Shown: piece after piece, positions 1 to 64,000 of the stretch
How the letters are laid out: each line of letters starts with the position of its first letter
Position numbering within the stretch: position 1 is the first letter of the stretch
DNA from: Williamsia maris
Lineage (GTDB): Bacteria; Actinomycetota; Actinomycetes; Mycobacteriales; Mycobacteriaceae
Direction: 5' to 3'
DNA length: 64,000 nucleotides
Assembly: GCF_024171815.1 (NCBI RefSeq)
Contig: NZ_JAMTCJ010000002.1
Location: 1,302,001 to 1,366,000 of the forward strand
Made by a program: the position numbers and the translations under genes
Notes under the pieces: generated by a model
What the model was told of the DNA's origin: nothing
What the model saw: the letters and a program-made list of their open reading frames with translations, nothing else
Database searches by the model: none

Positions 1-1
1 A

Positions 2-352
2 ATCGGCGCCGGAGTTGCGGGCGCGGCTCCGGGTACTGGCTCTGCGTCCGGCTTCACCGCCGACCTGGTCGGAACGAACGGGAGCGAGCCGTTCAGTTGC
101 GGTCTGAACGTGACGAACAACGGCCCGGCGACGGCACGGAACGTCACGGTGCTCACCACTCCCGGGCTCTTCGGGCCGGGGCCGGTGTTCCTCGGCGACA
201 TCGCGCCTGGTCAGTCGAAGAAGAAATTGCAGATCGACTGCGGGATCTACGCCCGTCAGCTGTACCAGTACGCCGTGTCGACCACACCCGATCTGAATCC
301 GGGGAACAACGGCGCGGTCGTGTTCACGCCGATCTACGACAACGGCCGGTGA
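2..352 (+). CDS. Secreted-type protein, C-terminal part (5' truncated by window edge)
   Basis: The reading frame is open from base 2 and ends in TGA at 350-352, so only the last 116 residues are present. The visible part begins with a small, Ala/Gly/Pro/Ser/Thr-rich stretch and continues into a beta-rich segment (VTNNGPATARNVTV, GDIAPGQSKK, NPGNNGAVV). This resembles DUF11/CARDB-type immunoglobulin-like domains of exported actinobacterial proteins. An internal ATG at 110 is possible, but the coding pattern clearly extends upstream of it. The stop lies directly against the stop of the convergent HNH gene, with no spacer. Its function is unknown; the domain assignment is inferred from residue pattern only. 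Confidence 0.6.
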   Translation: MGAGVAGAAPGTGSASGFTADLVGTNGSEPFSCGLNVTNNGPATARNVTVLTTPGLFGPGPVFLGDIAPGQSKKKLQIDCGIYARQLYQYAVSTTPDLNPGNNGAVVFTPIYDNGR

Positions 353-1669
353 TCAGGCGGCCAGGAGCGTGGTCAGCCGATACTCGATCTGACTGAATGC
401 GGGATCACTGTGCCCCGGTGGCGGCGGGGCCGTCGATGTGTGGGTGTGTCCGGTCGGCGTGGTGACCGTCGCGGTGTGTCGTCCGATGTCCACATCGCCG
501 ATGACGACGAACCACCCAGGGTTCTGTTTGGCGCGGTTGTGGCCGAGGCACATGCCCAGCCCATTGACCTCGCTGGTCGTACCGCCGTCGGCGTGCGGAT
601 CGGCGTGGTCGTACTCGGCGATCGGTGCGTCGCAGTACGGGATCCGGCAGTCGTGGTCGCGAGAGTCCAGCAACGTCCTCAGGCCGCTGGGGAAGGTTCT
701 GGACTTCGAGTCCATCGCCACCAGCGCGCCGGTGGTCGGCGTCGCGTAGACACGGCGCAGCGCCACCATCGCCTCGGCATCGATCGAGGAGCGGATCATG
801 TGCCTCGCGGTCGCGGCGGGAATGGGGCCGTATCCGTTCACGAGCGCCGCCGCGTCATCCGAGCCGCTGAGTATCGAGTCGGGCAGAAGCAGGTTCACGG
901 CGACGGGCATGGCCTCGGCGCTCGTTGCGCCGGTGGCCCGCTCGACGAGGGTGTCGGCCATGATCTGCGCGTGGCTGCGGTCGTCGACACCGCGGATCGT
1001 GTCTGCGTGCTTCTTCAACGATGCGTACACCGAGATGCCCTGCTTCAGAGGCAGTAGCGCGGTCAAGCGGACCATCCCGTCGGGCGCGGGTCGAGTGCTG
1101 ACGCGTCGATCCTTCTCCGCGTTCGCGTGGCGATCGACGACGGCCCGCGCGTCGAGTTCGTAGGCCAGCTTCTTTGCGGCGGCATCGACGGCGCGGTCGC
1201 CGAGACCGTCGAGCGTGGTGGGGTCGCTGCACAACCGGCGGTCGATCTCCTCGCGGTCGACACGAGTGAGATACGCGGTCTCGCGCACCAGGATGGTGGC
1301 GCGCCACTCACTCAGGGCGCCGGACTCCAGAGCTGCACGCGTGTTGGGCATCTCGTGCATCAACGCGCGGGCGAAGCCGAGGTGACGGCTTCCCTGGGCG
1401 CCGGACACCTTGCGGGCCAGCGCGATCTCCGATGCCATGCCGCGGCCCCGCCGGGCTGCAGGCACGCCGCTGCCCGTCTCGGCCTCGATACGCAGTTCCT
1501 CGAACCGCATCGTGTCACGGGCTTGCGCCGCAGCACATCCCGCCTTGATCGACTCCAGCAGCGCGATACGTTCGATCGCCTCGGCTTCGCTTTCTGCGGA
1601 GGGCTGATCGGCGAGTGAACGCAGGAACGATTGCAGCGCAACCGCTGTCTCCACCTGCGTGACATCCAT
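353..1669 (-). CDS. DUF222 / HNH endonuclease (13E12-repeat family)
   Basis: A 438-residue protein with the layout of the 13E12/DUF222 family: a long helical DUF222 region (about residues 20-300) followed by a C-terminal HNH nuclease domain (about 335-390). The HNH core has CRIPYCDAP, the YDHADPHADGG segment with the metal-binding DH pair, then NGLGMC and GHNRAKQ. The ATG at 1669 is preceded by GGGGG five bases upstream. A near-consensus actinobacterial LexA box lies 19 bases upstream of the start. Family members in mycobacteria are DNA-damage inducible; their biological role (mobile nuclease or repair-linked) is unsettled. The gene is monocistronic. Confidence 0.85.
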   Translation of the reverse strand: MDVTQVETAVALQSFLRSLADQPSAESEAEAIERIALLESIKAGCAAAQARDTMRFEELRIEAETGSGVPAARRGRGMASEIALARKVSGAQGSRHLGFARALMHEMPNTRAALESGALSEWRATILVRETAYLTRVDREEIDRRLCSDPTTLDGLGDRAVDAAAKKLAYELDARAVVDRHANAEKDRRVSTRPAPDGMVRLTALLPLKQGISVYASLKKHADTIRGVDDRSHAQIMADTLVERATGATSAEAMPVAVNLLLPDSILSGSDDAAALVNGYGPIPAATARHMIRSSIDAEAMVALRRVYATPTTGALVAMDSKSRTFPSGLRTLLDSRDHDCRIPYCDAPIAEYDHADPHADGGTTSEVNGLGMCLGHNRAKQNPGWFVVIGDVDIGRHTATVTTPTGHTHTSTAPPPPGHSDPAFSQIEYRLTTLLAA

Positions 1670-1687
1670 CGTTCCCCCGAAGTTCTA

Positions 1688-1703
1688 TCGAATGTGTGTT
1701 CGA
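1688..1703. promoter_or_regulatory. Candidate LexA (SOS) box
   Basis: TCGAATGTGTGTTCGA is an inverted repeat with 6-base arms around GTGT. It matches the actinobacterial/Bacillus-type SOS consensus TCGAAC-N4-GTTCGA at 11 of 12 specified positions. It lies just upstream of the DUF222/HNH start at 1669 on the minus strand. A GATAGA/TAGAAC stretch between box and start could be the -10. SOS control of 13E12-family genes is known in mycobacteria; occupancy of this site by LexA is inferred. Confidence 0.65.
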
Positions 1704-1780
1704 TTTTAGCCATCCACGGGGGCACCGTCAAGGAAAAAATGCGATTCAGTTTGGTGAATATTGTTGCCTGTCAACCAAAC

Positions 1781-3343
1781 TCAGTGGGAGGCCGACTTTC
1801 GCTCGGCGTCCCGGAGTTCGTTCTTGCGCACCTTGCCGGTCGAGGTGCGCGGGATGGCGTCGGTGAACTCGATGTCGCGGGGCGCTTTGAACGATGCGAT
1901 CAGTGTCTTGACGTGCGCGGTCAGTTCGTCGGGCTCGACCTCGACACCCTCGCCGAGAACCACGAAGGCCTTGGGGCGTTCACCCCACTTGTCATCGGCC
2001 ACACCGATCACCACGACATCGGCGACGGCGGGGTGGCTCGCCAGCGCCTGTTCCACCTCGATCGTGGAGATGTTCTCGCCGCCGGAGATCACCACGTGCT
2101 TTGCCCGGTCGAGCAATTTCACGTAGCCGTCCGGGAGCATGACCCCGAGGTCGCCGCTGTGGAACCACCCGCCTGCGAACGCCTCTGCGGTCGACCGCTC
2201 GTCGTCGAAATAGCCTTTCATGACGCAGTTCCCGCGCATCACGATCTCGCCCATCTCGACGCCGTCGGGTGCGACATCGACCAGCGAACCGTCGGCCGCG
2301 GGCTCGGAACGAACCACCCGCAGCGGGTCCGCGGTGACCATCCCGACGCCCTGCCGCGCCATCACGACGTCGAGCTCGTCGGAACTCAACTCGTCCCAGC
2401 CGTCCTGTGGCTCGCAGATCGAGTACGGACCGTAGGTCTCGGTGAGGCCGTAGACGTGCACGAGAGTCGCTCCCAGAGCGCGGATCTGACCGACCACGGT
2501 CGGGCTGGGCGGGGCGCCGGCGGTCACGACGGTGAGCGGCCAATCGAGCTGATGGGCCTCGGGTGCCGACGCCAACGTCGACAACACGGTGGGCGCCCCA
2601 CACATGTGGTCGATGCCCTCGGTGTCGATGAGCCGCCAGATCTCGGCGCCCCGCACGGCGGGCAGACAGACGTGGCGCCCGGACACCGCGGTCACCGCCC
2701 AGGTGGTGCACCACCCGTTGCAGTGGAACATCGGCAGTGTCCACAGATAGCGGGTCGAGTGGTCGAAGCCCTGGTGGATCACCTCGCTCAGGGCGTTGAG
2801 GTAGGCGCCGCGATGGGTGTACATCACGCCCTTGGGGCGGCCGGTGGTGCCGGAGGTGTAATTGATCGTGATGGTCGCGGTCTCGTCGGCGACCTCCCAG
2901 GGGATGAAACCGTCGCCGCCGCGGGCGGTGAACGCGTCGATGTCGTCGAGCGAGATCACCTCGCGCACCGGCAGCTCGACGTCGCCGAGCGCGTCGAGCA
3001 GATCGGCGTCGCCCAGCAGCAACGAGGAGCCGGAGTGTCCGCAGATGTAGGCGACCTCGTCCGGCGACAACCTCGTGTTGATCGCGACCAGGACACCGCC
3101 GGCCAGCGGCACGCCGTAGTGGGCGATGAGGAGCTCCGCGCGATTGGCGGCCAGGTAGGCGACGCGGTCGCCGGGCGAGACACCCCAGTCGCGCAAGGCG
3201 CCGGCCAGCTGCTGCGCGGCCTCGGCGAACTCCGTGTTGGTGAGGCGGCGATCGCCGTCGACGATGCCGATGGCCTCGGGGTGCACCTCGGCGGCACGGT
3301 CGAGGAAACGCAACGGGGTGAGCTGGGTGTCGAGGCCTGACAT
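1781..3343 (-). CDS. Fatty-acyl-CoA synthetase (FadD, AMP-binding)
   Basis: A 520-residue member of the ANL superfamily, which activates a carboxylic acid with ATP to an acyl-adenylate and transfers it to CoA. The P-loop YTSGTTGRPKG is at about residues 162-172, the adenine-binding motif GLTETYGP at about 300, WFHSGDLGVM further on, and the catalytic lysine in PRTSTGKVRK near the C-terminus. The length fits the short/medium-chain FadD type. Translation is probably leaderless: TAGGGT (minus strand, 3351-3356) is seven bases before the ATG. That promoter begins immediately after the stop of pxpA, so the gene is likely transcribed independently as well as by read-through. The acid substrate cannot be told from sequence. 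Confidence 0.88.
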   Translation of the reverse strand: MSGLDTQLTPLRFLDRAAEVHPEAIGIVDGDRRLTNTEFAEAAQQLAGALRDWGVSPGDRVAYLAANRAELLIAHYGVPLAGGVLVAINTRLSPDEVAYICGHSGSSLLLGDADLLDALGDVELPVREVISLDDIDAFTARGGDGFIPWEVADETATITINYTSGTTGRPKGVMYTHRGAYLNALSEVIHQGFDHSTRYLWTLPMFHCNGWCTTWAVTAVSGRHVCLPAVRGAEIWRLIDTEGIDHMCGAPTVLSTLASAPEAHQLDWPLTVVTAGAPPSPTVVGQIRALGATLVHVYGLTETYGPYSICEPQDGWDELSSDELDVVMARQGVGMVTADPLRVVRSEPAADGSLVDVAPDGVEMGEIVMRGNCVMKGYFDDERSTAEAFAGGWFHSGDLGVMLPDGYVKLLDRAKHVVISGGENISTIEVEQALASHPAVADVVVIGVADDKWGERPKAFVVLGEGVEVEPDELTAHVKTLIASFKAPRDIEFTDAIPRTSTGKVRKNELRDAERKSASH

Positions 3344-3364
3344 GGACTCGACCCTACGGGCTCC

Positions 3365-4132
3365 TCAGTCGACGAACGCGGCGATCTCGGTGCCCACATC
3401 CCGCAGCGCCGCGGCGACCGCGCGTGCGTGTTCGACCGCCCCCGGGGTGTCCCCGTGCAGACAGATCGACGCCGGTCTCACCGTGACGAGGGACCCGTCG
3501 TCGGCGACGACCTCGTGGTCGCGCACCATCCGGACCGCCCGCGTGCAGATCTCGTCGGTGTCGGTGATGACCGCGCCGGTACGCCCGCGGGGCATGAGGG
3601 AACCGTCGGCGAGGTAGGCGCGGTCGGCGAACGCCTCGGCGACGGTGCGGATCCCGGCCGCCGCGGCGCGTCGCAGCGAGGCCGAGTCGGGTAACCCGAG
3701 CAATGGCAGGTCGCCGCCGAGGGCGACCAGTGCGGCCACCACCGCCCCGGCCTGTTCCTCGTGTGTGACGATCGAGTTGTAGAGCGCACCATGCGGTTTG
3801 ACGTACTCGACCCGGCCGCCGACCGATCGCGCGATGCCGTCGAGGGCGCCGATCTGATAGATGGTGTCGGCGGTGAGGTCGTCGGAAGCGACATCGACGA
3901 ACCGTCGGCCGAAGCCGACCCGGTCGGGGTACGACACCTGCGCCCCGATCCTCACGCCCGCCGCCACGGCGTCGGCGCACGTTCGTCGCAGGCCCGTGGG
4001 ATCGCCCGCGTGGAATCCGCACGCCACGTTCGCGCTGGTGACCACGTCGAGGACGGCGGCGTCGTCACCGAGGCGCCACACGCCGTAGCCCTCACCGAGG
4101 TCGGCGTTGAGGTCGATCCGGAGCGTCGGCAT
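3365..4132 (-). CDS. pxpA: LamB/YcsF family, 5-oxoprolinase subunit A (PxpA)
   Basis: A 255-residue protein with the diagnostic N-terminus of the family (RIDLNADLGEGYG), the NVACGFHAGDP segment, a PHGALYN motif and a C-terminal CLHGDTPGAV. PxpA works with PxpB and PxpC to hydrolyse 5-oxoproline to glutamate using ATP; B and C are not beside it here, so the full enzyme cannot be confirmed. Two ATGs lie six bases apart (4138 and 4132). I prefer 4132 because TACGCT (minus strand, 4140-4145) stands exactly seven bases before it, the leaderless layout used widely in this window. The gene is divergent from a carboxylesterase with only 33 bases between starts. Confidence 0.85.
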   Translation of the reverse strand: MPTLRIDLNADLGEGYGVWRLGDDAAVLDVVTSANVACGFHAGDPTGLRRTCADAVAAGVRIGAQVSYPDRVGFGRRFVDVASDDLTADTIYQIGALDGIARSVGGRVEYVKPHGALYNSIVTHEEQAGAVVAALVALGGDLPLLGLPDSASLRRAAAAGIRTVAEAFADRAYLADGSLMPRGRTGAVITDTDEICTRAVRMVRDHEVVADDGSLVTVRPASICLHGDTPGAVEHARAVAAALRDVGTEIAAFVD

Positions 4133-4139
4133 GGCCATC

Positions 4140-4158
4140 AGCGTAGGGCCACTACCCT
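4140..4158. promoter_or_regulatory. Overlapping divergent leaderless promoters (pxpA / carboxylesterase)
   Basis: Minus strand: TACGCT at 4140-4145, seven bases from the pxpA ATG at 4132. Plus strand: TACCCT at 4153-4158, seven bases from the esterase ATG at 4166. The sequence CTACCC-TC-GGGTAG (4152-4165) is a perfect 6-base inverted repeat that contains the plus-strand -10 and ends at the start codon, so it could also be an operator. No Shine-Dalgarno sequence fits either gene. Transcription starts are inferred from spacing only. Confidence 0.6.
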
Positions 4159-4165
4159 CGGGTAG

Positions 4166-5701
4166 ATGAGTGGATCGAACACGCGCGTGACCATTGCCGA
4201 CGGCGTCGTCGAAGGGGTGTCGCACGCCGGCCTGCACAGTTGGCGGGGCATTCCCTACGCCGCGCCACCGATGGGGGAACGACGGTTCCGCGCTCCCGAA
4301 CCCGCCGTCGGATGGCAGGGCGTGCGGCACTGCCACAGCTTCCGCAACGCGGCGCCGCAGCACCCGCGCTACACGACCATCGGCATCGGCAAGCGCCAGC
4401 CGATCAGCGAGGACTGCCTCACGCTGAACGTCGTCGCCCCCGAGGAGCGGTCCGGACCGCTCCCGGTCATGGTGTTCATCCACGGTGGCGCCTACATCCT
4501 GGGGTCGTCGCTGGTCTATCGCGGTGATTCGCTCGTCCGCGCGGGCGGCGTCGTCTACGTCTCCATCAACTACCGGCTCGGACCCCTCGGATATCTCGAC
4601 CTGAGCGGCCTGTCCAGCGAGACACGGACCTTCGACAACAACCTCGGGCTGCGCGACCAGGTCGCCGCGCTCGAATGGGTGCACCGCAACATCGCCGCGT
4701 TCGGCGGCGACCCGGACAACGTCACGATCTTCGGTGAGAGCGCGGGCGGCAACGCCGTCACCACGCTGCTGGCGACGCCGGCCGCGGAGGGACTGTTCGC
4801 CAAGGCGATCGCGCAGAGTTCCGCGCCCGCGCTGACCGTGCCGAACGACTGGGCGCAGGAGTTCGCCAAGACCTACGTCGAGATCCTCGGGGAGACCCAC
4901 GACGATCCGGTGGCCGCGCTGCACACCGCCACCCCGGGTGAGCTCGGTCGGGCCGGGCAGTCCCTGACCCGCCGCATCTCCGACATCGCGCCCGGCGCAC
5001 TCCCGTACGGACCCAGCGTCGACGGCAGCTACCTCCCGCTCGATCCGATCGAGGCCGCACGGACCGGTCGTACCCATCCGGTGCCGCTGATCATCGGCAG
5101 CAACCGGGTCGAGGCCAACCTGTTCGCGAAGGTCTTCGACGTGCTGCCGACCAGTCCGAAGGCGATCGAACGGCTCTTCGTCGCAACCGATCCCGAGGTG
5201 AAGACGCAGGTGACCGGTGCCTACGACGGGTACCCGTCGGCGCAGGCGTGCCGGGAGATCGCCGGGGACATGATCTTCTGGGCGCCGTCGGTGCAGATCG
5301 CCGAAGGTCACGGTGCGCACGCGCCGACCTACATGTACCGCTACGACTACGCCACGCGGATCCTGGACTGGTCCGGCTTCGGGGCCACCCACGCGACCGA
5401 GCTCCTCGCGGTGTTCGGTGCGTTCGACAGCCGTATCGGCTCGGCGCTCACGCTCGCGGGAGATCGGCGGGCGGCGCGACGGGTGACCCGTCAGGTGCAG
5501 GGTGACTGGGTGGCGTTCGCCCGGACCGGCGCGCCGAGACCCGGATGGGATCCGTACACCGCGGACGACCGCACGGTCCGGGTGATCGACGATCCGATCC
5601 GGACCGAACGGGACCCGTCCCGTGCACGACGAATCGCCTGGGAGGGCTTCCGCGGGTACTCAGAGGTCCCACTGGGCGGGGGCGTCCCCGGCCAGGAATG
5701 A
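4166..5701 (+). CDS. Type-B carboxylesterase/lipase
   Basis: A 511-residue alpha/beta-hydrolase of the carboxylesterase type-B family, which hydrolyses carboxylic esters. Visible motifs are SEDCLTLN (81-88), the oxyanion-hole strand FIHGGAY (104-110), the nucleophile elbow FGESAGG with Ser192, and THATEL near residue 410, typical for the catalytic histidine. No signal peptide is visible, so it is probably cytoplasmic. A leaderless promoter TACCCT precedes the ATG. Its last 42 bases overlap the convergent alpha/beta-hydrolase gene. The natural ester is unknown. Confidence 0.87.
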   Translation: MSGSNTRVTIADGVVEGVSHAGLHSWRGIPYAAPPMGERRFRAPEPAVGWQGVRHCHSFRNAAPQHPRYTTIGIGKRQPISEDCLTLNVVAPEERSGPLPVMVFIHGGAYILGSSLVYRGDSLVRAGGVVYVSINYRLGPLGYLDLSGLSSETRTFDNNLGLRDQVAALEWVHRNIAAFGGDPDNVTIFGESAGGNAVTTLLATPAAEGLFAKAIAQSSAPALTVPNDWAQEFAKTYVEILGETHDDPVAALHTATPGELGRAGQSLTRRISDIAPGALPYGPSVDGSYLPLDPIEAARTGRTHPVPLIIGSNRVEANLFAKVFDVLPTSPKAIERLFVATDPEVKTQVTGAYDGYPSAQACREIAGDMIFWAPSVQIAEGHGAHAPTYMYRYDYATRILDWSGFGATHATELLAVFGAFDSRIGSALTLAGDRRAARRVTRQVQGDWVAFARTGAPRPGWDPYTADDRTVRVIDDPIRTERDPSRARRIAWEGFRGYSEVPLGGGVPGQE

Positions 5702-6484
5702 CAGCAGCAGCGGGTTGAACACGTCCGGCGACTCCAGCGGCAGGATGTGGGTCCCGGGCAGGACGGCGAGCCGCGCGTTCGGCAGCGCCGCGACGACCGC
5801 GATGCTGTGTTCGACCGTCACCTCGTCGCGGTCGCCTTGGACCACCAGCGTCGGCACGTCGATCCCGGTCAGTGTCGCGAGATCGATCTCCGGTTCGGCG
5901 GCGATCATCGCCACGGTCTTGCGGTAGATCTCGGCGAAGTGCTCGGGGCCGTCCGGTGACACCGAGTCGTACTCGGCGCGCAGGAACGCGATCGCCTCGC
6001 TCGAATCGCCGTCGACGAACGAGTTGACGATGGTGTCGGGGCCGGCGACCCGTCCGGAGCTGTTGTAGTACTGGCCGAGCAGAACCATCCGTTCGACGAG
6101 GTCGGGTCGGCGCTGGGCCACCAGCAGCGCGACCACCGCACCGTCACTCCACCCGACCAGCCGGACCCTGGATCCGAATGTCGCCTCCAGGTAGCCGACG
6201 GTCTCGTCGGCCATCTCCGAGTACGAGAAGGGGGCGGAGGTGTCCGGGCTGTGGCCGTGACCCCGGCGCTCCGGCGCGTAGACCTGCCAGCCGGCCGCGA
6301 GCAGGGCCGGGATCTGCGCACCCCAGGACGACGCACCCGCGAACGCGCCGTGCAACAGCACCACCGGGGCGCCGTCGCCGTCGACGAAATGCCAGATGGG
6401 ATGCCCGTCGACGAGGACGTACGTGCCACCGTCGATCGGTCCGAACGCGTCGTGCGTATCGTCGGACGACAGTGGGCTCGACAT
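5660..6484 (-). CDS. Alpha/beta hydrolase
   Basis: A 274-residue alpha/beta-hydrolase fold protein. It has the oxyanion motif LLHGAFAG (43-50), the nucleophile elbow GWSDGA with Ser113, a likely acid in VQGDRDEVT and a catalytic His in LPGTHILPLE. I chose ATG 6484 (MSSPLSS); an in-frame ATG 30 bases upstream has no better signal. There is no clear Shine-Dalgarno; AACCAT six bases before the ATG is a weak leaderless -10. The 3' end overlaps the carboxylesterase by 42 bases. Substrate unknown. Confidence 0.82.
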   Translation of the reverse strand: MSSPLSSDDTHDAFGPIDGGTYVLVDGHPIWHFVDGDGAPVVLLHGAFAGASSWGAQIPALLAAGWQVYAPERRGHGHSPDTSAPFSYSEMADETVGYLEATFGSRVRLVGWSDGAVVALLVAQRRPDLVERMVLLGQYYNSSGRVAGPDTIVNSFVDGDSSEAIAFLRAEYDSVSPDGPEHFAEIYRKTVAMIAAEPEIDLATLTGIDVPTLVVQGDRDEVTVEHSIAVVAALPNARLAVLPGTHILPLESPDVFNPLLLSFLAGDAPAQWDL

Positions 6485-6534
6485 GGCCCAATGGTTGCAG
6501 ACCGGCCACCCCATGAGGGAAGAACGAGGCTCAA

Positions 6535-6999
6535 TTGATAGCGAATCGCCGCCACACGGTGTCCGCGTCGTTTCTGGTCGTCGTGGCCGCGTTGCTCGCC
6601 GGCTGTGGCGAGTCCGCGCCCGGCCCGTCCGCCGTCTCCAGCTCGTCGTCTGCGCCGCCGGAGGTCGTCACGTCGTCGGTGCCCGTGGCCTTGCCGCCGT
6701 TCATCGAGCGGACGACGTGGGTCCAGACCCCGCTCGGACGCAGTCTGCAGGTGGTCCCGACCGCGTCGGGTCGGCGCGCGCAGGGAGCGGACGACGAGGA
6801 CGCGGCCTGGAAAGAGGTGGTCGCCAAGGACGCGACCGCCGATTCACCAGGAATGCGAATGCAATTCGGATGTCACTGGATCTTCGCGCGCATCCTCGAG
6901 CCGAACAAGCCGAGCTGGAACCTGGAGCCCTGGCGGCCCGTCGTCACCGATCGGGAGATGGTCGACGCACGGTGCAATCCCGGCGGCGCCGAGGAGTAG
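6535..6999 (+). CDS. DUF2599-type lipoprotein
   Basis: A 154-residue protein with a lipoprotein signal: basic start, hydrophobic SASFLVVVAALL, lipobox LAGC at about residues 21-24, then a Ser/Pro-rich linker (25-50). The C-terminal part holds FGCHWIFARILEPNKPSWNL, a pattern I associate with the DUF2599 family of small exported actinobacterial proteins; its two cysteines (in FGCHW and VDARCN) may form a disulfide. The start is TTG with GAGG five bases upstream; a later GTG would still keep the signal core. Function unknown. It is followed closely by the metal-sensor gene, but the ArsR gene has its own promoter, so a functional link is not shown. Confidence 0.7.
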   Translation: MIANRRHTVSASFLVVVAALLAGCGESAPGPSAVSSSSSAPPEVVTSSVPVALPPFIERTTWVQTPLGRSLQVVPTASGRRAQGADDEDAAWKEVVAKDATADSPGMRMQFGCHWIFARILEPNKPSWNLEPWRPVVTDREMVDARCNPGGAEE

Positions 7000-7002
7000 C
7001 GC

Positions 7003-7027
7003 TACTATCTGCGTATGAATGCAGATA
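7003..7027. promoter_or_regulatory. Leaderless promoter and ArsR-type operator overlapping a start codon
   Basis: TACTAT at 7003-7008 stands six bases before the ATG at 7015, a leaderless -10. Overlapping it, TATCTGC (7006-7012) and GCAGATA (7021-7027) are perfect 7-base inverted arms with an 8-base spacer, centred on the start codon. Such a site would let the ArsR protein shut off its own operon at both promoter and start. Autoregulation is typical of the family; binding here is inferred. Confidence 0.65.
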
Positions 7028-7440
7028 AGCGGGTTTGTCGACGGACGCTCGCCGAGGATCAGGTCGCCCTGGTCGTCGAGGTGTTCCGCATGCTCTCCGA
7101 CGCGACGCGGGTCCAGCTGTTGTGGGCCCTGGTGGACCGCGAGTGTTCGGTCAACGAGCTGGCCGAGATCGTCGGCAAACCGGCTCCGTCGGTGAGTCAG
7201 CATCTCGCGAAGCTGCGGATGGCGCGACTGGTGCGCACCCGTAAGGAGGGCACCTCGGTGCATTACCGCCTCGAGAACGACCACGTGCAGCAGATGGTCC
7301 TCGACGCGGTCTTCAACGCCGAACACTCCGGCCCCGGGGTGCCCGGACATCATCGGACCGACGCCCACGCCCCCGACCCGTCCGACGGCGACGGCGCCAT
7401 CCGTCTGGTGGCCGGCGGCGACGAGCGGTCGGGGACATGA
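7015..7440 (+). CDS. kmtR: KmtR-like ArsR/SmtB metal-sensing repressor
   Basis: A 141-residue winged-helix repressor: VFRMLSDATRVQLLWAL (helices), recognition helix SVSQHLAKLRMARLV, wing VRTRKEGTSVHYRL. The putative metal ligands of M. tuberculosis KmtR (His88, Glu101, His102, His110, His111) correspond here to His90, Glu103, His104, His112 and His113, all with the same +2 offset. KmtR senses Ni/Co and represses a CDF exporter; here the CDF gene follows with a 4-base ATGA overlap, which supports the assignment. After residue 115 there is an Asp/Gly-rich tail of unknown use. Metal preference is inferred from the ligand set. Confidence 0.85.
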   Translation: MNADKRVCRRTLAEDQVALVVEVFRMLSDATRVQLLWALVDRECSVNELAEIVGKPAPSVSQHLAKLRMARLVRTRKEGTSVHYRLENDHVQQMVLDAVFNAEHSGPGVPGHHRTDAHAPDPSDGDGAIRLVAGGDERSGT

Positions 7441-8591
7441 CCGGCCACACCCACCCGGGGGAGCACCGGCACGATCACCCGCATCCGCATGACCACCCGC
7501 ACGATCACGACCACCCCCGGTCTCGCCTGAGATCGCTGGTGCCGCATGCCCTGACGCCGCACAGTCACGACTCGGCGGACAAGGTCGACGAGGCGATGGA
7601 ATCGAGCGCGATCGGGATCCGGACGGTCGTGATCAGCATGGGCGTCCTCCTGGTCACCGCGGTCGCGCAGCTCATGGTGGCGTGGGTGTCGGGATCGGTT
7701 GCGCTCCTTGCGGACACGATCCACAACTTCTCCGACGCCCTGACCGCGGTGCCGATCTGGATCGCGTTCGTCATCGGACGGCGCGCCCCGACGCGTCGCT
7801 ACACCTACGGATTCGGCCGCGCCGAGGACCTCGCGGGCCTGTTCGTCATCGCGATGATCCTGCTGTCGGCGATCGTCGCCGGTTACGAGGCCATCCGCCG
7901 ACTCGTCGACCCGACTCCGCTGTCGCACCTCGGGTGGGTGGCCGCAGCGGGTGTGATCGGCTTCGTCGGCAACGAGATGGTGGCGCAGTACCGGATACGG
8001 GTCGGTCGGCAGATCGGTTCGGTCGCGCTGATCGCGGACGGAAAGCACGCCCGCACCGACGGGTTCACGTCGCTGGCGGTCATCGCCGGTGTGACCGGCG
8101 CGGCGCTGGGGTTTCCCCTCGCCGACCCGATCGTGGGTCTGATCATCACCGCGGCGATCGTGACGGTGCTGTGCTCGGCGGCGCGAGATGTGTTCCGCCG
8201 CCTCATGGACGGCGTCGACCCGGCGATCGTCGGATCGGCCGAGCAGATCCTGGCGCAGGTCCCGGGTGTCGAATCGGTCGCCGGCGTGCGGATGCGGTGG
8301 ATCGGACACTCACTACACGCCGAGGCCGAACTCGACGTGTCGACATCGAGCTCGCTCATGGACGCGCACCGCCTGGCCCACCGGGCGGAGACCGACCTCA
8401 TCGCCGGGGTCCCACGGGTGACCAGCGCGCTGGTGCACGCCTACCCGGCCATCGGCCCCGAGACGTCAGACGACCGTGAGCTCCTCGGTGGCCGCGACGC
8501 GACCGGCGGTTCGTTGACGACGCCCGCCGACGATGCGGCACACCACGTAGATCAGGAACGAGATGGTGGTCACGAACACCGACACCGGTAG
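7437..8591 (+). CDS. Cation diffusion facilitator (CDF) metal exporter
   Basis: A 384-residue CDF transporter that should export divalent metal in exchange for protons. The N-terminus (1-45) is very His/Asp-rich. Six membrane helices follow, with the family's metal site in helix 2 (LADTIHNFSDA, an HxxxD) and helix 5 (DGKHARTDG, a second HxxxD), then a cytosolic domain. It is coupled to the KmtR-like gene by ATGA, so Ni/Co (possibly Zn) is the expected substrate. The recognisable domain ends near AYPAIGP; the last roughly 45 residues lie antisense to the end of the ABC permease gene and finish in a His-rich tail (HHVDQ, GHEHRHR). The 126-base overlap suggests the original stop was lost. Confidence 0.88.
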   Translation: MTGHTHPGEHRHDHPHPHDHPHDHDHPRSRLRSLVPHALTPHSHDSADKVDEAMESSAIGIRTVVISMGVLLVTAVAQLMVAWVSGSVALLADTIHNFSDALTAVPIWIAFVIGRRAPTRRYTYGFGRAEDLAGLFVIAMILLSAIVAGYEAIRRLVDPTPLSHLGWVAAAGVIGFVGNEMVAQYRIRVGRQIGSVALIADGKHARTDGFTSLAVIAGVTGAALGFPLADPIVGLIITAAIVTVLCSAARDVFRRLMDGVDPAIVGSAEQILAQVPGVESVAGVRMRWIGHSLHAEAELDVSTSSSLMDAHRLAHRAETDLIAGVPRVTSALVHAYPAIGPETSDDRELLGGRDATGGSLTTPADDAAHHVDQERDGGHEHRHR

Positions 8592-9350
8592 TCCCGGCGC
8601 GAGCGAGAGGACCACGCCGCCGACGCCGGCCACCTCGGCGAACACGATGGAGGCCAGTACGACCTTCGCCGGGTTCGAGGTGATCCGCGCGGCCGCGGCC
8701 GCGGGGGTGATGATCAGCGACATCACCAACAGGGCGCCGATGATCTGGACGCACTGCGCGACGCTGGCGCCGAGCAGGACGGCGAACACGACCGAGAGGG
8801 TGCGGGTGGGCAGCCCGAGTGCCTCGGCCACGCGCGGGTCGGTGCTGGCGAACATCAACGGGCGGTAGATCACGGCGAGGACGACGATCACGATCACCGT
8901 GGTCACGATGACCGCGGTCAGGCCGCGGGTGCCGACGCTGACGACCTGTCCGGCAAGGAGATTGAAGCCGGTGCCCGGACGTCCGTAGAGCGCGATGAAC
9001 AGCACGCCGAGCCCGAGTCCGAACGCCATGACGACGCCGATCACCGAATCACGATCGCGTGCCCGGTTTCCGAGCAACCCGAAGATGACCGCGGCGATGA
9101 TCGATCCGACCACGCCGCCGACGTTGACCCCGACACCGACGAGCAGCGCGGCCGCGGCACCGGTGAAGGAGAGCTCGGCCGTGCCGTGCACGGCGAACGC
9201 CATCTGACGCGAGACCACCAGCGGCCCGAGCAGTCCGCCGAGGAGCCCGAGCAGGATCAGCGCGATCAGGGCCTGCTGGACGAAGTCGCGCTGCAACAGG
9301 TCGCCGGTGGTGGCGAAGTCGAAGAAGTCCGACCACGAGCGGTCGTTCAT
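8466..9350 (-). CDS. Metal ABC transporter permease (ZnuB/MntB family)
   Basis: A 294-residue integral membrane protein of the ABC-3 family with eight or nine hydrophobic segments. It opens with a DFATTGDLLQRDFVQQALIA stretch, and LMFASTDPRVAEALGLP near residue 170 is the family's cytoplasmic loop. It forms the channel of a periplasmic-binding-type importer for Zn or Mn. The start overlaps the ATPase stop by ATGA, so the two are translationally coupled. Its 3' end overlaps the convergent CDF gene by 126 bases. Confidence 0.87.
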   Translation of the reverse strand: MNDRSWSDFFDFATTGDLLQRDFVQQALIALILLGLLGGLLGPLVVSRQMAFAVHGTAELSFTGAAAALLVGVGVNVGGVVGSIIAAVIFGLLGNRARDRDSVIGVVMAFGLGLGVLFIALYGRPGTGFNLLAGQVVSVGTRGLTAVIVTTVIVIVVLAVIYRPLMFASTDPRVAEALGLPTRTLSVVFAVLLGASVAQCVQIIGALLVMSLIITPAAAAARITSNPAKVVLASIVFAEVAGVGGVVLSLAPGLPVSVFVTTISFLIYVVCRIVGGRRQRTAGRVAATEELTVV

Positions 9351-10186
9351 CCCGCCGCCTCGACATCGATGGCGGGAGTTCCGTGATCGCCGTGGCAGGC
9401 GGCCTCATCGGCGCCGACGACCACGAGGCGATCGCGCACCCGCAGCACGTCGACCTTGGTCCGGTAGAGCTCGCTGAGCGTCTGTGAGTTCATCACCTCG
9501 TCGGTCGTGCCGATCCGGAACCGGCCGTCGACGAGATAGACGACGCGGTCGACGTAGGGCAGGACCGGGTTGATCTCATGGGTCACGAAGACCACGGCCG
9601 TGCCCGCCGAACGCCGACGGCGGTCGATGAGCGCCGCCACGCGTGCCTGATTGGCGGGGTCGAGACTCAGCAGCGGTTCGTCGCAGAGCAAGACGACGGG
9701 ATCACTGGCCAGCGCCTGCGCGACCCGGAGACGTTGCTGCTCGCCGCCGGACAGCAGACCGAGGGGCGCGTCGGCGAATCCGCGCGCGTCCACCTGGTCG
9801 ATGGCCAGGTCGACCTTCTCCTTGCGCTGCTTGCGGTTTCGGAACCCGATGCCCCAGCTGCGACCGTCGACACCGAGTCCGACGAGATCGCGTCCGCGCA
9901 GCGGGACACCCTCGTCGTGCGGGTGCTGCTGCGGGATGTAGCCGATCGACGCCCTGTTCGTGCCCGCACGTCCACCGATGCTGATCTCGCCCGCGTCGAG
10001 CTGGTACTGGCCCAGCAGCGTCCGCAACAGCGAGGTCTTGCCTGATCCGTTGGGGCCCAGGATGGCCACGAACTCGCCCGGTGCGACGGACAGGTCGAAG
10101 TCGCTCCACAGCACGCGTGGTCCGAAAGACAGTCGGCCGCCGCTGATCTCGATCGCGGGGGCCACCGCGGTGGAAGGCTCGTGCAT
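9347..10186 (-). CDS. Metal ABC transporter ATPase (ZnuC/MntA type)
   Basis: A 279-residue ABC ATPase that powers the adjacent permease. Walker A GPNGSGKTSLL (about 44-54), signature LLSGGEQQR, Walker B VVLLCDEPLLSLD and the switch histidine in FVTHEINP are all present. An SD-like AGGA lies eight bases before the ATG, and the gene starts 10 bases after the substrate-binding gene's stop. The three genes form one operon: binding protein, ATPase, permease. Confidence 0.88.
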   Translation of the reverse strand: MHEPSTAVAPAIEISGGRLSFGPRVLWSDFDLSVAPGEFVAILGPNGSGKTSLLRTLLGQYQLDAGEISIGGRAGTNRASIGYIPQQHPHDEGVPLRGRDLVGLGVDGRSWGIGFRNRKQRKEKVDLAIDQVDARGFADAPLGLLSGGEQQRLRVAQALASDPVVLLCDEPLLSLDPANQARVAALIDRRRRSAGTAVVFVTHEINPVLPYVDRVVYLVDGRFRIGTTDEVMNSQTLSELYRTKVDVLRVRDRLVVVGADEAACHGDHGTPAIDVEAAG

Positions 10187-10196
10187 GAGGGGCGTC

Positions 10197-11117
10197 CTAG
10201 CTGACGGCGGTGGCGATCGCGTCCACAGTAGCCGTCTGCCACGCGATGTAGTCGGTGACTCCGGCGGGCAGGGTCTCGGTCAGCCTGACCACCGGCAGTC
10301 CGTTGCCCTCCGCGGTGGTGAGCAGGTTCTTGGTGATGTCGTCGACGGCCTGGGTGTTGTAGAGCAGCGCCCGGACGGTTTTGTCGCGGATCAGGTCCTG
10401 CGTGGTCGCGATGTCCGCGGCGGCCGGGTCCTGACCGGACTCCACGGCCTCGGTGAAGCCCTCGGGCGTCGCGTCGATCAGGCCGGCGTCGGCCAGCAGG
10501 TAGGCCGCCAGCGGCTCGGTCTGCGCGACCTTCTCGCCGTTGTGGGCGGCCTTGATCTGCGCGAGTCGGGTCTTGAGTCCGTCGATCTTCGCGGTGAAGG
10601 CGCTCGCGTTGGCCCGGAAGGTCGACGCGTCGTCGGGCGCCTTGTCGGCCAGCGCGCCGGCGATCTTGTCGGCCACGCCCGCGACGACGGTCAGGTTGTA
10701 GAAGAAGTGCTCGTTGACCGCACCGGCCTTCGTGGAGGCGTCCGGGTTGAGCCCCTTGTAGACGTCGTCGGCGTTGACCACCGCGGCGTCGGGCCCCTTC
10801 TCGGCCTCGTCCATGTAGTGGTCGTAGTCGGCGCCGTTGAGCACCACGACCCCGGCGTCGGCGATCTTCGCGGTGTCGCGGGCGGTGGCCTCGAACTCGT
10901 GCGGGTCACCGTCGGGTGAGGTGTAGAGCGAGGTGACGTCGGCCTTGTCGCCGGCCACGGCGGTGGCCACCGACCCCCAGACGTCGGTCGAGGCGACGAC
11001 CGAGATGCGGCCTGAGTCCGACGACGTCGACGACGAACCGCAGGCGGCCAGCGGTGCGGCGCCGAGCGTGACGACGGCGAGAGCGATCAGTGTGCGGGAG
11101 CGACGTGACGGCGACAT
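10197..11117 (-). CDS. Metal ABC transporter substrate-binding lipoprotein (ZnuA/cluster A-I)
   Basis: A 306-residue lipoprotein with a basic start, hydrophobic core and lipobox LAAC (about 23-26). It belongs to the ZnuA/PsaA family that captures Zn or Mn outside the membrane. The first two ligand positions look normal (DPHEFE, NEHFFYN). At the place where ZnuA has its third histidine the sequence reads QTEPLAAYL, so a glutamate is likely, and the usual fourth acidic position reads YNTQ. No His-rich loop is present. This makes the metal uncertain, with Mn as likely as Zn. The ATG is probably leaderless, with TACCAT eight bases upstream. Confidence 0.85.
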   Translation of the reverse strand: MSPSRRSRTLIALAVVTLGAAPLAACGSSSTSSDSGRISVVASTDVWGSVATAVAGDKADVTSLYTSPDGDPHEFEATARDTAKIADAGVVVLNGADYDHYMDEAEKGPDAAVVNADDVYKGLNPDASTKAGAVNEHFFYNLTVVAGVADKIAGALADKAPDDASTFRANASAFTAKIDGLKTRLAQIKAAHNGEKVAQTEPLAAYLLADAGLIDATPEGFTEAVESGQDPAAADIATTQDLIRDKTVRALLYNTQAVDDITKNLLTTAEGNGLPVVRLTETLPAGVTDYIAWQTATVDAIATAVS

Positions 11118-11125
11118 AATCGCAA

Positions 11126-11146
11126 ATGGTAACCGTTGTCGGTAAC
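11126..11146. promoter_or_regulatory. Promoter and candidate metalloregulator site of the metal ABC operon
   Basis: On the minus strand TACCAT (11126-11131) is eight bases before the ATG at 11117. GTTACC occurs twice in direct orientation, 13 bases apart, and the downstream copy overlaps the -10. Spacing of a little more than one helical turn suits a repressor such as Zur or a MntR-like protein, but the sequence is not a clean match to a Zur box, so the regulator is left open. Confidence 0.4.
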
Positions 11147-11165
11147 ACCTCCAATTCGGACGCGA

Positions 11166-13376
11166 TCAGGTCGGGACGGCGACCCCGGTGCTGCTGACGT
11201 CGATCACCCGGGCGGTGGTGATGTCGAAGAACAGTCCGGCTACGCGGAGCTTGCCGTCGGCGATCGCCCGGCCCACCAGGGGATGGCGCTGCAGGGTCTG
11301 CACCTGGATCGCCACGTTGACGATCGCGAGCTGGTCGGCCTCGCAGAAGCCGGCCTCGGCGGCACTGCGACCGGCCGGGTGCCCGCTGCGGAAGGCCGCG
11401 AGCGACGGGGCGGCGTTGCTGAGCCAGCTGCTCAGAGCGCTGTCGTCGTCGCTGCCCGCCAGCAGTCCCTTCATCGCGCCGCAGGACGAATGCCCGCACA
11501 CGACAATCGAACTCACGCCGAGGTTGTTGATCGCGAACTCCAGCGCCGCCTCGACCGAGGTGTCCTGGTTGGTCTCGGTGGGCACCAGGTTGCCGATGTT
11601 GCGGATGGTGAACAGATCGCCGGGTCCGCTGGAGGTGATCACGTTGGGCACCACGCGCGAGTCGGCGCAGGTCAGGAACAGCGAGTCCGGATCCTGGCTG
11701 TCGGACAGGTCGGTCATGTGCTCGAGCAGTGCGTCGGCGTTGGACCGGTGGTACTCCTGCACGCCGCTCTTGATCGAACGGAGGATCGGCGAGGCATCGG
11801 GGTCGGCGTTCGCGTCGGGACGGTGCTGCCAGGTCTTCCACGGCGCGAGGCCCAGGGCCTTCGTGGCCACCGGGTGACGCTTCGGCGGGGCCTTGGGGGC
11901 ATCGGCCAGGTGGGCCTGCCCGATCTCCTCGATCGCGACGGTTCCGCCGTTGGCCTCGTGCGCCCACTTCCAGTCCTCGATCATCTCCGAGGCGGCGTTG
12001 TCGAGGAAGTCGGTGTCGAGGTTGATCGTCACCCGGGCCTGCGCCGGGACGCGGCCGAGGGCCTTGGACAGACGCGGCAGTGCCAGGAAGCTCAGCGAGC
12101 CGTGGATCGTGATCTGCCACTGCCGCGACGCCTCGGTGCCGATCGGCGCGGAGGTGATCTGCGCACGGACCACGCGCCACACGACGATCAGGACCGCGAT
12201 GGCCAGGCCGATGCCGACGCCCTCGAGGAGGTTGAGGAACACCACGGCGAGCACGGTGATCACGTAGACCCAGAGATCGCCGGTCTTTAGTGCGAGCTTC
12301 ATGTGTGCGGTCTTGACCAGCTGGATGCCGATCACGACGAGCAGACCGGCCAGGGCCGCCATCGGGATCTGCTCGACGAGTGCGGTGAGCAGCACCGAGA
12401 AGATCAGGATCCAGACGCCGTGCAGGATGGCCGACGCACGGGTGCGGGCGCCGGACGCGACGTTGGTGGAGCTGCGCACGATGACACCGGTGACCGGCAG
12501 TCCGCCGGCCATGCCGGAGATCATGTTCGCGCTGCCCTGTCCGAGCATCTCGCGGTTGAAGTCGCTGCGCGGACCGGTGTGCATCTTGTCGACGGCGACC
12601 GCGGACAACAGTGACTCGACGCTGGCGATCAGCGCCACGGTGAGGACGCCGAGAACAACGGCACCCCAGTTGCCGCTGGGCAGTTCGGGCAGAGCGAGCG
12701 CATCGAAGAAGTTGCCGTCGATCGAGATCTTGTCGATGTTCAGACCGGCGAACATGGTGATCAGCGTGGCGCCGACGATGGCGACCAGCGGCCCGGGCAC
12801 CTTGCGCACCTTCGCGGGCAGCGTCGGCCAGGTGAGCATCACGGCGACGACGAGACCGCCGATGAGCAGGTCGGCCCAGTGCAGGTCGATGATCGAGCCG
12901 GGCAGAGCGGTGAGGTTCTCCATCGCCGAGCTCTGCGACTGTCCGCCGAGCAGGACGTGGATCTGCTGGAGCGCGATGGTGATACCGATGCCTGCCAGCA
13001 TCGCGTGCACCACCACCGGTGCGATGGCCAGCGCGGCCTGCGCGATCCGGCTCAGACCGAACACGATCTGCAGCATTCCTGCGCCGACGGTGATGAAGCA
13101 GGTGACCTTGAACCCGAAGTTCGCGATGAGTTCGGCGACCACCACCGTCAGCCCGGCGGCCGGACCGCTGACCTGCAGTGGTGCCCCGCCGAGGGAGCCG
13201 GCGACGATGCCACCGACGACCGCGGCGATCAGTCCGGCCATCACCGGCGCGCCGGAGGCGATGGCGATACCGAGCGAGAGTGGCAGAGCGACCAGGAAGA
13301 CCACGAGGGAGGCGGGGACGTCGTAGCGGACCACGTCTCGGGCGTTGAACGACGTCAGTGCAGCTGGCATGTGCAT
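11166..13376 (-). CDS. SulP-family anion transporter fused to a beta-carbonic anhydrase
   Basis: A 736-residue fusion like M. tuberculosis Rv3273. Residues 1-400 are the SulP/SLC26 membrane domain with about ten helices (VPASLVVFLVALPLSLGIAI, GLPVTGVIVRSSTNV). About 410-500 is a STAS-like cytosolic segment (ITIHGSLSFLALPRL). About 520-736 is a beta-carbonic anhydrase with zinc ligands in LTCADSRVV and CGHSSCGAMKG. The enzyme interconverts CO2 and bicarbonate, so the transporter probably carries bicarbonate or a related anion. I chose ATG 13376 because TACGTT (minus strand, 13384-13389) stands seven bases upstream; a TTG nine bases earlier overlaps that hexamer. Confidence 0.87.
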   Translation of the reverse strand: MHMPAALTSFNARDVVRYDVPASLVVFLVALPLSLGIAIASGAPVMAGLIAAVVGGIVAGSLGGAPLQVSGPAAGLTVVVAELIANFGFKVTCFITVGAGMLQIVFGLSRIAQAALAIAPVVVHAMLAGIGITIALQQIHVLLGGQSQSSAMENLTALPGSIIDLHWADLLIGGLVVAVMLTWPTLPAKVRKVPGPLVAIVGATLITMFAGLNIDKISIDGNFFDALALPELPSGNWGAVVLGVLTVALIASVESLLSAVAVDKMHTGPRSDFNREMLGQGSANMISGMAGGLPVTGVIVRSSTNVASGARTRASAILHGVWILIFSVLLTALVEQIPMAALAGLLVVIGIQLVKTAHMKLALKTGDLWVYVITVLAVVFLNLLEGVGIGLAIAVLIVVWRVVRAQITSAPIGTEASRQWQITIHGSLSFLALPRLSKALGRVPAQARVTINLDTDFLDNAASEMIEDWKWAHEANGGTVAIEEIGQAHLADAPKAPPKRHPVATKALGLAPWKTWQHRPDANADPDASPILRSIKSGVQEYHRSNADALLEHMTDLSDSQDPDSLFLTCADSRVVPNVITSSGPGDLFTIRNIGNLVPTETNQDTSVEAALEFAINNLGVSSIVVCGHSSCGAMKGLLAGSDDDSALSSWLSNAAPSLAAFRSGHPAGRSAAEAGFCEADQLAIVNVAIQVQTLQRHPLVGRAIADGKLRVAGLFFDITTARVIDVSSTGVAVPT

Positions 13377-13383
13377 GCGGGCC

Positions 13384-13389
13384 AACGTA
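13384..13389 (-). promoter_or_regulatory. Leaderless -10 of the SulP-carbonic anhydrase gene
   Basis: TACGTT on the minus strand, seven bases before ATG 13376. The region behind it (13395-13450) is notably AT-rich for this genome and can hold a -35. The hexamer decides the start against the TTG at 13385. Confidence 0.5.
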
Positions 13390-13490
13390 GCCAGCGAATG
13401 TTAAAGGGACCTTAAATTGATTGCCAAGAGTTGAAAAAGACCTGAAGTCTGGCCCGCACCACTGACGCGCCGTTGCTCCCATGTGGGAAT

Positions 13491-14090
13491 TCACAGTGGA
13501 CGACGGTGACCCGGACCACGTCGGACCGGTTCGGCCGAGATGATCACGGGCACCAGATACCGCCGCACCAGGTGCTCCATGTCGGACTCCGGCACGGGCA
13601 CGATCAGGAAGGAGACGACGATCCGCACGACCCATTCGACGTCGCGGGCGTCGCCCGATCCGCCCAGAAGCTCGACGAATCGACTGGTCACCGCGGCGAT
13701 CATCTCCGACGACATCGCCAGGGCCCCGGTCGTGGCGGCCGAGTCGGGTGCGAACCACGCCATCAGCGCCGGGTTCGTGCGCACTCCGGCCACCGCTACG
13801 ACCACGGCCGCGGTGAGGCGGTCGGCGGGATCGTCGATCTCGCCTGTTGTGTCCTCGATGGTCCGTGCGATCACCCGGGTGGACCGGTCGATGTAGGCGA
13901 GGTGCAGGTCCGCGCGGCCGGGGAAGTACCGGTAGAGCGTCGCCCGGGAGCAGCCGGCGGCGTCGGCGATCTGGCGCATCGTGACGCCTGCGACCCCCTG
14001 TCGGAAGAACAACTCCTCGGCGATGGTCAGCAGCTTGTCCCGGGCCGCCGACGAGCGTTCGTCGCGCAACCAGTCGGTGTCGGGACTCAC
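13491..14090 (-). CDS. TetR-family repressor
   Basis: A 199-residue TetR protein. The N-terminal helix-turn-helix spans about 15-60 (KLLTIAEELFFRQGVAGVT, then CSRATLYRYFPGRADL); the rest is an all-helical ligand-binding domain. The start is GTG 14090, overlapping the P450 stop as GTGA. It therefore lies second in the P450 operon and probably represses it in response to a P450 substrate or product. A palindrome over the P450 promoter is the likely operator. Confidence 0.82.
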   Translation of the reverse strand: MSPDTDWLRDERSSAARDKLLTIAEELFFRQGVAGVTMRQIADAAGCSRATLYRYFPGRADLHLAYIDRSTRVIARTIEDTTGEIDDPADRLTAAVVVAVAGVRTNPALMAWFAPDSAATTGALAMSSEMIAAVTSRFVELLGGSGDARDVEWVVRIVVSFLIVPVPESDMEHLVRRYLVPVIISAEPVRRGPGHRRPL

Positions 14091-15313
14091 GGCTGTGCGC
14101 AGAACGTGACGGTGGTCGGACGTCGGACGTAGTTGCCGCCGGCCCACTCGACGGTGTCGGGGTCGATCGCGAAGTCCGGGCACCGGCGTAGGAGTTCGGT
14201 GAGTGCGACGCGGGCCTGCATGCGGGCGGCGGCCGCGCCGAGGCAGTGGTGCGCGCCGTGGCTGAAGGAGAGGATCCCGCGCGGGTCCCTGGTCACGTCG
14301 AGTTCGTCGGCATCGTCGCCGTAGGCGTCGTGGTCCCGGTTGGCCGCGCCGTAACAGAGCAGTACCTTCGCCCCGGCCGGGATGGTCGCGGTCGGGTACT
14401 CCACCTCACGTGTGGTGGTGCGTGCGAGGCCCTGGACGGGTGAGGTGAGTCGGAGGAGTTCCTCGACGGCGGGGCGGATCGCGGCGGGGTCGTCGACGAG
14501 GATCCGACGTTGGGCATGGTCGGCGTGCAGCAACTGCACTGCACCACCGAGCATCCCGGTGGTGGTGTCGTTGCCGCCGGTGACCATCGTGAACGTGAAC
14601 GCCAGGACCGACAGCACGCCTGCGGTGTCGCCGTCGGCGCCCACGCCCGCCGACACCAGTTGCGAGACGGTGTCGTCGCCGGGATGGACTCGACGATGGG
14701 CGATCAGCCCGTCGAAGTAGGCCATCATCTCCATGATCGCCGCGCCTGCCGATGCGCTCGCGTCGGCGAACCCGCCGTCGGAGGCGGCCGCGGCCACCAC
14801 GGCGTCGGTCCAGCGATCGAAGCTCGACCGGTCGGACTCCGGGACACCGAGGTAGTGCGCGACCACCATCGACGGCAGGGGCTTGAACAGCTCGGCGACG
14901 ATGTCGCCGGTGCCGAGGTCGCGAAGGCGTTCGATGCGCTCGACGACGAACTCGCGCACCGCCGGTTCGAGCGACTCGACCTGACGCGGGGTGAACCCGC
15001 GGGCCACCAGCCGCCGGAAGGCGGTGTGGTCGGGCGGGTCGAGCATCACCATCGGCGGGTTGTCGGCCAGGCCGATCGCCTCGAGTTCGCCCTGGTTGAC
15101 CGTCAGCCCGCCCGCCGACGAGAAGGTCGTGGTGTCGGCCGCGGCCGCGGTGACGTCGCGGTGCCGGGTCAGGACCCAGAACTCGGCCCCGGGGGTGACG
15201 CAGTGGTGGACCGGGTCCCGGTCGCGCAGGTCGGCGTACATGCCGAACGGGTCGCGCCAGGACGGTCCGGACCGCAACGTGAAGCCCGGGGTGGTCGACA
15301 CAGTCGCTGACAT
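14087..15313 (-). CDS. Cytochrome P450 monooxygenase
   Basis: A 408-residue soluble bacterial P450. The I-helix has GGNDTTTGM, the K-helix EELLRL (ExxR), and the heme-binding loop FSHGAHHCLG carries the Cys thiolate. P450s insert one oxygen atom into a substrate using electrons from a ferredoxin; no redox partner lies nearby. An in-frame ATG at 15331 exists, but CATCAT (minus strand, 15320-15325) six bases before 15313, with TTGACA 17 bases further up, favours 15313. The substrate is unknown. Confidence 0.87.
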   Translation of the reverse strand: MSATVSTTPGFTLRSGPSWRDPFGMYADLRDRDPVHHCVTPGAEFWVLTRHRDVTAAAADTTTFSSAGGLTVNQGELEAIGLADNPPMVMLDPPDHTAFRRLVARGFTPRQVESLEPAVREFVVERIERLRDLGTGDIVAELFKPLPSMVVAHYLGVPESDRSSFDRWTDAVVAAAASDGGFADASASAGAAIMEMMAYFDGLIAHRRVHPGDDTVSQLVSAGVGADGDTAGVLSVLAFTFTMVTGGNDTTTGMLGGAVQLLHADHAQRRILVDDPAAIRPAVEELLRLTSPVQGLARTTTREVEYPTATIPAGAKVLLCYGAANRDHDAYGDDADELDVTRDPRGILSFSHGAHHCLGAAAARMQARVALTELLRRCPDFAIDPDTVEWAGGNYVRRPTTVTFCAQP

Positions 15314-15319
15314 GTCCCG

Positions 15320-15348
15320 ATGATGAGACACATCAGCGAAAGTGTCAA
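15320..15348 (-). promoter_or_regulatory. P450 operon promoter with embedded palindrome
   Basis: On the minus strand: -35 TTGACA (15343-15348), 17-base spacer, -10 CATCAT (15320-15325), then six bases to the ATG. GACAC (15327-15331 read on plus) and GTGTC (15342-15346) form an inverted repeat with 10 bases between arms, lying in the spacer and -35. This is a suitable binding site for the operon's own TetR protein. Function inferred. Confidence 0.55.
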
Positions 15349-15352
15349 TGAT

Positions 15353-16321
15353 CTATCCGGTGTGTGGCATCAACGCGTCGGGCGGGATCACACCGAACTT
15401 GCCCGCGTTGAAGTCCTCGATCGCCTCGATGACCTCGGCCTTGGTGTTCATGACGAACGGTCCGTAGGCGAACACCGGCTCACGGATGGGCTGACCGCCG
15501 AGCAGCAGCACCTCCATCGCCGGACGGTTGGAGTCCTGCGTGGCGTTGGCCGACACGGTGATCCGGTCGCCGGGGCCGAGCACGACGAGCTGTCCACCCG
15601 ACACCGGGTTGTGCAGCGGACCGACGGTTCCCTCACCGGAGAGCACGTAGACAAGTGCGTTGAACTTCCGGTTCCACGGCAGGTTCAGCTGCGCGCCCGG
15701 CTCGATCGTGGCGTGCGCCATGGTGATCGGGGTGCGGGTCGAACCCGGCCCGGCGAAACCACCGATCTCGCCGGCGATGATCCGCACGAGCGATCCACCG
15801 TCGGACGACGACAGCAGACGCGCCTCGCCGCCCTCGATGGACTGGTACGCCGGCGTCGAGAACTTCTCCGACTTCGGCAGGTTCACCCACAGCTGGATGC
15901 CGTGGAAGACGCCGCCGCTGGCGACGAGCTCGGCGGGCGGGGTCTCGATGTGCAGGATCCCGGAGCCCGCGGTCATCCACTGGGTCGCGCCGTCGGCGAT
16001 CAGGCCGCCGCCGCCGTGCGAATCCTGATGCTGGAAACGGCCGTCGATGATGTAGGTGACGGTCTCGAACCCGCGGTGCGGGTGCCAGCTGGTGCCCTTG
16101 GGCTCTCCGGGTTCGTAGTCGACCTCGCCCATCTGGTCCATGTGGATGAAGGGGTCGAGGTCGGTCTTGCTGACCCCCGCGAATGCACGGACCACGGGGA
16201 AGCCCTCGCCCTCGTACCCACGGGGGCCGGTGGTCACCGACCGCACGGGGCGCTCGGTCTCGGCCGGGCCGGCCTCGGCGATCCGGTCCAATGTCAACGT
16301 ATCGGCGGTCACTGCAGGCAT
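15353..16321 (-). CDS. Pirin family protein
   Basis: A 322-residue double-cupin protein. The N-terminal pirin cupin has WHPHRGFETVTYI and FQHQDSHGG, which supply the metal ligands (His, His, His, Glu); the C-terminal cupin is about 180-300. Bacterial pirins are quercetinase-like or regulatory; the role here is unknown. A strong AGGAGG lies seven bases before the ATG. It is convergent with nothing: its 3' end runs up to the P450 promoter, 5 bases after the -35 hexamer. Confidence 0.86.
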   Translation of the reverse strand: MPAVTADTLTLDRIAEAGPAETERPVRSVTTGPRGYEGEGFPVVRAFAGVSKTDLDPFIHMDQMGEVDYEPGEPKGTSWHPHRGFETVTYIIDGRFQHQDSHGGGGLIADGATQWMTAGSGILHIETPPAELVASGGVFHGIQLWVNLPKSEKFSTPAYQSIEGGEARLLSSSDGGSLVRIIAGEIGGFAGPGSTRTPITMAHATIEPGAQLNLPWNRKFNALVYVLSGEGTVGPLHNPVSGGQLVVLGPGDRITVSANATQDSNRPAMEVLLLGGQPIREPVFAYGPFVMNTKAEVIEAIEDFNAGKFGVIPPDALMPHTG

Positions 16322-16460
16322 TTCGTCCTCCTGAGAGTCGGTCTCGGTCGATCTGATGTCTACTCTAACCGGACCGCGGTCCGATTAATTCCGGACATCT
16401 CCGGCCACCCACGCGAACTGCGGCGACGCACGTGTTCACCGCACGGATATGGTGGAGTGC

Positions 16461-17399
16461 ATGCCTTATCGATTGCGTTCGACGGCAGGCCCGGGCGATG
16501 TCGAGATCGCATACCGGGTCAGTGCTCCGCACCCCGCAGCCGACGCGGGACGACCCACCCTCCTCCTGATCCACGGGTGGGCGCAGTCCGGCGCGAGCTG
16601 GGGAACGCCGCTGCTCGAGTCGCTGGCCCGCGACCACCGGGTCGTCGCCGTCGACCTCCGCGGCCACGGCGCCTCCGGGGTGCCCACGCAGAACTCGGGG
16701 CCCAACGCCGCCGCCGGCGCGAACTACTCCGCGGTGGACTTCGCCGGCGACATCGCCGCGGTGATCGCGGCCGAGTCCTCGGCATCGACATCGGCGTTCG
16801 ACGACCCCGCGGTCGGATCGAACGGTGTCGTCCTCGCCGGTTGGTCCTACGGCGGGTTGGTGGCGTGTGACCACATCGCCGACCTCATCACCCGGGGTGA
16901 GGGCGTGGGTTCGATCCGCGGGATCGTGCTCGTCGGCGCCATCACCTCGCTGGGGCGCGGACAGGCGGGCGGACGGGTCGGCTCGGCGATGCGGGCGGCA
17001 CTGCCCGACGCGTACTCCGCCGATCCGCGGACCGCGATCCGGGCGCTCGGATCGTTCGGGTCCGCCCTGGTGCCCGCCGACCGGCCGGATCTCGGTGCGC
17101 TCGGACAACAGTTCTTCGGCACGTCGCTCGCCACCGCCCCCGAGGCGCGGGCAGGTCTGTTCGCCCGGGAGGCGTCCTACGACCAGCTGCTGCGTGAACT
17201 GCCGATGCCGGTGCTGATCGTGCACGGCACCGCCGACCAGGTCGTCGACGTCTCCGCGGCGCGGCATGCGGAGTCGCTGCTCTCCGACGTCCGCGCGCAC
17301 TACTGGGAGGGTGCGGGTCACGCCCCGTTCGTCGAGAACCCCGACACCTTCGCCGACCAGATGACCGAATTCGTTGCCGCCCTGGGGGTTCGTGCATGA
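16461..17399 (+). CDS. Alpha/beta hydrolase upstream of mshA
   Basis: A 312-residue alpha/beta-hydrolase with oxyanion motif [10 protein letters not shown], nucleophile elbow GWSYGG, acid in VHGTADQVV and histidine in GAGHAPF. I chose ATG 16461: TATGGT at 16448-16453 stands seven bases before it, and the alternative ATG at 16449 lies inside that hexamer. The stop overlaps the mshA start as ATGA, so it is the first gene of the mshA operon. A role in mycothiol metabolism is possible but not shown. Confidence 0.82.
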
Positions 17400-18739
17400 A
17401 GAGGGTCGCACTGATCTCGGTGCACACCTCGCCGTTGGCGCAACCCGGCACCGGGGACGCCGGCGGGATGAACGTCTACGTGTGGCAGACGGCGTTGAAG
17501 TTGGCCGAGCGCGGCATCGAGGTCGAGATCTTCACCCGCGCGACGTCGTCGACCGATGAGCCGTCGGTCTCCGCGGCCGACGGGGTGCTGGTGCGCAACG
17601 TGGTCGCGGGACCGTTCGAGGGCCTCGACAAACGCGATCTGCCCACGCAGCTCTGCGCTTTCGCCGCCGGGGTCCTGCGCGTCGAGGCGATGTACCCACC
17701 GGGCCACTACGACCTCGTGCACTCGCACTACTGGCTCTCCGGACAGGTCGGCTGGCTCGCCCGCGACCGCTGGGGCGTGCCGCTGGTGCACACCGCGCAC
17801 ACCCTGGCCGCGGTGAAGAACGCCTCGCTGGCCGACGGCGACGAGGCCGAGCCGGCGCTCCGACAGGTCGGTGAACAGCAGGTCGTCGACGAGGCCGACC
17901 GTCTGGTCGCCAACACCGACGCCGAGGCGGCGCAACTGATCTCGATCCACAACGCCGACCCGGGTCGCGTCGACGTGGCCACCCCCGGCGCCGACCTCGA
18001 CACCTACCACCCGGGGTCGCGGGCCGACGCCCGTGCCGATCTCGGTCTGGCCTCCGACGAGTCGGTCCTGACCTTCGTCGGCCGGATCCAACCGCTCAAG
18101 GCCCCCGACGTGTTGATCCGCGCCGCGGCCCCGGTCATCGAGGCGGCGCGGGGGACTTCTCACCCGGTGCGGGTGCTGATCGTCGGGGGACCGTCGGGCA
18201 CCGGCCTGGCGCGTCCGACCTCTTTGATCGATCTCGCCCGCGAACTCGGCATCGCCGACGCGGTCACCTTCCTGCCGCCGCAGCGGCCCGAACGGCTGGC
18301 GCAGGTCTACCGGGCATCGGATCTCGTTGTCGTGCCCAGTTATTCGGAGAGCTTCGGTCTGGTGGCCATCGAGGCCCAGGCCAGCGGGGTGCCCGTCCTC
18401 GCCGCCGACGTCGGCGGTCTGGGTGTCGCGGTGTCCGACGGTGTGACCGGCATGTTGGTGGCCGGGCACCGGATCGACGACTGGACCGCGGCGCTGCGCG
18501 ACGCCCTGTCCGACCCCGGGCGTCTGGCGCGGATGGGCGCGGCCGCGGCCGTGCACGCGCAGAAGTTCTCGTGGGACCACACCGCAGATCAACTGTTGGA
18601 GAGTTACCACCGCGCGCTGGTGTCGTTCGACATCGCGGGCGGTGCGCGCGCCGATCGGCCGACACCGGCGCCGACGGCTGCGCAGACAGCCAGAACCACA
18701 CGGCGATGGGGACGTCGCCGGTCAGGAGTACGCGCATGA
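17396..18739 (+). CDS. mshA: D-inositol-3-phosphate glycosyltransferase (mycothiol synthesis)
   Basis: A 447-residue GT4 retaining glycosyltransferase that joins UDP-GlcNAc to 1L-myo-inositol-3-phosphate, the first step of mycothiol synthesis. It begins with the MshA hallmark [15 protein letters not shown] and [41 protein letters not shown] and the donor-site [15 protein letters not shown] follow. The C-terminal 40 residues are Ala/Thr/Arg-rich and look disordered. It is coupled by ATGA overlaps to the hydrolase before it and the YbjN-like gene after it. The mshA-ybjN order matches Rv0486-Rv0487. Confidence 0.95.
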
Positions 18740-19371
18740 ACCGAGAAGGCAACCGAACCGCCGAGAGGCGCCCGCCCGGCATCGTCGAGCAGTCGGACGC
18801 GATCCAGAAGGCGCTGCTCGACCGCGGCGTGCTCTATACGCTCAAGAACTCCGGCGGAGCCGACACCGAGCACCTGCTCGTCGAACTGCCCGGCGAACGG
18901 AAGCTGAAGACGAACGTCCTGCTCACCGTGGGCAAGCCGGGACTGCGGATCGAGGCGTTCGTCTGCCGCCGCCCGGACGAGAACCACGAGGGCGTCTACC
19001 GCTACCTGCTCAAGCGCAACCGTCGGCTCTACGGCGTCGCGTACACGATCGACAACGTCGGCGACATCTATCTGATCGGACGGATGTCGGCGGAGTCGGT
19101 GACCGCCGACGAACTCGACCGCGTTCTCGGTCAGGTGCTCGAGGCCGCGGACGGCGACTTCAACACCCTGCTCGAGATCGGCTTCTACACGTCGATCCGA
19201 CGCGAGTGGGCCTGGCGCGTCTCCCGCGGCGAATCGTTGAAGAACCTGTTGGCGTTCGAGCACCTGATCGACGAGGAGACGCTGCCGGTGATCAAGCCGG
19301 AGAAGCCCGCGCAGACGGTCGCCGAGTTGGCCGAGTCGTCCGCGCCGGAGGGTGCCGCGCTCGAGGAGTGA
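18736..19371 (+). CDS. YbjN domain-containing protein (Rv0487-like)
   Basis: A 211-residue soluble protein with the type III secretion chaperone-like YbjN fold. Recognisable segments are [39 protein letters not shown] and the mixed helices around [16 protein letters not shown]. It keeps the position of Rv0487 directly behind mshA, with an ATGA overlap. Its molecular function is unknown in this order; the fixed linkage suggests a role tied to mycothiol or to MshA itself. Confidence 0.8.
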
Positions 19372-19414
19372 CGTCGGCGCGGCAGTTCGGGTCCGGCCGA
19401 ATCGGTCACATTGA

Positions 19415-19420
19415 TATTCT
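19415..19420 (+). promoter_or_regulatory. Candidate -10 for the fadD at 19468
   Basis: TATTCT, about 48 bases before the ATG, in an otherwise GC-rich intergenic stretch of 96 bases. Unlike most genes here, this one has a leader and a strong GGAGG Shine-Dalgarno six bases before the ATG, so the promoter is expected upstream rather than at the start. Confidence 0.4.
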
Positions 19421-19467
19421 GGGACTCACGTCACTGAAACGACAGTGCGGCGACCAACGGAGGTTCC

Positions 19468-21084
19468 ATGAGTTTCGCGAGTCCACACCCCGAGGTTTCG
19501 ATCCCCGATTCGAGTGTGTACGACTACCTCTTCGGTGGGATCGAGGAATCCGACCTCGATCGGCCCGCGCTCATCGACGCCAAACCGGGAACCACCACCA
19601 CCTACCGAGACCTGATCGCGCGCATCGACCTGTTCGCCGGAGCGCTCGCGGCGCGTGGCATCGGTGTCGGTGACGTGGTCGGTCTGCTGTCGCCGAACTC
19701 GTCGGCGTTCGCGATCGCGTTCCACGGCATCCTGCGATCGGGCGCCACCGCGACGACGATCAACGCGCTGTTCACCCCGAACGACATCGCCAAGCAGCTG
19801 ACCGACGCCAAGGCCACCATGCTGGTGACCGTCGGTGCCCTCGCGCCCGGCGCGAAGGAGGCGATCGACAAGCTCGGCATCGCGGCCGATCATCTGATCG
19901 TCCTCGACGGCGAAGGCCTCGAGGCCACCGGCCACCCGAACGCCGCCGAGCTGCTCGGCGAGGGCAACGCCGCACCCGAGGTGAGCTTCGACCCGTCGAC
20001 GCACCTCGCCGTGCTGCCCTACAGCTCGGGCACCACCGCAAACCCCAAGGGAGTGATGCTGACCCATCGCAACCTGGTGTCCAATGTGTGTCAGATCCGT
20101 CCGCTGCAGGGGATGCAGGCCGACGACGGGATCCTCGCGATCCTGCCGTTCTTCCACATCTACGGCATGACGGTGCTGCTCAACGCCGCGCTGCACGCGC
20201 GTGCGCACCTGGTCGTCATGCCGCGCTTCGACCTCACCGAGTTCCTGGAGAACATCCAGAACTACAAGTGCAGCTACGGGTTCATCGCCCCGCCGGTCGC
20301 GGTGGCCTTGGCCAAGCACCCGTTGGTCGACCAGTACGACCTGTCGTCGATCCACACCATCATGTCCGGCGCGGCCCCGCTCGACGCCGAGCTCGGCCAC
20401 GCGGTGGAGAAGCGCATCGGGTGCCGCATGGTGCAGGGCTACGGGATGAGCGAGCTCAGCCCGGTCAGCCACGTCATCCCGTTCGACGGTGGACAGTCCA
20501 TCCTCGGCGGCGAGAACGCGAAGCTCAGCTCGTCGGGCTGGACGCTGCCGAACTCGGAGAGCAAGCTCGTCGACCCGGCCACCGGTGACGAGATCGGCCT
20601 TCCGACAGAGGGATTGAGTGAGACCGGCGAGCTGTGGTTCCGCGGGCCCAACGTGATGGCCGGATACCTGAACAACGATGCGGCCACCGCCGAGACCATC
20701 GACTCCGACGGCTTCCTGCACACCGGTGACCTCGCCCAGGTCGACCCGACCGGCTGCGTCTTCATCGTCGACCGGCTCAAGGAGCTGATCAAGTACAAGG
20801 GCTACCAGGTGCCGCCCGCCGAGCTCGAGGCCCTGCTGCTCAGCCACCCCGACATCGCCGACGCCGCGGTCGTGGGCGTCATCGACTCCGAGTCCGGCGA
20901 GGAGATCCCCAAGGCGTTCGTGGTGAAGCAGTCCGGCACCGACATCACCGCCGAGGCGGTCATGGAGTTCGTGGCCGGAAAGGTGGCCCCGTACAAGAAG
21001 GTTCGCCAGGTCGAGTTCATCGAGGAGATCCCGAAGTCCGCTGCGGGCAAGATCCTCCGCAAGGACCTGCGCACCAAGGTCTGA
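19468..21084 (+). CDS. 4-coumarate-CoA ligase-like acyl-CoA synthetase (FadD)
   Basis: A 538-residue ANL enzyme that adenylates a carboxylic acid and forms its CoA thioester. The P-loop is LPYSSGTTANPKGV (about 190-203), followed by FFHIYGM, the 4CL-type GYGMSELSPVSH, LHTGDLAQVD, the hinge VDRLKELIKYKGYQVPPAE and the catalytic lysine in IPKSAAGKILRKDL. The 4CL-like motifs suggest aromatic or long fatty acids. The C-terminus is two bases from the stop of the convergent MFS gene. Substrate unknown. Confidence 0.88.
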   Translation: MSFASPHPEVSIPDSSVYDYLFGGIEESDLDRPALIDAKPGTTTTYRDLIARIDLFAGALAARGIGVGDVVGLLSPNSSAFAIAFHGILRSGATATTINALFTPNDIAKQLTDAKATMLVTVGALAPGAKEAIDKLGIAADHLIVLDGEGLEATGHPNAAELLGEGNAAPEVSFDPSTHLAVLPYSSGTTANPKGVMLTHRNLVSNVCQIRPLQGMQADDGILAILPFFHIYGMTVLLNAALHARAHLVVMPRFDLTEFLENIQNYKCSYGFIAPPVAVALAKHPLVDQYDLSSIHTIMSGAAPLDAELGHAVEKRIGCRMVQGYGMSELSPVSHVIPFDGGQSILGGENAKLSSSGWTLPNSESKLVDPATGDEIGLPTEGLSETGELWFRGPNVMAGYLNNDAATAETIDSDGFLHTGDLAQVDPTGCVFIVDRLKELIKYKGYQVPPAELEALLLSHPDIADAAVVGVIDSESGEEIPKAFVVKQSGTDITAEAVMEFVAGKVAPYKKVRQVEFIEEIPKSAAGKILRKDLRTKV

Positions 21085-21085
21085 C

Positions 21086-22522
21086 CTACCGTGTGACCGG
21101 CGCCGGCGCCCGACCAGCCACGGTCGGGGCCGCGCGTCGGCCCGGGATCAGGGTGATCAGCACGACGCCGGCGACGGCCGCGATGACCCCGATCAGATAG
21201 ACCCGCTCGAACGCCTCCCGGCTGGGGAACTCCCGCCCGCCGACCGTCACCGTCGAGGCCGCGAGCACCGTAACGGTGACCGCGGACGCCGTCGACGTAC
21301 CGATGGACCGCATCAACGAGTTGAGGCCGTTCGCCGCGGCCGTCTCACCCACCGGCACCGACGCCATGATCAGGCCCAGCATCGCGGCGTAGGCGATGCC
21401 CAGCCCCGCGAACGTGATGGTCACGCCGGTCATGATCTGCCACGGCTCGTCCATCCAGATCACCACGAACAGATAGCCCGATCCCATCACCGCGGTACCG
21501 ATCAGCAACGTGGCCTTGGGGCCCAGGGACGTGGTCATCCGCGCCGACACCGGCGACATGGCCAGCATCGCGAAACCCGCGGGGGCGACCCACAACCCGG
21601 CCGCCAGCACCGACTGGCCCATCCCGTGGTCGATGACACCGGGCACACGCGGGACCTGCATGAGGTACGGCGACACCAGCAGCATTCCCAACAGCGTAAA
21701 GCCGATGAGAACCGACACCAGGTTCGTCGCCAGGATGACCGGGCGGGCCGCCAGGCGCAGGTTCACCAGCGGTGAGGTGCACCGCAGTTCGTATGTGGCC
21801 CAGGCGATCAGGGTGATGACACAGACGATGACGAGGCCGATGGTGACGCCTCCGGTCCAGCCCCAGACCCGGCCCTTGCTGATCGCCAGCAGCAGGCAGG
21901 TCAACGCCACGGCGAGACCGATGGTCCCGATGACGTCGACGGTGCCGGTCGTCCGCTGCGGCGACTCCGGGATGCGGGTCGACACCAGGGTGAGGGCGAG
22001 CGCGGCCAGGCCGGTCGAGACCCAGAACAGTACGTGCCAGTCGAAGTGCTGCGGGATCCACGCGGCGATCGGCAGTCCGACGGCGCCACCGAGTCCCAGG
22101 GATGCGCCCATCGTGGCGATCGCGCCCGGTACCCGAGCGGCGGGGAGGATGTCGCGCAGCAGGCTCACGCCCACCGGGATGACGACCAGGGTGACGCCCT
22201 GCAGTGCACGCCCGACGAGCAGCGGGGCGAGCGAGTCCGACAGTGCACAGACGACCGACCCGACGAGCAGCGTCGTGAGTGCGGTGAGGATGACGCGTCG
22301 TTTACCGAACAGGTCGGCCAGACGTCCACCGGTCGGCAACGCGATCACCGCCACCAGCAGCGTCGCCGTGATCACCCAGGAGGCGTTGTCGCGGCTGGTG
22401 TCGAGGTACTCGGGCAACCGGGCGACGATCGGCAACAGGATGACGCTCTGCGTGTACGACGAGACCGCGCCGGCGAAACACAACGTCGCGACCATGATCG
22501 CCGGTCTGTTCACGAGCGTCAT
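21086..22522 (-). CDS. MFS drug exporter, DHA2 (14-helix) type, copy 1
   Basis: A 478-residue membrane protein of the EmrB/QacA-like major facilitator type, probably a proton-driven exporter. The family motif A appears as GGRLADLFGKRRV (loop 2-3) and motif C-like glycines are in GLGGAVGLPIAAW. About 14 hydrophobic segments can be counted. It is a tandem paralogue of the next gene upstream on the same strand. A perfect inverted repeat lies 5 bases before the ATG. Substrate unknown. Confidence 0.85.
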   Translation of the reverse strand: MTLVNRPAIMVATLCFAGAVSSYTQSVILLPIVARLPEYLDTSRDNASWVITATLLVAVIALPTGGRLADLFGKRRVILTALTTLLVGSVVCALSDSLAPLLVGRALQGVTLVVIPVGVSLLRDILPAARVPGAIATMGASLGLGGAVGLPIAAWIPQHFDWHVLFWVSTGLAALALTLVSTRIPESPQRTTGTVDVIGTIGLAVALTCLLLAISKGRVWGWTGGVTIGLVIVCVITLIAWATYELRCTSPLVNLRLAARPVILATNLVSVLIGFTLLGMLLVSPYLMQVPRVPGVIDHGMGQSVLAAGLWVAPAGFAMLAMSPVSARMTTSLGPKATLLIGTAVMGSGYLFVVIWMDEPWQIMTGVTITFAGLGIAYAAMLGLIMASVPVGETAAANGLNSLMRSIGTSTASAVTVTVLAASTVTVGGREFPSREAFERVYLIGVIAAVAGVVLITLIPGRRAAPTVAGRAPAPVTR

Positions 22523-22526
22523 CGTG

Positions 22527-22544
22527 ACCGATCAAGCGATCGGT
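22527..22544. promoter_or_regulatory. Palindromic operator candidate before MFS copy 1
   Basis: ACCGATC-AAGC-GATCGGT, perfect 7-base arms with a 4-base spacer, lying between MFS copy 2's stop and MFS copy 1's start. The form fits a TetR-type operator for an efflux gene. No regulator gene is adjacent. Confidence 0.5.
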
Positions 22545-22574
22545 GGCAATTCGAAACGACTCCGACGTCTCGGG

Positions 22575-24128
22575 TCAGCGGACGGGGGCGGCGTGCTTTC
22601 CGTAGGTGATCGCGCCGTTGACGCTGAGCTCGCCGTCCTCGATCTCGTCCGCTACAGACTCGGCCGGGTCGTCCTTGTTCTCGGGCAGGTCGACCGGCTG
22701 GGCGCCGGGGATCGCGTTCTTGTTGTCGCTGGGGATCAGCAGGATCAGCGCGACGGCCACCGCGGACGCGATCGCGCCGACGATGAAGACGAGCTGGAAT
22801 GCGGAGCGGTCGGGGACGCTGGTGCTGCCGATGTCGACGGTCGAGCTCGCCAGGATCGTCGCGAGCAGGGCCGAGGCGATGGCGGTACCGATCGAGCGCA
22901 TCAGCGAGTTCAGGCCGTTGGCCGACGCGGTCTCGCTCAGCGGTACCGCGGACATGATCAGCGACGGCATCGCCGAGTACGCGATGCCCACGCCGGAGCT
23001 GGTGACCATGACGGCCAGGGCGATCTGCCACGGTTGCGCGGCCTCGAACACGGCCAGCAGGTACCCCAGGCCGATGACGATGGTGCCGATCATGAGCGTG
23101 AACTTGGGGCCGATGTTGACGTTGAGTCGGGCCGAGACCGGCGACAGGAACATCATCATCAGTCCGCCGGGCGCCATCCAGAGTCCGGCCTCGATGATGC
23201 TGCGGCCCATGCCGTAGTCGAGGACGCCGGGGATGTTCGGGAGCTGGAGCAGCTGCGGCGACGCGAGGCTGATGCCCATCAGGGCGAAACCGATGACGAT
23301 GGAGACGATGTTGGTGAAGAGGACGCGTCGGCCGATCGACACCCGGATGTTGACCATGGGCGATGTGGTCCGCAGCTCGTAGACGACCCACGCTGCGAAG
23401 ACCACCAGGCCGGCGGCGACCATGCCCAGCGTCAGTCCACTGGTCCAGCCCCACGAGCGGCCCTTGCTCAGTGCGAGCAGGAGACAGACCAGTGCGATCG
23501 TCAACCCGACGGCGCCGACGGCGTCGAACGTTCCCCCCGACCGTGCCGGGGACTCCTGCACCAGCGTCAGCACGAGCAGGAAGGCGACCGCGCCGAGTGC
23601 CGCCGAGGTCAGGAACAGGACGTGCCAGTTGAAGTTCTGCGAGATCCACGCGGCGACCGGTAGACCGATCGCCCCGCCGACGCCCAGCGTGGCGCTCATC
23701 GTCGCGATCGCGCCCGCGATCTTCGACGGCGGCAGTTCGTCACGGAGCAGGCTGATGCCGACCGGGATGACGCCCATCGCCATGCCCTGCAGGCCGCGTC
23801 CGATGATCACCGGGATGAGCGAGTCGAACAGTGCGCTGATCGCCGATCCGATGACCATCAACCCGATGCTGGCGAGGATCACCGAGCGCTTGCCGAACAT
23901 GTCGGCGACCCGACCGGCGATCGGCATCACGACGGCAGCGGCGAGCAGGGTCGAGGTGATGACCCACGAGGCGTTGTCGGCGCTCGTGTTCAGGTACTCC
24001 GGCAGCTTGCCGACGATGGGGACGACGAGGGTCTGCATGTAGGAAGCCAGCAGGCCGCCGAAGCACAGCACCGCGATCAGCAGCGTCGGCGACGGCTTGC
24101 GCTTCGGTTCCAGGCGTAAAGTACTCAT
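22575..24128 (-). CDS. MFS drug exporter, DHA2 (14-helix) type, copy 2
   Basis: A 517-residue paralogue of the neighbouring MFS gene; the two share whole phrases (LPEYLxTSxDNASWVIT, GRVADMFGKRSVIL, SLLRD, GLNSLMRSIGT). It has about 14 membrane segments and an acidic C-terminal tail of about 45 residues. Three in-frame ATGs occur at 24128, 24140 and 24143. I chose 24128 because CATGAT (minus strand, 24136-24141) is seven bases upstream with TTGATT 18 bases further. The pair looks like a local duplication. Confidence 0.84.
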   Translation of the reverse strand: MSTLRLEPKRKPSPTLLIAVLCFGGLLASYMQTLVVPIVGKLPEYLNTSADNASWVITSTLLAAAVVMPIAGRVADMFGKRSVILASIGLMVIGSAISALFDSLIPVIIGRGLQGMAMGVIPVGISLLRDELPPSKIAGAIATMSATLGVGGAIGLPVAAWISQNFNWHVLFLTSAALGAVAFLLVLTLVQESPARSGGTFDAVGAVGLTIALVCLLLALSKGRSWGWTSGLTLGMVAAGLVVFAAWVVYELRTTSPMVNIRVSIGRRVLFTNIVSIVIGFALMGISLASPQLLQLPNIPGVLDYGMGRSIIEAGLWMAPGGLMMMFLSPVSARLNVNIGPKFTLMIGTIVIGLGYLLAVFEAAQPWQIALAVMVTSSGVGIAYSAMPSLIMSAVPLSETASANGLNSLMRSIGTAIASALLATILASSTVDIGSTSVPDRSAFQLVFIVGAIASAVAVALILLIPSDNKNAIPGAQPVDLPENKDDPAESVADEIEDGELSVNGAITYGKHAAPVR

Positions 24129-24147
24129 TACTTGCATCATGCACGTA
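24129..24147. promoter_or_regulatory. Palindromic operator candidate before MFS copy 2
   Basis: TACTTGCA-TCA-TGCACGTA, 8-base arms with one mismatch, overlapping the predicted -10 (CATGAT) of the exporter gene. It differs from the palindrome before copy 1, so the paralogues may answer to different repressors. Confidence 0.45.
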
Positions 24148-24229
24148 GTGGCGACGCGCAATCAATCTGTTTGCCTGTGACGACTTCTACATCCCGACAT
24201 CTCGGACAATCGGGAATAAATGGCGGGAC

Positions 24230-24682
24230 TCACTCCTCGCCGATGTCCTCGTTCCACACGTCGGGCCGCTCGGCGATGAACGCGGTCATCAGGTCGATGC
24301 AGCGGGGGTCGTCGAGGATGACGACGTCGACGCCGTGCTCGATGAGCCAGTCGTGGCCGCCCTGGAACGTCCGGGCCTCGCCGATGATCAGCGTGCCGAT
24401 CCCGAACTGTCGGACCAACCCGCTGCAGTACCAACACGGCGACAGCGTCGTCACCATCGTGGTGTCGCGGTAGCTGCGTTGTCGCCCGGCGGCGCGGAAG
24501 GCGTCGGTCTCACCGTGGACCGACGGGTCGTCGTGTTGGACCCGGCGATTACGGCCGCGCCCGAGCACCGCGCCGTCGGGGCCGAACAGGGCGGCGCCGA
24601 TGGGGACACCGCCTTCGTCCCGGCCGATCCGGGCCTGCTCCACCGCGATGTCGAGCATGGCCGTGGTGATCGAGGACGTCAT
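24230..24682 (-). CDS. Cytosine deaminase (CDA superfamily)
   Basis: A 150-residue zinc deaminase. The zinc site is HGETDAF (His56, catalytic Glu58) with PCWYC (Cys83, Cys86), the arrangement of fungal FCY1-type cytosine deaminases and related nucleobase deaminases. It should convert cytosine to uracil. The start overlaps the NCS1 permease stop as ATGA, a permease-deaminase pair that supports uptake and salvage of cytosine. Another aminated base as substrate cannot be excluded. Confidence 0.83.
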   Translation of the reverse strand: MTSSITTAMLDIAVEQARIGRDEGGVPIGAALFGPDGAVLGRGRNRRVQHDDPSVHGETDAFRAAGRQRSYRDTTMVTTLSPCWYCSGLVRQFGIGTLIIGEARTFQGGHDWLIEHGVDVVILDDPRCIDLMTAFIAERPDVWNEDIGEE

Positions 24683-26094
24683 GACGACACCGTCGCACGT
24701 CGCCGCCCCGCCGACAGCGCCGCGTAAAGACCTGCCGAGAAGAGGAACCCGGCGAAGAACGTGATGTCACCGAGGTCAGGGAACTCGCGCACCAGGTAGC
24801 CGGAGAACTTCGTCTGGTTGCAGAACAGCAGGATCGAGGCGACGGTACCGAGGACGAACGACGCCAGTCCGGGCCAGTTGCGCAACGCCCGGCTGTAGAG
24901 CAGTCCGGTGACGTCGGTGCCCCGCCGGAGGAACTGGTCGACGAACACGACGCCGAGCCACGGCCCGATCCAGTAGGCGATGATCAGCAGGAAGGCCTCA
25001 TACGATGCAGCCGCGTCCTTGAGTGCCCACAGCGCCACGAAGAACCCGAGCACGCCGAACAAGACCGCCGCCAGGCCCCGTTCCAGGTTCTTCTTCGTCC
25101 TGATGCCGATGGTGGTGAAGGCCATGCCCGCGGAGTAGACGTTGACCGCGTTGGCCGAGATGGACCCCAGGACGATGGCGATGAGCAACAGATCCGACAG
25201 CCACCCCGGGAAATGGACTGTGAACTGGTGTGTGGGGTTGGCGTCGTCCGGGTCGGCAATGGTGGCCGACGCGATGCCGACGATCATGCCGAACGACGTC
25301 GACCAGAACAGGCCGGCGGCGGCGTATCCGCCTGCGGCCCAGCCCGTCACCGACCTCGGCAGGTAGCGGCTGTAGTCGGTGGCGTAGGGGTTCCAGCCCG
25401 CGGTGTAGCCGAATGCGGCACCCAGGGTGATGAGGAACCCGCCGATGCCCCCGCCGCCGCTCACCGCGGACGGCTCGGTCTTGGTGAACATGACGATGCC
25501 GGCGATGACGAAGATGACGGTCAGTACCGGGAACGCGTACTTCTCGAACGCGTGGATCATGTTGTGGCCCAAGAAGCCGATGGCCAGCTGCACCACCACG
25601 ACGATGATCAGCGACACCACCTTGGGCAGCCCGGTGAGTGTGGTGATGGCGAACGCGCCGCTGACGCTGTTGGTGGCGAACCAGCCGACGCCGGCCATCA
25701 CCGACATCAGGGTGGCCGGGACCACGTTGCCGAAGTAGCCGAAGGACAACCGCGAGATCACCATCTGCGGGACCCCCGTCGACGGCCCGCGCGCGGTGAG
25801 GATCCCGTGCGTGAGTGCGCCGAGTGCGTTGCCGATCACCACTGCGGCGATGGCCTGCCACATCGTCTGGCCGAAGAACAGAACCGCGATGACGCCGACG
25901 TAGATCGTCGCGAACTCCATGTTCGGCGACGTCCAGGTCCAGAAGAGGCTCACGGGGCTCCCGTGGCGCGCGTCGTCGGGGATCGGCTCGTTGCCGCCCG
26001 GTTCGACGGCGATCACCTTGGTGCCGTATCCCAGCGCGGCCGTGTTCATCTCGACGTCGTTCGTGCCGGACGGGGAATCGTCGGTGATGCTCAT
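24679..26094 (-). CDS. NCS1 nucleobase permease (cytosine/purine type)
   Basis: A 471-residue transporter with 12 hydrophobic segments, family Nucleobase:Cation Symporter-1. Typical stretches are FWTWTSPNMEFATIYVG in helix 1, GLPKVVSLIIVV, and NPYATDYSRYLPRSV, close to the CodB/PucI signature. I chose ATG 26094 (MSITDD); the frame is open 51 bases further up but contains only an unlikely Arg/Pro-rich extension. It is the first gene of a two-gene operon with the deaminase. Confidence 0.87.
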   Translation of the reverse strand: MSITDDSPSGTNDVEMNTAALGYGTKVIAVEPGGNEPIPDDARHGSPVSLFWTWTSPNMEFATIYVGVIAVLFFGQTMWQAIAAVVIGNALGALTHGILTARGPSTGVPQMVISRLSFGYFGNVVPATLMSVMAGVGWFATNSVSGAFAITTLTGLPKVVSLIIVVVVQLAIGFLGHNMIHAFEKYAFPVLTVIFVIAGIVMFTKTEPSAVSGGGGIGGFLITLGAAFGYTAGWNPYATDYSRYLPRSVTGWAAGGYAAAGLFWSTSFGMIVGIASATIADPDDANPTHQFTVHFPGWLSDLLLIAIVLGSISANAVNVYSAGMAFTTIGIRTKKNLERGLAAVLFGVLGFFVALWALKDAAASYEAFLLIIAYWIGPWLGVVFVDQFLRRGTDVTGLLYSRALRNWPGLASFVLGTVASILLFCNQTKFSGYLVREFPDLGDITFFAGFLFSAGLYAALSAGRRRATVSS

Positions 26095-26197
26095 CCACAG
26101 AACTGTCCACCGCCGGGCAGACCACGGCAACGGGTACGGCCGCAATTAACAGCCTTGTCACCCGGCGGGGGCGGGTGGATGTGGAAAACTCTCCCGC

Positions 26198-26944
26198 ATG
26201 GCTACCGGAACCCTGATCTTGATGCGGCACGGCGAGAGCACCTGGAACGAGTCCAACCAGTTCACCGGTTGGGTCGATGTGGACCTCACCGACAAGGGAC
26301 GGGCCGAGGCCAAGCGTGCGGGGGAGTTGCTCGTGGAGCACGACCTGCTGCCCGACGTCCTCTACACATCGCTGCTGCGCCGGGCCATCGCGACCGCGCA
26401 GATCGCCCTCGACGTCGCCGACCGGCACTGGATCCCGGTGGTCCGCGACTGGCGCATCAATGAACGGCACTACGGCGCGCTGCAGGGCCTCGACAAGGCG
26501 GCCACCAAGGAGAAGTACGGCAACGAGCAGTTCATGCTCTGGCGCCGTAGCTACGACACCCCGCCGCCGGCCATCGAGCCCGACGCCGAGTACAGCCAGA
26601 GTGCGGATCCGCGCTACGCCGACCTCGATGCGGTGCCGCTGACGGAGTGCCTCAAGGACGTCGTCGAGCGGATGATCCCGTACTTCACCGAGGTCATCGC
26701 GCAGGACCTGCGCGCGGGTAAGACCGTCCTGATCGCCGCGCACGGCAACTCGCTGCGCGCGTTGGTCAAGCACCTCGAGCAGATCTCCGACGCCGACATC
26801 GCGGGCCTGAACATCCCCACCGGCAACCCGCGCCGGTACGACCTCGGCGACGATCTGATGCCCATCGGTGAGGGTGCGTACCTCGACCCGGAGGCTGCCG
26901 AGGCGGGGGCCGCGGCGGTCGCGGCGCAGGGCGAGAAGAAGTAG
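26198..26944 (+). CDS. gpm1: 2,3-bisphosphoglycerate-dependent phosphoglycerate mutase
   Basis: A 248-residue glycolytic enzyme interconverting 3- and 2-phosphoglycerate. The phosphohistidine motif is [10 protein letters not shown] (His10/11), with [25 protein letters not shown] and the second histidine in [11 protein letters not shown]. Length and motifs fit GpmA. In M. tuberculosis gpm1 (Rv0489) sits just before senX3, as here with one gene between. The ATG is likely leaderless (AAAACT seven bases upstream, weak). The last 18 residues are Ala/Glu-rich. Confidence 0.94.
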
Positions 26945-26999
26945 TCCGGCGGGCCCGCGAACCGGGTGCGTGTACGGATGTGCGGCGCTATCCTGGGAT

Positions 27000-27329
27000 A
27001 TGGCCCAGGACACACATTCGGAGAACGCATCCGCGCAGTCGCGGGTCCGAGTCACGCATTCACGGCCTCAGGAACGGTACGAGGCGTATCTCGGCGACGA
27101 GTACATCGGTTATCTCGACTACGTCGACGAGATCGAACAGGTGGTCATCACCCACACGGTGATCGCGGACCGGTTCAGCGGTCAGGGCTACGGCGGCCAG
27201 CTGGTACGCCACGTGCTCGACGACATCGCCCCCACCCACAAGCCGATCGTCCCGGTCTGTCCGTTCGTGGCGCACTTCGTCGAGCAGAACCCGTCGTATG
27301 CGTCGATGGTGGCCCGGATCAGCCGCTGA
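27000..27329 (+). CDS. GNAT-like N-acetyltransferase (YjdJ type)
   Basis: A 109-residue single-domain protein of the short GNAT-like group (COG2388). It has YEAYLGDEYIGYLDYV, a central strand VVITHTVIADRFSGQGYGGQLV with the acetyl-CoA loop, and VPVCPFVAHFVEQNP. The start is ATG 27000 with TATCCT five bases upstream; an open frame further up is not needed. Acceptor unknown. It lies between gpm1 and senX3, where mycobacteria have no such gene that I recall. Confidence 0.75.
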   Translation: MAQDTHSENASAQSRVRVTHSRPQERYEAYLGDEYIGYLDYVDEIEQVVITHTVIADRFSGQGYGGQLVRHVLDDIAPTHKPIVPVCPFVAHFVEQNPSYASMVARISR

Positions 27330-27529
27330 GCGACGTGTCGCGGGTCACCGTCTGCCCGGGCGCGAGGGCGAACGGGAGAAATCGCGGTGAACTCCACCCC
27401 AACAAGGCAGACCTGGCTTGTTACGGCGGTCGCCAACAAGCATTCTTGCCCAGTGTCGTGTTCAGCCAACCGTAAGCTCCGGGGTCTGGATTTCACCGAC
27501 TCCGGGCTCGCCGACCGTAGGCTGACCGC
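27330..27529. other. Intergenic region before senX3 with competing hairpin arms
   Basis: 200 bases without a gene. AACAAG (27401-27406), CTTGTT (27417-27422) and AACAAG (27435-27440) alternate, so the middle arm can pair with either side; the better pair is GCTTGTT (27416-27422) with AACAAGC (27435-27441). The senX3 -10 (TAGGCT, 27518-27523) is near the end. No clear RegX3 box was recognised. Confidence 0.4.
27518..27523 (+). promoter_or_regulatory. Leaderless -10 of senX3-regX3
   Basis: TAGGCT, six bases before the GTG start of senX3 at 27530. There is no Shine-Dalgarno sequence, and the hexamer fixes the start. Confidence 0.55.
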
Positions 27530-28915
27530 GTGACCGCAGTGATCGTCGCCGGAATCGTGGTGCTGATCGCGATCGCGGGAGTCGGCGGATGGCTGATCGG
27601 GAGGCGGACGACCCGCCCGACGGTCCGATCCCCTGAGATCCTGCGGGCCACCACCACGCCCGCGCCCCGGACGACCCTCACCACCGACACCCCGATCGAC
27701 GTCGCGGCCGACAGCACGTTGGGCAACCGCCCCAACGAACTCCTCGAGCCGGGCACCGAGACGGTCGACGGGCGCATGTCCAAGGCCGCGCTGCTGGCCC
27801 TGGTGGTGCAGACCACCGAGGTCGGGATCGCCGTCGTCGACGAACACCGCGACGTGGTCATGTTCAACCGCCGCGCGCACGAACTCGGCCTGGTCCACGA
27901 TCACCTCCTGGAGGACCAGGTCTGGGCCGCCTCGCGGACCGTCCTCGAGACCGGCGAGGACGTCGACGTCGAACTCACCCCGCACCACGCGACCAACGGC
28001 TTCATCTCCACCGGGCGGGCCGTGGCGCCGCCGGTCGCGGTGCGTTGCGTGATCCGGCTGGTCACCGACGGCACCGAGCGGTACGCCGTGGTCTACGGCA
28101 GCGACGATTCCGACAACATGCGCCTGGAGGCGACACGACGTGACTTCGTCGCCAACGTCTCCCACGAACTCAAGACCCCCGTCGGCGCGATCGGCCTGCT
28201 CACCGAGGCGCTGCTGGAGTCGCAGGACGACCCCGAGTCGGTCCGGCACTTCGGCGAGCGTGTGATCACCGAGTCCACCCGCATGGGCAACATGGTCAAC
28301 GAGCTCATCGCGCTCTCGCGGCTGCAGGGCGCCGAGAAGCTCCCCGACTCCGACGACGTGAACGTCGACGAACTCGTCGACGAGGCCATCCACCGTGCGC
28401 AGGTGGGCGCCGAGGCGGCGGGTATCTCGTTGAACACCGACCGGCCCAGCGGCCTGGTGGTCCGGGGTGACCGCACCCTGCTGCTCACCGCGCTGAACAA
28501 CCTCATCGCCAACGCGATCGCCTACTCGCCGGCCAACTCGCCGGTGTCGGTGAGCCGTCGCGTGATCCCGGCGGGTACCGATCCGGCCATGGTGGCCATC
28601 GCGGTGACCGACCGCGGTATCGGGATCGCCCCGCGCGACCAGGCCCGCGTGTTCGAACGGTTCTTCCGCGTCGACAAGGCGCGGTCGCGGGCCACCGGCG
28701 GGACCGGACTCGGACTCGCCATCGTCAAACACGTCGCGGCGAACCACGACGGGTCGATCACCCTGTGGAGCAAACCCGGGACCGGCTCGACGTTCACGCT
28801 CGCGATCCCCATGTCTCGCGCCGGTGTCGGCGAGAAGACCATCCCTGCACCACGATTCACCACGGACAAGGACTCGGATCGCCGGGTTCTCGAGACGAAG
28901 GAACTGAACAGGTGA
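27530..28915 (+). CDS. senX3: Sensor histidine kinase SenX3
   Basis: A 461-residue membrane kinase of the phosphate-responsive SenX3-RegX3 system. One N-terminal membrane helix (1-25), a Thr/Pro-rich linker, a PAS-like domain (about 88-190), the dimerisation/phosphoacceptor box [14 protein letters not shown] with His212, then an ATPase domain with N box ([12 protein letters not shown]), G1 ([11 protein letters not shown]), F (FERFFRVD) and G2 ([12 protein letters not shown]). It is longer than the mycobacterial protein because of the linker and tail. The start is GTG, leaderless. It overlaps regX3 by GTGA. Confidence 0.94.
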
Positions 28916-29601
28916 CGCACGTCCTGATTGTGGAAGACGAAGAGTCTCTGGCTGATCCGTTGGCCTTCCTGCTACGCAAGGAAGGGTTCGAGACGACGAT
29001 CGTCAACGACGGCTCGCGCGCGATCGGCGAGTTCGAGCGGGTCTCGCCCGACATCGTGCTCCTCGACCTGATGCTCCCGGGGGTGTCGGGAACCGAGGTC
29101 TGCAAGGCGCTGCGGCTCAAGTCCAGCGTCCCGGTGATCATGGTGACCGCGCGCGACAGCGAGATCGACAAGGTCGTGGGTCTCGAACTCGGCGCCGACG
29201 ACTACGTCACCAAGCCGTACTCGGCACGTGAGTTGATCGCGCGGATCCGCGCGGTGCTGCGGCGCGGCGTCGACACCGGCGACGACCTCGGACTCGATGG
29301 CGGCCTGCTCGAGGCCGGTCCGGTGACGATGGACGTCGAACGCCACATCGTGTCGGTGGAGGGTTCGACGATCACGTTGCCGCTCAAGGAGTTCGACCTC
29401 CTGGAGTACCTGCTGCGCAACGCGGGACGGGTGCTGACCCGCGGACAGTTGATCGACCGGGTGTGGGGTGCCGACTACGTCGGGGACACCAAGACGCTCG
29501 ACGTGCACGTCAAGCGACTGCGGTCGAAGATCGAGTCCGACCCGGGCAACCCCAAGCACCTGGTCACCGTTCGCGGCCTGGGCTACAAGCTCGAACCCTG
29601 A
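28912..29601 (+). CDS. regX3: Response regulator RegX3 (OmpR/PhoB family)
   Basis: A 229-residue regulator. Receiver domain 1-115 has acidic pocket VEDEE, phosphoacceptor Asp52 in LLDLMLPG, Thr79 and Lys101 (VTKPYS), positions identical to the mycobacterial protein. The winged-helix DNA-binding domain is about 130-227 ([27 protein letters not shown]). It activates phosphate-starvation genes. The GTG start overlaps senX3 as GTGA, so the MIRU-bearing gap known between these genes in M. tuberculosis is absent. The end overlaps the convergent gene by 19 bases. Confidence 0.95.
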
Positions 29602-30398
29602 CGGGCTGCCTTCGCGAGTTCGACGGTGGCGGCACGTAATCCGTCGGCGGAGTCGAGTCGGTGCGCGTACCCGACCCGGGTGTGCGCCGGCTGCGGCCCG
29701 CGCGGTGTCGCGACCAGTAGGTCGAGGCCGTACCGATCGGCGCCGGTGCATCGCGCACTGGTCGCATCCGGGTATCCGCCAAGGGCGCGGGCCATCGCCA
29801 GCAACGACTCGGCGTGGTCGGCGTTGAGGTGCTCGATCGCCGGACCAGCGTGCGGCACAACGGGATCGGGTTCGGCCGAGATGTAGTCGGTGCCGCTCGC
29901 GGAGTCCATGCGGCCGTAGCCGCCGACCCAGCGGACGCGGTGCACGCGCAGCACCCACAGCGAGAAGTCGCTGTAGTCGACGTAGTACTTCGCCGCGGGA
30001 ACCGCCGCGAGATGTGCGGCGCGGGCCGCGTCGTACTCGTCGCCGACCGGGCGCTCGACCGCGCCGGCGAGCGTCACCCGACCGCTGGCCAGTGGGTCGT
30101 CGTCGGTGTCGGGGGTGACGATCGCGATGCTCGCCCGCGGGTCGTGCGCGAGATTGCGACCGTGCTCGGCCATGTGTGACACGCACAGCACCGGGGAGCC
30201 CTCGTGCAGGCCGTAGGTGACGAACGACGCCCAGGGGTCGCCGTCGGCGGTGAGCGTCGCCAGGGTCGCGGTGGTGTTCGACGCCGCGAGGGTCCTGGAC
30301 TCCTCGGCCGGCGACGAGCGGGTGGGGCGCAGGACGTCGGACAGCGGCCCGGGGATCGTGGGGGCGTCGCCGGGGTCTCCGTGATCGCGATTGGCCAT
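29583..30398 (-). CDS. HugZ-like heme/FMN-binding split-barrel protein
   Basis: A 271-residue protein with an N-terminal pyridoxamine-5'-phosphate-oxidase-like split barrel (about 25-165: TLATLTADGDPWASFVTY, ASIAIVTPD, FSLWVLRVHRVRWVGGYG) and a C-terminal DUF2470 domain with IEHLNADHAESLLAMA. This is the HugZ/HutZ architecture linked to heme binding or breakdown. Whether it degrades heme or binds flavin is not shown. GAGGAG lies eight bases before the ATG, and it starts five bases after the Rv0495c-like stop, so they form an operon. Confidence 0.82.
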   Translation of the reverse strand: MANRDHGDPGDAPTIPGPLSDVLRPTRSSPAEESRTLAASNTTATLATLTADGDPWASFVTYGLHEGSPVLCVSHMAEHGRNLAHDPRASIAIVTPDTDDDPLASGRVTLAGAVERPVGDEYDAARAAHLAAVPAAKYYVDYSDFSLWVLRVHRVRWVGGYGRMDSASGTDYISAEPDPVVPHAGPAIEHLNADHAESLLAMARALGGYPDATSARCTGADRYGLDLLVATPRGPQPAHTRVGYAHRLDSADGLRAATVELAKAARQGSSL

Positions 30399-30403
30399 GG
30401 TGT

Positions 30404-31255
30404 CTACTCCTCGGGAGTCAGCGCGTATTTGATGTCACCGGTGCGGCGTTCGGTCGCACGGGCGGTCGCCGGGTGGATCGCGATCAGGCCGAGCCCGTTG
30501 CGACGACGGCACGCCGCGGCCAGCTCGTCGTAGGCGGCCTGGCCGATCAGCTCGGTCAGCTCGGGACCGTAGGACTGCCAGACCTGCTTCTCACCCACAT
30601 GCGCGTCGGGGGACCCCGAGCAGTACCACTTCAGGTCCTCGCCACCCGAACCCCAACCGCGCCGGTCGAACTCGGTGATCGTGGTCTTGAGGATCTCGGA
30701 GCCGTCGGGACGCTCGACCCACGTCTGCTCGCGTCGGACCGGCAGCTGCCAGCACACGTCGGGCTTGACGGTCAGCGGCTCGAGACCCTTGCGCAGCGCC
30801 ATCGAGTGCAGTGCGCACCCCGCGCCGCCGGCGAAACCGGGACGGTTGAGGAAGATGCAGGCGCCCTTGTGCTTGCGGGTCTTGACGGCAGGCTCGTCGT
30901 CGAGCTCGTCCTCCTCGAGGTAGCCGCGCTTGCCCAGCGGATCGCGTCCGGTGCCCTTGTCGTAGAACTGCCAGTCGTCCGGCGTCAGCATCTTCATGCC
31001 GCGTTCGAGTCGTTTGCGATCGTCGTCGTCCGACAGATACGCGCCGTGGCTGCAGCACCCGTCGTCCTCACGGCCCTCGATGATCCCCTGGCACGCGGGC
31101 GTGCCGAACACGCACGTCCAATGCGACAGCAGCCATGTCAGATCGGCGCTGATGAGGTGTTCGGGGTCGGCGGGATCGATGAAATCGAACCACTCGCGCG
31201 GGAAGTCGAGCTCGACTTCCGGGGCGGGGGTGATCTTGTCTGTGGCTGCCTGCAC
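30404..31255 (-). CDS. Cys-rich conserved protein, Rv0495c family
   Basis: A 283-residue protein matching Rv0495c by position and overall character. It is rich in cysteine in a pattern that suggests a metal or Fe-S site: [38 protein letters not shown] and KWYCSG. No enzymatic motif is recognised and no function is known to me. The start is GTG 31255, with TACCGT eight bases upstream on the minus strand; the frame stays open far beyond, but that part is antisense to ppx1. It is divergent from ppx1 with 34 bases between starts. Confidence 0.82.
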
Positions 31256-31263
31256 AACTGACA

Positions 31264-31282
31264 ACGGTAGACGCACTACCCT
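31264..31282. promoter_or_regulatory. Divergent leaderless promoters, Rv0495c-like / ppx1
   Basis: Plus strand: TACCCT at 31277-31282, seven bases before the ppx1 GTG at 31290. Minus strand: TACCGT at 31264-31269, eight bases before the GTG at 31255. The two hexamers are only seven bases apart, so the promoters must compete for polymerase. Confidence 0.55.
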
Positions 31283-31289
31283 CTGGGGC

Positions 31290-32294
31290 GTGCGCTTAGG
31301 AGTTCTGGACGTCGGCAGCAACACCGTCCATCTGTTGGTGGTCGATGCACATCGTGGTGGGCACCCCACCCCGATGAGTTCGACCAAGTCGACGCTGCGG
31401 CTGGCCGAACAGATCGATGCGAGCGGAAGACTGTCCCCACTGGGCGCGACGAAGCTGATCGAGGCCGTCGAGGAGTTCACCACCATCGCGTCGAGCTCGG
31501 GCTGCGCGCAGGTCATGGCCTTCGCGACGTCGGCGGTACGCGACGCGACCAACTGCGACCGTGTGTTGGCCGACGTCGAGAAGAGCACCGGCGTGCGGGT
31601 GGAGGTGCTGACCGGCGAGGACGAGGCCCGGCTGACGTCGCTGGCGGTGCGCCGCTGGTTCGGGTGGAGCGCGGGACGCATCCTGGCCCTCGACATCGGC
31701 GGCGGCTCGCTGGAACTGTCGAACGGGGTCGACGAGGAACCCGACGTCGCGTTGTCGTTGCCGCTGGGCGCGGGTCGACTCACCCGGGAATGGCTGACCG
31801 AGGACCCGCCGGGCAAACGCCGCGTCGCGGTGCTGCGTGACTGGCTCGACGCCGAGATGGCCGGCGCCGCGAAGGAGCTGACGGCGGCCGGGACGCCAGA
31901 TCTGGCCGTCGGGACGTCGAAGACCTTCCGTTCGTTGGCCCGACTCACCGGTGCCGCGCCGTCGAGCGCGGGGCCGCGGGTGACGCGCACACTGACCAGC
32001 AACGGCCTCCGACAGCTCATCTCGTTCATCTCCCGCATGACGGTGAGTGACCGCGCGGAGCTCGAGGGCGTCAGCGAGGACCGCGCAGGCCAACTCGTGG
32101 CGGGTGCGCTCGTCGCGGAGGCCTCGATGCGGGCGCTGTCGGTCGATACCCTGGAGATTTGCCCGTGGGCACTGCGGGAGGGTGTCATCTTGCGACGGCT
32201 CGACGCGGGCGTGGCGATCCCGACCGACCCGGGGAACCCGGGTGCCGCGGACATCGACATCGTCACGAGCGGCCGCCCGAGCGCACGATCCTAG
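31290..32294 (+). CDS. ppx1: Exopolyphosphatase / Ppx-GppA phosphatase
   Basis: A 334-residue member of the ASKHA superfamily, like Rv0496, which removes terminal phosphate from polyphosphate. The two phosphate loops are [11 protein letters not shown] (5-15) and [12 protein letters not shown] (about 133-144); [10 protein letters not shown] and [11 protein letters not shown] are further family motifs. The GTG start is leaderless. It lies near senX3-regX3, a phosphate-sensing link kept in mycobacteria. The short single-domain form fits Ppx1 rather than full GppA. Confidence 0.92.
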
Positions 32295-32310
32295 GAAAGG
32301 CAGAACAGGA

Positions 32311-33837
32311 ATGGCCAGAGAACCGGATGCGGATTCACGGCCGATCTCGGTGGCCGAACTCATGGCACGGGCTCGGGAGCTCGACGATGCGTCGACCGAC
32401 GGCGACGCCGGCTCGGACGGCTCGGGTTCGGACGGCTCGGGACGTCGACGTCGTGGTGGCGCCGGGTCGGTGTCGTTCGCGGAGCTGACCGGCGAGTTGC
32501 CACGCGTCTCCGACGCCCCCTCCCGCAGCGGGCGACAGGCCGCTGAGCAGGAGTCGAACGAGCCGGCCGCCACCAGTGCCCCCTCCGCGGACCCGGGGTC
32601 GCGCTTCGTCCCCACCGAGTCCTCGGCGCGGGTCGCCGAGCCGACCCGCGGGCCGTTCCCCCGATCCGAGCCCCCTCGACCCACCCGTGAGCCGGGGGTC
32701 TTCCCGCGGTCGGAGGCCCCGGCGGCCCGACCGTTCGAGCCGCCCACCCGTCCGGCCGCATGGGCCTCGCCCGACCGCGGTGCCGGCGACCGACCCGTCC
32801 ACCCGCCGACCCGCGACATCAGCAGCGGGGCCATCGCGGACCGCTTCCGCGACCAGCGTCGGGCGGTCGCCGCCGACGCGGTCGAGACCGGCATCATCCC
32901 GCGCGTCGAGCAGGCACCGGAGGTCGACGCGTCGGCACCGCCGACCGGCTCGCTCGACGGCGCCGACCTGGGCCATCTCACCCCGCAGGAGCGCGAGCGC
33001 GAGTTCGAGCGGTACCGCAACTTCGAGGACATCGACGACCTCGCCGAGACCGAACCCGAACCGAAGAAGAAGCGTGGCCGCCTCGGTGGTCTGCTGCGCG
33101 GGCGATCCGCGACCGCCGCAGATCTGCCGATTGACGACGCCCCCGCCGACCCCGCTGACGACCACGAGCAGTGGGACGACCGCCCCTGGACCCGGTGGCC
33201 CGCCGACGACGCCGCCGACACCGACGCCGCCGACACCGACGCGGCCGAGACCGACGAGGTCCGCGACCACCTGCGCGATTCCGGTGACTTCGACTTCGCC
33301 GACGACTCCACCACCGCCTTCGGCGCGGGCGAGTCCTTCCCTCGCGACGACGCGGCCCCGCGTCCGGCTCCGCCCGTCGACGGTCGTCGTCGCCGGGACG
33401 CCGACGCCGAGACCCAGATCGTCGACCTCGACCAGGCCCAGGTGGGTGCGTACGCCGACGAGCGCGACGCGCAGGATCACCCCGCCGCCACCGCCGCCCC
33501 GGAGCAGCCCCGCCGTCGCCGGGCCCGCACCGACGACGCCGACACGACGTCCACTGAGCACGACACCGAGGCCTCGCCCGCACGACAGTGGGCGATGCTC
33601 GGGATCCAGGTCGTCGTCGGCCTCGTGGTGGGCGTCGGTCTGTTCCTCGGATTCCACGAGCTGTGGAAGTGGAACGTCTACTTCGCCCTGGTCCTGGCCG
33701 TCGTCGTGATGTTCGGCATGGTCACCACCGTGCACGTCGTGCGCCGCAGCCAGGACCTCATCAGCACCCTGCTCGCCCTGGGCGTCGGACTGATCGTCAC
33801 GATCGGGCCGCTGGTGCTGCTCGCGTCGGGCAGTTGA
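32311..33837 (+). CDS. Rv0497-like membrane protein with long disordered region
   Basis: A 508-residue protein. Residues 1-425 are hydrophilic, rich in Asp, Ala, Pro, Arg and Ser, with little predicted order; an ISVAELMARA motif lies near the start and a basic patch EPKKKRGRLGGLLRGRS around 250. The last 80 residues hold three membrane segments (VVVGLVVGVGLFLGF, YFALVLAVVVMFGMVTT, ALGVGLIVTIGPLVLLA). It keeps the Rv0497 position after ppx1 but is much longer than I recall for that protein (about 310). The ATG has AGGAAAGG upstream. Function unknown. Confidence 0.75.
   Translation: MAREPDADSRPISVAELMARARELDDASTDGDAGSDGSGSDGSGRRRRGGAGSVSFAELTGELPRVSDAPSRSGRQAAEQESNEPAATSAPSADPGSRFVPTESSARVAEPTRGPFPRSEPPRPTREPGVFPRSEAPAARPFEPPTRPAAWASPDRGAGDRPVHPPTRDISSGAIADRFRDQRRAVAADAVETGIIPRVEQAPEVDASAPPTGSLDGADLGHLTPQEREREFERYRNFEDIDDLAETEPEPKKKRGRLGGLLRGRSATAADLPIDDAPADPADDHEQWDDRPWTRWPADDAADTDAADTDAAETDEVRDHLRDSGDFDFADDSTTAFGAGESFPRDDAAPRPAPPVDGRRRRDADAETQIVDLDQAQVGAYADERDAQDHPAATAAPEQPRRRRARTDDADTTSTEHDTEASPARQWAMLGIQVVVGLVVGVGLFLGFHELWKWNVYFALVLAVVVMFGMVTTVHVVRRSQDLISTLLALGVGLIVTIGPLVLLASGS
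33214..33258 (+). repeat. Three 15-base in-frame tandem repeats
   Basis: Units GCCGACACCGACGCC, GCCGACACCGACGCG and GCCGAGACCGACGAG encode ADTDA, ADTDA, AETDE inside the disordered part of the Rv0497-like protein. Copy number may vary between strains. Confidence 0.6.
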
Positions 33838-33868
33838 CCAGCGCAGGGACGACGCCGGGGGGCCGCAC

Positions 33869-34714
33869 GTGAAGCTCGACATCCCCATCGGCCTGTCCAC
33901 CGCGTCGGTCTATCCGCAGAACACCGAGGCGGCGTTCCAGTACGCCAACGAGCTGGGCTACGACGGCGTCGAGCTGATGGTGTGGGGCGAACAGGTCAGT
34001 CAGGACATCGACCACGTCCACTACCTCTCCGACCGCTACGCGGTGCCGGTGCTGTCGGTGCACGCGCCGTGTCTGCTCATCTCGCAGCGGGTGTGGGGCC
34101 GGGACCCGATCGCCAAACTGGCGCGGTCGGTGAGCGCCGCGCAGGAACTCGGTGCGTCGACGGTCGTCGTCCACCCGCCGTTCCGCTGGCAACGGCGCTA
34201 CGTGAAGGGGTTCTCCGAGACCGTCGCCGAACTCGAGGCCGACAGCGGCGTCGCGGTGGCCGTGGAGAACATGTTCCCGATGCGCGCCGACCGCGTGTTC
34301 GGCAAGTACGAGCAGGCCGCCGACCGCATGCGCCGCCGCGGCGGGCCGGGGGCGGGCCTGTCGGCCTTCGGCACGTCCATCGACCCCACCGACGACGGTT
34401 TCGCGAACTACACGCTCGACCTGTCGCACACCGCCACCGCCGGTGTCGACGCGATCGCGCTCTACGAGCGGATGGGCAACCACCTCAACCACCTGCACCT
34501 GACCGACGGACTCGGTGCCGCGGTCGACGAACACCTCGTCCCCGGCGAGGGCTCCCAGCCGTGTGTCGAGATCTGTCGCCGTCTGGCCGACAGCGACTTC
34601 GCGGGCGCCGTCGTCCTCGAGGTCACCACGGGCTCGGCCCGCACCAAACCCGAGCGCAGCGAGATCCTCTCGCGGTCCCTCGCGTTCGCCCGTGAGCACC
34701 TCAAGCGGGCGTGA
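33869..34714 (+). CDS. Sugar phosphate isomerase/epimerase-like TIM barrel (Rv0498 family)
   Basis: A 281-residue AP-endonuclease-2/xylose-isomerase-like TIM barrel. Visible metal-site segments include GYDGVELMVWGE, LSVHAPCLL, VVVHPPFRWQ, VAVENMFPM, YTLDLSHTATAG, NHLNHLHLTD and VVLEVTTG. These supply the usual Glu/His/Asp ligands. Reaction unknown. The start is GTG with GGGGGG upstream. It keeps the Rv0497-Rv0498-Rv0499-proC order. Confidence 0.85.
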   Translation: MKLDIPIGLSTASVYPQNTEAAFQYANELGYDGVELMVWGEQVSQDIDHVHYLSDRYAVPVLSVHAPCLLISQRVWGRDPIAKLARSVSAAQELGASTVVVHPPFRWQRRYVKGFSETVAELEADSGVAVAVENMFPMRADRVFGKYEQAADRMRRRGGPGAGLSAFGTSIDPTDDGFANYTLDLSHTATAGVDAIALYERMGNHLNHLHLTDGLGAAVDEHLVPGEGSQPCVEICRRLADSDFAGAVVLEVTTGSARTKPERSEILSRSLAFAREHLKRA

Positions 34715-34768
34715 TCGCCGCGTGCCCCAGTCCCTGACCCCGTACGAGAAGTCGAGAAGAGGATCCCC

Positions 34769-35647
34769 GTGACGTCGGTGACCGACCTGGCCGACCTGCG
34801 CCCCGACCCCGCAGGCGACGGCCCCGATCGACGCACCTACCGCATCGACATCAGCCCGGTGTTCACCATCGGACCGAAGGTGCACGGCGGTGTCCTGCAG
34901 GTGATCTCCGCGCACGCGGCCACCCGCGCGCTGCGGGAGACCGCCCCCGACGCCGACGGTGCGAACGCCGTCGCCGATCTCGTCCCGGTGGCCATCTCGA
35001 CCGAGTACCTCGGCGCGCCCGACCCGGCCGAGGTCACCGTGCGAGCACAGGTGCGCAAACGCGGACGCCGCATCTCGGTGATGGACATCGAGATCGCGCA
35101 GGGGAGTCGCACGCTGGTCCACTCGTCGGTGTCGATGGCGCGCCTCGACCACGGCGAGCCCCGGCACGCCACGTCCGGCGCGCTCTCGGCCATGCCGGCG
35201 GAACCGCCCGCCGACGCGGTCCACGTCGACGGCTCGCCGCTGGCGTCGGTCATCAACCTCTCCGGTGCCATCGCGCTGGCCTACGACGCCGAATCGGCCC
35301 CGTTCGTGCGCGGCGAGGTCGGTGAACCGGTCCTGCGACTGTGGGCACGGCCCCACGACGTCGAACCGGACGCCTTCTTCGCCCTGCTGGCCGGCGACAT
35401 CTCGGCGCCGGTGGTGATGAACCTCGGCCTGTTCGGGTGGGCGCCGACGCTGCAGCTGACCACCTACGTCCGACGGATGCCCGCGCCCGGATGGCTGCGG
35501 GTGCAGGCGTCGTCGTCGGAGGTCGGCGCCGGGTGGTTCGAGGAGGACCACCAGATCATCGACTCCACCGGCGCGCTGGTGGCCCAGTCCCGACAACTCG
35601 CACTCATCCCGGACGACACCGCGGCGGCAACAGGAGAAAAGCAATGA
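34769..35647 (+). CDS. Thioesterase-like double-hotdog protein (Rv0499 family)
   Basis: A 292-residue protein resembling TesB-type acyl-CoA thioesterases: FTIGPKVHGGVLQVISAHAA in the first hotdog half, VRAQVRKRGRRISVMDIEIAQGSRTLVHSSVSM around residue 100, and APTLQLTTYVRR plus WLRVQASSSEVGAGWFEEDH in the second half. It should hydrolyse an acyl-CoA or simply bind acyl groups; the substrate is unknown. The GTG start is chosen from the coding pattern; a gap of 54 bases precedes it. The stop overlaps the proC ATG. Confidence 0.78.
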   Translation: MTSVTDLADLRPDPAGDGPDRRTYRIDISPVFTIGPKVHGGVLQVISAHAATRALRETAPDADGANAVADLVPVAISTEYLGAPDPAEVTVRAQVRKRGRRISVMDIEIAQGSRTLVHSSVSMARLDHGEPRHATSGALSAMPAEPPADAVHVDGSPLASVINLSGAIALAYDAESAPFVRGEVGEPVLRLWARPHDVEPDAFFALLAGDISAPVVMNLGLFGWAPTLQLTTYVRRMPAPGWLRVQASSSEVGAGWFEEDHQIIDSTGALVAQSRQLALIPDDTAAATGEKQ

Positions 35648-36495
35648 CACAGCGTGTGGCCATCATCGGCGGCGGCAAGATCGGTGAGGCCCTGCTCGCC
35701 GGGCTCATCGCGTCCGGACGCGCGACCAAGGACCTCGTCGTGGCCGAGCGCGCGTCGTCGCGTGCGCAGGAGCTGACCGAGGAGTACGGCATCCGGGTCA
35801 CCGACGTCGCCGACGCGGTGGAGGGCGCGGCCATCGTCGTGCTCGCGGTGAAGCCCGCCGACGTCGACTCGGTACTCGAGCTCGTCTCCGGCGTCGAGGA
35901 CGCCGGCGAGACCGAGCGGCTGACGGTGACCCTGGTCGCCGGGCTGCCCACCCGCAAGTACGAGAGCTCGCTGCCCGCGGGCGCACCCGTCGTCCGAGTC
36001 ATGCCCAACACCCCGATGCTCGTCAACGAGGCGATGTCGGCGGTCGCGGCCGGCCGCTACGCCACCGACGGGCACGTCGCGACCGTCGTCACGTTGCTCG
36101 AATCGGTCGGCAAGGTCGTCGTGGTGCCCGAGAGGCAGATGGATGCGGTGACGGCGTTGTCCGGGTCGGGTCCGGCGTACGCGTTCCTGATGGCCGAGGC
36201 GATGATCGACGCAGGCGTCGGGCTGGGGCTGTCGCGGCCGGTGGCGACCGAACTCGCCGGCCAGACCATCCGGGGCGCCGGCGTCCTGCTGACCGACTCC
36301 GGGCTCTCTCCGGTCGATCTGCGTGCCGCGGTGACCTCACCCGCCGGGACGACCGCCGAGGCGATCCGCCAGCTCGAGGCCAACGGGTTCCGGCACGGGT
36401 TCTACGAGGCGATGCGGGCCAACGTCGCGGCCAGCGTGGCGACCGCGGCCGCCCAGGTGGCCACCGGCGGGACCGAGCCGACCGACCGCGACTGA
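35644..36495 (+). CDS. proC: Pyrroline-5-carboxylate reductase
   Basis: A 283-residue enzyme that reduces pyrroline-5-carboxylate to proline with NAD(P)H. The Rossmann motif is VAIIGGGKIGEALL (5-18), followed by VLAVKPADV, RVMPNTPMLVNEAM and the C-terminal dimer region with SGSGPAYAFLMAEAMIDAGV and TSPAGTTAEAIRQLE. It overlaps the preceding stop by ATGA, so it ends the ppx1-to-proC transcription unit. The same order occurs at Rv0496-Rv0500. Confidence 0.95.
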   Translation: MTQRVAIIGGGKIGEALLAGLIASGRATKDLVVAERASSRAQELTEEYGIRVTDVADAVEGAAIVVLAVKPADVDSVLELVSGVEDAGETERLTVTLVAGLPTRKYESSLPAGAPVVRVMPNTPMLVNEAMSAVAAGRYATDGHVATVVTLLESVGKVVVVPERQMDAVTALSGSGPAYAFLMAEAMIDAGVGLGLSRPVATELAGQTIRGAGVLLTDSGLSPVDLRAAVTSPAGTTAEAIRQLEANGFRHGFYEAMRANVAASVATAAAQVATGGTEPTDRD

Positions 36496-36811
36496 TCTCC
36501 CCGTCCCACGACACACCGGGGCACTCGGAGCAATCCATTTCGGTGTCGTCGGGGCTCGCATACGGCCCATCTCGGACATCGGCCCGACGAATATCCAGTT
36601 CAGAGGGCTTCGTTACCGTGCGCCACGCCGACAATAGGGGCGACACGCCGAAGATATCGGTCTGCTAACCGATAAATCTCGGAATGGTTACCCACTCACG
36701 TCGCATCAACCACATCCGCCACGCTAAGCTCCCCTCAGCACGTGCGTGTCTGGTGTCCGCAGGAGGGGAAGCCTGCGGCCGCGACGCGTGCACCGGAGGT
36801 ATGTGAATTTC
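36496..36811. other. Intergenic region between proC and the excisionase-like gene
   Basis: 316 bases without a gene. ACGACACACCG (36508-36518) can pair with CGGTGTCGT (36541-36549), a possible proC terminator. TATCGGT (36655-36661) and ACCGATA (36668-36674) are perfect 7-base inverted arms with a 6-base spacer. TAAGCT (36725-36730) is a good -10, giving a leader of about 75 bases. GGAGG at 36795-36799 is the nearest ribosome site. Confidence 0.5.
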
Positions 36812-37060
36812 ATGGCGCCTGCAAACAAGCCCGGCGACCGGAACAACGCCACAGGCGGTGTTCCGATCACCAACACGGGCTCTGGTACGCAGTTCCTCAC
36901 CGTGGCCGAGGTGGCCGCACTGATGCGAGTGTCCAAAATGACCGTCTATCGACTCGTGCACAACGGCGATCTGCCCGCTGTCCGCGTCGGTCGGTCGTTT
37001 CGGGTGCACGCGAAGGCGGTCCACGACTACCTCGAGACGTCGTACTTCGACGCCGGCTGA
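36812..37060 (+). CDS. Small excisionase/MerR-like DNA-binding protein (Rv0500A type)
   Basis: An 82-residue protein with a single helix-turn-helix of the excisionase/BldC group: LTVAEVAALMRVSKMTVYRL, then a wing with LPAVRVGRSFRVHAKAVHDYL. The C-terminal end YFDAG matches Rv0500A as I remember it. Proteins of this class bind DNA directly and some control development or rRNA synthesis; the targets here are unknown. GGAGG lies 12 bases before ATG 36812 and three before an in-frame GTG at 36803, so the start is not certain. Confidence 0.85.
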   Translation: MAPANKPGDRNNATGGVPITNTGSGTQFLTVAEVAALMRVSKMTVYRLVHNGDLPAVRVGRSFRVHAKAVHDYLETSYFDAG

Positions 37061-37278
37061 GCGATCTGCAGGTGACGACCGCCGGGGTGTGATTTCACCT
37101 CAGGCGTGACGAGCGGTAACGTGGTTCTCTGTTGTGTTCGCCGGGCTCTGCGGAAATAGTCGGCATGGCGGAAGCGCACGAGTGGAGCAATCCACTCCAG
37201 TGCGCACCCCGCGGCGCGACGCGCGCTCGTTGTTCCCAGACCAGTAGGACCGTTCGGTCAGATCGTGAGGATGCCCAG

Positions 37279-37380
37279 ATGGGTTCGGTAATCAAGAAGC
37301 GCCGCAAGCGCATGTCGAAGAAGAAGCACCGCAAGTTGCTTCGTCGCACGCGAGTGCAGCGCAGGAAACTCGGTAAATGA
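37279..37380 (+). CDS. 30S ribosomal protein bS22 (Rv0500B, AURKAIP1/COX24 motif)
   Basis: A 33-residue, extremely basic peptide with [19 protein letters not shown], the AURKAIP1/COX24 motif. In mycobacteria this is the small ribosomal protein bS22, found on the 30S subunit. It has an AGGA eight bases before the ATG and is followed at once by a strong terminator. It is conserved directly behind the Rv0500A-like gene. It is easily missed by gene callers because of its size. Confidence 0.9.
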
Positions 37381-37406
37381 GTTCGTAGCAACCTGCTCCA
37401 CCAAGG

Positions 37407-37432
37407 AACCCGCCGCATGTCGGCGGGTTTTT
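37407..37432 (+). terminator. Rho-independent terminator after bS22
   Basis: Stem AACCCGCCG (37407-37415), loop CATGT, CGGCGGGTT (37421-37429), then a T run reaching 37432. It starts 26 bases after the bS22 stop and is the only hairpin with a T tract I found in the window. Confidence 0.85.
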
Positions 37433-37437
37433 CGGTT

Positions 37438-37443
37438 TATGGT
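37438..37443 (+). promoter_or_regulatory. Leaderless -10 of the galE2-like gene
   Basis: TATGGT, six bases before ATG 37450 and six bases after the terminator's T run. It rules out an in-frame ATG at 37417, which lies inside the terminator stem. Confidence 0.55.
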
Positions 37444-37449
37444 GGCGGC

Positions 37450-38499
37450 ATGACCGACGCCGCGCAGTTGCCCAAGGTGGTCCTGGTGACCGGGGCGTCG
37501 ACGTTCCTCGGCGGCTACCTGACCACCCGACTCGCGCAGAACCCGGACATCGAGCGGGTGCTCGCCGTCGATTCGCGGGTGCCGACCAAGGACATGATCC
37601 GTCGGATGGGTCGCGCCGAGTTCGTGCGCGCCGACATCCGCAGGCCCACCATCGCCAAGGTCATCGAGTCCGCGCAGGTGGACACCGTGGTGCACGCCGC
37701 GACATCGGTGATGGACACCGTCGGTCACTCGCCCGCCATCAAAGAGCTCAACGTCATCGGTGCGATGCAGGTGTGCGCGGCGGCCCAGCGGTCGCCGTCG
37801 GTGCGACGGGTGATCCTGCGCTCCACCGGGATGGTCTACGGGTCCAGCGCGGCCGATCCGGCGCACTTCTCCGAGGAGACGCGGGCCCGGGTCGATCCGA
37901 CGAGCGGCTACGGTCGCGACCTGCTCGACGTCGAGTCGTACGCCCGCGGGCTGTCGCGGCGTCGTCAGGACATCGCGGTGACCATCCTGCGTCCCACGGC
38001 CATCCTCGGCCCGAAGATATCGACCCGCATGAGCATCTACTTCTCGTCGCCGATCATCCCGGTGGTGATCGGGTACCAGCCGCGTCTGCAGTTCCTGCAC
38101 GAGGAGGACGCGCTCGCCGCGCTCGAGCACGCAACCCTGCTGGGCAAGGCGGGCACGTTCAACCTCGCGGCGGACGGGGTGGTGTCGCTGACGCAGGCGA
38201 TCCGTCGTGCCGGTCGGATCGAGCTGCCGGTGCCCGCCAACCTGTTGGGGTCGGTGGCCGGGGTGTTCCGGAACATGCGGGTGGCGACGATGCACGGCGA
38301 CCAGGCGAGCTACCTGACCTACGGGCGCGTCCTCGACACCACCCGGATGCGCACCGAGTTGGGCTTCGCGCCGCGATACACGAGCCTGGAGACCCTCGAC
38401 GACTTCATCAGCCGCAGGCCGCTGGAGCCGGTGGTCTCGGCCGCTGCGTGGCACCGTCTCGAGCGCCGGATCACCGAAACCGCACGCGCGCTCGTGTAG
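37450..38499 (+). CDS. galE2: NAD-dependent epimerase/dehydratase (Rv0501, GalE2-like)
   Basis: A 349-residue extended short-chain dehydrogenase. N-terminal VVLVTGASTFLGGYL is the TGxxGxxG-like NAD-binding motif, although TFLG replaces the usual GFIG. VVHAATSVMDT, LRSTGMVYGS and a weakened YGRDLLDVE catalytic Tyr region follow, then LRPTAILGP. Named galE2 by position (Rv0501); the sugar-nucleotide epimerase activity is not demonstrated and the catalytic YxxxK looks altered (YGRDL), so it may have another role. Confidence 0.83.
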   Translation: MTDAAQLPKVVLVTGASTFLGGYLTTRLAQNPDIERVLAVDSRVPTKDMIRRMGRAEFVRADIRRPTIAKVIESAQVDTVVHAATSVMDTVGHSPAIKELNVIGAMQVCAAAQRSPSVRRVILRSTGMVYGSSAADPAHFSEETRARVDPTSGYGRDLLDVESYARGLSRRRQDIAVTILRPTAILGPKISTRMSIYFSSPIIPVVIGYQPRLQFLHEEDALAALEHATLLGKAGTFNLAADGVVSLTQAIRRAGRIELPVPANLLGSVAGVFRNMRVATMHGDQASYLTYGRVLDTTRMRTELGFAPRYTSLETLDDFISRRPLEPVVSAAAWHRLERRITETARALV

Positions 38500-38600
38500 G
38501 GGCAGCACGCACCCCGCGTACCTTCTACACTGAACGCGGATCAGGGGTCGGCATATCGCCCGGGCACTCGTGGAATCGACGCGGAGAGGTTGTTGGGACA

Positions 38601-39815
38601 TTGGTCAAAGGCAACGGCGCGTCCGATGCTCGGACCGCCAAGGTGATCCAGCTGTACGCCTCGCCCCCCGAGGCCCCCAGTCGCGAGCAGGTCCGCCGCC
38701 GCCATCCTTCGCAGCAGAAGTCAACGGAGCGAACCGATTCCGGCATCGAACGGACTCCGACGACGCCGCGCAGGCCCCGCGCGCCCCGACCCGCGCCGCC
38801 CCGGGCCGGCCATCCCAACCCCGGCGGAGCCGGCCATCCCAACACCGATGACTTCCTCGCCGATCCGGCTGACGTCACGCCGATCAGCAAGGACATGGCG
38901 ACCCGTCTCGACGCCGCCGGTCTGCCGGTCCGGCCCACCGGGTCGCCGCTGTTCAGCCTGAGCAGTCTGCGTTCGACCCTGGCTGATTCGGTGATCGCCG
39001 GCGCCGGATATCTGCGCGAGCGGCTGACGGGCGACTACGAGGTCGACGACTTCGGCTTCGATCAGCACTTCACCGAGAACGTCTTCCTGCCCGCGATGCG
39101 GGTGTTGTTCGACAAGTGGTTCCGCGTCGAGGTCACCGGCATCGAGAACATCCCGGCCGAGGGTGGCGCGCTGCTGGTCGCCAACCACGCGGGCACGTTG
39201 CCCATCGACGCGCTGATGACGTCGGTGGCTGTCCACGACCACCACCCCCAGCATCGTTTCCTGCGGATCCTCGCCGCCGACCTCGCGTTCGAGTCGCCGT
39301 TCGTCGGACAGCTGGCCCGCCGGACCGGGTCGACCCTCGCCTGCACCGCCGACGCCGAGCGGTTGCTGCGCGGCGGCGAACTGACCGGCGTCTGGCCGGA
39401 GGGCTTCAAGGGCGTCGGCAAGCTGTACAAGGATCGCTACAAGCTGCAGCGGTTCGGTCGCGGCGGCTTCGTCACCACCGCCCTGCGTGCAGCCGTGCCG
39501 ATCGTCCCGGTGTCCATCGTGGGGTCGGAGGAGATCTACCCGATGCTCAGCGACCTCAAGCCGCTGGCGCGACTGGTCGGTCTGCCCTACATCCCGGTCA
39601 CGCCGACGTTCCCGGCACTCGGACCGCTCGGCCTGGTCCCGCTGCCGTCGAAGTGGCACATCCACTTCGGCAAGCCGATCGAGACCAGCCAGTACGACGA
39701 GCAGGCCGCCGACGACCCGATGGTCGTCTTCGACCTGACCGACCACGTCCGCGAAGAGATCCAGCAGACACTGTTCCGCATGCTCAGTCGCCGAGGGTCC
39801 GTCTACTTCGGCTAG
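38601..39815 (+). CDS. Lysophospholipid acyltransferase-like protein (Rv0502 family, PlsC domain)
   Basis: A 404-residue protein. The first 130 residues are Pro/Arg-rich and probably disordered (repeat GHPNPGGAGHPN). The PlsC-type domain is about 170-380 with GALLVANHAGTLPIDALM (catalytic His-Asp region) and GVWPEGFKGVGK (second motif). It should acylate a lipid acceptor. No ATG or GTG occurs at a sensible place; I use TTG 38601, with GGAGAGG eleven bases upstream and TACACT (38526-38531) as a possible -10. Its stop is two bases from the DUF559 cassette's left repeat. Confidence 0.8.
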   Translation: MVKGNGASDARTAKVIQLYASPPEAPSREQVRRRHPSQQKSTERTDSGIERTPTTPRRPRAPRPAPPRAGHPNPGGAGHPNTDDFLADPADVTPISKDMATRLDAAGLPVRPTGSPLFSLSSLRSTLADSVIAGAGYLRERLTGDYEVDDFGFDQHFTENVFLPAMRVLFDKWFRVEVTGIENIPAEGGALLVANHAGTLPIDALMTSVAVHDHHPQHRFLRILAADLAFESPFVGQLARRTGSTLACTADAERLLRGGELTGVWPEGFKGVGKLYKDRYKLQRFGRGGFVTTALRAAVPIVPVSIVGSEEIYPMLSDLKPLARLVGLPYIPVTPTFPALGPLGLVPLPSKWHIHFGKPIETSQYDEQAADDPMVVFDLTDHVREEIQQTLFRMLSRRGSVYFG

Positions 39816-39817
39816 TT

Positions 39818-39895
39818 CGGTCCACAAACCACGCCGCTCAGCGTCGTTGGCTGCACTGTGCGGACAACGCTCGTCAGCCGTGTGGGTTGTGGCGG
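39818..39895. repeat. Left 78-base terminal repeat of the DUF559 cassette
   Basis: Begins CGGTCCACAAACCACG and ends GTGGGTTGTGGCGG. It aligns without gaps to the reverse complement of 40751-40828, matching at 53 of 78 positions by my count, so the two copies are inverted. It is itself near-palindromic (CCACAAACCAC with GTGGGTTGTGG). It starts two bases after the upstream gene's stop and includes the last seven codons of the DUF559 gene. Confidence 0.7.
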
Positions 39896-40701
39896 GGTGA
39901 TCGGTGGCGGTTGGTTCTGACCAACTCCAGGATCACGTGCTCGGACTCGCCCCACCGGTGAACGACGTCGGTATAGGTGAATCGCACGGGAACGTAGCCG
40001 CGCCGGATCGCTTCCCGATCACGTCGTCGGTCCTCGGAGAATTTTGCCCGGCCGGTGTGAAACTCTTCGCCGTCGACTTCGACGATCAGCCGTTCGCCGA
40101 CCAGAAGATCGACCCAGCCGACACCCGAGATCTGCACCTGGGGTGTGACCGCGATGCGCCGACCACGAAGCCGCAGGCGGACCATGGTCTCGGTGCCGGA
40201 TTGCGCGCGTCGGTCGCACTTGTCGAGCAGGCGCCGAGCAGAGGTCGGCGCGTCCGACAAGGTGTCGGCGAGTTCCTGCAACGTCATCAGATGCTGGTTC
40301 AGAATCGAGTCGCACACCACGACGAGCCCCTCGTCGTCCAGGCATCGCACTGCGTGCCGGAGCGCCACCGCCACGTCGTCGACCGGCCCGGCCTCGACCT
40401 CGTATCCGCCGTGTTGTGAGCAGAACGGGCCCGGGAGTCGGCGGTTCTCGGAGTTCGCACGAACGTGGATGTTCGTGTCGTGTTCCGGCACCCATACGCC
40501 GTGCAGCCGAAGGGCCGACAGACAGCTCAGTACCCCGCCACGCGCGACCGCGGCAGCGACGGAGGGGTCGGCGAATCGCGTTGCGTACCAGCCCCGGCGG
40601 AGACGGATGAGGTCTCCCTTCGTCACCGCCGACCTCACCTGGGCCTGTGTGTGACCCCGATCGATCAGAGCCCGCCGGCTGTAGACCCCCGCATCTCTCA
40701 T
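39874..40701 (-). CDS. AbiEi-like / DUF559 putative nuclease
   Basis: A 275-residue protein. The N-terminal part (VYSRRALIDRGHTQAQVRSA, RLRRGWYAT, LSCLSALRLHGVWV) is the winged-helix type of AbiEi antitoxin-like proteins. The C-terminal part has a very-short-patch-repair-like PD-(D/E)xK core (GVGWVDLLVG, LIVEVDGEEFH) followed by RDREAIRRGYVPVRFTY, typical of DUF559. It probably cuts or nicks DNA; the target is unknown. ATG 40701 has CAGACT six bases upstream; GTG 40731 is an alternative. The gene's end lies inside the left repeat, and the right repeat stands just before its start. Confidence 0.78.
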   Translation of the reverse strand: MRDAGVYSRRALIDRGHTQAQVRSAVTKGDLIRLRRGWYATRFADPSVAAAVARGGVLSCLSALRLHGVWVPEHDTNIHVRANSENRRLPGPFCSQHGGYEVEAGPVDDVAVALRHAVRCLDDEGLVVVCDSILNQHLMTLQELADTLSDAPTSARRLLDKCDRRAQSGTETMVRLRLRGRRIAVTPQVQISGVGWVDLLVGERLIVEVDGEEFHTGRAKFSEDRRRDREAIRRGYVPVRFTYTDVVHRWGESEHVILELVRTNRHRSPRHNPHG

Positions 40702-40750
40702 CGGGTCAGTCTGCGGTTGCCGGGTGGCCACATCCCGTCAGATGTGGAGT

Positions 40751-40828
40751 CATCCACAACCCACGTCGCTGCGCCGCTATCTGTGCATGACGCAGCCGAC
40801 AGCGCTCAGCGACGTGGGTTGTGTACCG
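40751..40828. repeat. Right 78-base terminal repeat of the DUF559 cassette
   Basis: Inverted partner of 39818-39895. CACAACCCACGTCGCTG (40755-40771) and its exact complement (40808-40824) form a 17-base stem around a 36-base loop, so it can fold by itself. It ends seven bases before the serB1 stop and could end serB1 transcription. Confidence 0.75.
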
Positions 40829-40835
40829 CGCGAAG

Positions 40836-41975
40836 TCAGTCGCGGAACTTGCGGACCGCGGCGACCGCGCCGCCACCGGCGGCACCGAGCAGGACCGCGG
40901 TGGGCAGACCGATCTTCGCGGCCTTGCGGGCGGTGCGGTAGTCGCGGATCTCCCAGCCACGCACCCTGGCGACATCGCGTAGGTCGGCATCGGGGTTGAT
41001 CGCCACGGCGGTACCGCACAGCGACAGCATCGGGACATCGTTGTGGGAATCGGAGTACGCCGTACATCGCTTGAGGTTCAGCCCCTCGCGAATGGCCAAC
41101 GTGCGCACCGCGTGTGCCTTGCCGAGCCCGTGCAGGATGTCGCCGACGAGGCGGCCGGTGAACTTCCCGTCGACGCTCTCTGCGACCGTCCCGAGGGCAC
41201 CGGTCAGGCCGAGGCGGTCGGCGATGGTCTGCGCGAGTTCGACCGGCGTCGCGGTGACGAGCCAGACCTGCTGGCCGGCGTCGAGGTGCATCTGCGCGAG
41301 GGTGCGCGTACCCGGCCAGATCTTGTCGGCGATGGTCTCGTCGAAGATCTCCTCGCCGAGCCGGACGAGTTCCTCGGTGGAGCGACCGGCGATGAACGAC
41401 AGCGCCTTCTCCCGACCCGAGGCGACGTCGTCGGCGTTCTCCCGTCCGGTCACGCGGAACTTGGCCTGCGCCCAGATGAACTCGGCCATGTCGCGGTAGG
41501 AGAAATAGTCGCGGGCGGCGAGGCCGCGGGCGAAATGCACGATCGACGCGCCCTGGACCAGCGTGTTGTCGACGTCGAAGAATGCGGCCGCGGTCAGGTC
41601 CGGCGGGACGTCGGTGGGGGCGCCGGGTTCGTCGTGCTCGCCGTCGTCGAGGCGGGTGCGTTCCTGCAGCGTCGCGTAGGCGGCCTGGGCGCTGGCCTCA
41701 CCGGCCAGGGAGTGGCGGAGTTCGGCGGCGGACTGACGGAACCGGCCGACCCGACCCGATCCGGTGGAGCGACCCGCTCGCGAGGTGATCCAGTTGCTGA
41801 CGGTCCCGCCGGCGTCACGCTCGTCCGACGGATCGGAGCTCGTGTCGGGGTCGGGTCCGGCCAGGACCTCCTCGGAATCGGCGACACCACCGCTCTGTGC
41901 GGTGCCCGGGTCGACGGCGTCGTCGGTGTCGCCGTGCTCCGGGTTCGGGCCGGTCTCGCCGGGCGTATCGGTCAC
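40836..41975 (-). CDS. serB1: HAD-IB phosphatase, phosphoserine phosphatase-like
   Basis: A 379-residue protein. Residues 1-135 are acidic and probably disordered. The HAD domain (about 140-360) has motif [14 protein letters not shown], motif II in [11 protein letters not shown], and motif [14 protein letters not shown]-terminal [18 protein letters not shown] is a possible membrane anchor. SerB1-type proteins dephosphorylate phosphoserine or related phosphate esters. GTG 41975 has AGGAGG seven bases upstream, which decides the start against a longer open frame. It keeps the Rv0505c position. Confidence 0.87.
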
Positions 41976-42072
41976 CCCATCGCCTCCTGCTCGCTCACGG
42001 CCCCAGCGTAGTCGCACGGCCAGGGCGCACCGGAGAAAAGGTGGTGTGCGGCGCGGGTGCACAATCGAATCC

Positions 42073-42333
42073 GTGGTCGTCACCCTGCTCACCCGTGCCG
42101 GATGCCCTGCGTGCGCTCGCGCGCTCGACGAGTTGCGCGGGGTGTGCGCCGGGTACGACGCGTCCCTGACCGTCGTCGACGTCGACGAGGCCGCGGCGCA
42201 CGACCCGGAGCTGCGTGCCGAGTTCGGCGACCGGCTGCCGGTGGTCCTGCTCGACGACCGCGAGCACAGCTACGGCGAGGTCGACCTGCCGCGGCTGCAC
42301 CGCGATATGACGGCCGCCACAGAGGAGGCGTGA
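42073..42333 (+). CDS. Glutaredoxin-like thioredoxin-fold protein (Rv0508 type)
   Basis: An 86-residue DUF836/glutaredoxin-like protein: strand VVTLLTRAG, redox motif CPAC (11-14), then VVDVDEAA, and RLPVVLLDD with the cis-proline typical of the fold. It may serve as a small thiol reductant, perhaps with mycothiol. The start is GTG 42073, with CACAAT seven bases upstream as a leaderless -10. It lies six bases before the Rex operator. Confidence 0.82.
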
Positions 42334-42338
42334 CCCTT

Positions 42339-42356
42339 TTGTGAACGCATTCACAA
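42339..42356. promoter_or_regulatory. Rex operator (ROP)
   Basis: TTGTGAACGCATTCACAA is a perfect 7-base inverted repeat around CGCA and matches the known Rex consensus TTGTGAANNNNTTCACAA completely. Its left part overlaps a -35-like TTGTGA, 18 bases before TACGCT (42363-42368). Rex should release it at high NADH/NAD+. Confidence 0.92.
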
Positions 42357-42362
42357 GCGGTA

Positions 42363-42368
42363 TACGCT
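42363..42368 (+). promoter_or_regulatory. -10 of the rex-hemACD operon
   Basis: TACGCT (within TATACGCT), 18 bases after TTGTGA of the Rex operator. The transcript would carry a leader of about 55 bases before rex. Confidence 0.55.
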
Positions 42369-42430
42369 CGATTCGGTTATCCGCGCCGCCAACGACGACG
42401 GGCGCGGACACGATGAGTCGGAGCCAGTAG

Positions 42431-43165
42431 ATGCCCAGATCACCCGAAGAGAACGGAGCGTCCATCCCGGACGCGTCGGTCGCACGGTTGGCCACCTACC
42501 TGCACGTGCTGCGCTTGTTCAGCGAGCACGGTGTGCTCGTGACCTCCAGCAGCCAGCTCGCCACCGCCGCGGGCGTGAACTCGGCGATCCTGCGCAAGGA
42601 CCTCTCCCACGTCGGCGCCAACGGCGTACGCGGCGTCGGCTACGACGTCCGGCGTCTCACCGCCCGCATCGCGCTGGCCCTGCACACCGAGGACACCCAC
42701 AACGTCGCGTTGGCCGGTGCGGGCTTCCTCGGCCGCGCGTTGCTCGCCCACACGGGTCTGGGTCGCGGGTTCACCGTCGTTGCGATGTTCGACACTGACC
42801 CCGACCTCATCGGTACGACATTTCCCGCGGCCGGTGTTGAACTGACCGTGGCACCGATGACCGATCTCGCCGACGACTGCGCGGCGAAAGGTGTCGACAT
42901 CGCCGTCGTGGCGACGTCCGACTCCATCGCGCAGCAGACCTGCGACGCCTTCGTGCGCGCAGGCGTCCGACAGATCCTCAACTTCACGACGGTGTCGTTG
43001 CACACCACCTCCGACGTCTACATCCGTCCGGTGGACCTCGCCCTCGAACTCCAGGTCCTCGCGTTCAACGCGTCCCGCAACGCCGGCGAGGAACTGACCA
43101 CGAAACCCGCCGCCGCCGACACGGCTCCCCGTGTGTCGACGGCTCAGAGATCGGTAGCAGTGTGA
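42431..43165 (+). CDS. rex: Redox-sensing transcriptional repressor Rex
   Basis: A 244-residue repressor. N-terminal winged helix (15-85) with [24 protein letters not shown]; Rossmann domain (about 88-210) with [14 protein letters not shown] for NAD(H); a C-terminal swapped helix with [11 protein letters not shown]. It senses the NADH/NAD+ ratio. GGAG lies eight bases before the ATG. A perfect Rex operator upstream indicates autoregulation. Its stop overlaps the hemA GTG, so heme synthesis is under Rex, as in Streptomyces. Confidence 0.95.
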
Positions 43166-44523
43166 GTATCTTCCTGTTCGGTGTGTCCCACCGCAGTGCA
43201 CCCGTGTCGGTGCTGGAGCGGTTGGCCATCTCCGACGACGCCCGCCCGAAGCTGGTCGACGCTCTGCTGGAGACGCCGCAGATCTCCGAGGTGATGATCG
43301 TCTCCACGTGCAACCGCGTCGAGATCTACGCCGTCGTCGACGCCTTCCACCCCGCCCTCGAGGCGGTGGGCGCGGTCATCGGTGAGCACTCCGGCATGAC
43401 CGTCAACCAGATGACCAGCCACGCCTACGTCCGGTACTCCGAGGCCGCGGTCGAGCACCTGTTCACCGTCGCCGCCGGTCTGGACTCGATGGTCGTGGGC
43501 GAGCAGCAGATCCTCGGCCAGATCCGCGCGGCCTACGCCAGCGCCGACGAGAACTCCTCGGCCGGACGGGTTCTGCACGAGCTGGCCCAGCAGGCGCTGC
43601 GCGTGGGTAAGCGCGTCCACAGCGAGACCGGCATCGACCGCGCCGGGGCGTCGGTGGTGTCGGTGGCCCTCGAGCGCGCCAAGACACTGCTGGGCACCCG
43701 CGGCGAGCCCGGCACGATCGACTCGGCCGTGGTGCTCGGCGCCGGCGCAATGGGTGGCCTCGCGGCCGCGCATCTGGCCCGCGACGGCGTCACCGAGCTG
43801 CGCGTCGTCAACCGCACCACCGAGAAGGCCGAGCACCTCGCGGCCAACGTCGCCAAGAACCACGGCGTCCGCGCCTCCGCGGTCCCGATGTCCGGGCTCG
43901 CCGGTGCGCTGGCCGACGCCGACGTCCTGGTGAGCTGTACCGGCACGGTCGGCTCGTTGGTGACCGTCGGTGAGGTGCACTCCGCCCTCGCCGCCCGCAC
44001 CCAGTCGACCCCGCTGGTCATCTGCGACCTCGGACTGCCCCGCAACGTCGATCCGGCCGCCGCGCGACTGCCCGGCGTGCACATCGTCGACATCGAGGGA
44101 CTGCGCGGCGACGGCGCGACCCAGGCTGCTGCGGCCGACACCGCCGCCGCCCGCGACATCGTCGCCGGCGAGCTCGCCGACTACCTGACCCATCAGCGAC
44201 AGGCCGAGGTCACCCCCACCGTGACCGCCCTGCGACAGCGCGCGGCCGAGATGGTCGAGGCCGAGATCATGCGCCTGGAGACCAAGCTCCCCGGCCTCGA
44301 CGACCCGCAGCGCGACGAGGTCGCCAAGGCGGTCCGCCGCGTCGTCGACAAGCTCTTGCACGCACCCACGGTGCGGGTGAAGCAGCTCGCGTCGACCCCG
44401 CAGGGCGACCACTACGCCGAGGCCCTGCGCGAACTCTTCGAACTCACTCCCGGTGCCGCCGAGTCGGTCTCGGCGCCCGAGACCGGGCTGCCCGGTGAGA
44501 TGCGCGCACGAGGTGACCGTTGA
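43162..44523 (+). CDS. hemA: Glutamyl-tRNA reductase
   Basis: A 453-residue enzyme that reduces glutamyl-tRNA to glutamate-1-semialdehyde with NADPH, the entry step to heme. The catalytic Cys50 is in [22 protein letters not shown] and the NADP motif [13 protein letters not shown] follow; the C-terminal helical dimer domain is about 320-430. The GTG start overlaps the rex stop (GTGA), and its own stop overlaps the hemC start (TTGA), so the three are translationally coupled. Confidence 0.96.
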
Positions 44524-45446
44524 CGATAAAGATCGGCACCCGCGGTTCACTGCTGGCGAGGACGCAGTCAGGGGTCATCCGCGACCAACTGATCGCGGCC
44601 GGGCACCCGGCCGAACTCGTCATCGTGAAGACCGCCGGTGACCTGTCGGCGGCGCCGGTGGCCGAGATCGGCATCGGCGTGTTCACCACCGCCATCCGCA
44701 ACGCCCTGCACGCCGGTGAGATCGACGTGGCCGTGCACTCCTACAAGGATCTGCCCACCGCGCCGGACCCCGTGCTGAGGATCGCCGCCGTCCCGCCCCG
44801 CGAGGACTCCCGCGACGCGCTGGTGGCGTCGGGTGGTCGGGTGCTGGGCGAACTGCCTGCGGGTTCGACGGTCGGGACGTCCGCTCCGCGACGGGTGGCG
44901 CAGCTTAACGCACTGGGTCTCGGTTTGGAAATCCGCCCCCTACGAGGCAACCTAGATTCTCGGTTGGGCAAAGTCGCCAGCGGTGAGCTCGATGCAGTGG
45001 TTGTGGCCCGTGCAGGGTTGGTTCGAATCGGTCGTGCCGATGAGGTCACCGAGGCGTTCGATCCGGTTGTGCTGCTACCGGCACCCGCACAGGGCGCTCT
45101 GGCTGTGGAGTGCCGCTCCGACGATGCCGAACTGGTGAGCATTCTCGCCGAGTTGGACGACGCCCCCACGCGGGCAGCGGTCGACGCCGAGCGCGCAGTG
45201 TTGGCGGCCCTCGAGGCCGGGTGCACTGCTCCGGTCGGAGCGATCGCCGAGGTGGTGGAGTCGATCGACGACGACGGGCGCATTTTCACCGAGCTGTCGC
45301 TGCGTGCGGCGGTCGCGGCCGAGGACGGATCCGAGGTGATCCGATCGTCGGTGGTGGGCCCCGTGGACAACGCCGTGGCGCTCGGTCGGGAACTCGCCGC
45401 AGAACTACTGGATCGCGGGGCCGCCGAGGTCATGCGCAACCGGTAG
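44520..45446 (+). CDS. hemC: Porphobilinogen deaminase (hydroxymethylbilane synthase)
   Basis: A 308-residue enzyme joining four porphobilinogens into hydroxymethylbilane. N-terminal [15 protein letters not shown], substrate-binding [30 protein letters not shown] and the dipyrromethane cofactor Cys235 in [10 protein letters not shown] are all present. The start is TTG, overlapping hemA. A stretch of about 230 bases in the middle uses A/T-ending codons far more than the rest of the operon. Confidence 0.95.
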
Positions 45447-45491
45447 CCACACCGACAGACCCCTCAAACGGGTCGCAGAAAGCGCAAACGT

Positions 45492-47150
45492 ATGAGCCGC
45501 ATGAAGAAGGCACATCCGGGTCGGATCCTGTTCGTGGGGTCGGGCCCAGGAGATCCGGCGCTGCTGACGGTACGCGCCCGAGATGCCATCGAGAACGCCG
45601 GCACGGTGTTCGTCGATCCCGATGTCCCGGCCGGTGTGATCGCCCTGATCGGCGCCAACGTGGCCCCGGAACCGACCGCACCCGCCGCCCCGGTTGCCGT
45701 CGACGACACCGCTGACACCACCTCACCCACCGGACCCGTCGCGGTCGAGAACGACTCGATCGTGGACCCCGAGGAGACCGGTGCGCGGGTTCGCCCGGCG
45801 CTCGGTGATCCGACCGAGGTGGCCAAGACCCTCATCGCCGTGGCCAAGGGCGGCGACGACGTCGTCCGCGTGGTCGCAGGCGATCCGCTGACCACCGACT
45901 CGGTCCTGGCCGAGGTCAACGCCGTCGCGCGGACCTCGATCGGCTTCGAGGTCATCCCCGGGCTCCCCGCCGCCGCGGCGGTCCCCAGCTACGCGGGCAT
46001 GCCGCTCGGCTCGGGTCACACCGAGGCCGACGTCCGCGGCGAGGTGGACTGGGCCGCTCTGGCCGCAGCCCCCGGACCGCTGGTCCTGCACGCGACGGCC
46101 GGTCATCTCGCCGAGACCGCGAGCGCGCTGACCGAGAACGGTGTCGCCGCCCAGACCCCGGTCGCGGTGACGGTCAACGGCACCACCTGCCAGCAGCGCA
46201 CCATCGAGGCGACGCTGGCCACCCTGAACGACAAGGGTGCAGGCCTGCAGGGTCCGCTCATCGTCACCATCGGCAAGGTCGTCACCCAGCGTGCCCGCCT
46301 GAGCTGGTGGGAGTCGCGCGCGCTGTACGGCTGGACCGTGCTGGTGCCGCGCACCAAGGACCAGGCCGGCGACATGAGCGACCGGCTCGTCGTCCACGGC
46401 GCCATGCCGATGGAGGTCCCCACGATCGCGGTGGAGCCGCCGCGCAGCCCGGCGCAGATGGAACGCGCCGTCAAGGGACTCGTCGACGGCCGCTACCAGT
46501 GGGTCGTGTTCACCTCCACCAACGCGGTGCGTGCGGTGTGGGAGAAGTTCGCCGAGTTCGGTTTGGACGCACGCGCTTTCAGCGGCGTCAAGATCGCCTG
46601 TGTCGGCGAGGCGACCGCGGCCAAGGTGCGCACCTTCGGCATCAACCCGGAGCTGATCCCGAGTGGCGAGCAGTCGTCACTGGGTCTGCTCGACGACTTC
46701 CCGCCGTACGACGACGTCTTCGACCCGGTCAACCGGATCCTGTTGCCGCGCGCGGACATCGCGACCGAGACGCTGTCGGAGGGCCTGCGCGAGCGGGGCT
46801 GGGAGATCGACGACGTCACCGCGTACCGCACGGTGCGCGCGGCGCCGCCGCCGGCCACGACCCGCGAGATGATCAAGACCGGTGGGTTCGACGCGGTCTG
46901 CTTCACCTCGAGCTCCACGGTGCGCAACCTGGTCGGTATCGCCGGGAAGCCGCACGCGCGCACCATCGTCGCGTGCATCGGACCCAAGACGGCCGAGACC
47001 GCCATCGAGTTCGGGCTGCGCGTCGATGTCCAGCCGGAGACCGCATCGGTTCCCGACCTGGTCGAGGCCCTGGCCGAGCACGCCACCCGACTGCGCGCCG
47101 AAGGGGCACTGCCTCCTCCGCGCAAGAAGGCCCGTCGCTCGCGGTCCTGA
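45492..47150 (+). CDS. hemD: Fused uroporphyrinogen-III methyltransferase-like / uroporphyrinogen-III synthase
   Basis: A 552-residue fusion like mycobacterial HemD. Residues 10-270 resemble SUMT/CobA methyltransferases ([48 protein letters not shown]) but carry an Ala/Pro-rich insert (about 58-95) where the tetrapyrrole methylase loop is expected, so methyltransferase activity is uncertain. Residues 275-535 are uroporphyrinogen-III synthase ([57 protein letters not shown]), which closes the tetrapyrrole ring with inversion of ring D. The C-terminus is basic. Confidence 0.92.
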
Positions 47151-47224
47151 CGGGTCGCCGAGTGAGGATCGAGCGCAGCGAGGCCCGGAGCGAGCGCGGG
47201 CCCGGCAGTCATAGGCTGTTCGGT
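47151..47224. repeat. GAG-rich repetitive spacer before hemB
   Basis: GAGTGAGGATCGAGCGCAGCGAGG and GGAGCGAGCG (about 47160-47197) form a loose tandem of GAGCG/GAGG units, a pattern scattered through intergenic regions of this order. The hemB -10 follows at 47212-47217 (TAGGCT). Confidence 0.45.
47212..47217 (+). promoter_or_regulatory. Leaderless -10 of hemB
   Basis: TAGGCT, seven bases before the hemB ATG at 47225; no Shine-Dalgarno is present. It allows hemB to be expressed apart from rex-hemACD. Confidence 0.6.
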
Positions 47225-48208
47225 ATGACCGAACGTCCCTACATCCGACCCCGTCGTCTGCGCACCACCCCGGCGATGCGTCGCCTGGTGGCGCAGACGT
47301 CGTTGGAGCCGCGGCATCTCGTGCTGCCGGTGTTCGTCGCCGACGGCCTGTCCGAGCCCAACCCGATCGCGTCGATGCCGGGCGTCGTCCAGCACACCAT
47401 CGACTCGGTGCGCAGGGCCGCGGCCGAGGCGGTCGAGGCCGGCGTCGGTGGGCTGATGCTCTTCGGTGTCCCGGCCGCCGGCGACAAGGACGCGACGGGC
47501 TCGGGTGCCGACGATCCCGACGGCATCCTCAACCGTGCGTTGTCCGCGCTGCGGTCGGACCTCGGTGACTCGACGGTGCTGATGGCCGACACCTGCCTCG
47601 ACGAGTTCACCGACCACGGTCACTGCGGCGTCCTCGACGACTCGGGTCGCGTCGACAACGACGCCACTCTCGATCGCTACGTGTCCATGGCGCTCGCGCA
47701 GGTCGAGGCGGGTGCGCACCTGCTGGGCCCGAGCGGGATGATGGACGGCCAGGTGGGCGCGATCCGTACCGCGCTCGACGATGCCGGCCACACCGACGCC
47801 GGCATCCTGGCCTACACCGCGAAGTACTCGTCGGCGTTCTACGGACCGTTCCGTGAGGCGGTGGGCAGCAGCCTGCAGGGTGATCGACGCACCTACCAGC
47901 AGGATCCGGCGAACCGCGACGAGGCCATCCGCGAGCTCGAACTCGACCTCGCCGAGGGTGCCGACATCGTCATGGTCAAACCGGCGATGAGCTACCTCGA
48001 CATCGTCCGCGATGTCGCCGAGGCGGTGGTCGTGCCGGTCGCGGCCTACCAGATCTCCGGCGAGTACTCGATGATCACCGCGGCCGCCGAGCGCGGCTGG
48101 ATCGACCGGGACGCCGCCATCCTCGAGTCGCTGACCTCGATCCGTCGGGCCGGCGCCGACATCGTGCTGACCTACTGGGCAACCGAGGTCGCCGCCAGGC
48201 TCCACTAG
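47225..48208 (+). CDS. hemB: Porphobilinogen synthase (delta-aminolevulinic acid dehydratase)
   Basis: A 327-residue enzyme condensing two 5-aminolevulinate molecules to porphobilinogen. The metal-site region reads [15 protein letters not shown], with two of the three cysteines of strictly Zn-dependent forms, so the metal is likely Mg or mixed. Schiff-base lysines lie in [13 protein letters not shown] and [11 protein letters not shown]. The ATG is leaderless. The -10 of the next gene overlaps the hemB stop codon. Confidence 0.95.
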
Positions 48209-48211
48209 TCT
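48206..48211 (+). promoter_or_regulatory. Leaderless -10 overlapping the hemB stop
   Basis: TAGTCT starts with the TAG stop of hemB and stands six bases before the ATG at 48218. Stop codon and promoter share sequence. Confidence 0.5.
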
Positions 48212-48217
48212 GGGGCC

Positions 48218-48934
48218 ATGTCTCAACCCCCGAATCCGTGGCCCCAGGGCTCGTGGCCCCCGGATCCGTCGCACTCCGATCCGTCGCAGCAACCCGGGAA
48301 CACGGGTAAGCCGACGCTCGTGAACTCGATGGCCATCGCGACCGAGCTGTGGTTGGTGGTGGTGCTGTGCCAGATCATCGCGTCGATCGGTGAGTACTCC
48401 TCGGTCACCGACTCGTTCCGTGACTCGGTGCGCGAGACGTCCGGTGCATCGGCCCGCGACGTCGACCTGGTGACCTCCAGCGGATTCCTGGTCGGTGTGT
48501 TCGTCGTCGCGACCGCCATCATCGCGGCCGTGTCGCTGCTCATCGTCTGGCTGGCCCGTACCGGCCACAACTGGGCGCGCCTGGTGCTGTCGTTCTTCAG
48601 CGCGTTCCTCGTGGTCCAGGCCGTTCTGGCGCTGTTCGACGGGAACGGCGCCACCTGGGCGACGATCCCGACGGTGATCGGTGGAGTCGCCGCCCTGGGG
48701 GCCGCATACCTGCTGCTGCAGCGCGAGACCGAGACCTACTGCAAGGCGATGGCGACCTACCGCAAGTCCGGCGGGACACCACCGCCCCCCGGCCCCGGGT
48801 GGCCGCCGAACGGTGGTCCGCCCCCGAACCAGTACTTCCCGCACGGTCAGTACCCGCAGCAGTACCCGCAGCAGGGGCAGTACCCGTATCCGCCGCACGA
48901 CGATCGGCGTGACGACTCCGGGGGCAACCGATGA
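48218..48934 (+). CDS. Pro/Gln-rich multi-helix membrane protein
   Basis: A 238-residue protein. A Pro/Ser-rich N-terminus (1-32) and a Pro/Gly/Gln/Tyr-rich C-terminus (about 185-238, with YPQQ repeats) flank four hydrophobic segments, among them ATELWLVVVLCQIIAS, VGVFVVATAIIAAVSLLIVWL and FFSAFLVVQAVLALF. No family is recognised with confidence. It is the first of four small, overlapping membrane-protein genes behind hemB. Function unknown. Confidence 0.75.
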   Translation: MSQPPNPWPQGSWPPDPSHSDPSQQPGNTGKPTLVNSMAIATELWLVVVLCQIIASIGEYSSVTDSFRDSVRETSGASARDVDLVTSSGFLVGVFVVATAIIAAVSLLIVWLARTGHNWARLVLSFFSAFLVVQAVLALFDGNGATWATIPTVIGGVAALGAAYLLLQRETETYCKAMATYRKSGGTPPPPGPGWPPNGGPPPNQYFPHGQYPQQYPQQGQYPYPPHDDRRDDSGGNR

Positions 48935-49323
48935 CGAAACCCGGTCCCGCGGCGCCCACGCTCGCGGTCTGGGCGGTGCGTCTGTGGATCGCATCGGGCG
49001 TGCTGTTCCTCGCCTCGGCGGCGTGGTTCCTCATCATCGGGATCGGCAGCGCCAACGCGTTCGGCATCGGACTCGGCGTGGTCAGTGCAGGCGTGGGCGT
49101 GGGGATGCTGCTGCTGACGCGGCGCACCGGCTCCGGGGACCCGCGCTGGCGGTCGGTGCTCGCCGTGCTGTCGTTGACGGTCACGGTGCTCGGCATGCTG
49201 ATGGCGGCACTGTTCCTCGACCCGTTCCTGTTGATCAGCGGCATCGTCGGGCTGGTCGGCTCGATGATGGCGTACCGCCCGGCTGCCGAGCCGTGGTTCA
49301 CCCGTGGGGGTGTCGGTGGCTGA
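48931..49323 (+). CDS. Small four-helix membrane protein
   Basis: A 130-residue hydrophobic protein with four predicted membrane helices (VRLWIASGVLFLASAAWFLI, FGIGLGVVSAGVGVGMLLL, VLAVLSLTVTVLGMLMAAL, PFLLISGIVGLVGSMMAY). It overlaps the gene before it by ATGA, and the next gene starts within its end. Function unknown. Confidence 0.75.
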   Translation: MTKPGPAAPTLAVWAVRLWIASGVLFLASAAWFLIIGIGSANAFGIGLGVVSAGVGVGMLLLTRRTGSGDPRWRSVLAVLSLTVTVLGMLMAALFLDPFLLISGIVGLVGSMMAYRPAAEPWFTRGGVGG

Positions 49324-49861
49324 CGCCCCCGATTCTCCCGACGTCCCGGGGGCCGGCGAGTGGAACACCTCGGTGGCGCCGGGCCGAGTGCTGTTCCGTG
49401 AGAACGGTGGCAGCTGGTGGGTCGTCTCGATCGGCCCGGTCCTCGTGGCCGCGGTACTGCTGATGGAATTGTTCGGTGGGGGACAGGTGCACTGGCCCGT
49501 GCTGTCGATCTTCCTGGTCATCATCACCGGCTTCTCGGCGATCCAGGTGTACGCCGCGCGTCAGCACGTCGGCGTGGTCCTCACCGACACCACCCTGAAG
49601 CAGGGCACCCGAACCATCGCGCTGGCCGACATCAAACGCATCTACCCGGAGAACACGAACCCCGAGCCCGAGAAGTGGGAGAGCGCACCGGCCATCGGCG
49701 AACTCCGTGCCGTGCCGCGTCGTCGTACCGGCATCGGCGTGCGCATGACGTCGGGCAAGTTGGCGCAGGCGTGGGCCCGCGACCATCATCGTCTGCGCAC
49801 CGAACTGGCCGAGGCCCACCTGGCTATGCAGATGGGCCTGCCGCCGCGGGAGGACACGTGA
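49316..49861 (+). CDS. Rv0513-like membrane protein
   Basis: A 181-residue protein with two adjacent membrane helices (WWVVSIGPVLVAAVLLMELF, WPVLSIFLVIITGFSAIQVY) and a soluble C-terminal half with a beta-rich, PH-like pattern (VGVVLTDTTLKQGTRTIALADIKRIYP). Length and place after hemB match Rv0513. GTG 49316 has GGGGG five bases upstream; GTG 49304 is also possible. Function unknown. Confidence 0.75.
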   Translation: MADAPDSPDVPGAGEWNTSVAPGRVLFRENGGSWWVVSIGPVLVAAVLLMELFGGGQVHWPVLSIFLVIITGFSAIQVYAARQHVGVVLTDTTLKQGTRTIALADIKRIYPENTNPEPEKWESAPAIGELRAVPRRRTGIGVRMTSGKLAQAWARDHHRLRTELAEAHLAMQMGLPPREDT

Positions 49862-50115
49862 CCCCGGCGCGCCACCGGCTCGTCGCCATCGCGGGCATCG
49901 TGGTCGGGATTGTCCTCGCGGTCGTGGCGGTCCTGTTGTGGCGCAGCGGCATCGAGACGAGCAGCTACCCGCCGGTCGAACTCGGCGGCACGGTCGTCTC
50001 CGGACCGTATGAACTCACCCGGTACTCGGGCAGCCGGATCGGCGGCGCCACCGTGGTCGCGCTCGCAGCGCTGCTCGCCCTGGCGTTCTCGGTACGGGCA
50101 GCGCTGCGCCGCTGA
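49858..50115 (+). CDS. Rv0514-like two-helix membrane protein
   Basis: An 85-residue protein with two membrane helices (LVAIAGIVVGIVLAVVAVLLW and GATVVALAALLALAFSVRAAL) around a short extracytoplasmic loop. The GTG start overlaps the previous stop as GTGA. It matches Rv0514 in position and build. Function unknown. Confidence 0.72.
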   Translation: MTPARHRLVAIAGIVVGIVLAVVAVLLWRSGIETSSYPPVELGGTVVSGPYELTRYSGSRIGGATVVALAALLALAFSVRAALRR

Positions 50116-50134
50116 CGTTCTGCTTGTCGAGGAC

Positions 50135-52147
50135 TCAGTTCATCTGCACCGTCAGCAGAGCCTCGGGGACGCCGAACGCGTCGACGAGGGTCTTCGCGTG
50201 CGGACGCAGTTGTGCGCACAGATCGTTGACGCCGCGGCGGATGGCCTTGGCGCGCTCCACCGAGATGTGGCGGTGCATCAGGAACCAGTCGAGGTCGTTC
50301 TCCAGCGAGGAGTAGACGAACAGGTCGCAGACGGTGCCGAGCAGCTCGGTCGCCGCCTTGCTGTCACAGCCCTCGATGCCCTCGATGAACGCTTCCAGCA
50401 CAACGCGTTCCATGTGCGCGTGGCCCACCTTCAGCAGGTGGTCCTGCGCTGCGTTGAACACCTCGAAGGGGTCGTTGCCCTCCTCGGTTGCGCGCCGCAG
50501 ACGGTTGGCGCAGGTCCGCAGCAGGTGATCCTCACGGTTGCGGAACAGCCGGATCTGCGTGCCGCGGTTGGACAGTTCGGATTCCTCGGTGTCCTCGTCG
50601 GAGGAGTCCATCAGTGTCTGCACGACCTGACGGGCCGCCGACTTCTCCAGCACGACGTCGCGCGCCATGTTCGCGATGAATCGCGCCCAGCCGACCGTGT
50701 TGAGACCACGGACGTCCTCGGCGTACGCCGAGAGCAGCTCCTTGGCCAGCAGCTGGGTGAGGACGGTGTTGTCGCCCTCGAAGGTGGTGAAGACGTCGAT
50801 GTCGCCGCGCATGATCGACAGCTGGTTCTCGTCGAGATAGCCGGCGCCACCGCATGCCTCGCGGGCGACGTTGATCGAGTGCGACGCGTGCCAGGTGGTC
50901 ATGGCCTTGAGGCCGGCGGCGAGGCTCTCGAGCTGACGCTGACGTCCGGCGAAGGAGTCGTCACCCTCGGTGGACTCGGGGTTCGCGGTCTGCACCTCGT
51001 GCAGCTCCTCGGTCACCTCGTTCTGCGCGAAGTTCAACGCGTAGGACTTGGCGATCAGCGGCAACAGCTTCCGCTGGTGCGCGAGGTAGTCCATGATCAC
51101 GATCTCGTCGTCGGAATCGGGGGCCTCGAACTGCTTGCGGGTCAGTGCGTACCGGGTGGCGATCGCGAGTGCCTTGCGACCGGCCGCACCTGCCGTGGCC
51201 GCGACGCTGATGCGACCACGGATCAGCGTGCCGAGCATCGTGAAGAAGCGGCGGTTCTCGTTCTCGATCGGCGAGTGGTACGTGCCGTCGGCGTCGACGT
51301 CGGCGTACTTGTTGAGCAGGTTCTCGCGCGGGATCCGGACCTGATCGAACCGCAGCCGACCGTTGTCGACACCCGCGAGACCACCCTTGGGGCCGTCGTC
51401 ACCGATGGTCACGCCGGGAAGGGCGTTGCCCTTGTCGTCGCGCAGCGGCACCACGAAACAGTGGACGCCGCGTCCGGTCGGCTCCTCACCCGGGCCGCCG
51501 GTGACGAGCTGGGCGAACACCGATGCGACGGTCGCGTGCTGAGCTGCTCCGCCGATGTAGTCCTTCGTCGCCGACTCGGTGGTCGAGTGCACGACGAACT
51601 CGTCGGACTCGGCGTCGTAGGTGGCGACGGTCTCGAGGGCCTGCACGTTCGAGCCGTGTCCGGTCTCGGTCATCGCGAAGCAGCCGAGCAGGTCGAGATT
51701 GATGAGGTCGGTGACGTAGCGATCGTGGTGCCGCTTGGTGCCGAGGTTCTCGATGGCACCGCCGAACAGACCCCATTGCACGCCCGCCTTGACCATCAGC
51801 GACAGGTCCGCGTATCCGAGCATCTCGATGCTGGTGATCGCGGCACCCACGTCGCCGGTGCCGCCGTGCTCCGGCCGGAAGCCCGACGCGGCGAAGTCCA
51901 GCTGCGCCAGCTCTCCGAGCTTGCCGAACGTGGCGTCCCGGGCCGCCTGCATCGACAGGGTCGGGTCCGGCAGCAGGTCGGTGCGGTCCATGTGGGCGCG
52001 GGCGTAGTTGCGGACGTCGCGCCACTTGCCGTCCAGCGTGTACTTCAGGTTGTCGACGACCAGCTCCTGGTCCACCGCTTCGCTGTGGTCGGGCGACGTG
52101 ACATCGGATGAACGATCTTCGGGCTGCGTTGCCTGGGTGACGGTCAT
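50135..52147 (-). CDS. Acyl-CoA dehydrogenase/oxidase-like protein (FadE)
   Basis: A 670-residue flavoprotein of the acyl-CoA oxidase-like branch, longer than ordinary acyl-CoA dehydrogenases (about 380-400). FAMTETGHGSNVQALET is the FAD/substrate-binding motif; the middle domain is about 130-290; the C-terminal helical domain has GYLDENQLSIMRGDIDVFTTFEGDNTVL, the ACOX-type active-site segment. It should introduce the first double bond in beta-oxidation. The ATG is leaderless (TAATAT, minus strand, 52155-52160, seven bases upstream). An open frame upstream is rejected on that basis. Confidence 0.87.
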   Translation of the reverse strand: MTVTQATQPEDRSSDVTSPDHSEAVDQELVVDNLKYTLDGKWRDVRNYARAHMDRTDLLPDPTLSMQAARDATFGKLGELAQLDFAASGFRPEHGGTGDVGAAITSIEMLGYADLSLMVKAGVQWGLFGGAIENLGTKRHHDRYVTDLINLDLLGCFAMTETGHGSNVQALETVATYDAESDEFVVHSTTESATKDYIGGAAQHATVASVFAQLVTGGPGEEPTGRGVHCFVVPLRDDKGNALPGVTIGDDGPKGGLAGVDNGRLRFDQVRIPRENLLNKYADVDADGTYHSPIENENRRFFTMLGTLIRGRISVAATAGAAGRKALAIATRYALTRKQFEAPDSDDEIVIMDYLAHQRKLLPLIAKSYALNFAQNEVTEELHEVQTANPESTEGDDSFAGRQRQLESLAAGLKAMTTWHASHSINVAREACGGAGYLDENQLSIMRGDIDVFTTFEGDNTVLTQLLAKELLSAYAEDVRGLNTVGWARFIANMARDVVLEKSAARQVVQTLMDSSDEDTEESELSNRGTQIRLFRNREDHLLRTCANRLRRATEEGNDPFEVFNAAQDHLLKVGHAHMERVVLEAFIEGIEGCDSKAATELLGTVCDLFVYSSLENDLDWFLMHRHISVERAKAIRRGVNDLCAQLRPHAKTLVDAFGVPEALLTVQMN

Positions 52148-52154
52148 GTCTCCG

Positions 52155-52160
52155 ATATTA
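52155..52160 (-). promoter_or_regulatory. Leaderless -10 of the fadE gene
   Basis: TAATAT on the minus strand, seven bases before ATG 52147, one of the best -10 matches in the window. GGAGA within the seven bases could also act as a Shine-Dalgarno if a leader exists. Confidence 0.6.
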
Positions 52161-52265
52161 CTGGCGGGTAACCCTGACGGCATCGCGTTGATGATCACAA
52201 AAAGCGCGGTATTCGTGACGAGAGTCGCCGGCGGATCACGGAATGGGCACGCCCAGACGCACCGA

Positions 52266-53288
52266 TCACACCGCGGGTTGCTGCTGGGTGATGCAGTGCA
52301 CCCCGCCGCCGCGGGCGAACAGCGGCCGGGCGTCGACTCCGATGATCGTCCGTCCCGGGTAGGCGTCGGCCAGGATGGCCGCGGCCGCATCGTCACGCGG
52401 GTCGTCGAAGCGGCAGGCGATGACGGCGTCGTTGATCACGAGGTGGTTGATGTAGCTGTGGTCGACGAACCCCTCGTTGTCGGTGAGCCCCGCCGGTGCC
52501 GGGACGCCGACGATGTCGAAGGCGCGCCCCTGCGCGTCCGTCGCCTCGCTCAGCACCCGCATGATCTCGGCGGAGACCGCGTGGTCGGGATGGGCGGGGT
52601 CGGTCTGCTCGTGCACCAGCACCGTGCCCGGTGTGGGGATGGCGGCGACGATGTCGACGTGGCCGCGCGTGCCGAAGGTCTCGTTGTCGCGGGTCAGGCC
52701 ATAGGGCAGCCAGATCGCCGTCGTGGTCCCGATCGTGCGTTCCAGCTCCGCCTCCACCTGCGCGGCGGTCCAGTCGCTGTTGCGCCCCTGGCCCAGTTGG
52801 ACGGACTCGGTGAGCAACACCGTGCCGCTGCCGTCGACCTGGATACCGCCGCCCTCGTTGATCATCGGCGAGGTGATCAGCTCGGCGCCGGACAGTTCGG
52901 CGATCAGTCGGCCGATGTGTTGGTCTTTGTCCCAGGTGGCCCACTCCGCTGCGCCCCAGCCGTTGAACACCCAGTCCACCGCGCCGAGGCGCCCCGTTTC
53001 GTCATCGACGACGAAGGTCGGTCCGATGTCGCGGGCCCAGGCGTCGTCGAGCGGGGCCTCGACGAGGGTGACCTCCGACGACAGATAGCGCCGGGCGTGG
53101 TCGATCTCGCCGGGATCGACCAGCACCGTGACGGGTTCGTGGTCGGCGATGGCGTGTGCGACCTCTGCCCAGGTACGACGGGCCTCGTCGCGCTCGGACT
53201 CGGTGTCGCCCAACGAGTATCCGGTCACCGGGTAGGCCATCCACACCCGTTCCTGGGGTACGCCCTCGGCGGGCTGGCGCCAACTCAT
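52266..53288 (-). CDS. aguA: Agmatine deiminase
   Basis: A 340-residue enzyme of the guanidino-modifying superfamily, which converts agmatine to N-carbamoylputrescine and ammonia. Key segments are VWMAYP, DDAWARDIGPTFVVDD, INEGGGIQVDG, TFGTRGHVDIVA and the catalytic Cys in ARGGGVHCITQQ. It overlaps the preceding amidohydrolase gene by ATGA, giving a complete agmatine-to-putrescine route. Confidence 0.92.
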   Translation of the reverse strand: MSWRQPAEGVPQERVWMAYPVTGYSLGDTESERDEARRTWAEVAHAIADHEPVTVLVDPGEIDHARRYLSSEVTLVEAPLDDAWARDIGPTFVVDDETGRLGAVDWVFNGWGAAEWATWDKDQHIGRLIAELSGAELITSPMINEGGGIQVDGSGTVLLTESVQLGQGRNSDWTAAQVEAELERTIGTTTAIWLPYGLTRDNETFGTRGHVDIVAAIPTPGTVLVHEQTDPAHPDHAVSAEIMRVLSEATDAQGRAFDIVGVPAPAGLTDNEGFVDHSYINHLVINDAVIACRFDDPRDDAAAAILADAYPGRTIIGVDARPLFARGGGVHCITQQQPAV

Positions 53289-54238
53289 GGGGTCACCGGC
53301 GCGGTCAGCGACGTGTAGGTGTCGGGGCGGCGGGTCGCCAGGAAGGGGAACAGGGCCAGCCAGTCCCGTCGCTGGTCGAGGTCGAGATCGGCGACCAGGG
53401 TGACCGATTCGTCGCGTGGTGCCGCAACCAGGATGCGGCCGTAGGGATCACAGATGAACGACGAGCCGTAGAAGGTGATCGCGCCCTCGTCGCCGTGGCG
53501 GTTGGGGACGATCATGAAGGTGGCGTTGGCGATGGCGTTGCCGACGATGACCTGTTGCCACAGCGGCTGGGTGTCGAAGTCGGGGAAGTCGGGCTCGGAA
53601 CCGATGGCGGTGGGGTAGACGAGGATCTCCGCGCCGGCGATCGAGTAGCTGCGGGTGACCTCGGCGAACCATTCGTCCCAACACGTCGGGAACCCGAACG
53701 CGGCGGGCAGTCCCTCGGGGCGGTGCACCGGGTAGGGATCCTCCGACGGGCCGGCGCGGAAGTAGGTGTCCTCGTAATAGCCGGGGCTGATCGGGATGTG
53801 GAGCTTGTGGGTGTGGGCGACGATCTCGCCCCGCGGCGAGACCAGGATCGCGGTGTTGAGGCCGAGTCCGTCCGGCACGGCGCCCTCGGGTGCGGGCGCC
53901 CGCTGATAGAGCGAGGCGTGCACGAAGATGTCGTGTTTGCGGGCCATCTCGGCCGCGAAGGTCGCGGTCGGGCCGGTGTGCAGGTCCTCGGCGTCGTCGC
54001 CGGGGCGCTCGCCAGCGCGGACGAACGCCGGGTACTGCCGCAGGGTGAGCTCGGGAAGGAAGACCGCTGCGGCGCCGGCCTGTGCGGCGGCCGCGATCCC
54101 CTCGGCCAGCTCGGCCCGCAGTGCGTCGGGGTCCGCATGCCACCGGTGCTGCACCAGCGCCACGCGAAGGGGCGGCCGGGTGGGTGCGTCGTAGCGGCTG
54201 AGCGCGGCCGGTGGCGGGGGTGCGGTGATCGTACGCAT
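53285..54238 (-). CDS. aguB: N-carbamoylputrescine amidohydrolase-like nitrilase
   Basis: A 317-residue carbon-nitrogen hydrolase. The catalytic triad is Glu in VFLPELTLRQ, Lys in HTHKLHIP and Cys in FPTCWDEWFAE. With AguA beside it, the likely reaction is N-carbamoylputrescine to putrescine. GGAG lies about ten bases before the ATG. It is the first gene of the operon, downstream of a perfect 9-base palindrome. Confidence 0.88.
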   Translation of the reverse strand: MRTITAPPPPAALSRYDAPTRPPLRVALVQHRWHADPDALRAELAEGIAAAAQAGAAAVFLPELTLRQYPAFVRAGERPGDDAEDLHTGPTATFAAEMARKHDIFVHASLYQRAPAPEGAVPDGLGLNTAILVSPRGEIVAHTHKLHIPISPGYYEDTYFRAGPSEDPYPVHRPEGLPAAFGFPTCWDEWFAEVTRSYSIAGAEILVYPTAIGSEPDFPDFDTQPLWQQVIVGNAIANATFMIVPNRHGDEGAITFYGSSFICDPYGRILVAAPRDESVTLVADLDLDQRRDWLALFPFLATRRPDTYTSLTAPVTP

Positions 54239-54261
54239 ATGAGGATCTCCTCGGAACGGAG

Positions 54262-54284
54262 TTAAACGAATGAGGTTCGTTTAA
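54262..54284. promoter_or_regulatory. Perfect palindromic operator before aguBA
   Basis: TTAAACGAA-TGAGG-TTCGTTTAA, 9-base perfect arms with a 5-base spacer, in the 5' leader of aguB. TACCAT (minus strand, 54285-54290) directly beside it is the likely -10, so a bound repressor would cover the transcription start. A TetR-family regulator is the natural candidate but none is adjacent. Confidence 0.7.
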
Positions 54285-54312
54285 TGGTAGCCCCGGGGTA
54301 CGTGAGCTGCAA

Positions 54313-54350
54313 CGCAAACGCACCCCGACTTTTGTCGGGGTGCGTTTGCG
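54313..54350 (-). terminator. Strong hairpin terminator after the peptide ABC operon
   Basis: Perfect 17-base stem (CGCAAACGCACCCCGAC, 54313-54329, with its complement 54334-54350) and a 4-base loop. It lies 27 bases after the binding-protein stop on the minus strand. There is no T tract, as is common in actinobacteria. It also separates the operon from aguBA. Confidence 0.75.
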
Positions 54351-54377
54351 GCCACAGCAGAGTGAACCGGTGGCGGC

Positions 54378-56051
54378 CTACTTCTGGAAGCCGATGTCCT
54401 GGACTCGACCGATGTAGAACAGACCGGCTCCGTAGTTGGCGAGCTTCTCCTTGGTGGCGATGATCGTCGGGCCGTTGTCGAGCGGGAGGTTCGAGTACTG
54501 GCCCAGCAGGGTCCGCTCGAGTGCGTTGCCCGCCGTGATCTGTGCGGCCGGATCGGCGATCTGACCCACCGCGCGGATCTGTGTGTCCAACTCGGCGGTT
54601 CCGGCGCCGGCCTGGTTCAGCTGCGAACCCGAGCACCAGAACTGGCAGAAGTACGCGTATCCGAAGGGGTCACTCGAGTACGTCCCCGACAGGAAGAAAT
54701 CGAACTTCTTGTTCGTCACGATGTCGGAGAACTCACTCGATGACTTCTGCTGGATCTGTAGGTCGACCCCGACCGACTTCTCCATTGCCTGGATGGCGCG
54801 CGCCAGGTTGAGGATCGTCGGGTCGTCGCCGGTCACCGGGAAGGTGAGTGAGAGCTTCTGACCGTCCTTCGTCCTGATCCCGTCTGACCCCGGTGCCCAT
54901 CCGGCGGCGTCGAGTTCGCTCTTCGCGGTGTTCGAGTCGAAGTCGATGACGCCCTTGAGGTTGTCGGCGTATCCCTTCTGGAAGGGATAGAGCGTGAACG
55001 ATCCGGGTTCGGTCTCGCTGTACCCGAGCCCCTGGAACAGGACATCGGCCACGACCTTCCGGTCGATGGACTTGAGAATCGCGCTGCGTACCTTCACGTC
55101 CCGCAGCGGCGGGGAGGCCAGGTTCAACGTCACCAGGTCCTGTGACGGTGTCGCCGACTTTCGGATCGATATTCCGCCCATGCCCTGGACCTGAGCGAGT
55201 CGGTCCTTGGTGGCCACCGATACGGCGTCGATCTGATTGTTCTTGAATGCGTTGATCGATGCCTGGCTGTCCATCTGGAGGAACACCCGTTGATCGAGCT
55301 TGCCGGGGTCACCCCACCACTTCGGGTTCTTCTCGAAGATGACCGTTCCGGCAGTCCGGTCGAAGGACTTCAGCTGGTACGGGCCGGCGCCCAGTTCGGA
55401 GTGCGGGGTGTTGATGTAGGCGGTGTTGTAGAACGTCGGATCAAGGGCCTTGGGGTGTAACAGGACGTTGAAGAGGCCGTCCGGCCATGCGTATGGACCG
55501 CGGAACGTGACCACGGCTTGTTTCGAGCTTGTGCCCTGCGCAACCGAGCCGATCTGCGAGTAGCCGTCGGTGCTCGATGCCGAATACGCGGAGTTGGTGC
55601 CGTTGTTGGCCTTCCAGGTCGCCTCGAACGCCGTCCAGTCGATCGGCGTCCCGTCGTTGAAGGTTGCTTTCGGATTGATCGTGTAGGTGATCACCGTGTT
55701 CCCGCCGACCACTTCTTTCTTGTAGTCGGTGAGGTAATCCGGGTCGGCTGAAGCGGTGCCGTCGGCGGCGAAGGTGAACAACGACGGGTTGTACCAGCGC
55801 CACAGGTTCAGCGTGTAGAGGGTGCCGTCGGCCTGAAAGGTGTTCCACTGCGGCGACACCTCGGGCAGCGCCGTTGTCAACGTGCCGGTGTCAGCGATGT
55901 TCTGCCGGGGCTGCTCGTTGATCTGAGCCGCGGACTTCGACAGGGAGTCGTTGGTGTCCGACGACGTCGAGTCGGTCGACCCGCCGCAACCGGAGAGCAC
56001 GAGTGTCACGGCCAGCGACGCCGCGCCGGCGGCCCACAGATGACGTTTCAT
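54378..56051 (-). CDS. Peptide/nickel-type ABC transporter substrate-binding lipoprotein
   Basis: A 557-residue solute-binding protein of the DppA/OppA (SBP_bac_5) family. Signal peptide with lipobox LSGC (about 19-22), a Ser/Thr-rich linker, then family segments such as FTFAADGTASADPDYLTDYK, FNDGTPIDWTAFEATWKA and GAGPYQLKSFDRTAGTVIFE. It captures a peptide or another small solute outside the membrane. AAGGA lies seven bases before the ATG. It is the last gene of its operon; binding proteins are more often first. Confidence 0.87.
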   Translation of the reverse strand: MKRHLWAAGAASLAVTLVLSGCGGSTDSTSSDTNDSLSKSAAQINEQPRQNIADTGTLTTALPEVSPQWNTFQADGTLYTLNLWRWYNPSLFTFAADGTASADPDYLTDYKKEVVGGNTVITYTINPKATFNDGTPIDWTAFEATWKANNGTNSAYSASSTDGYSQIGSVAQGTSSKQAVVTFRGPYAWPDGLFNVLLHPKALDPTFYNTAYINTPHSELGAGPYQLKSFDRTAGTVIFEKNPKWWGDPGKLDQRVFLQMDSQASINAFKNNQIDAVSVATKDRLAQVQGMGGISIRKSATPSQDLVTLNLASPPLRDVKVRSAILKSIDRKVVADVLFQGLGYSETEPGSFTLYPFQKGYADNLKGVIDFDSNTAKSELDAAGWAPGSDGIRTKDGQKLSLTFPVTGDDPTILNLARAIQAMEKSVGVDLQIQQKSSSEFSDIVTNKKFDFFLSGTYSSDPFGYAYFCQFWCSGSQLNQAGAGTAELDTQIRAVGQIADPAAQITAGNALERTLLGQYSNLPLDNGPTIIATKEKLANYGAGLFYIGRVQDIGFQK

Positions 56052-56062
56052 TGACGGTCCTT

Positions 56063-58153
56063 TCACAGGGATGGAGCCTGGCTGACGGGTACGGATCGAT
56101 CGGCGAAATGGCACGCGTGCTGGTGGGCGGATCCGGCGGTGACGGGTTGCAGGACGGGCACCTCGCCGATGCACCTCTGCTGGTCGTCGTCGGGCAGGGT
56201 CGGCCGCAGGGGACAGCGGTTGTGGAACGCACATCCACCAGGACGCGCACTGGGGCTGGGCAGTTCACCGGTCAGCACGACGCGCTCGCGTGATCGCTCC
56301 AGCACGGGGTCGGGAACGGGGATGGCTGACAACAACGCCTTCGTGTACGGGTGGGCGGGGTGATCGAAGACGTCTGCGGTGGTGCCTATCTCGACAAATC
56401 GGCCCAGGTACATGACCGCTACCCGGTCGGACAGATGCCGTACGACCGAGAGGTCGTGGGCGACGAACAGGTACGCCACACCGACCTCCCGCTTGAGTCG
56501 GTCGAGCAGGTTGATGACCGAGGCCTGGATCGAGACGTCGAGGGCCGAGACCGGCTCGTCGAGCACGATGAGCGTCGGGTTGACCGCGAGAGCGCGCGCG
56601 ATCCCGATGCGCTGGCGTTGTCCGCCGGAGAACGCAGCGGGAAACCGTGCCGCGTGCGCTGGGTCGAGTCCCACCAGGCGCATCAGTTCGGTGACACGTC
56701 CGTCGATGTCCCGGGTCGAGTCACGGTAGGCCCGAAGTGGCTCGGCGATGATGTCGTGCACGGTCATCCGCGGGTTCAACGACCCCATCGGATCCTGGAA
56801 CACGATCTGCACGGCTTTCCGCGCCGAGCGCAGCGCGCGTCCCTTCAGGGTGGAGAAGTCGGCACCTGCGATCTCGACCTTCCCGGTGGTCCCGGGTTCG
56901 GCGCGCAGGATCTCCAGCAACGTGGTCGTCTTGCCCGATCCCGACTCGCCGACGATGGCCATGGTCTCGCCTTCGCGGACATCGAAGTCCAGGCCGTCGA
57001 CGGCGTAGACCGACCCGACCCGACGACGCAGGAGGCCGGTCAGGATCGGGAACTCCTTGGTCAGGCCGCGCACACGTAGGACGACCTCGCGGTCGAGTTC
57101 AGCAGGTGCGACCGCGATCTCGGCGTCGATCTCCGGCGGGGTGAAGATCGGCCCACCGTCGACGATCCCCACGCCGGTGATCTCCCCGGATCGGTGACAT
57201 GCTGACAGGTGGTCGGCATCGATCGTGGTGAGTGCGGGTTCCGAGGCGGTGCACTCCGCGATCGCGGCGGGGCACCGAGGGGCGAACGGGCATGCGTCGT
57301 CGACATCGATGAGCACCGGTGGCTGACCGGGAATCGGCACCAGGGGGCCACCGTGCTCACGATCGATGCGGGGGATGGAGGCGAGAAGCCCGACCGTGTA
57401 GGGCATCCGGGGCGTGGCGTAGAGGTCCTCGGAGCCGGCGCGCTCCACGATGCGGCCCGCGTACATCACCGCCACGTCGTCCGCGGTGCCGGCCACGAGA
57501 CCCAGATCGTGGGTGATGAGCAACAGCGCAGCACCGGTTTCGCGCCGGATGGTCGCCAGGAGATCCATCACCTGGGCCTGGATGGTCACGTCGAGCGCGG
57601 TCGTCGGCTCATCGGCGATGATGAGCGCCGGATCATTGGCGATGGCGATGGCGATCACCACCCGCTGACGCATCCCACCCGAGAGTTCATGTGGGAAGGC
57701 ACGCATACGCCGTGCCGGATCAGGGATGCCCACCAATTCGAGTAGTTCGGTGGCCCGTTTCTGTGCGCTCGCCCGCGGCGTCGGGGTATGCGCCCGGAGC
57801 GCCTCGACGATCTGATCGCCGACGGTGTAGACCGGCGTCAAGGCGGTGAGCGGATCCTGGAAGATCATCGACATCTCGCTGCCCCGTATCTCGGACATGC
57901 GGCGATCGTCGAGGCCGATGAGCTCGGAGTCCTGAAACCTGATCGACCCCGAGACGTCGGCTGAGTCGGGCAGCAGTCCCATGATCGACAACGACGTCAC
58001 CGATTTGCCGGACCCGGATTCACCGACGATGGCGGTGCACCGGCCCGGCTCGATCGTGAGGTCGACTCCGCGGACGGCGTCGAGAATCCCGGACTCGGTG
58101 GGGAACGACACGCGTAGGTCGGTGATCTGCAGGATCGGGCCGGGCGCGGTCAT
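56063..58153 (-). CDS. Fused dual ATPase of a dipeptide-type ABC transporter (DppD-DppF)
   Basis: A 696-residue protein with two ABC ATPase domains. The first (about 5-330): Walker A GESGSGKSVTS, signature LSGGMRQR, Walker B LIIADEPTTALD, then the family's Cys cluster CPFAPRCPAA. The second (about 375-690): GESGSGKTTTLL, FSGGQRQR, LIVLDEPVSALD and CAFHNRCPLR. The usual pair of separate DppD and DppF is joined in one chain. It overlaps the DppC-like permease stop by ATGA. Confidence 0.9.
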   Translation of the reverse strand: MTAPGPILQITDLRVSFPTESGILDAVRGVDLTIEPGRCTAIVGESGSGKSVTSLSIMGLLPDSADVSGSIRFQDSELIGLDDRRMSEIRGSEMSMIFQDPLTALTPVYTVGDQIVEALRAHTPTPRASAQKRATELLELVGIPDPARRMRAFPHELSGGMRQRVVIAIAIANDPALIIADEPTTALDVTIQAQVMDLLATIRRETGAALLLITHDLGLVAGTADDVAVMYAGRIVERAGSEDLYATPRMPYTVGLLASIPRIDREHGGPLVPIPGQPPVLIDVDDACPFAPRCPAAIAECTASEPALTTIDADHLSACHRSGEITGVGIVDGGPIFTPPEIDAEIAVAPAELDREVVLRVRGLTKEFPILTGLLRRRVGSVYAVDGLDFDVREGETMAIVGESGSGKTTTLLEILRAEPGTTGKVEIAGADFSTLKGRALRSARKAVQIVFQDPMGSLNPRMTVHDIIAEPLRAYRDSTRDIDGRVTELMRLVGLDPAHAARFPAAFSGGQRQRIGIARALAVNPTLIVLDEPVSALDVSIQASVINLLDRLKREVGVAYLFVAHDLSVVRHLSDRVAVMYLGRFVEIGTTADVFDHPAHPYTKALLSAIPVPDPVLERSRERVVLTGELPSPSARPGGCAFHNRCPLRPTLPDDDQQRCIGEVPVLQPVTAGSAHQHACHFADRSVPVSQAPSL

Positions 58154-59184
58154 GACGGCGAATCCTTCGTGACGCCGGTGTTTCTGGCTCGTCGGGCCCG
58201 TCGAACGCGTCCGCCTGAGGCCGATCCGGGGTCGAACGCGTCGCGGAGGCCGTCGCCGATCAGGGACAGCGACATCGTCAGCAGGGTGAGTACGGCGGCC
58301 GGGTACCAGAACAGCCATGGCGACGAGGTGATGGTCGACTGTCCGTCCGATATCAGCGAACCCAGGGTCACGTCCGGGATCTTCACGCCGAACCCCAGGA
58401 AGGACAAGCTCGTCTCGGTGAGCACCACCGTGACGACACCGAGGACGGTGGAGACGATGATGAGCGAGGACATATTCGGGATGATGTGGCGAAGCGAGAT
58501 CCGAAAAGCGCCCAGCCCGAGAAACTTTCCGGCTCGAACGTAGTCCATCTCGCTCACCGACTGTGCGAGTGACCAGGTGACACGTGCCTGGAACGGCCAG
58601 CCGAACACGATGAGCACCACGATCAATGCCTTCCAGTCACCGCCGTATCGGTTCGCGACGAGCGCGACTATCAACAGCGACGGGACCACCAGCAGGAAGT
58701 GGATCGACTGCAGCGTGATGCGTTCCACCCATCCGCCGACGTACGCGGCCACCGTTCCGATGATGGTGGCGATGATCGTGGTGCCCAGGGCCACCGAGAA
58801 CGCGATCACCAACGACCGTTGCAGTCCGTGGACCAGTGACGCATAGAGATCGACGCCCGCATCGTTCGTACCGAGTAGGTGTGGTCCCCCGGGGGCGACA
58901 CCCAACGCGGCGAAGTCGGTCGCCCGATAGTCGTAGGACGTGAACAGCGACCCGAGCGCGGCGAACGCGATGAGGAGAAGCAGTATCGCGAGTCCGACCA
59001 GCGCAGTGCGGTTACGGATGAACCGGCGGGTCATCACGGCACCACGGCCGGAACTCCGTGACGCCCCACCGCCCGGGTGTTCGTTCGCGAGGGTGGTCGT
59101 CTCCGGGCCCGCGGGGTTGGCGACCGGAATGGCGTTGGTCAGCTTGCCGCTGGTAGTGGGCGAGGTGTTGTCGGGAAGTGTCAT
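58150..59184 (-). CDS. Dipeptide-type ABC transporter permease (DppC-like)
   Basis: A 344-residue permease. A 50-residue hydrophilic N-terminus precedes about six membrane helices (ALVGLAILLLLIAFAALGSLF and others). The coupling motif is in DYVRAGKFLGLGAFRISLRHIIPNM (EAA loop), where the helical domain meets the ATPase. The ATG shares a base with the DppB stop (TGATG), showing coupling. The C-terminus is Arg-rich. Confidence 0.88.
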   Translation of the reverse strand: MTLPDNTSPTTSGKLTNAIPVANPAGPETTTLANEHPGGGASRSSGRGAVMTRRFIRNRTALVGLAILLLLIAFAALGSLFTSYDYRATDFAALGVAPGGPHLLGTNDAGVDLYASLVHGLQRSLVIAFSVALGTTIIATIIGTVAAYVGGWVERITLQSIHFLLVVPSLLIVALVANRYGGDWKALIVVLIVFGWPFQARVTWSLAQSVSEMDYVRAGKFLGLGAFRISLRHIIPNMSSLIIVSTVLGVVTVVLTETSLSFLGFGVKIPDVTLGSLISDGQSTITSSPWLFWYPAAVLTLLTMSLSLIGDGLRDAFDPGSASGGRVRRARRARNTGVTKDSPS

Positions 59185-60167
59185 CAGCTCAGCCGGATCC
59201 TGGGATCGAGGTACACGAGGAGGAAGTCGGACAGGATCGCACCGACCGCGGTCAGGGCAGCGCCGAAGGCCGCCGTGGCGACGACGCCGTAGACGTCGTT
59301 CTTGGTGATCGTGTCGACGAAGTACTTGCCCATGCCGTTCCAGGCGAAGATCGACTCGGTGAGTACGGCGCCCGTGAATGCGGCGGGGACGGCGAAGGCC
59401 ACGCTGGTTGCAACCGGGATGAGTGAGGTGCGCAGCGCGTGACGACGAACGGCGACGCCGCGTCGGAGTCCCTTGGCCCGGGCCAGTCGTACGTAATCGC
59501 TGTTGAGCGTGTCGAGCAGCAGACTTCGCTGCAGTATCTGCGTCCCCGCGTACCCGGTGATGATCAGGACAAGGGACGGCAGGATCAGGTGCTGCAGTTT
59601 GTCCACTGCGACGGGCCAGAATCCCGATATCCCGACACTCGAGGAGCCCGTGACGAAGAAGATTGTCGACCCGGCCGCCTCGTTGATCGAGATCGCCAGG
59701 ATGACCAGGGCCAGTGCGACGACCGGTACCGGCACCACCAGTGCGAACGAGGATGTCACCTGGAGGAGCCGGTCGGACAGCCGGTATTGGCGAACCGCGG
59801 CGTAGACGCCGAGGCCGACCCCGATGATGGTCATCAGCAACGTCGCCCCGATGACCAACTGGAAGCTGGTCCAGGCGCGAAAACCTATCTGGCCGTTGAC
59901 TGAATCGCCCACCGGCGACTGGCCCCAGTCCCAGTGCAACACGATCCCGGAGATCCAGTGGTACCAGCGATCGAAGATCGACACCTTGTCGTTGAGGTTG
60001 TACCGATCGAGCGTGGAGTCGACGACGTTCTCGGGCAGGGGTGGTCGACGGGACAGATAGTTGGCGCGCGGTTCGAGCAGCGCGCTCGCGAGGAAGAAGA
60101 CGAGGTTGGTGGCCACGACGATGAGGGCGAGCCACCCGAGCGTCTTTCGCAACAAATAGGCGATCAC
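59184..60167 (-). CDS. Dipeptide-type ABC transporter permease (DppB-like)
   Basis: A 327-residue permease with about six membrane helices, starting with the DppB hallmark MIAYLLRKTLGWLALIVVATNLVFF. The EAA loop is NSDYVRLARAKGLRRGVAVRRHALRT. It is the first gene of the operon dppB-dppC-dppDF-binding protein. The start is GTG 60167 with only a weak Shine-Dalgarno. The solute may be peptide, nickel-chelate or another compound. Confidence 0.88.
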   Translation of the reverse strand: MIAYLLRKTLGWLALIVVATNLVFFLASALLEPRANYLSRRPPLPENVVDSTLDRYNLNDKVSIFDRWYHWISGIVLHWDWGQSPVGDSVNGQIGFRAWTSFQLVIGATLLMTIIGVGLGVYAAVRQYRLSDRLLQVTSSFALVVPVPVVALALVILAISINEAAGSTIFFVTGSSSVGISGFWPVAVDKLQHLILPSLVLIITGYAGTQILQRSLLLDTLNSDYVRLARAKGLRRGVAVRRHALRTSLIPVATSVAFAVPAAFTGAVLTESIFAWNGMGKYFVDTITKNDVYGVVATAAFGAALTAVGAILSDFLLVYLDPRIRLS

Positions 60168-60533
60168 GCTCGCCGAGGTCCCCTGATCACGTCGTACCCT
60201 CCGATGCCTTTCGCGTACTACGGCTAACTATGCACCGTCAGTTGTTTCCGGTTCGTTTCCACGCCGGAAACCCCAGAGGGAATTATCGATCATTTACCCG
60301 CAGCCTGCGGGCGGTTGGAGCGAAGCTCTCCGAATCACAGTGATCCGTACAAAGTTACAGCGGTCCGCTGGCGGCGACGGGGCCGACGGCAGGCAGCAGC
60401 CAAGGGGGCCTGTCATCACCTGTACGGGCAGCCACTCCCGGCCACCACTGATTCGCGGTTGCATGGGTGGCGACCCGGTCACCGCCCGAGGGGGCACGCC
60501 GGCCGAACGCCCGACCACGACAGGAGGTCAGCA
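60168..60533. other. Intergenic region between the ABC operon and the CMD gene
   Basis: 366 bases without a supported gene, divergent genes on both sides. CATAGT/TAGTTA near 60225-60232 could be the -10 of the ABC operon. GTTTCCGG (60244-60251) and CCGGAAAC (60264-60271) are perfect 8-base inverted arms with a 12-base spacer, and a third GTTTCC lies between. CCCGCAG-C-CTGCGGG (60298-60312) is another short palindrome. The CMD promoter was not located. Confidence 0.5.
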
Positions 60534-60854
60534 ATGACAAACACGACACCCGCACAGCAGTTGATCGGCAATTTCTCGCCCAAGATGGTGGAGCTCACCG
60601 ACGGTGTCGTATTCGGCGACATCTGGGAACGACCGGAGCTGAGCAAGCGCGACCGTAGTCTGGTGACAGTGGCCGTGCTCATCGCCGGTGGGCACACCGA
60701 GCAGCTGCCCGGCCACATCCAGCGGGCGCTGGACAACGGGGTCTCGCGCGAAGAAATCGTCGAGACCATCACGCACCTCGCGTTCTACGCGGGATGGCCG
60801 CGCGCGATGTCCGCCATCGCGGTGGCGAAAGACGTTCTAGGAGAACACGCATGA
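60534..60854 (+). CDS. Carboxymuconolactone decarboxylase-family protein
   Basis: A 106-residue all-helical CMD/AhpD-like protein. GDIWERPELSKRDRSLVTVAVLIAGG, GHIQRALDNGVSREEIVETITHLAFYAGWP are the family's hallmark segments. The CxxC of AhpD peroxidases is missing, so it resembles gamma-carboxymuconolactone decarboxylases, though real activity may differ. A strong AGGAGG lies six bases before the ATG. Its stop overlaps the alcohol dehydrogenase start. Confidence 0.88.
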   Translation: MTNTTPAQQLIGNFSPKMVELTDGVVFGDIWERPELSKRDRSLVTVAVLIAGGHTEQLPGHIQRALDNGVSREEIVETITHLAFYAGWPRAMSAIAVAKDVLGEHA

Positions 60855-61885
60855 AGGCAACGCTGATCTACGGCAAGGGCGACATCCGGATCGAGGACGT
60901 ACCCGACCCGGTGCTCAAGGATCCGACCGACGCGGTTGTCCGGGTCGTCCGCTCCTGCATCTGCGGCAGCGACCTGTGGCCGTATGGCTCGAAGAAGCCG
61001 TCCGACAAGGGCGCTCGGATCGGACACGAGTTCCTCGGCATCATCGAGGACGTGGGCTCCGAGGTGAGCGGCCTCAAGCGTGGTGACCTCGTCGTCGCCC
61101 CGTTCGTCTGGGCCGACAACACCTGCGACTTCTGCGCCGAGGGTCTGCAGACGTCCTGCCGCCACGGTGGCGGCTGGGGCATGGGCGGTGTCGACGGCGG
61201 CCAGGGCGAGGCGGTCCGTGTGCCGCAGGCCCAGGGCACGCTGGTGAAGCTGCCCGTCGCCGAGGACTCCGCACTCCTGCCGTCGCTGCTCACGCTGTCG
61301 GACGTGTTCTCCACCGGTCACCACTGCGCGGTCACCGCCGGCGTGACCGAGGGCAGCACGGTCACCGTGATCGGCGACGGTGCGGTGGGTCTGTCCGCCG
61401 TCCTCGCCGCCAAGCGTCTCGGCGCCGAGCAGGTCATCCTGATGGGCCGGCACACCGCGCGCACCGATCTCGGCCGTGAGTTCGGGGCCACCGACGTCGT
61501 CGCCGAGCGCGGCGACGAGGGCATCGAGAAGGTCCGCGAGCTCACCGGCGGCGACGGCACCCACAAGGTGCTCGAGTGCGTCGGTCACGAGGCCGCGATG
61601 GACATGGCGCTCGGCGCGGTCCGCTCCGGCGGCACCGTGAGCCGCGTCGGCGTCCCGCAGTACGACAAGGTGACCGCGGGCAGCCAGTTCTTCATGAACA
61701 ACATCACGCTCACCGGCGGTGTGGCACCTGCTCGTGCGTACATCGAGGAACTGATGCCCGACGTGCTCGACGGAAAGGTCGAGCCAGGCAAGGTCTTCGA
61801 CGTGACCATGAGCCTCGACGAGGTCCCGACCGGCTATCAGCAGATGGCCGATCGGGAGGCCCTCAAGGTGCTCGTCGCCCCCTGA
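60851..61885 (+). CDS. Zinc-dependent alcohol dehydrogenase (MDR family)
   Basis: A 344-residue medium-chain dehydrogenase. Catalytic zinc ligands are in CICGSDLWPYG and IGHEFLGIIEDVG; structural-zinc cysteines in CDFCAEGLQTSC appear reduced in number compared with the usual four; the NAD(P) motif is VTVIGDGAVGLSAVLAA. It oxidises an alcohol or reduces an aldehyde. It is coupled by ATGA to the CMD gene, a pairing seen in many actinobacteria. Substrate unknown. Confidence 0.88.
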   Translation: MKATLIYGKGDIRIEDVPDPVLKDPTDAVVRVVRSCICGSDLWPYGSKKPSDKGARIGHEFLGIIEDVGSEVSGLKRGDLVVAPFVWADNTCDFCAEGLQTSCRHGGGWGMGGVDGGQGEAVRVPQAQGTLVKLPVAEDSALLPSLLTLSDVFSTGHHCAVTAGVTEGSTVTVIGDGAVGLSAVLAAKRLGAEQVILMGRHTARTDLGREFGATDVVAERGDEGIEKVRELTGGDGTHKVLECVGHEAAMDMALGAVRSGGTVSRVGVPQYDKVTAGSQFFMNNITLTGGVAPARAYIEELMPDVLDGKVEPGKVFDVTMSLDEVPTGYQQMADREALKVLVAP

Positions 61886-61898
61886 GTCGACGACGAGG

Positions 61899-63512
61899 TC
61901 AGCCGGCGATCTTCTTCACCCAGGTGATGAAGTCGGCGGCGTCCTCGTTGGCGCCGTGTCCGGCGTCCCAGTACATGCGGTGATCCACTGTCTCCCCGCG
62001 CGCCGACACCGCCGCGGCGAGGTTGGCCGACACCGTGAGCGCGGTGTCACTGTCCTTGGTGCCCAGACGGATCCACCAGTGTTCGGCCCGCTCGGTGTCG
62101 CCGCGGCCCAAGTGGTACATCGGATTCATCAGGTTCAGTGCATCGGGGATGTCCTTGTCGAGCCGGCGCGTCGTCAGCCCGGTGGTGTCCTTGGACATGC
62201 TGTAGTCGGTGAAGTGTCGGGCCTTCGTCGTCCCGAGGCCGAACTCGTTGTTCTCGCCGGCCGAGAGGTCGAACGCGTCGAACGCGGGCGTCGACTTCTT
62301 GCGCACCCCGACATGGGTGAGGTAGTCCGCCCACGAGAAGGTCGCCTTCTGGTCGGTGTAGGTGATGAACGGGTTCGCGGCCAGGTACTTCGCACGATCT
62401 GTGGCCGACAGTGCGGCCAGATACCTGCTCGCCGACGGCTGTAGGTAGGTCTCCAGCAGATATCGGTTGTAGTTGTCCGCGGTGATCTGACCGAAGTCGT
62501 TGCTCCCGTTGAGCTTCAGTCCGGCCTGATAGGTCGCGAACTGTTGCCTGAGCTGGGCCGAGACGGTCTGGTCCACCGGTGCGCCGGTGGACGACGGGTT
62601 CGTGCCCCAGTTCCACTCGTACGCGCCGTCGGCGTGCTCGAGATCGGTGATCGGACACCAGTCCCCGCTGGCGAACACCGCATCGCTGGCCTTCGCCGCG
62701 CCGACCGCCGTCAGGTAGGGGTCGTAGGCAGCGCTGTCGCCCGAGGCACCCAGCAGCGCGGAGAGCGCGCCGCCTGCGCTGGTCCCGGTCGACACGATGC
62801 GGTCGGTGTTGCCGGGGACCCTGCCCTTGTTCGAACGCAGGTATCGGACCGCGGCCTTCAGGTCGACTATCGCGGCGGGTGCGACACCGTAGTAGGTGCC
62901 CTTCGCGTCGGTGAGGCTCCGACCACGACAGCCCGGATCGACCGCCACATATCCGGCCGCCACAGCGAGTTTCGCCAGGCTGACCATCCCTCCGCCCGCG
63001 TTGAGCATCGCATTGCCACCGGATCGGACCTCGCCGCCCGCGGCTTGCGGCGGCGCCCCGCCACCGGCCGGTGCGCCGCCCATACCGCCCATCTGCATCG
63101 AGGCCTCGCCCACCCCGGTCGCGGTGGCGACCGACGCGGGCATGTAGCCGCCGACGGAGTTCGCGAACACGATCGGGGCGTCGGTCGCGTCCACCGCGGT
63201 GCCGTCGATGCTGGTCGGCACGCTGATGGTGAGGCTCTGGTGCTCGGTGTCGGACGGGTTCGTGACGTAGGTGATGGGACCGAAGAACTTGTAGACGACC
63301 TTCTTGTCGCCGGCGTCGGTGGTGATGGTGGTGGTCTTCTCGGTGAACGTCGTCGGGTCGAACACCAGTCCCGTGGTCGGTGTCGCCGACGACGACGAGG
63401 AGCTCGAACTCGTCGAGCCGGACGACGAGGAGCATCCCGCCACCGCCACGGCACCTGCGAGCGCGCCCATTCCGTACAACATCGTCCTGCGACTGACCTC
63501 GACGGTCGCCAT
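61899..63512 (-). CDS. Tannase/feruloyl-esterase-like lipoprotein (subtype B tannase type)
   Basis: A 537-residue exported protein. An Arg-Arg start (VSRRTMLYGMGALAGAVAVAGC) gives a lipobox AVAGC and looks like a possible Tat signal, followed by a Ser-rich linker. The hydrolase part has LAVAAGYVAVDPGCRGRS, the nucleophile elbow STGTSAGGALSALLG, GDWCPITDLEH, and a final histidine in WDAGHGANEDA. These match tannase-like alpha/beta hydrolases. Two cysteines (PGCRG, DWCPI) could form a disulfide. The gene is divergent from a TetR regulator. The ester substrate is unknown. Confidence 0.78.
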   Translation of the reverse strand: MATVEVSRRTMLYGMGALAGAVAVAGCSSSSGSTSSSSSSSSATPTTGLVFDPTTFTEKTTTITTDAGDKKVVYKFFGPITYVTNPSDTEHQSLTISVPTSIDGTAVDATDAPIVFANSVGGYMPASVATATGVGEASMQMGGMGGAPAGGGAPPQAAGGEVRSGGNAMLNAGGGMVSLAKLAVAAGYVAVDPGCRGRSLTDAKGTYYGVAPAAIVDLKAAVRYLRSNKGRVPGNTDRIVSTGTSAGGALSALLGASGDSAAYDPYLTAVGAAKASDAVFASGDWCPITDLEHADGAYEWNWGTNPSSTGAPVDQTVSAQLRQQFATYQAGLKLNGSNDFGQITADNYNRYLLETYLQPSASRYLAALSATDRAKYLAANPFITYTDQKATFSWADYLTHVGVRKKSTPAFDAFDLSAGENNEFGLGTTKARHFTDYSMSKDTTGLTTRRLDKDIPDALNLMNPMYHLGRGDTERAEHWWIRLGTKDSDTALTVSANLAAAVSARGETVDHRMYWDAGHGANEDAADFITWVKKIAG

Positions 63513-63587
63513 GGTGTTCCCTACTCTCGTCGCGCGGTGTCCAACCTGTGGTGCTGACGCTAGGAGACAAAGCTGGGAGGTCGCTGA

Positions 63588-63597
63588 CAGCCGGCTG
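63588..63597. promoter_or_regulatory. Short palindrome between tannase-like gene and TetR gene
   Basis: CAGCCGGCTG is a perfect 10-base palindrome in the 144-base divergent spacer. TAGGCT (63645-63650), six bases before the TetR ATG, is its leaderless -10. The palindrome is short and may be chance. Confidence 0.3.
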
Positions 63598-63656
63598 GGC
63601 AGATGGTCCGAACCACCTGGAGGCCTCTGGCAGGGCCGCGACACTAGGCTGGCCGC

Positions 63657-64000
63657 ATGCCCCGTCCAAGTCGTCCACTGCTGTCGGTGGAGCTGATCGT
63701 CGACGCCGCGCTGCGGGCTGTCGACACTGCGGGCGACTTCACGATGCCGGGTATCGCAGCGGCGTTGAACGTGCGTCCGTCGTCGCTGTACAACCACGTC
63801 GGTGGGCGCAGCGAGATCGTGGAACTCCTTCGTGAGCGGGCGATGTCGGCGGTTCGGGTCGCCGCGTCGCAGGCAGCCGACGAGACCGACTGGACGACGA
63901 CGTTGGCTGCGATCGCCCGGTCGTACCGCGATGCCTACGCTGCGCATCCGCGACTGATCCCGCTGTTGACCGCGCACACGGTCCGCTCCCACGCCGCGGT
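63657..64000 (+). CDS. TetR-family repressor, N-terminal part (truncated by window end)
   Basis: The first 114 residues of a TetR protein are present and the frame stays open at the window edge. The helix-turn-helix is LIVDAALRAVDTAGDFTM, PGIAAALNVRPSSLYNHVGG, followed by the start of the ligand domain (SYRDAYAAHPRLIPLLTAH). The ATG is leaderless (TAGGCT six bases upstream). Being divergent from the tannase-like lipoprotein gene, it probably controls that gene. Confidence 0.82.
   Translation, partial: MPRPSRPLLSVELIVDAALRAVDTAGDFTMPGIAAALNVRPSSLYNHVGGRSEIVELLRERAMSAVRVAASQAADETDWTTTLAAIARSYRDAYAAHPRLIPLLTAHTVRSHAA

Follow-up and report, generated by a model that had tools for sequence, protein, structure and literature searches.

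In the REP/RAYT systems (REPtrons and REPINs), one enzyme gene lies between palindromes, cognate copies of which occur elsewhere in the genome, mostly in intergenic positions, and several site types go with several enzyme variants. Extracts of the published accounts describe RAYTs as HUH/tyrosine transposases that act on single strands and are mostly encoded by a single-copy gene, and REPs as 20-50 nt long, marked by a GTAG-type tag and often present in hundreds of copies (PMC8266576, PMC3733652, PMC3116915). The IS200/IS605 elements are also compact and, in extracts of two accounts, carry palindromic structures at both ends (PMC8266576, PMC6006769). Among nucleases, the EDxHD homing endonucleases such as I-Bth0305I have the catalytic fold of Vsr, and for I-Bth0305I a review extract gives dimerisation on a target that spans nearly 60 bp, which is very long (PMC3943268). 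A fourth system to be compared is the type IV toxin-antitoxin system AbiE with its AbiEi antitoxin fold. In the part of the open-licence PMC literature that was searched, we found no publication linking DUF559 or AbiEi-type nucleases to flanking palindromes.

Here, we describe a locus of Williamsia maris in which a gene of this nuclease type lies between two matching palindromic sites. The window, that is the whole stretch of DNA analysed, comprises 64,000 nucleotides, and its positions are used for the features of the locus:

39822-39892, left site: 71-nt palindrome of the CCACAA...TTGTGG type, one of the 12 places matched by the CCACAA pattern given below
39874-40731, minus strand: nuclease gene, an ORF of 285 aa with a GTG start
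39916-40209, minus strand: C-terminal half of the protein (about residues 175-272), Vsr/EDxHD endonuclease domain
40210-40731, minus strand: N-terminal half of the protein (about residues 1-174), AbiEi-antitoxin-like module, with the boundary set by us
40754-40824, right site: 71-nt palindrome that agrees with the reverse complement of the left site at 48 of 71 positions and with its direct sequence at 44 of 71

An alternative ATG start nine codons into the ORF is equally possible, and the stop codon of the gene falls within the left palindrome. The upstream neighbour is an acyltransferase-domain gene (Pfam, 2e-7) with its stop at 39813-39815, and the convergent downstream neighbour is a HAD-IB hydrolase gene (TIGR01490, 5.6e-55; serB1 is the name given by the earlier reader) with its stop at 40836-40838. 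Six bases separate the first stop from the left core and 11 bases the right core from the second stop, so the fit of the unit between two convergent stops, as claimed in the original prediction, is right. The copy in the window thus has a whole site at each end and interrupts neither a host gene nor an intron. The prediction had also been made from two 78-mers (39818-39895 and 40751-40828) said to match in inverted orientation at 53 positions; this count is exact and was the best among the ungapped registers tried, with only 16-18 matches in three neighbouring registers; random 78-mer pairs from the window matched at 22.2 positions on average and never at more than 40 (4000 draws). The two repeats had been said to be able to fold on themselves, in agreement with the partial self-complementarity of the left (50 of 71 positions) and right (46 of 71) sites. 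DNA folding gave z-scores of -5.4 on the plus and -6.2 on the minus strand for the right site, and of -2.7 on the plus but -1.1 on the minus strand for the left site.

From sequence comparisons, we consider it likely that the locus is a one-gene mobile element in which an AbiEi/Vsr-type nuclease gene has a 71-bp palindromic site on each side. The minimal nuclease with cognate palindromes in a REPtron-like layout that had been predicted finds support in four kinds of observation, namely matching ends, solo sites, full, solo and empty alleles, and the co-variation of sites with proteins. The layout is REPtron-like and the enzyme chemistry perhaps homing-endonuclease-like, and a defining feature of each of these systems is absent here. 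In contrast to RAYTs, the window enzyme combines an AbiEi-like part with the Vsr/EDxHD fold and lacks the features of an HUH tyrosine transposase, and the nuclease gene occurs at several places in a genome; in contrast to REPs, the sites are 71 nt long, have CTGA or CCACAA ends and no GTAG-type tag, and number at most 13 per genome by the CTGA pattern. The EDxHD homing endonucleases share the catalytic fold and the conserved E, D, H and D with the window protein, whereas the AbiEi-like N-terminal half is particular to the latter, no intron or intein is involved, and the gene lies between two intact putative sites instead of interrupting its site. The likeness to AbiE is confined to the N-terminal half (6y8q, PADLOC), to which a nuclease domain is attached; no AbiEii toxin gene adjoins the window gene, both neighbours being other genes that converge on the element. 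IS200/IS605 elements have distinct left and right ends, whereas two copies of one long site are found here, and the enzyme is unrelated. There is a fair chance that the element merits a class of its own.

The assignment of the protein is drawn from profile and structure comparisons. Pfam matched MTES_1575 (2.7e-6) and AbiEi_4 (0.0012) below their cut-offs and DUF559 (3.2e-4) slightly above its own, the NCBIfam search of the 285-aa protein gave no match, and PADLOC matched AbiEi models only, on the N-terminal third (AbiEi, 5.6e-7 over residues 11-79). A profile of 37 relatives matched PDB entries 3hrl (1.6e-6, an endonuclease-like protein) and 3r3p (0.0013, a mobile intron protein), and 13 positions are invariant among these relatives, including E181, D208, E218, H225, D234 and R237; E181, D208, H225 and D234 are presumably the letters that name the EDxHD motif. 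The AlphaFold model of the window protein is a confident one, with a mean pLDDT of 91.3. Its top Foldseek match, and the sole one at 0.001 or better, was the AbiEi antitoxin 6y8q (E 5e-4, 173 columns, TM by target 0.44), followed by 3r3p, the I-Bth0305I catalytic domain, which is the best fold match of the catalytic domain (TM by target 0.75, E 0.0047), and further down by 3hrl (0.027) and Vsr (0.049); the E-values for I-Bth0305I and Vsr are modest. The description of the protein as a DNA reader plus a nuclease is well based; the AbiEi-like N-terminal half is probably the DNA-binding module, and the protein would cut DNA. dN/dS was 0.145-0.352 in nine of ten chosen orthologue pairs and 0.59 in the tenth, which has few changes. 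Existing annotation, for instance that of Tsukamurella, labels proteins of this kind as hypothetical or as stray AbiEi antitoxins.

The gene family is present in 33 of 121 genomes (family search, E 1e-20 or better). The search for related loci yielded 54 loci with organism names, to which 40 further places were added; 134 loci were examined, 132 with a match, 125 of them with enough flank and 108 non-redundant. The inverted match between the two flanks exceeded the 95% point of a swapped-locus null at 64 of these 108 loci and the 99% point at 54, and with either orientation allowed the numbers rose to 69 and 59, which leaves 39 loci with no end match beyond the 95% null. Because each site is itself palindromic, direct and inverted matches are hard to distinguish: for the 59 loci with an end-match score of at least 16, the match was clearly direct in 24, clearly inverted in 16 and undecided in 19. 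Folding energy separated end hairpins poorly from controls in GC-rich DNA and was replaced by a base-pair score. With the latter, a palindrome score of at least 16 was reached by 66 of 216 end segments (31 upstream, 35 downstream) compared with 2 of 631 controls from farther flanks. At the level of loci, 49 of 108 have such a palindrome on either side, 17 on both sides and 59 at neither end, and four of the 31 strong upstream palindromes (L003, L004, L139 and L146) are host terminators and do not belong to the element. Rfam gave two matches far under the gathering scores and nothing real.

Across 3078 locus pairs that share no flank homology, loci with more similar proteins also have more similar sites (Mantel r 0.286, 0 of 999 permutations), and a site score of at least 14 was reached by 5 of the 27 closest but 0 of the 550 most distant pairs; the site is therefore tied more closely to the enzyme than to the location. 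Paralogues in the same genome often bear differing sites, which suggests that each enzyme may be paired with a private site. When the two halves of the protein were set against parts of the site, the outer arms correlated a little more closely with the N-terminal half (partial r 0.29 compared with 0.17) and the centre equally with both, in a test that is weak as a whole since the pairs are not independent. The gene copies within the window's genome (G000) are 45-51% identical and thus old, which means that movement would be rare.

The architecture of the site was derived from 51 distinct CTGA-type 71-mers. At the varying positions of the outer 13 pairs, complementarity was 0.78-0.98 compared with 0.34-0.52 when right halves were swapped between sites; it fell to 0.35-0.75 (swapped, 0.24-0.66) at positions 14-27 and was back up at 0.80-0.96 (swapped, 0.50-0.92) at pairs 28-32, with the centre unpaired. 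The dyad therefore consists of an outer arm of about 13 nt, a weakly paired middle, an inner arm and a short unpaired centre. Ten sites of the CCACAA type showed almost no effect of swapping (0.607 compared with 0.574). The fixed length and the weakly paired middle are what the binding of a two-fold-symmetric protein dimer to duplex DNA would require, and are compatible with an imperfect hairpin too. A duplex target accounts for the palindrome no less well than a folded hairpin does. The long target on which I-Bth0305I dimerises makes the dimer reading plausible.

Sites of this kind also occur without the gene. BLAST of the window's own genome with the right 77-mer gave no second copy; patterns with fixed arms later found copies. 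The pattern GATCGTCC N28-56 GGACGATC matched in five of eight Williamsia genomes (reversed control, none of eight), and 15 of its 18 forward matches were exactly 63 nt long, which corresponds to the 71-mer minus four bases per end; of the other three, two were shorter and terminator-like (48 and 47 nt), and the third, 64 nt long, lay in a coding frame. Sites of the type seen in the window, CCACAAMC N50-58 GKTTGTGG with an allowed span of 66-74 nt, were found at 12 places in six of the eight genomes, and all 12 were exactly 71 nt long (the reversed control gave one match, in G000, and thus in one of eight genomes). Four of these places are at the element of the window locus, and six others were examined and lack such a gene within 1.5 kb. 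Because its outermost pair is mutated, the right site at 40754-40824 is missed by this pattern.

The pattern CTGARAWC N44-66 GWTYTCAG (60-82 nt allowed) matched in 24 of 121 genomes and its reversed control in one. Among 64 matches listed, 54 were 71 nt long, six were 70 nt and four had other lengths; these places cover G000, G002, G003, G019, G044, G064, G080, G093, G095, G108 and G120; G003 is covered in part, and G005, G006 and G007 are outside this count. Thirteen genomes, these 11 plus G005 and G006, have a 70-71-nt match among the matches listed or fetched, and all 13 are gene-positive, whereas the gene family is present in 33 of the whole set of 121 (p 5.8e-9, uncorrected for kinship). 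The other 11 matched genomes gave different lengths where shown, and eight of them are without the gene. Conversely, 20 of the 33 gene-positive genomes have no CTGA-type 70-71-mer among the matches listed, the pattern covering one arm type. No genome had more than 13 matches of the CTGA or three of the CCACAA pattern.

We classified a site as solo if tblastn with ten family members (E 1e-4) detected no gene within 1.1-1.5 kb on each side. After removal of duplicates, of L184/L213 with its N run and of three false matches, 55 solo loci remained, some of which are the same place in sister species; ten loci of other lengths (L192, L193, L196-L198 and L200-L204) were judged to be chance matches or terminators and stand outside this count. 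The sites lie near gene ends: with neighbours called by our coding-bias rule, which yielded none at 11 of the 55 loci, 20 of 43 site-facing neighbours had their stop within 15 nt (median 17), and at five solo sites the CTGA end appears to supply the TGA stop of the neighbour. One solo site (L255) is in a coding-like frame. L184 (G005:C6, about 17256) has a solo site, then the N run and then a second, partial copy, which is possibly an assembly break at the palindrome.

Comparison of related genomes showed full, solo and empty states of the same place. Beside an amidohydrolase gene (Pfam) in nine genomes of one genus, G064 and G121 carry the full element, G095 and G080 a single 71-mer (with the outer pairs changed in G080), and G120, G108, G122, G017 and G046 lack the element; the best palindrome score in the 260 nt after the gene was 16.6-21.8 in the four genomes with a site and 8.0-8.8 in the five without. 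Identity between the two full genes, those of G064 and G121, is 81.5%. Ranked by the identity of the host gene to that of G095, the species follow in the order G080 (98%), G121 (95%), G064 (91%) and G120 (70%). With the full copies in G064 and G121 and the solo sites in the closest pair, the shorter history is that the full element came first and collapsed later. A second such site lies next to a serine/threonine dehydratase gene: here the full element is present in G064 and a solo site in G080, G095 and G121, and G120 has a full element with a 77% identical gene in a partly shared context. Downstream of L5/S14-type ribosomal genes (S14 assigned by eye), five of eight Williamsia genomes are filled and three have neither gene nor site, with best palindrome scores of 7.8-10.0 at the three empty places. 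Among the fillings, the gene of G006 has an in-frame stop and the upstream site of G000 is a remnant. This remnant (G000:C3, L169) is short and looks as though the palindrome had lost its centre. At a tmRNA gene, G000 carries the element, whereas G002 and G007 lack it and have a far neighbour that is different or only 37% alike. Five other full/solo pairs were rejected as allelic since their site families differ (L136/L195, L134/L239, L103/L219, L103/L227 and L160/L229, with L227 judged via its close match to L219). The collections contain a single genome for each species; neither transposition events nor target duplications nor excision products were observed in them, and empty and filled sites are too diverged for any short direct target duplication to show.

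At the sequence level, then, the gene and its matching pair of sites form a widespread unit, solo sites keep a strict length, and a single locus occurs in full, solo and empty states; that the nuclease binds and cuts the site and that the element spreads and collapses is what we infer. A dimer of the nuclease would bind the dyad and cut the DNA there, its AbiEi-like halves placed on the outer arms and its Vsr/EDxHD halves close to the centre. Cutting could feed the spread of the gene via copying or homing between cognate sites, and recombination between the two ends, often direct repeats, could delete the gene and leave one site, comparable to LTR elements and solo LTRs. The intact site kept at both ends, a putative target of the element's own nuclease, counts against this model. 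We are slightly more inclined to doubt than to accept the wider proposal of an autonomous element class of Actinobacteria in which a Vsr/EDxHD nuclease with an AbiEi-like reader moves itself together with miniature 71-bp sites, private to each paralogue, and leaves solo sites. If true, it would provide a testable family of paired enzymes and targets, would mean that a REP-like architecture arose with an unrelated nuclease, and would offer a naturally occurring series of nucleases for long sites, with targets that are evident from the genome sequence beside the gene.

Several of these observations bear on a different order of events, in which the solo 71-bp site is older and is the target, and the gene was copied in by recombination at the site, which was thereby duplicated. 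The fold of the catalytic half, nearest to that of the homing endonuclease I-Bth0305I, and the length of the target of the I-Bth0305I dimer would suit such homing, as would the 15 loci with an end-match score of at least 40, where the direct match was higher in 12, about equal in one and lower than the inverted match in two. It is, however, an unlikely history, because at the amidohydrolase gene a change from full to solo takes fewer steps than two gains, because full copies retain intact sites that a plain homing gene would cut, and because places without the 71-mer in some relatives are occupied in others.

The same junction was compared in eight Williamsia genomes, including that of the window. 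An orthologue is present in six of them, the window's own counted, with identities of 83% in G005, 63% in G003, 59-60% in G001, 54-57% in G004 and 55-57% in G007, where the gene has lost its C-terminal part and the left site is missing as well. In G002 the gap holds a distantly related nuclease instead (28% by tblastn; L025, of the L007/L010 type and 49% identical to L010), with other palindromes that match at the two ends by eye, and in G006 it is a short spacer with neither an orthologue nor another subfamily. The gap was thus emptied or re-occupied, and the window copy itself was inherited mostly vertically. Vertical conservation in all relatives and restriction of the repeats to this one DUF559 gene, either of which would have spoken against the original prediction, were not what we found, since the junction differs between relatives and repeats occur elsewhere near such genes.

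This pattern of inheritance, with orthologues in six of eight species, one of them truncated, could also be that of a host gene that does not move and regulates itself, in other words a stand-alone regulator of the AbiEi-like kind with the palindromes as operators or bidirectional terminators. The resemblance of the N-terminal half to an AbiEi antitoxin and the position of sites at the 3′ ends of genes (the 20 of 43 neighbouring stops within 15 nt) would agree with this. Nevertheless, sites of the same length with the same arms stand alone at 55 other loci, autoregulation needs no downstream site, no promoter- or terminator-like pattern was found in 39700-40950 by a scan for sigma-70-type promoters and T-tailed terminators, and the gap of G002 is filled by a different subfamily with different palindromes; we regard this explanation as improbable, and slightly more so than insertion of the gene into an older site. 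That random hairpins at gene ends happen to lie next to a common nuclease gene without any functional link is very improbable given the fixed length of 71 nt, the matching ends and the swapped controls, although hairpins are plentiful in GC-rich genomes and the folding-energy score separated ends from controls poorly.

Layouts like that of the mobile element proposed here were also seen in Tsukamurella, where they were set against the deposited annotation of genes. At L279, a 72-nt palindrome starts 6 nt past a DUF2470 gene and an 80-nt palindrome ends 7 nt before a convergent MFS gene; at L281, the downstream palindrome is 71 nt long, and L280 has no clear palindrome pair. These three loci lie on Tsukamurella tyrosinosolvens records labelled as plasmids (NZ_LR134454.1, NZ_LR134466.1 and NZ_LR134468.1) that hold chromosome-like genes, for example for prephenate dehydratase, and may be chromosome fragments. 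Because the adjoining genes look chromosomal, these matches are not taken as evidence of carriage on plasmids. Two weak matches were found in unannotated phage-labelled records.

Other DUF559-type genes of the window's genome are bordered by structures of a different kind. At L008 (1314-1388 and 2309-2413) and L011 (1279-1377 and 2336-2435), arrays of 21-bp tandem repeats replace the palindrome on both sides of the gene, in opposite orientation on each side, and an array like that of L011 is also present at L183 (2615-2714) in G003. L005 (1413-1457 and 2360-2396) and L010 (1384-1441 and 2415-2472) are more distant DUF559/AbiEi-type genes with shorter, nearly perfect palindromes that are nearly the same at both ends.
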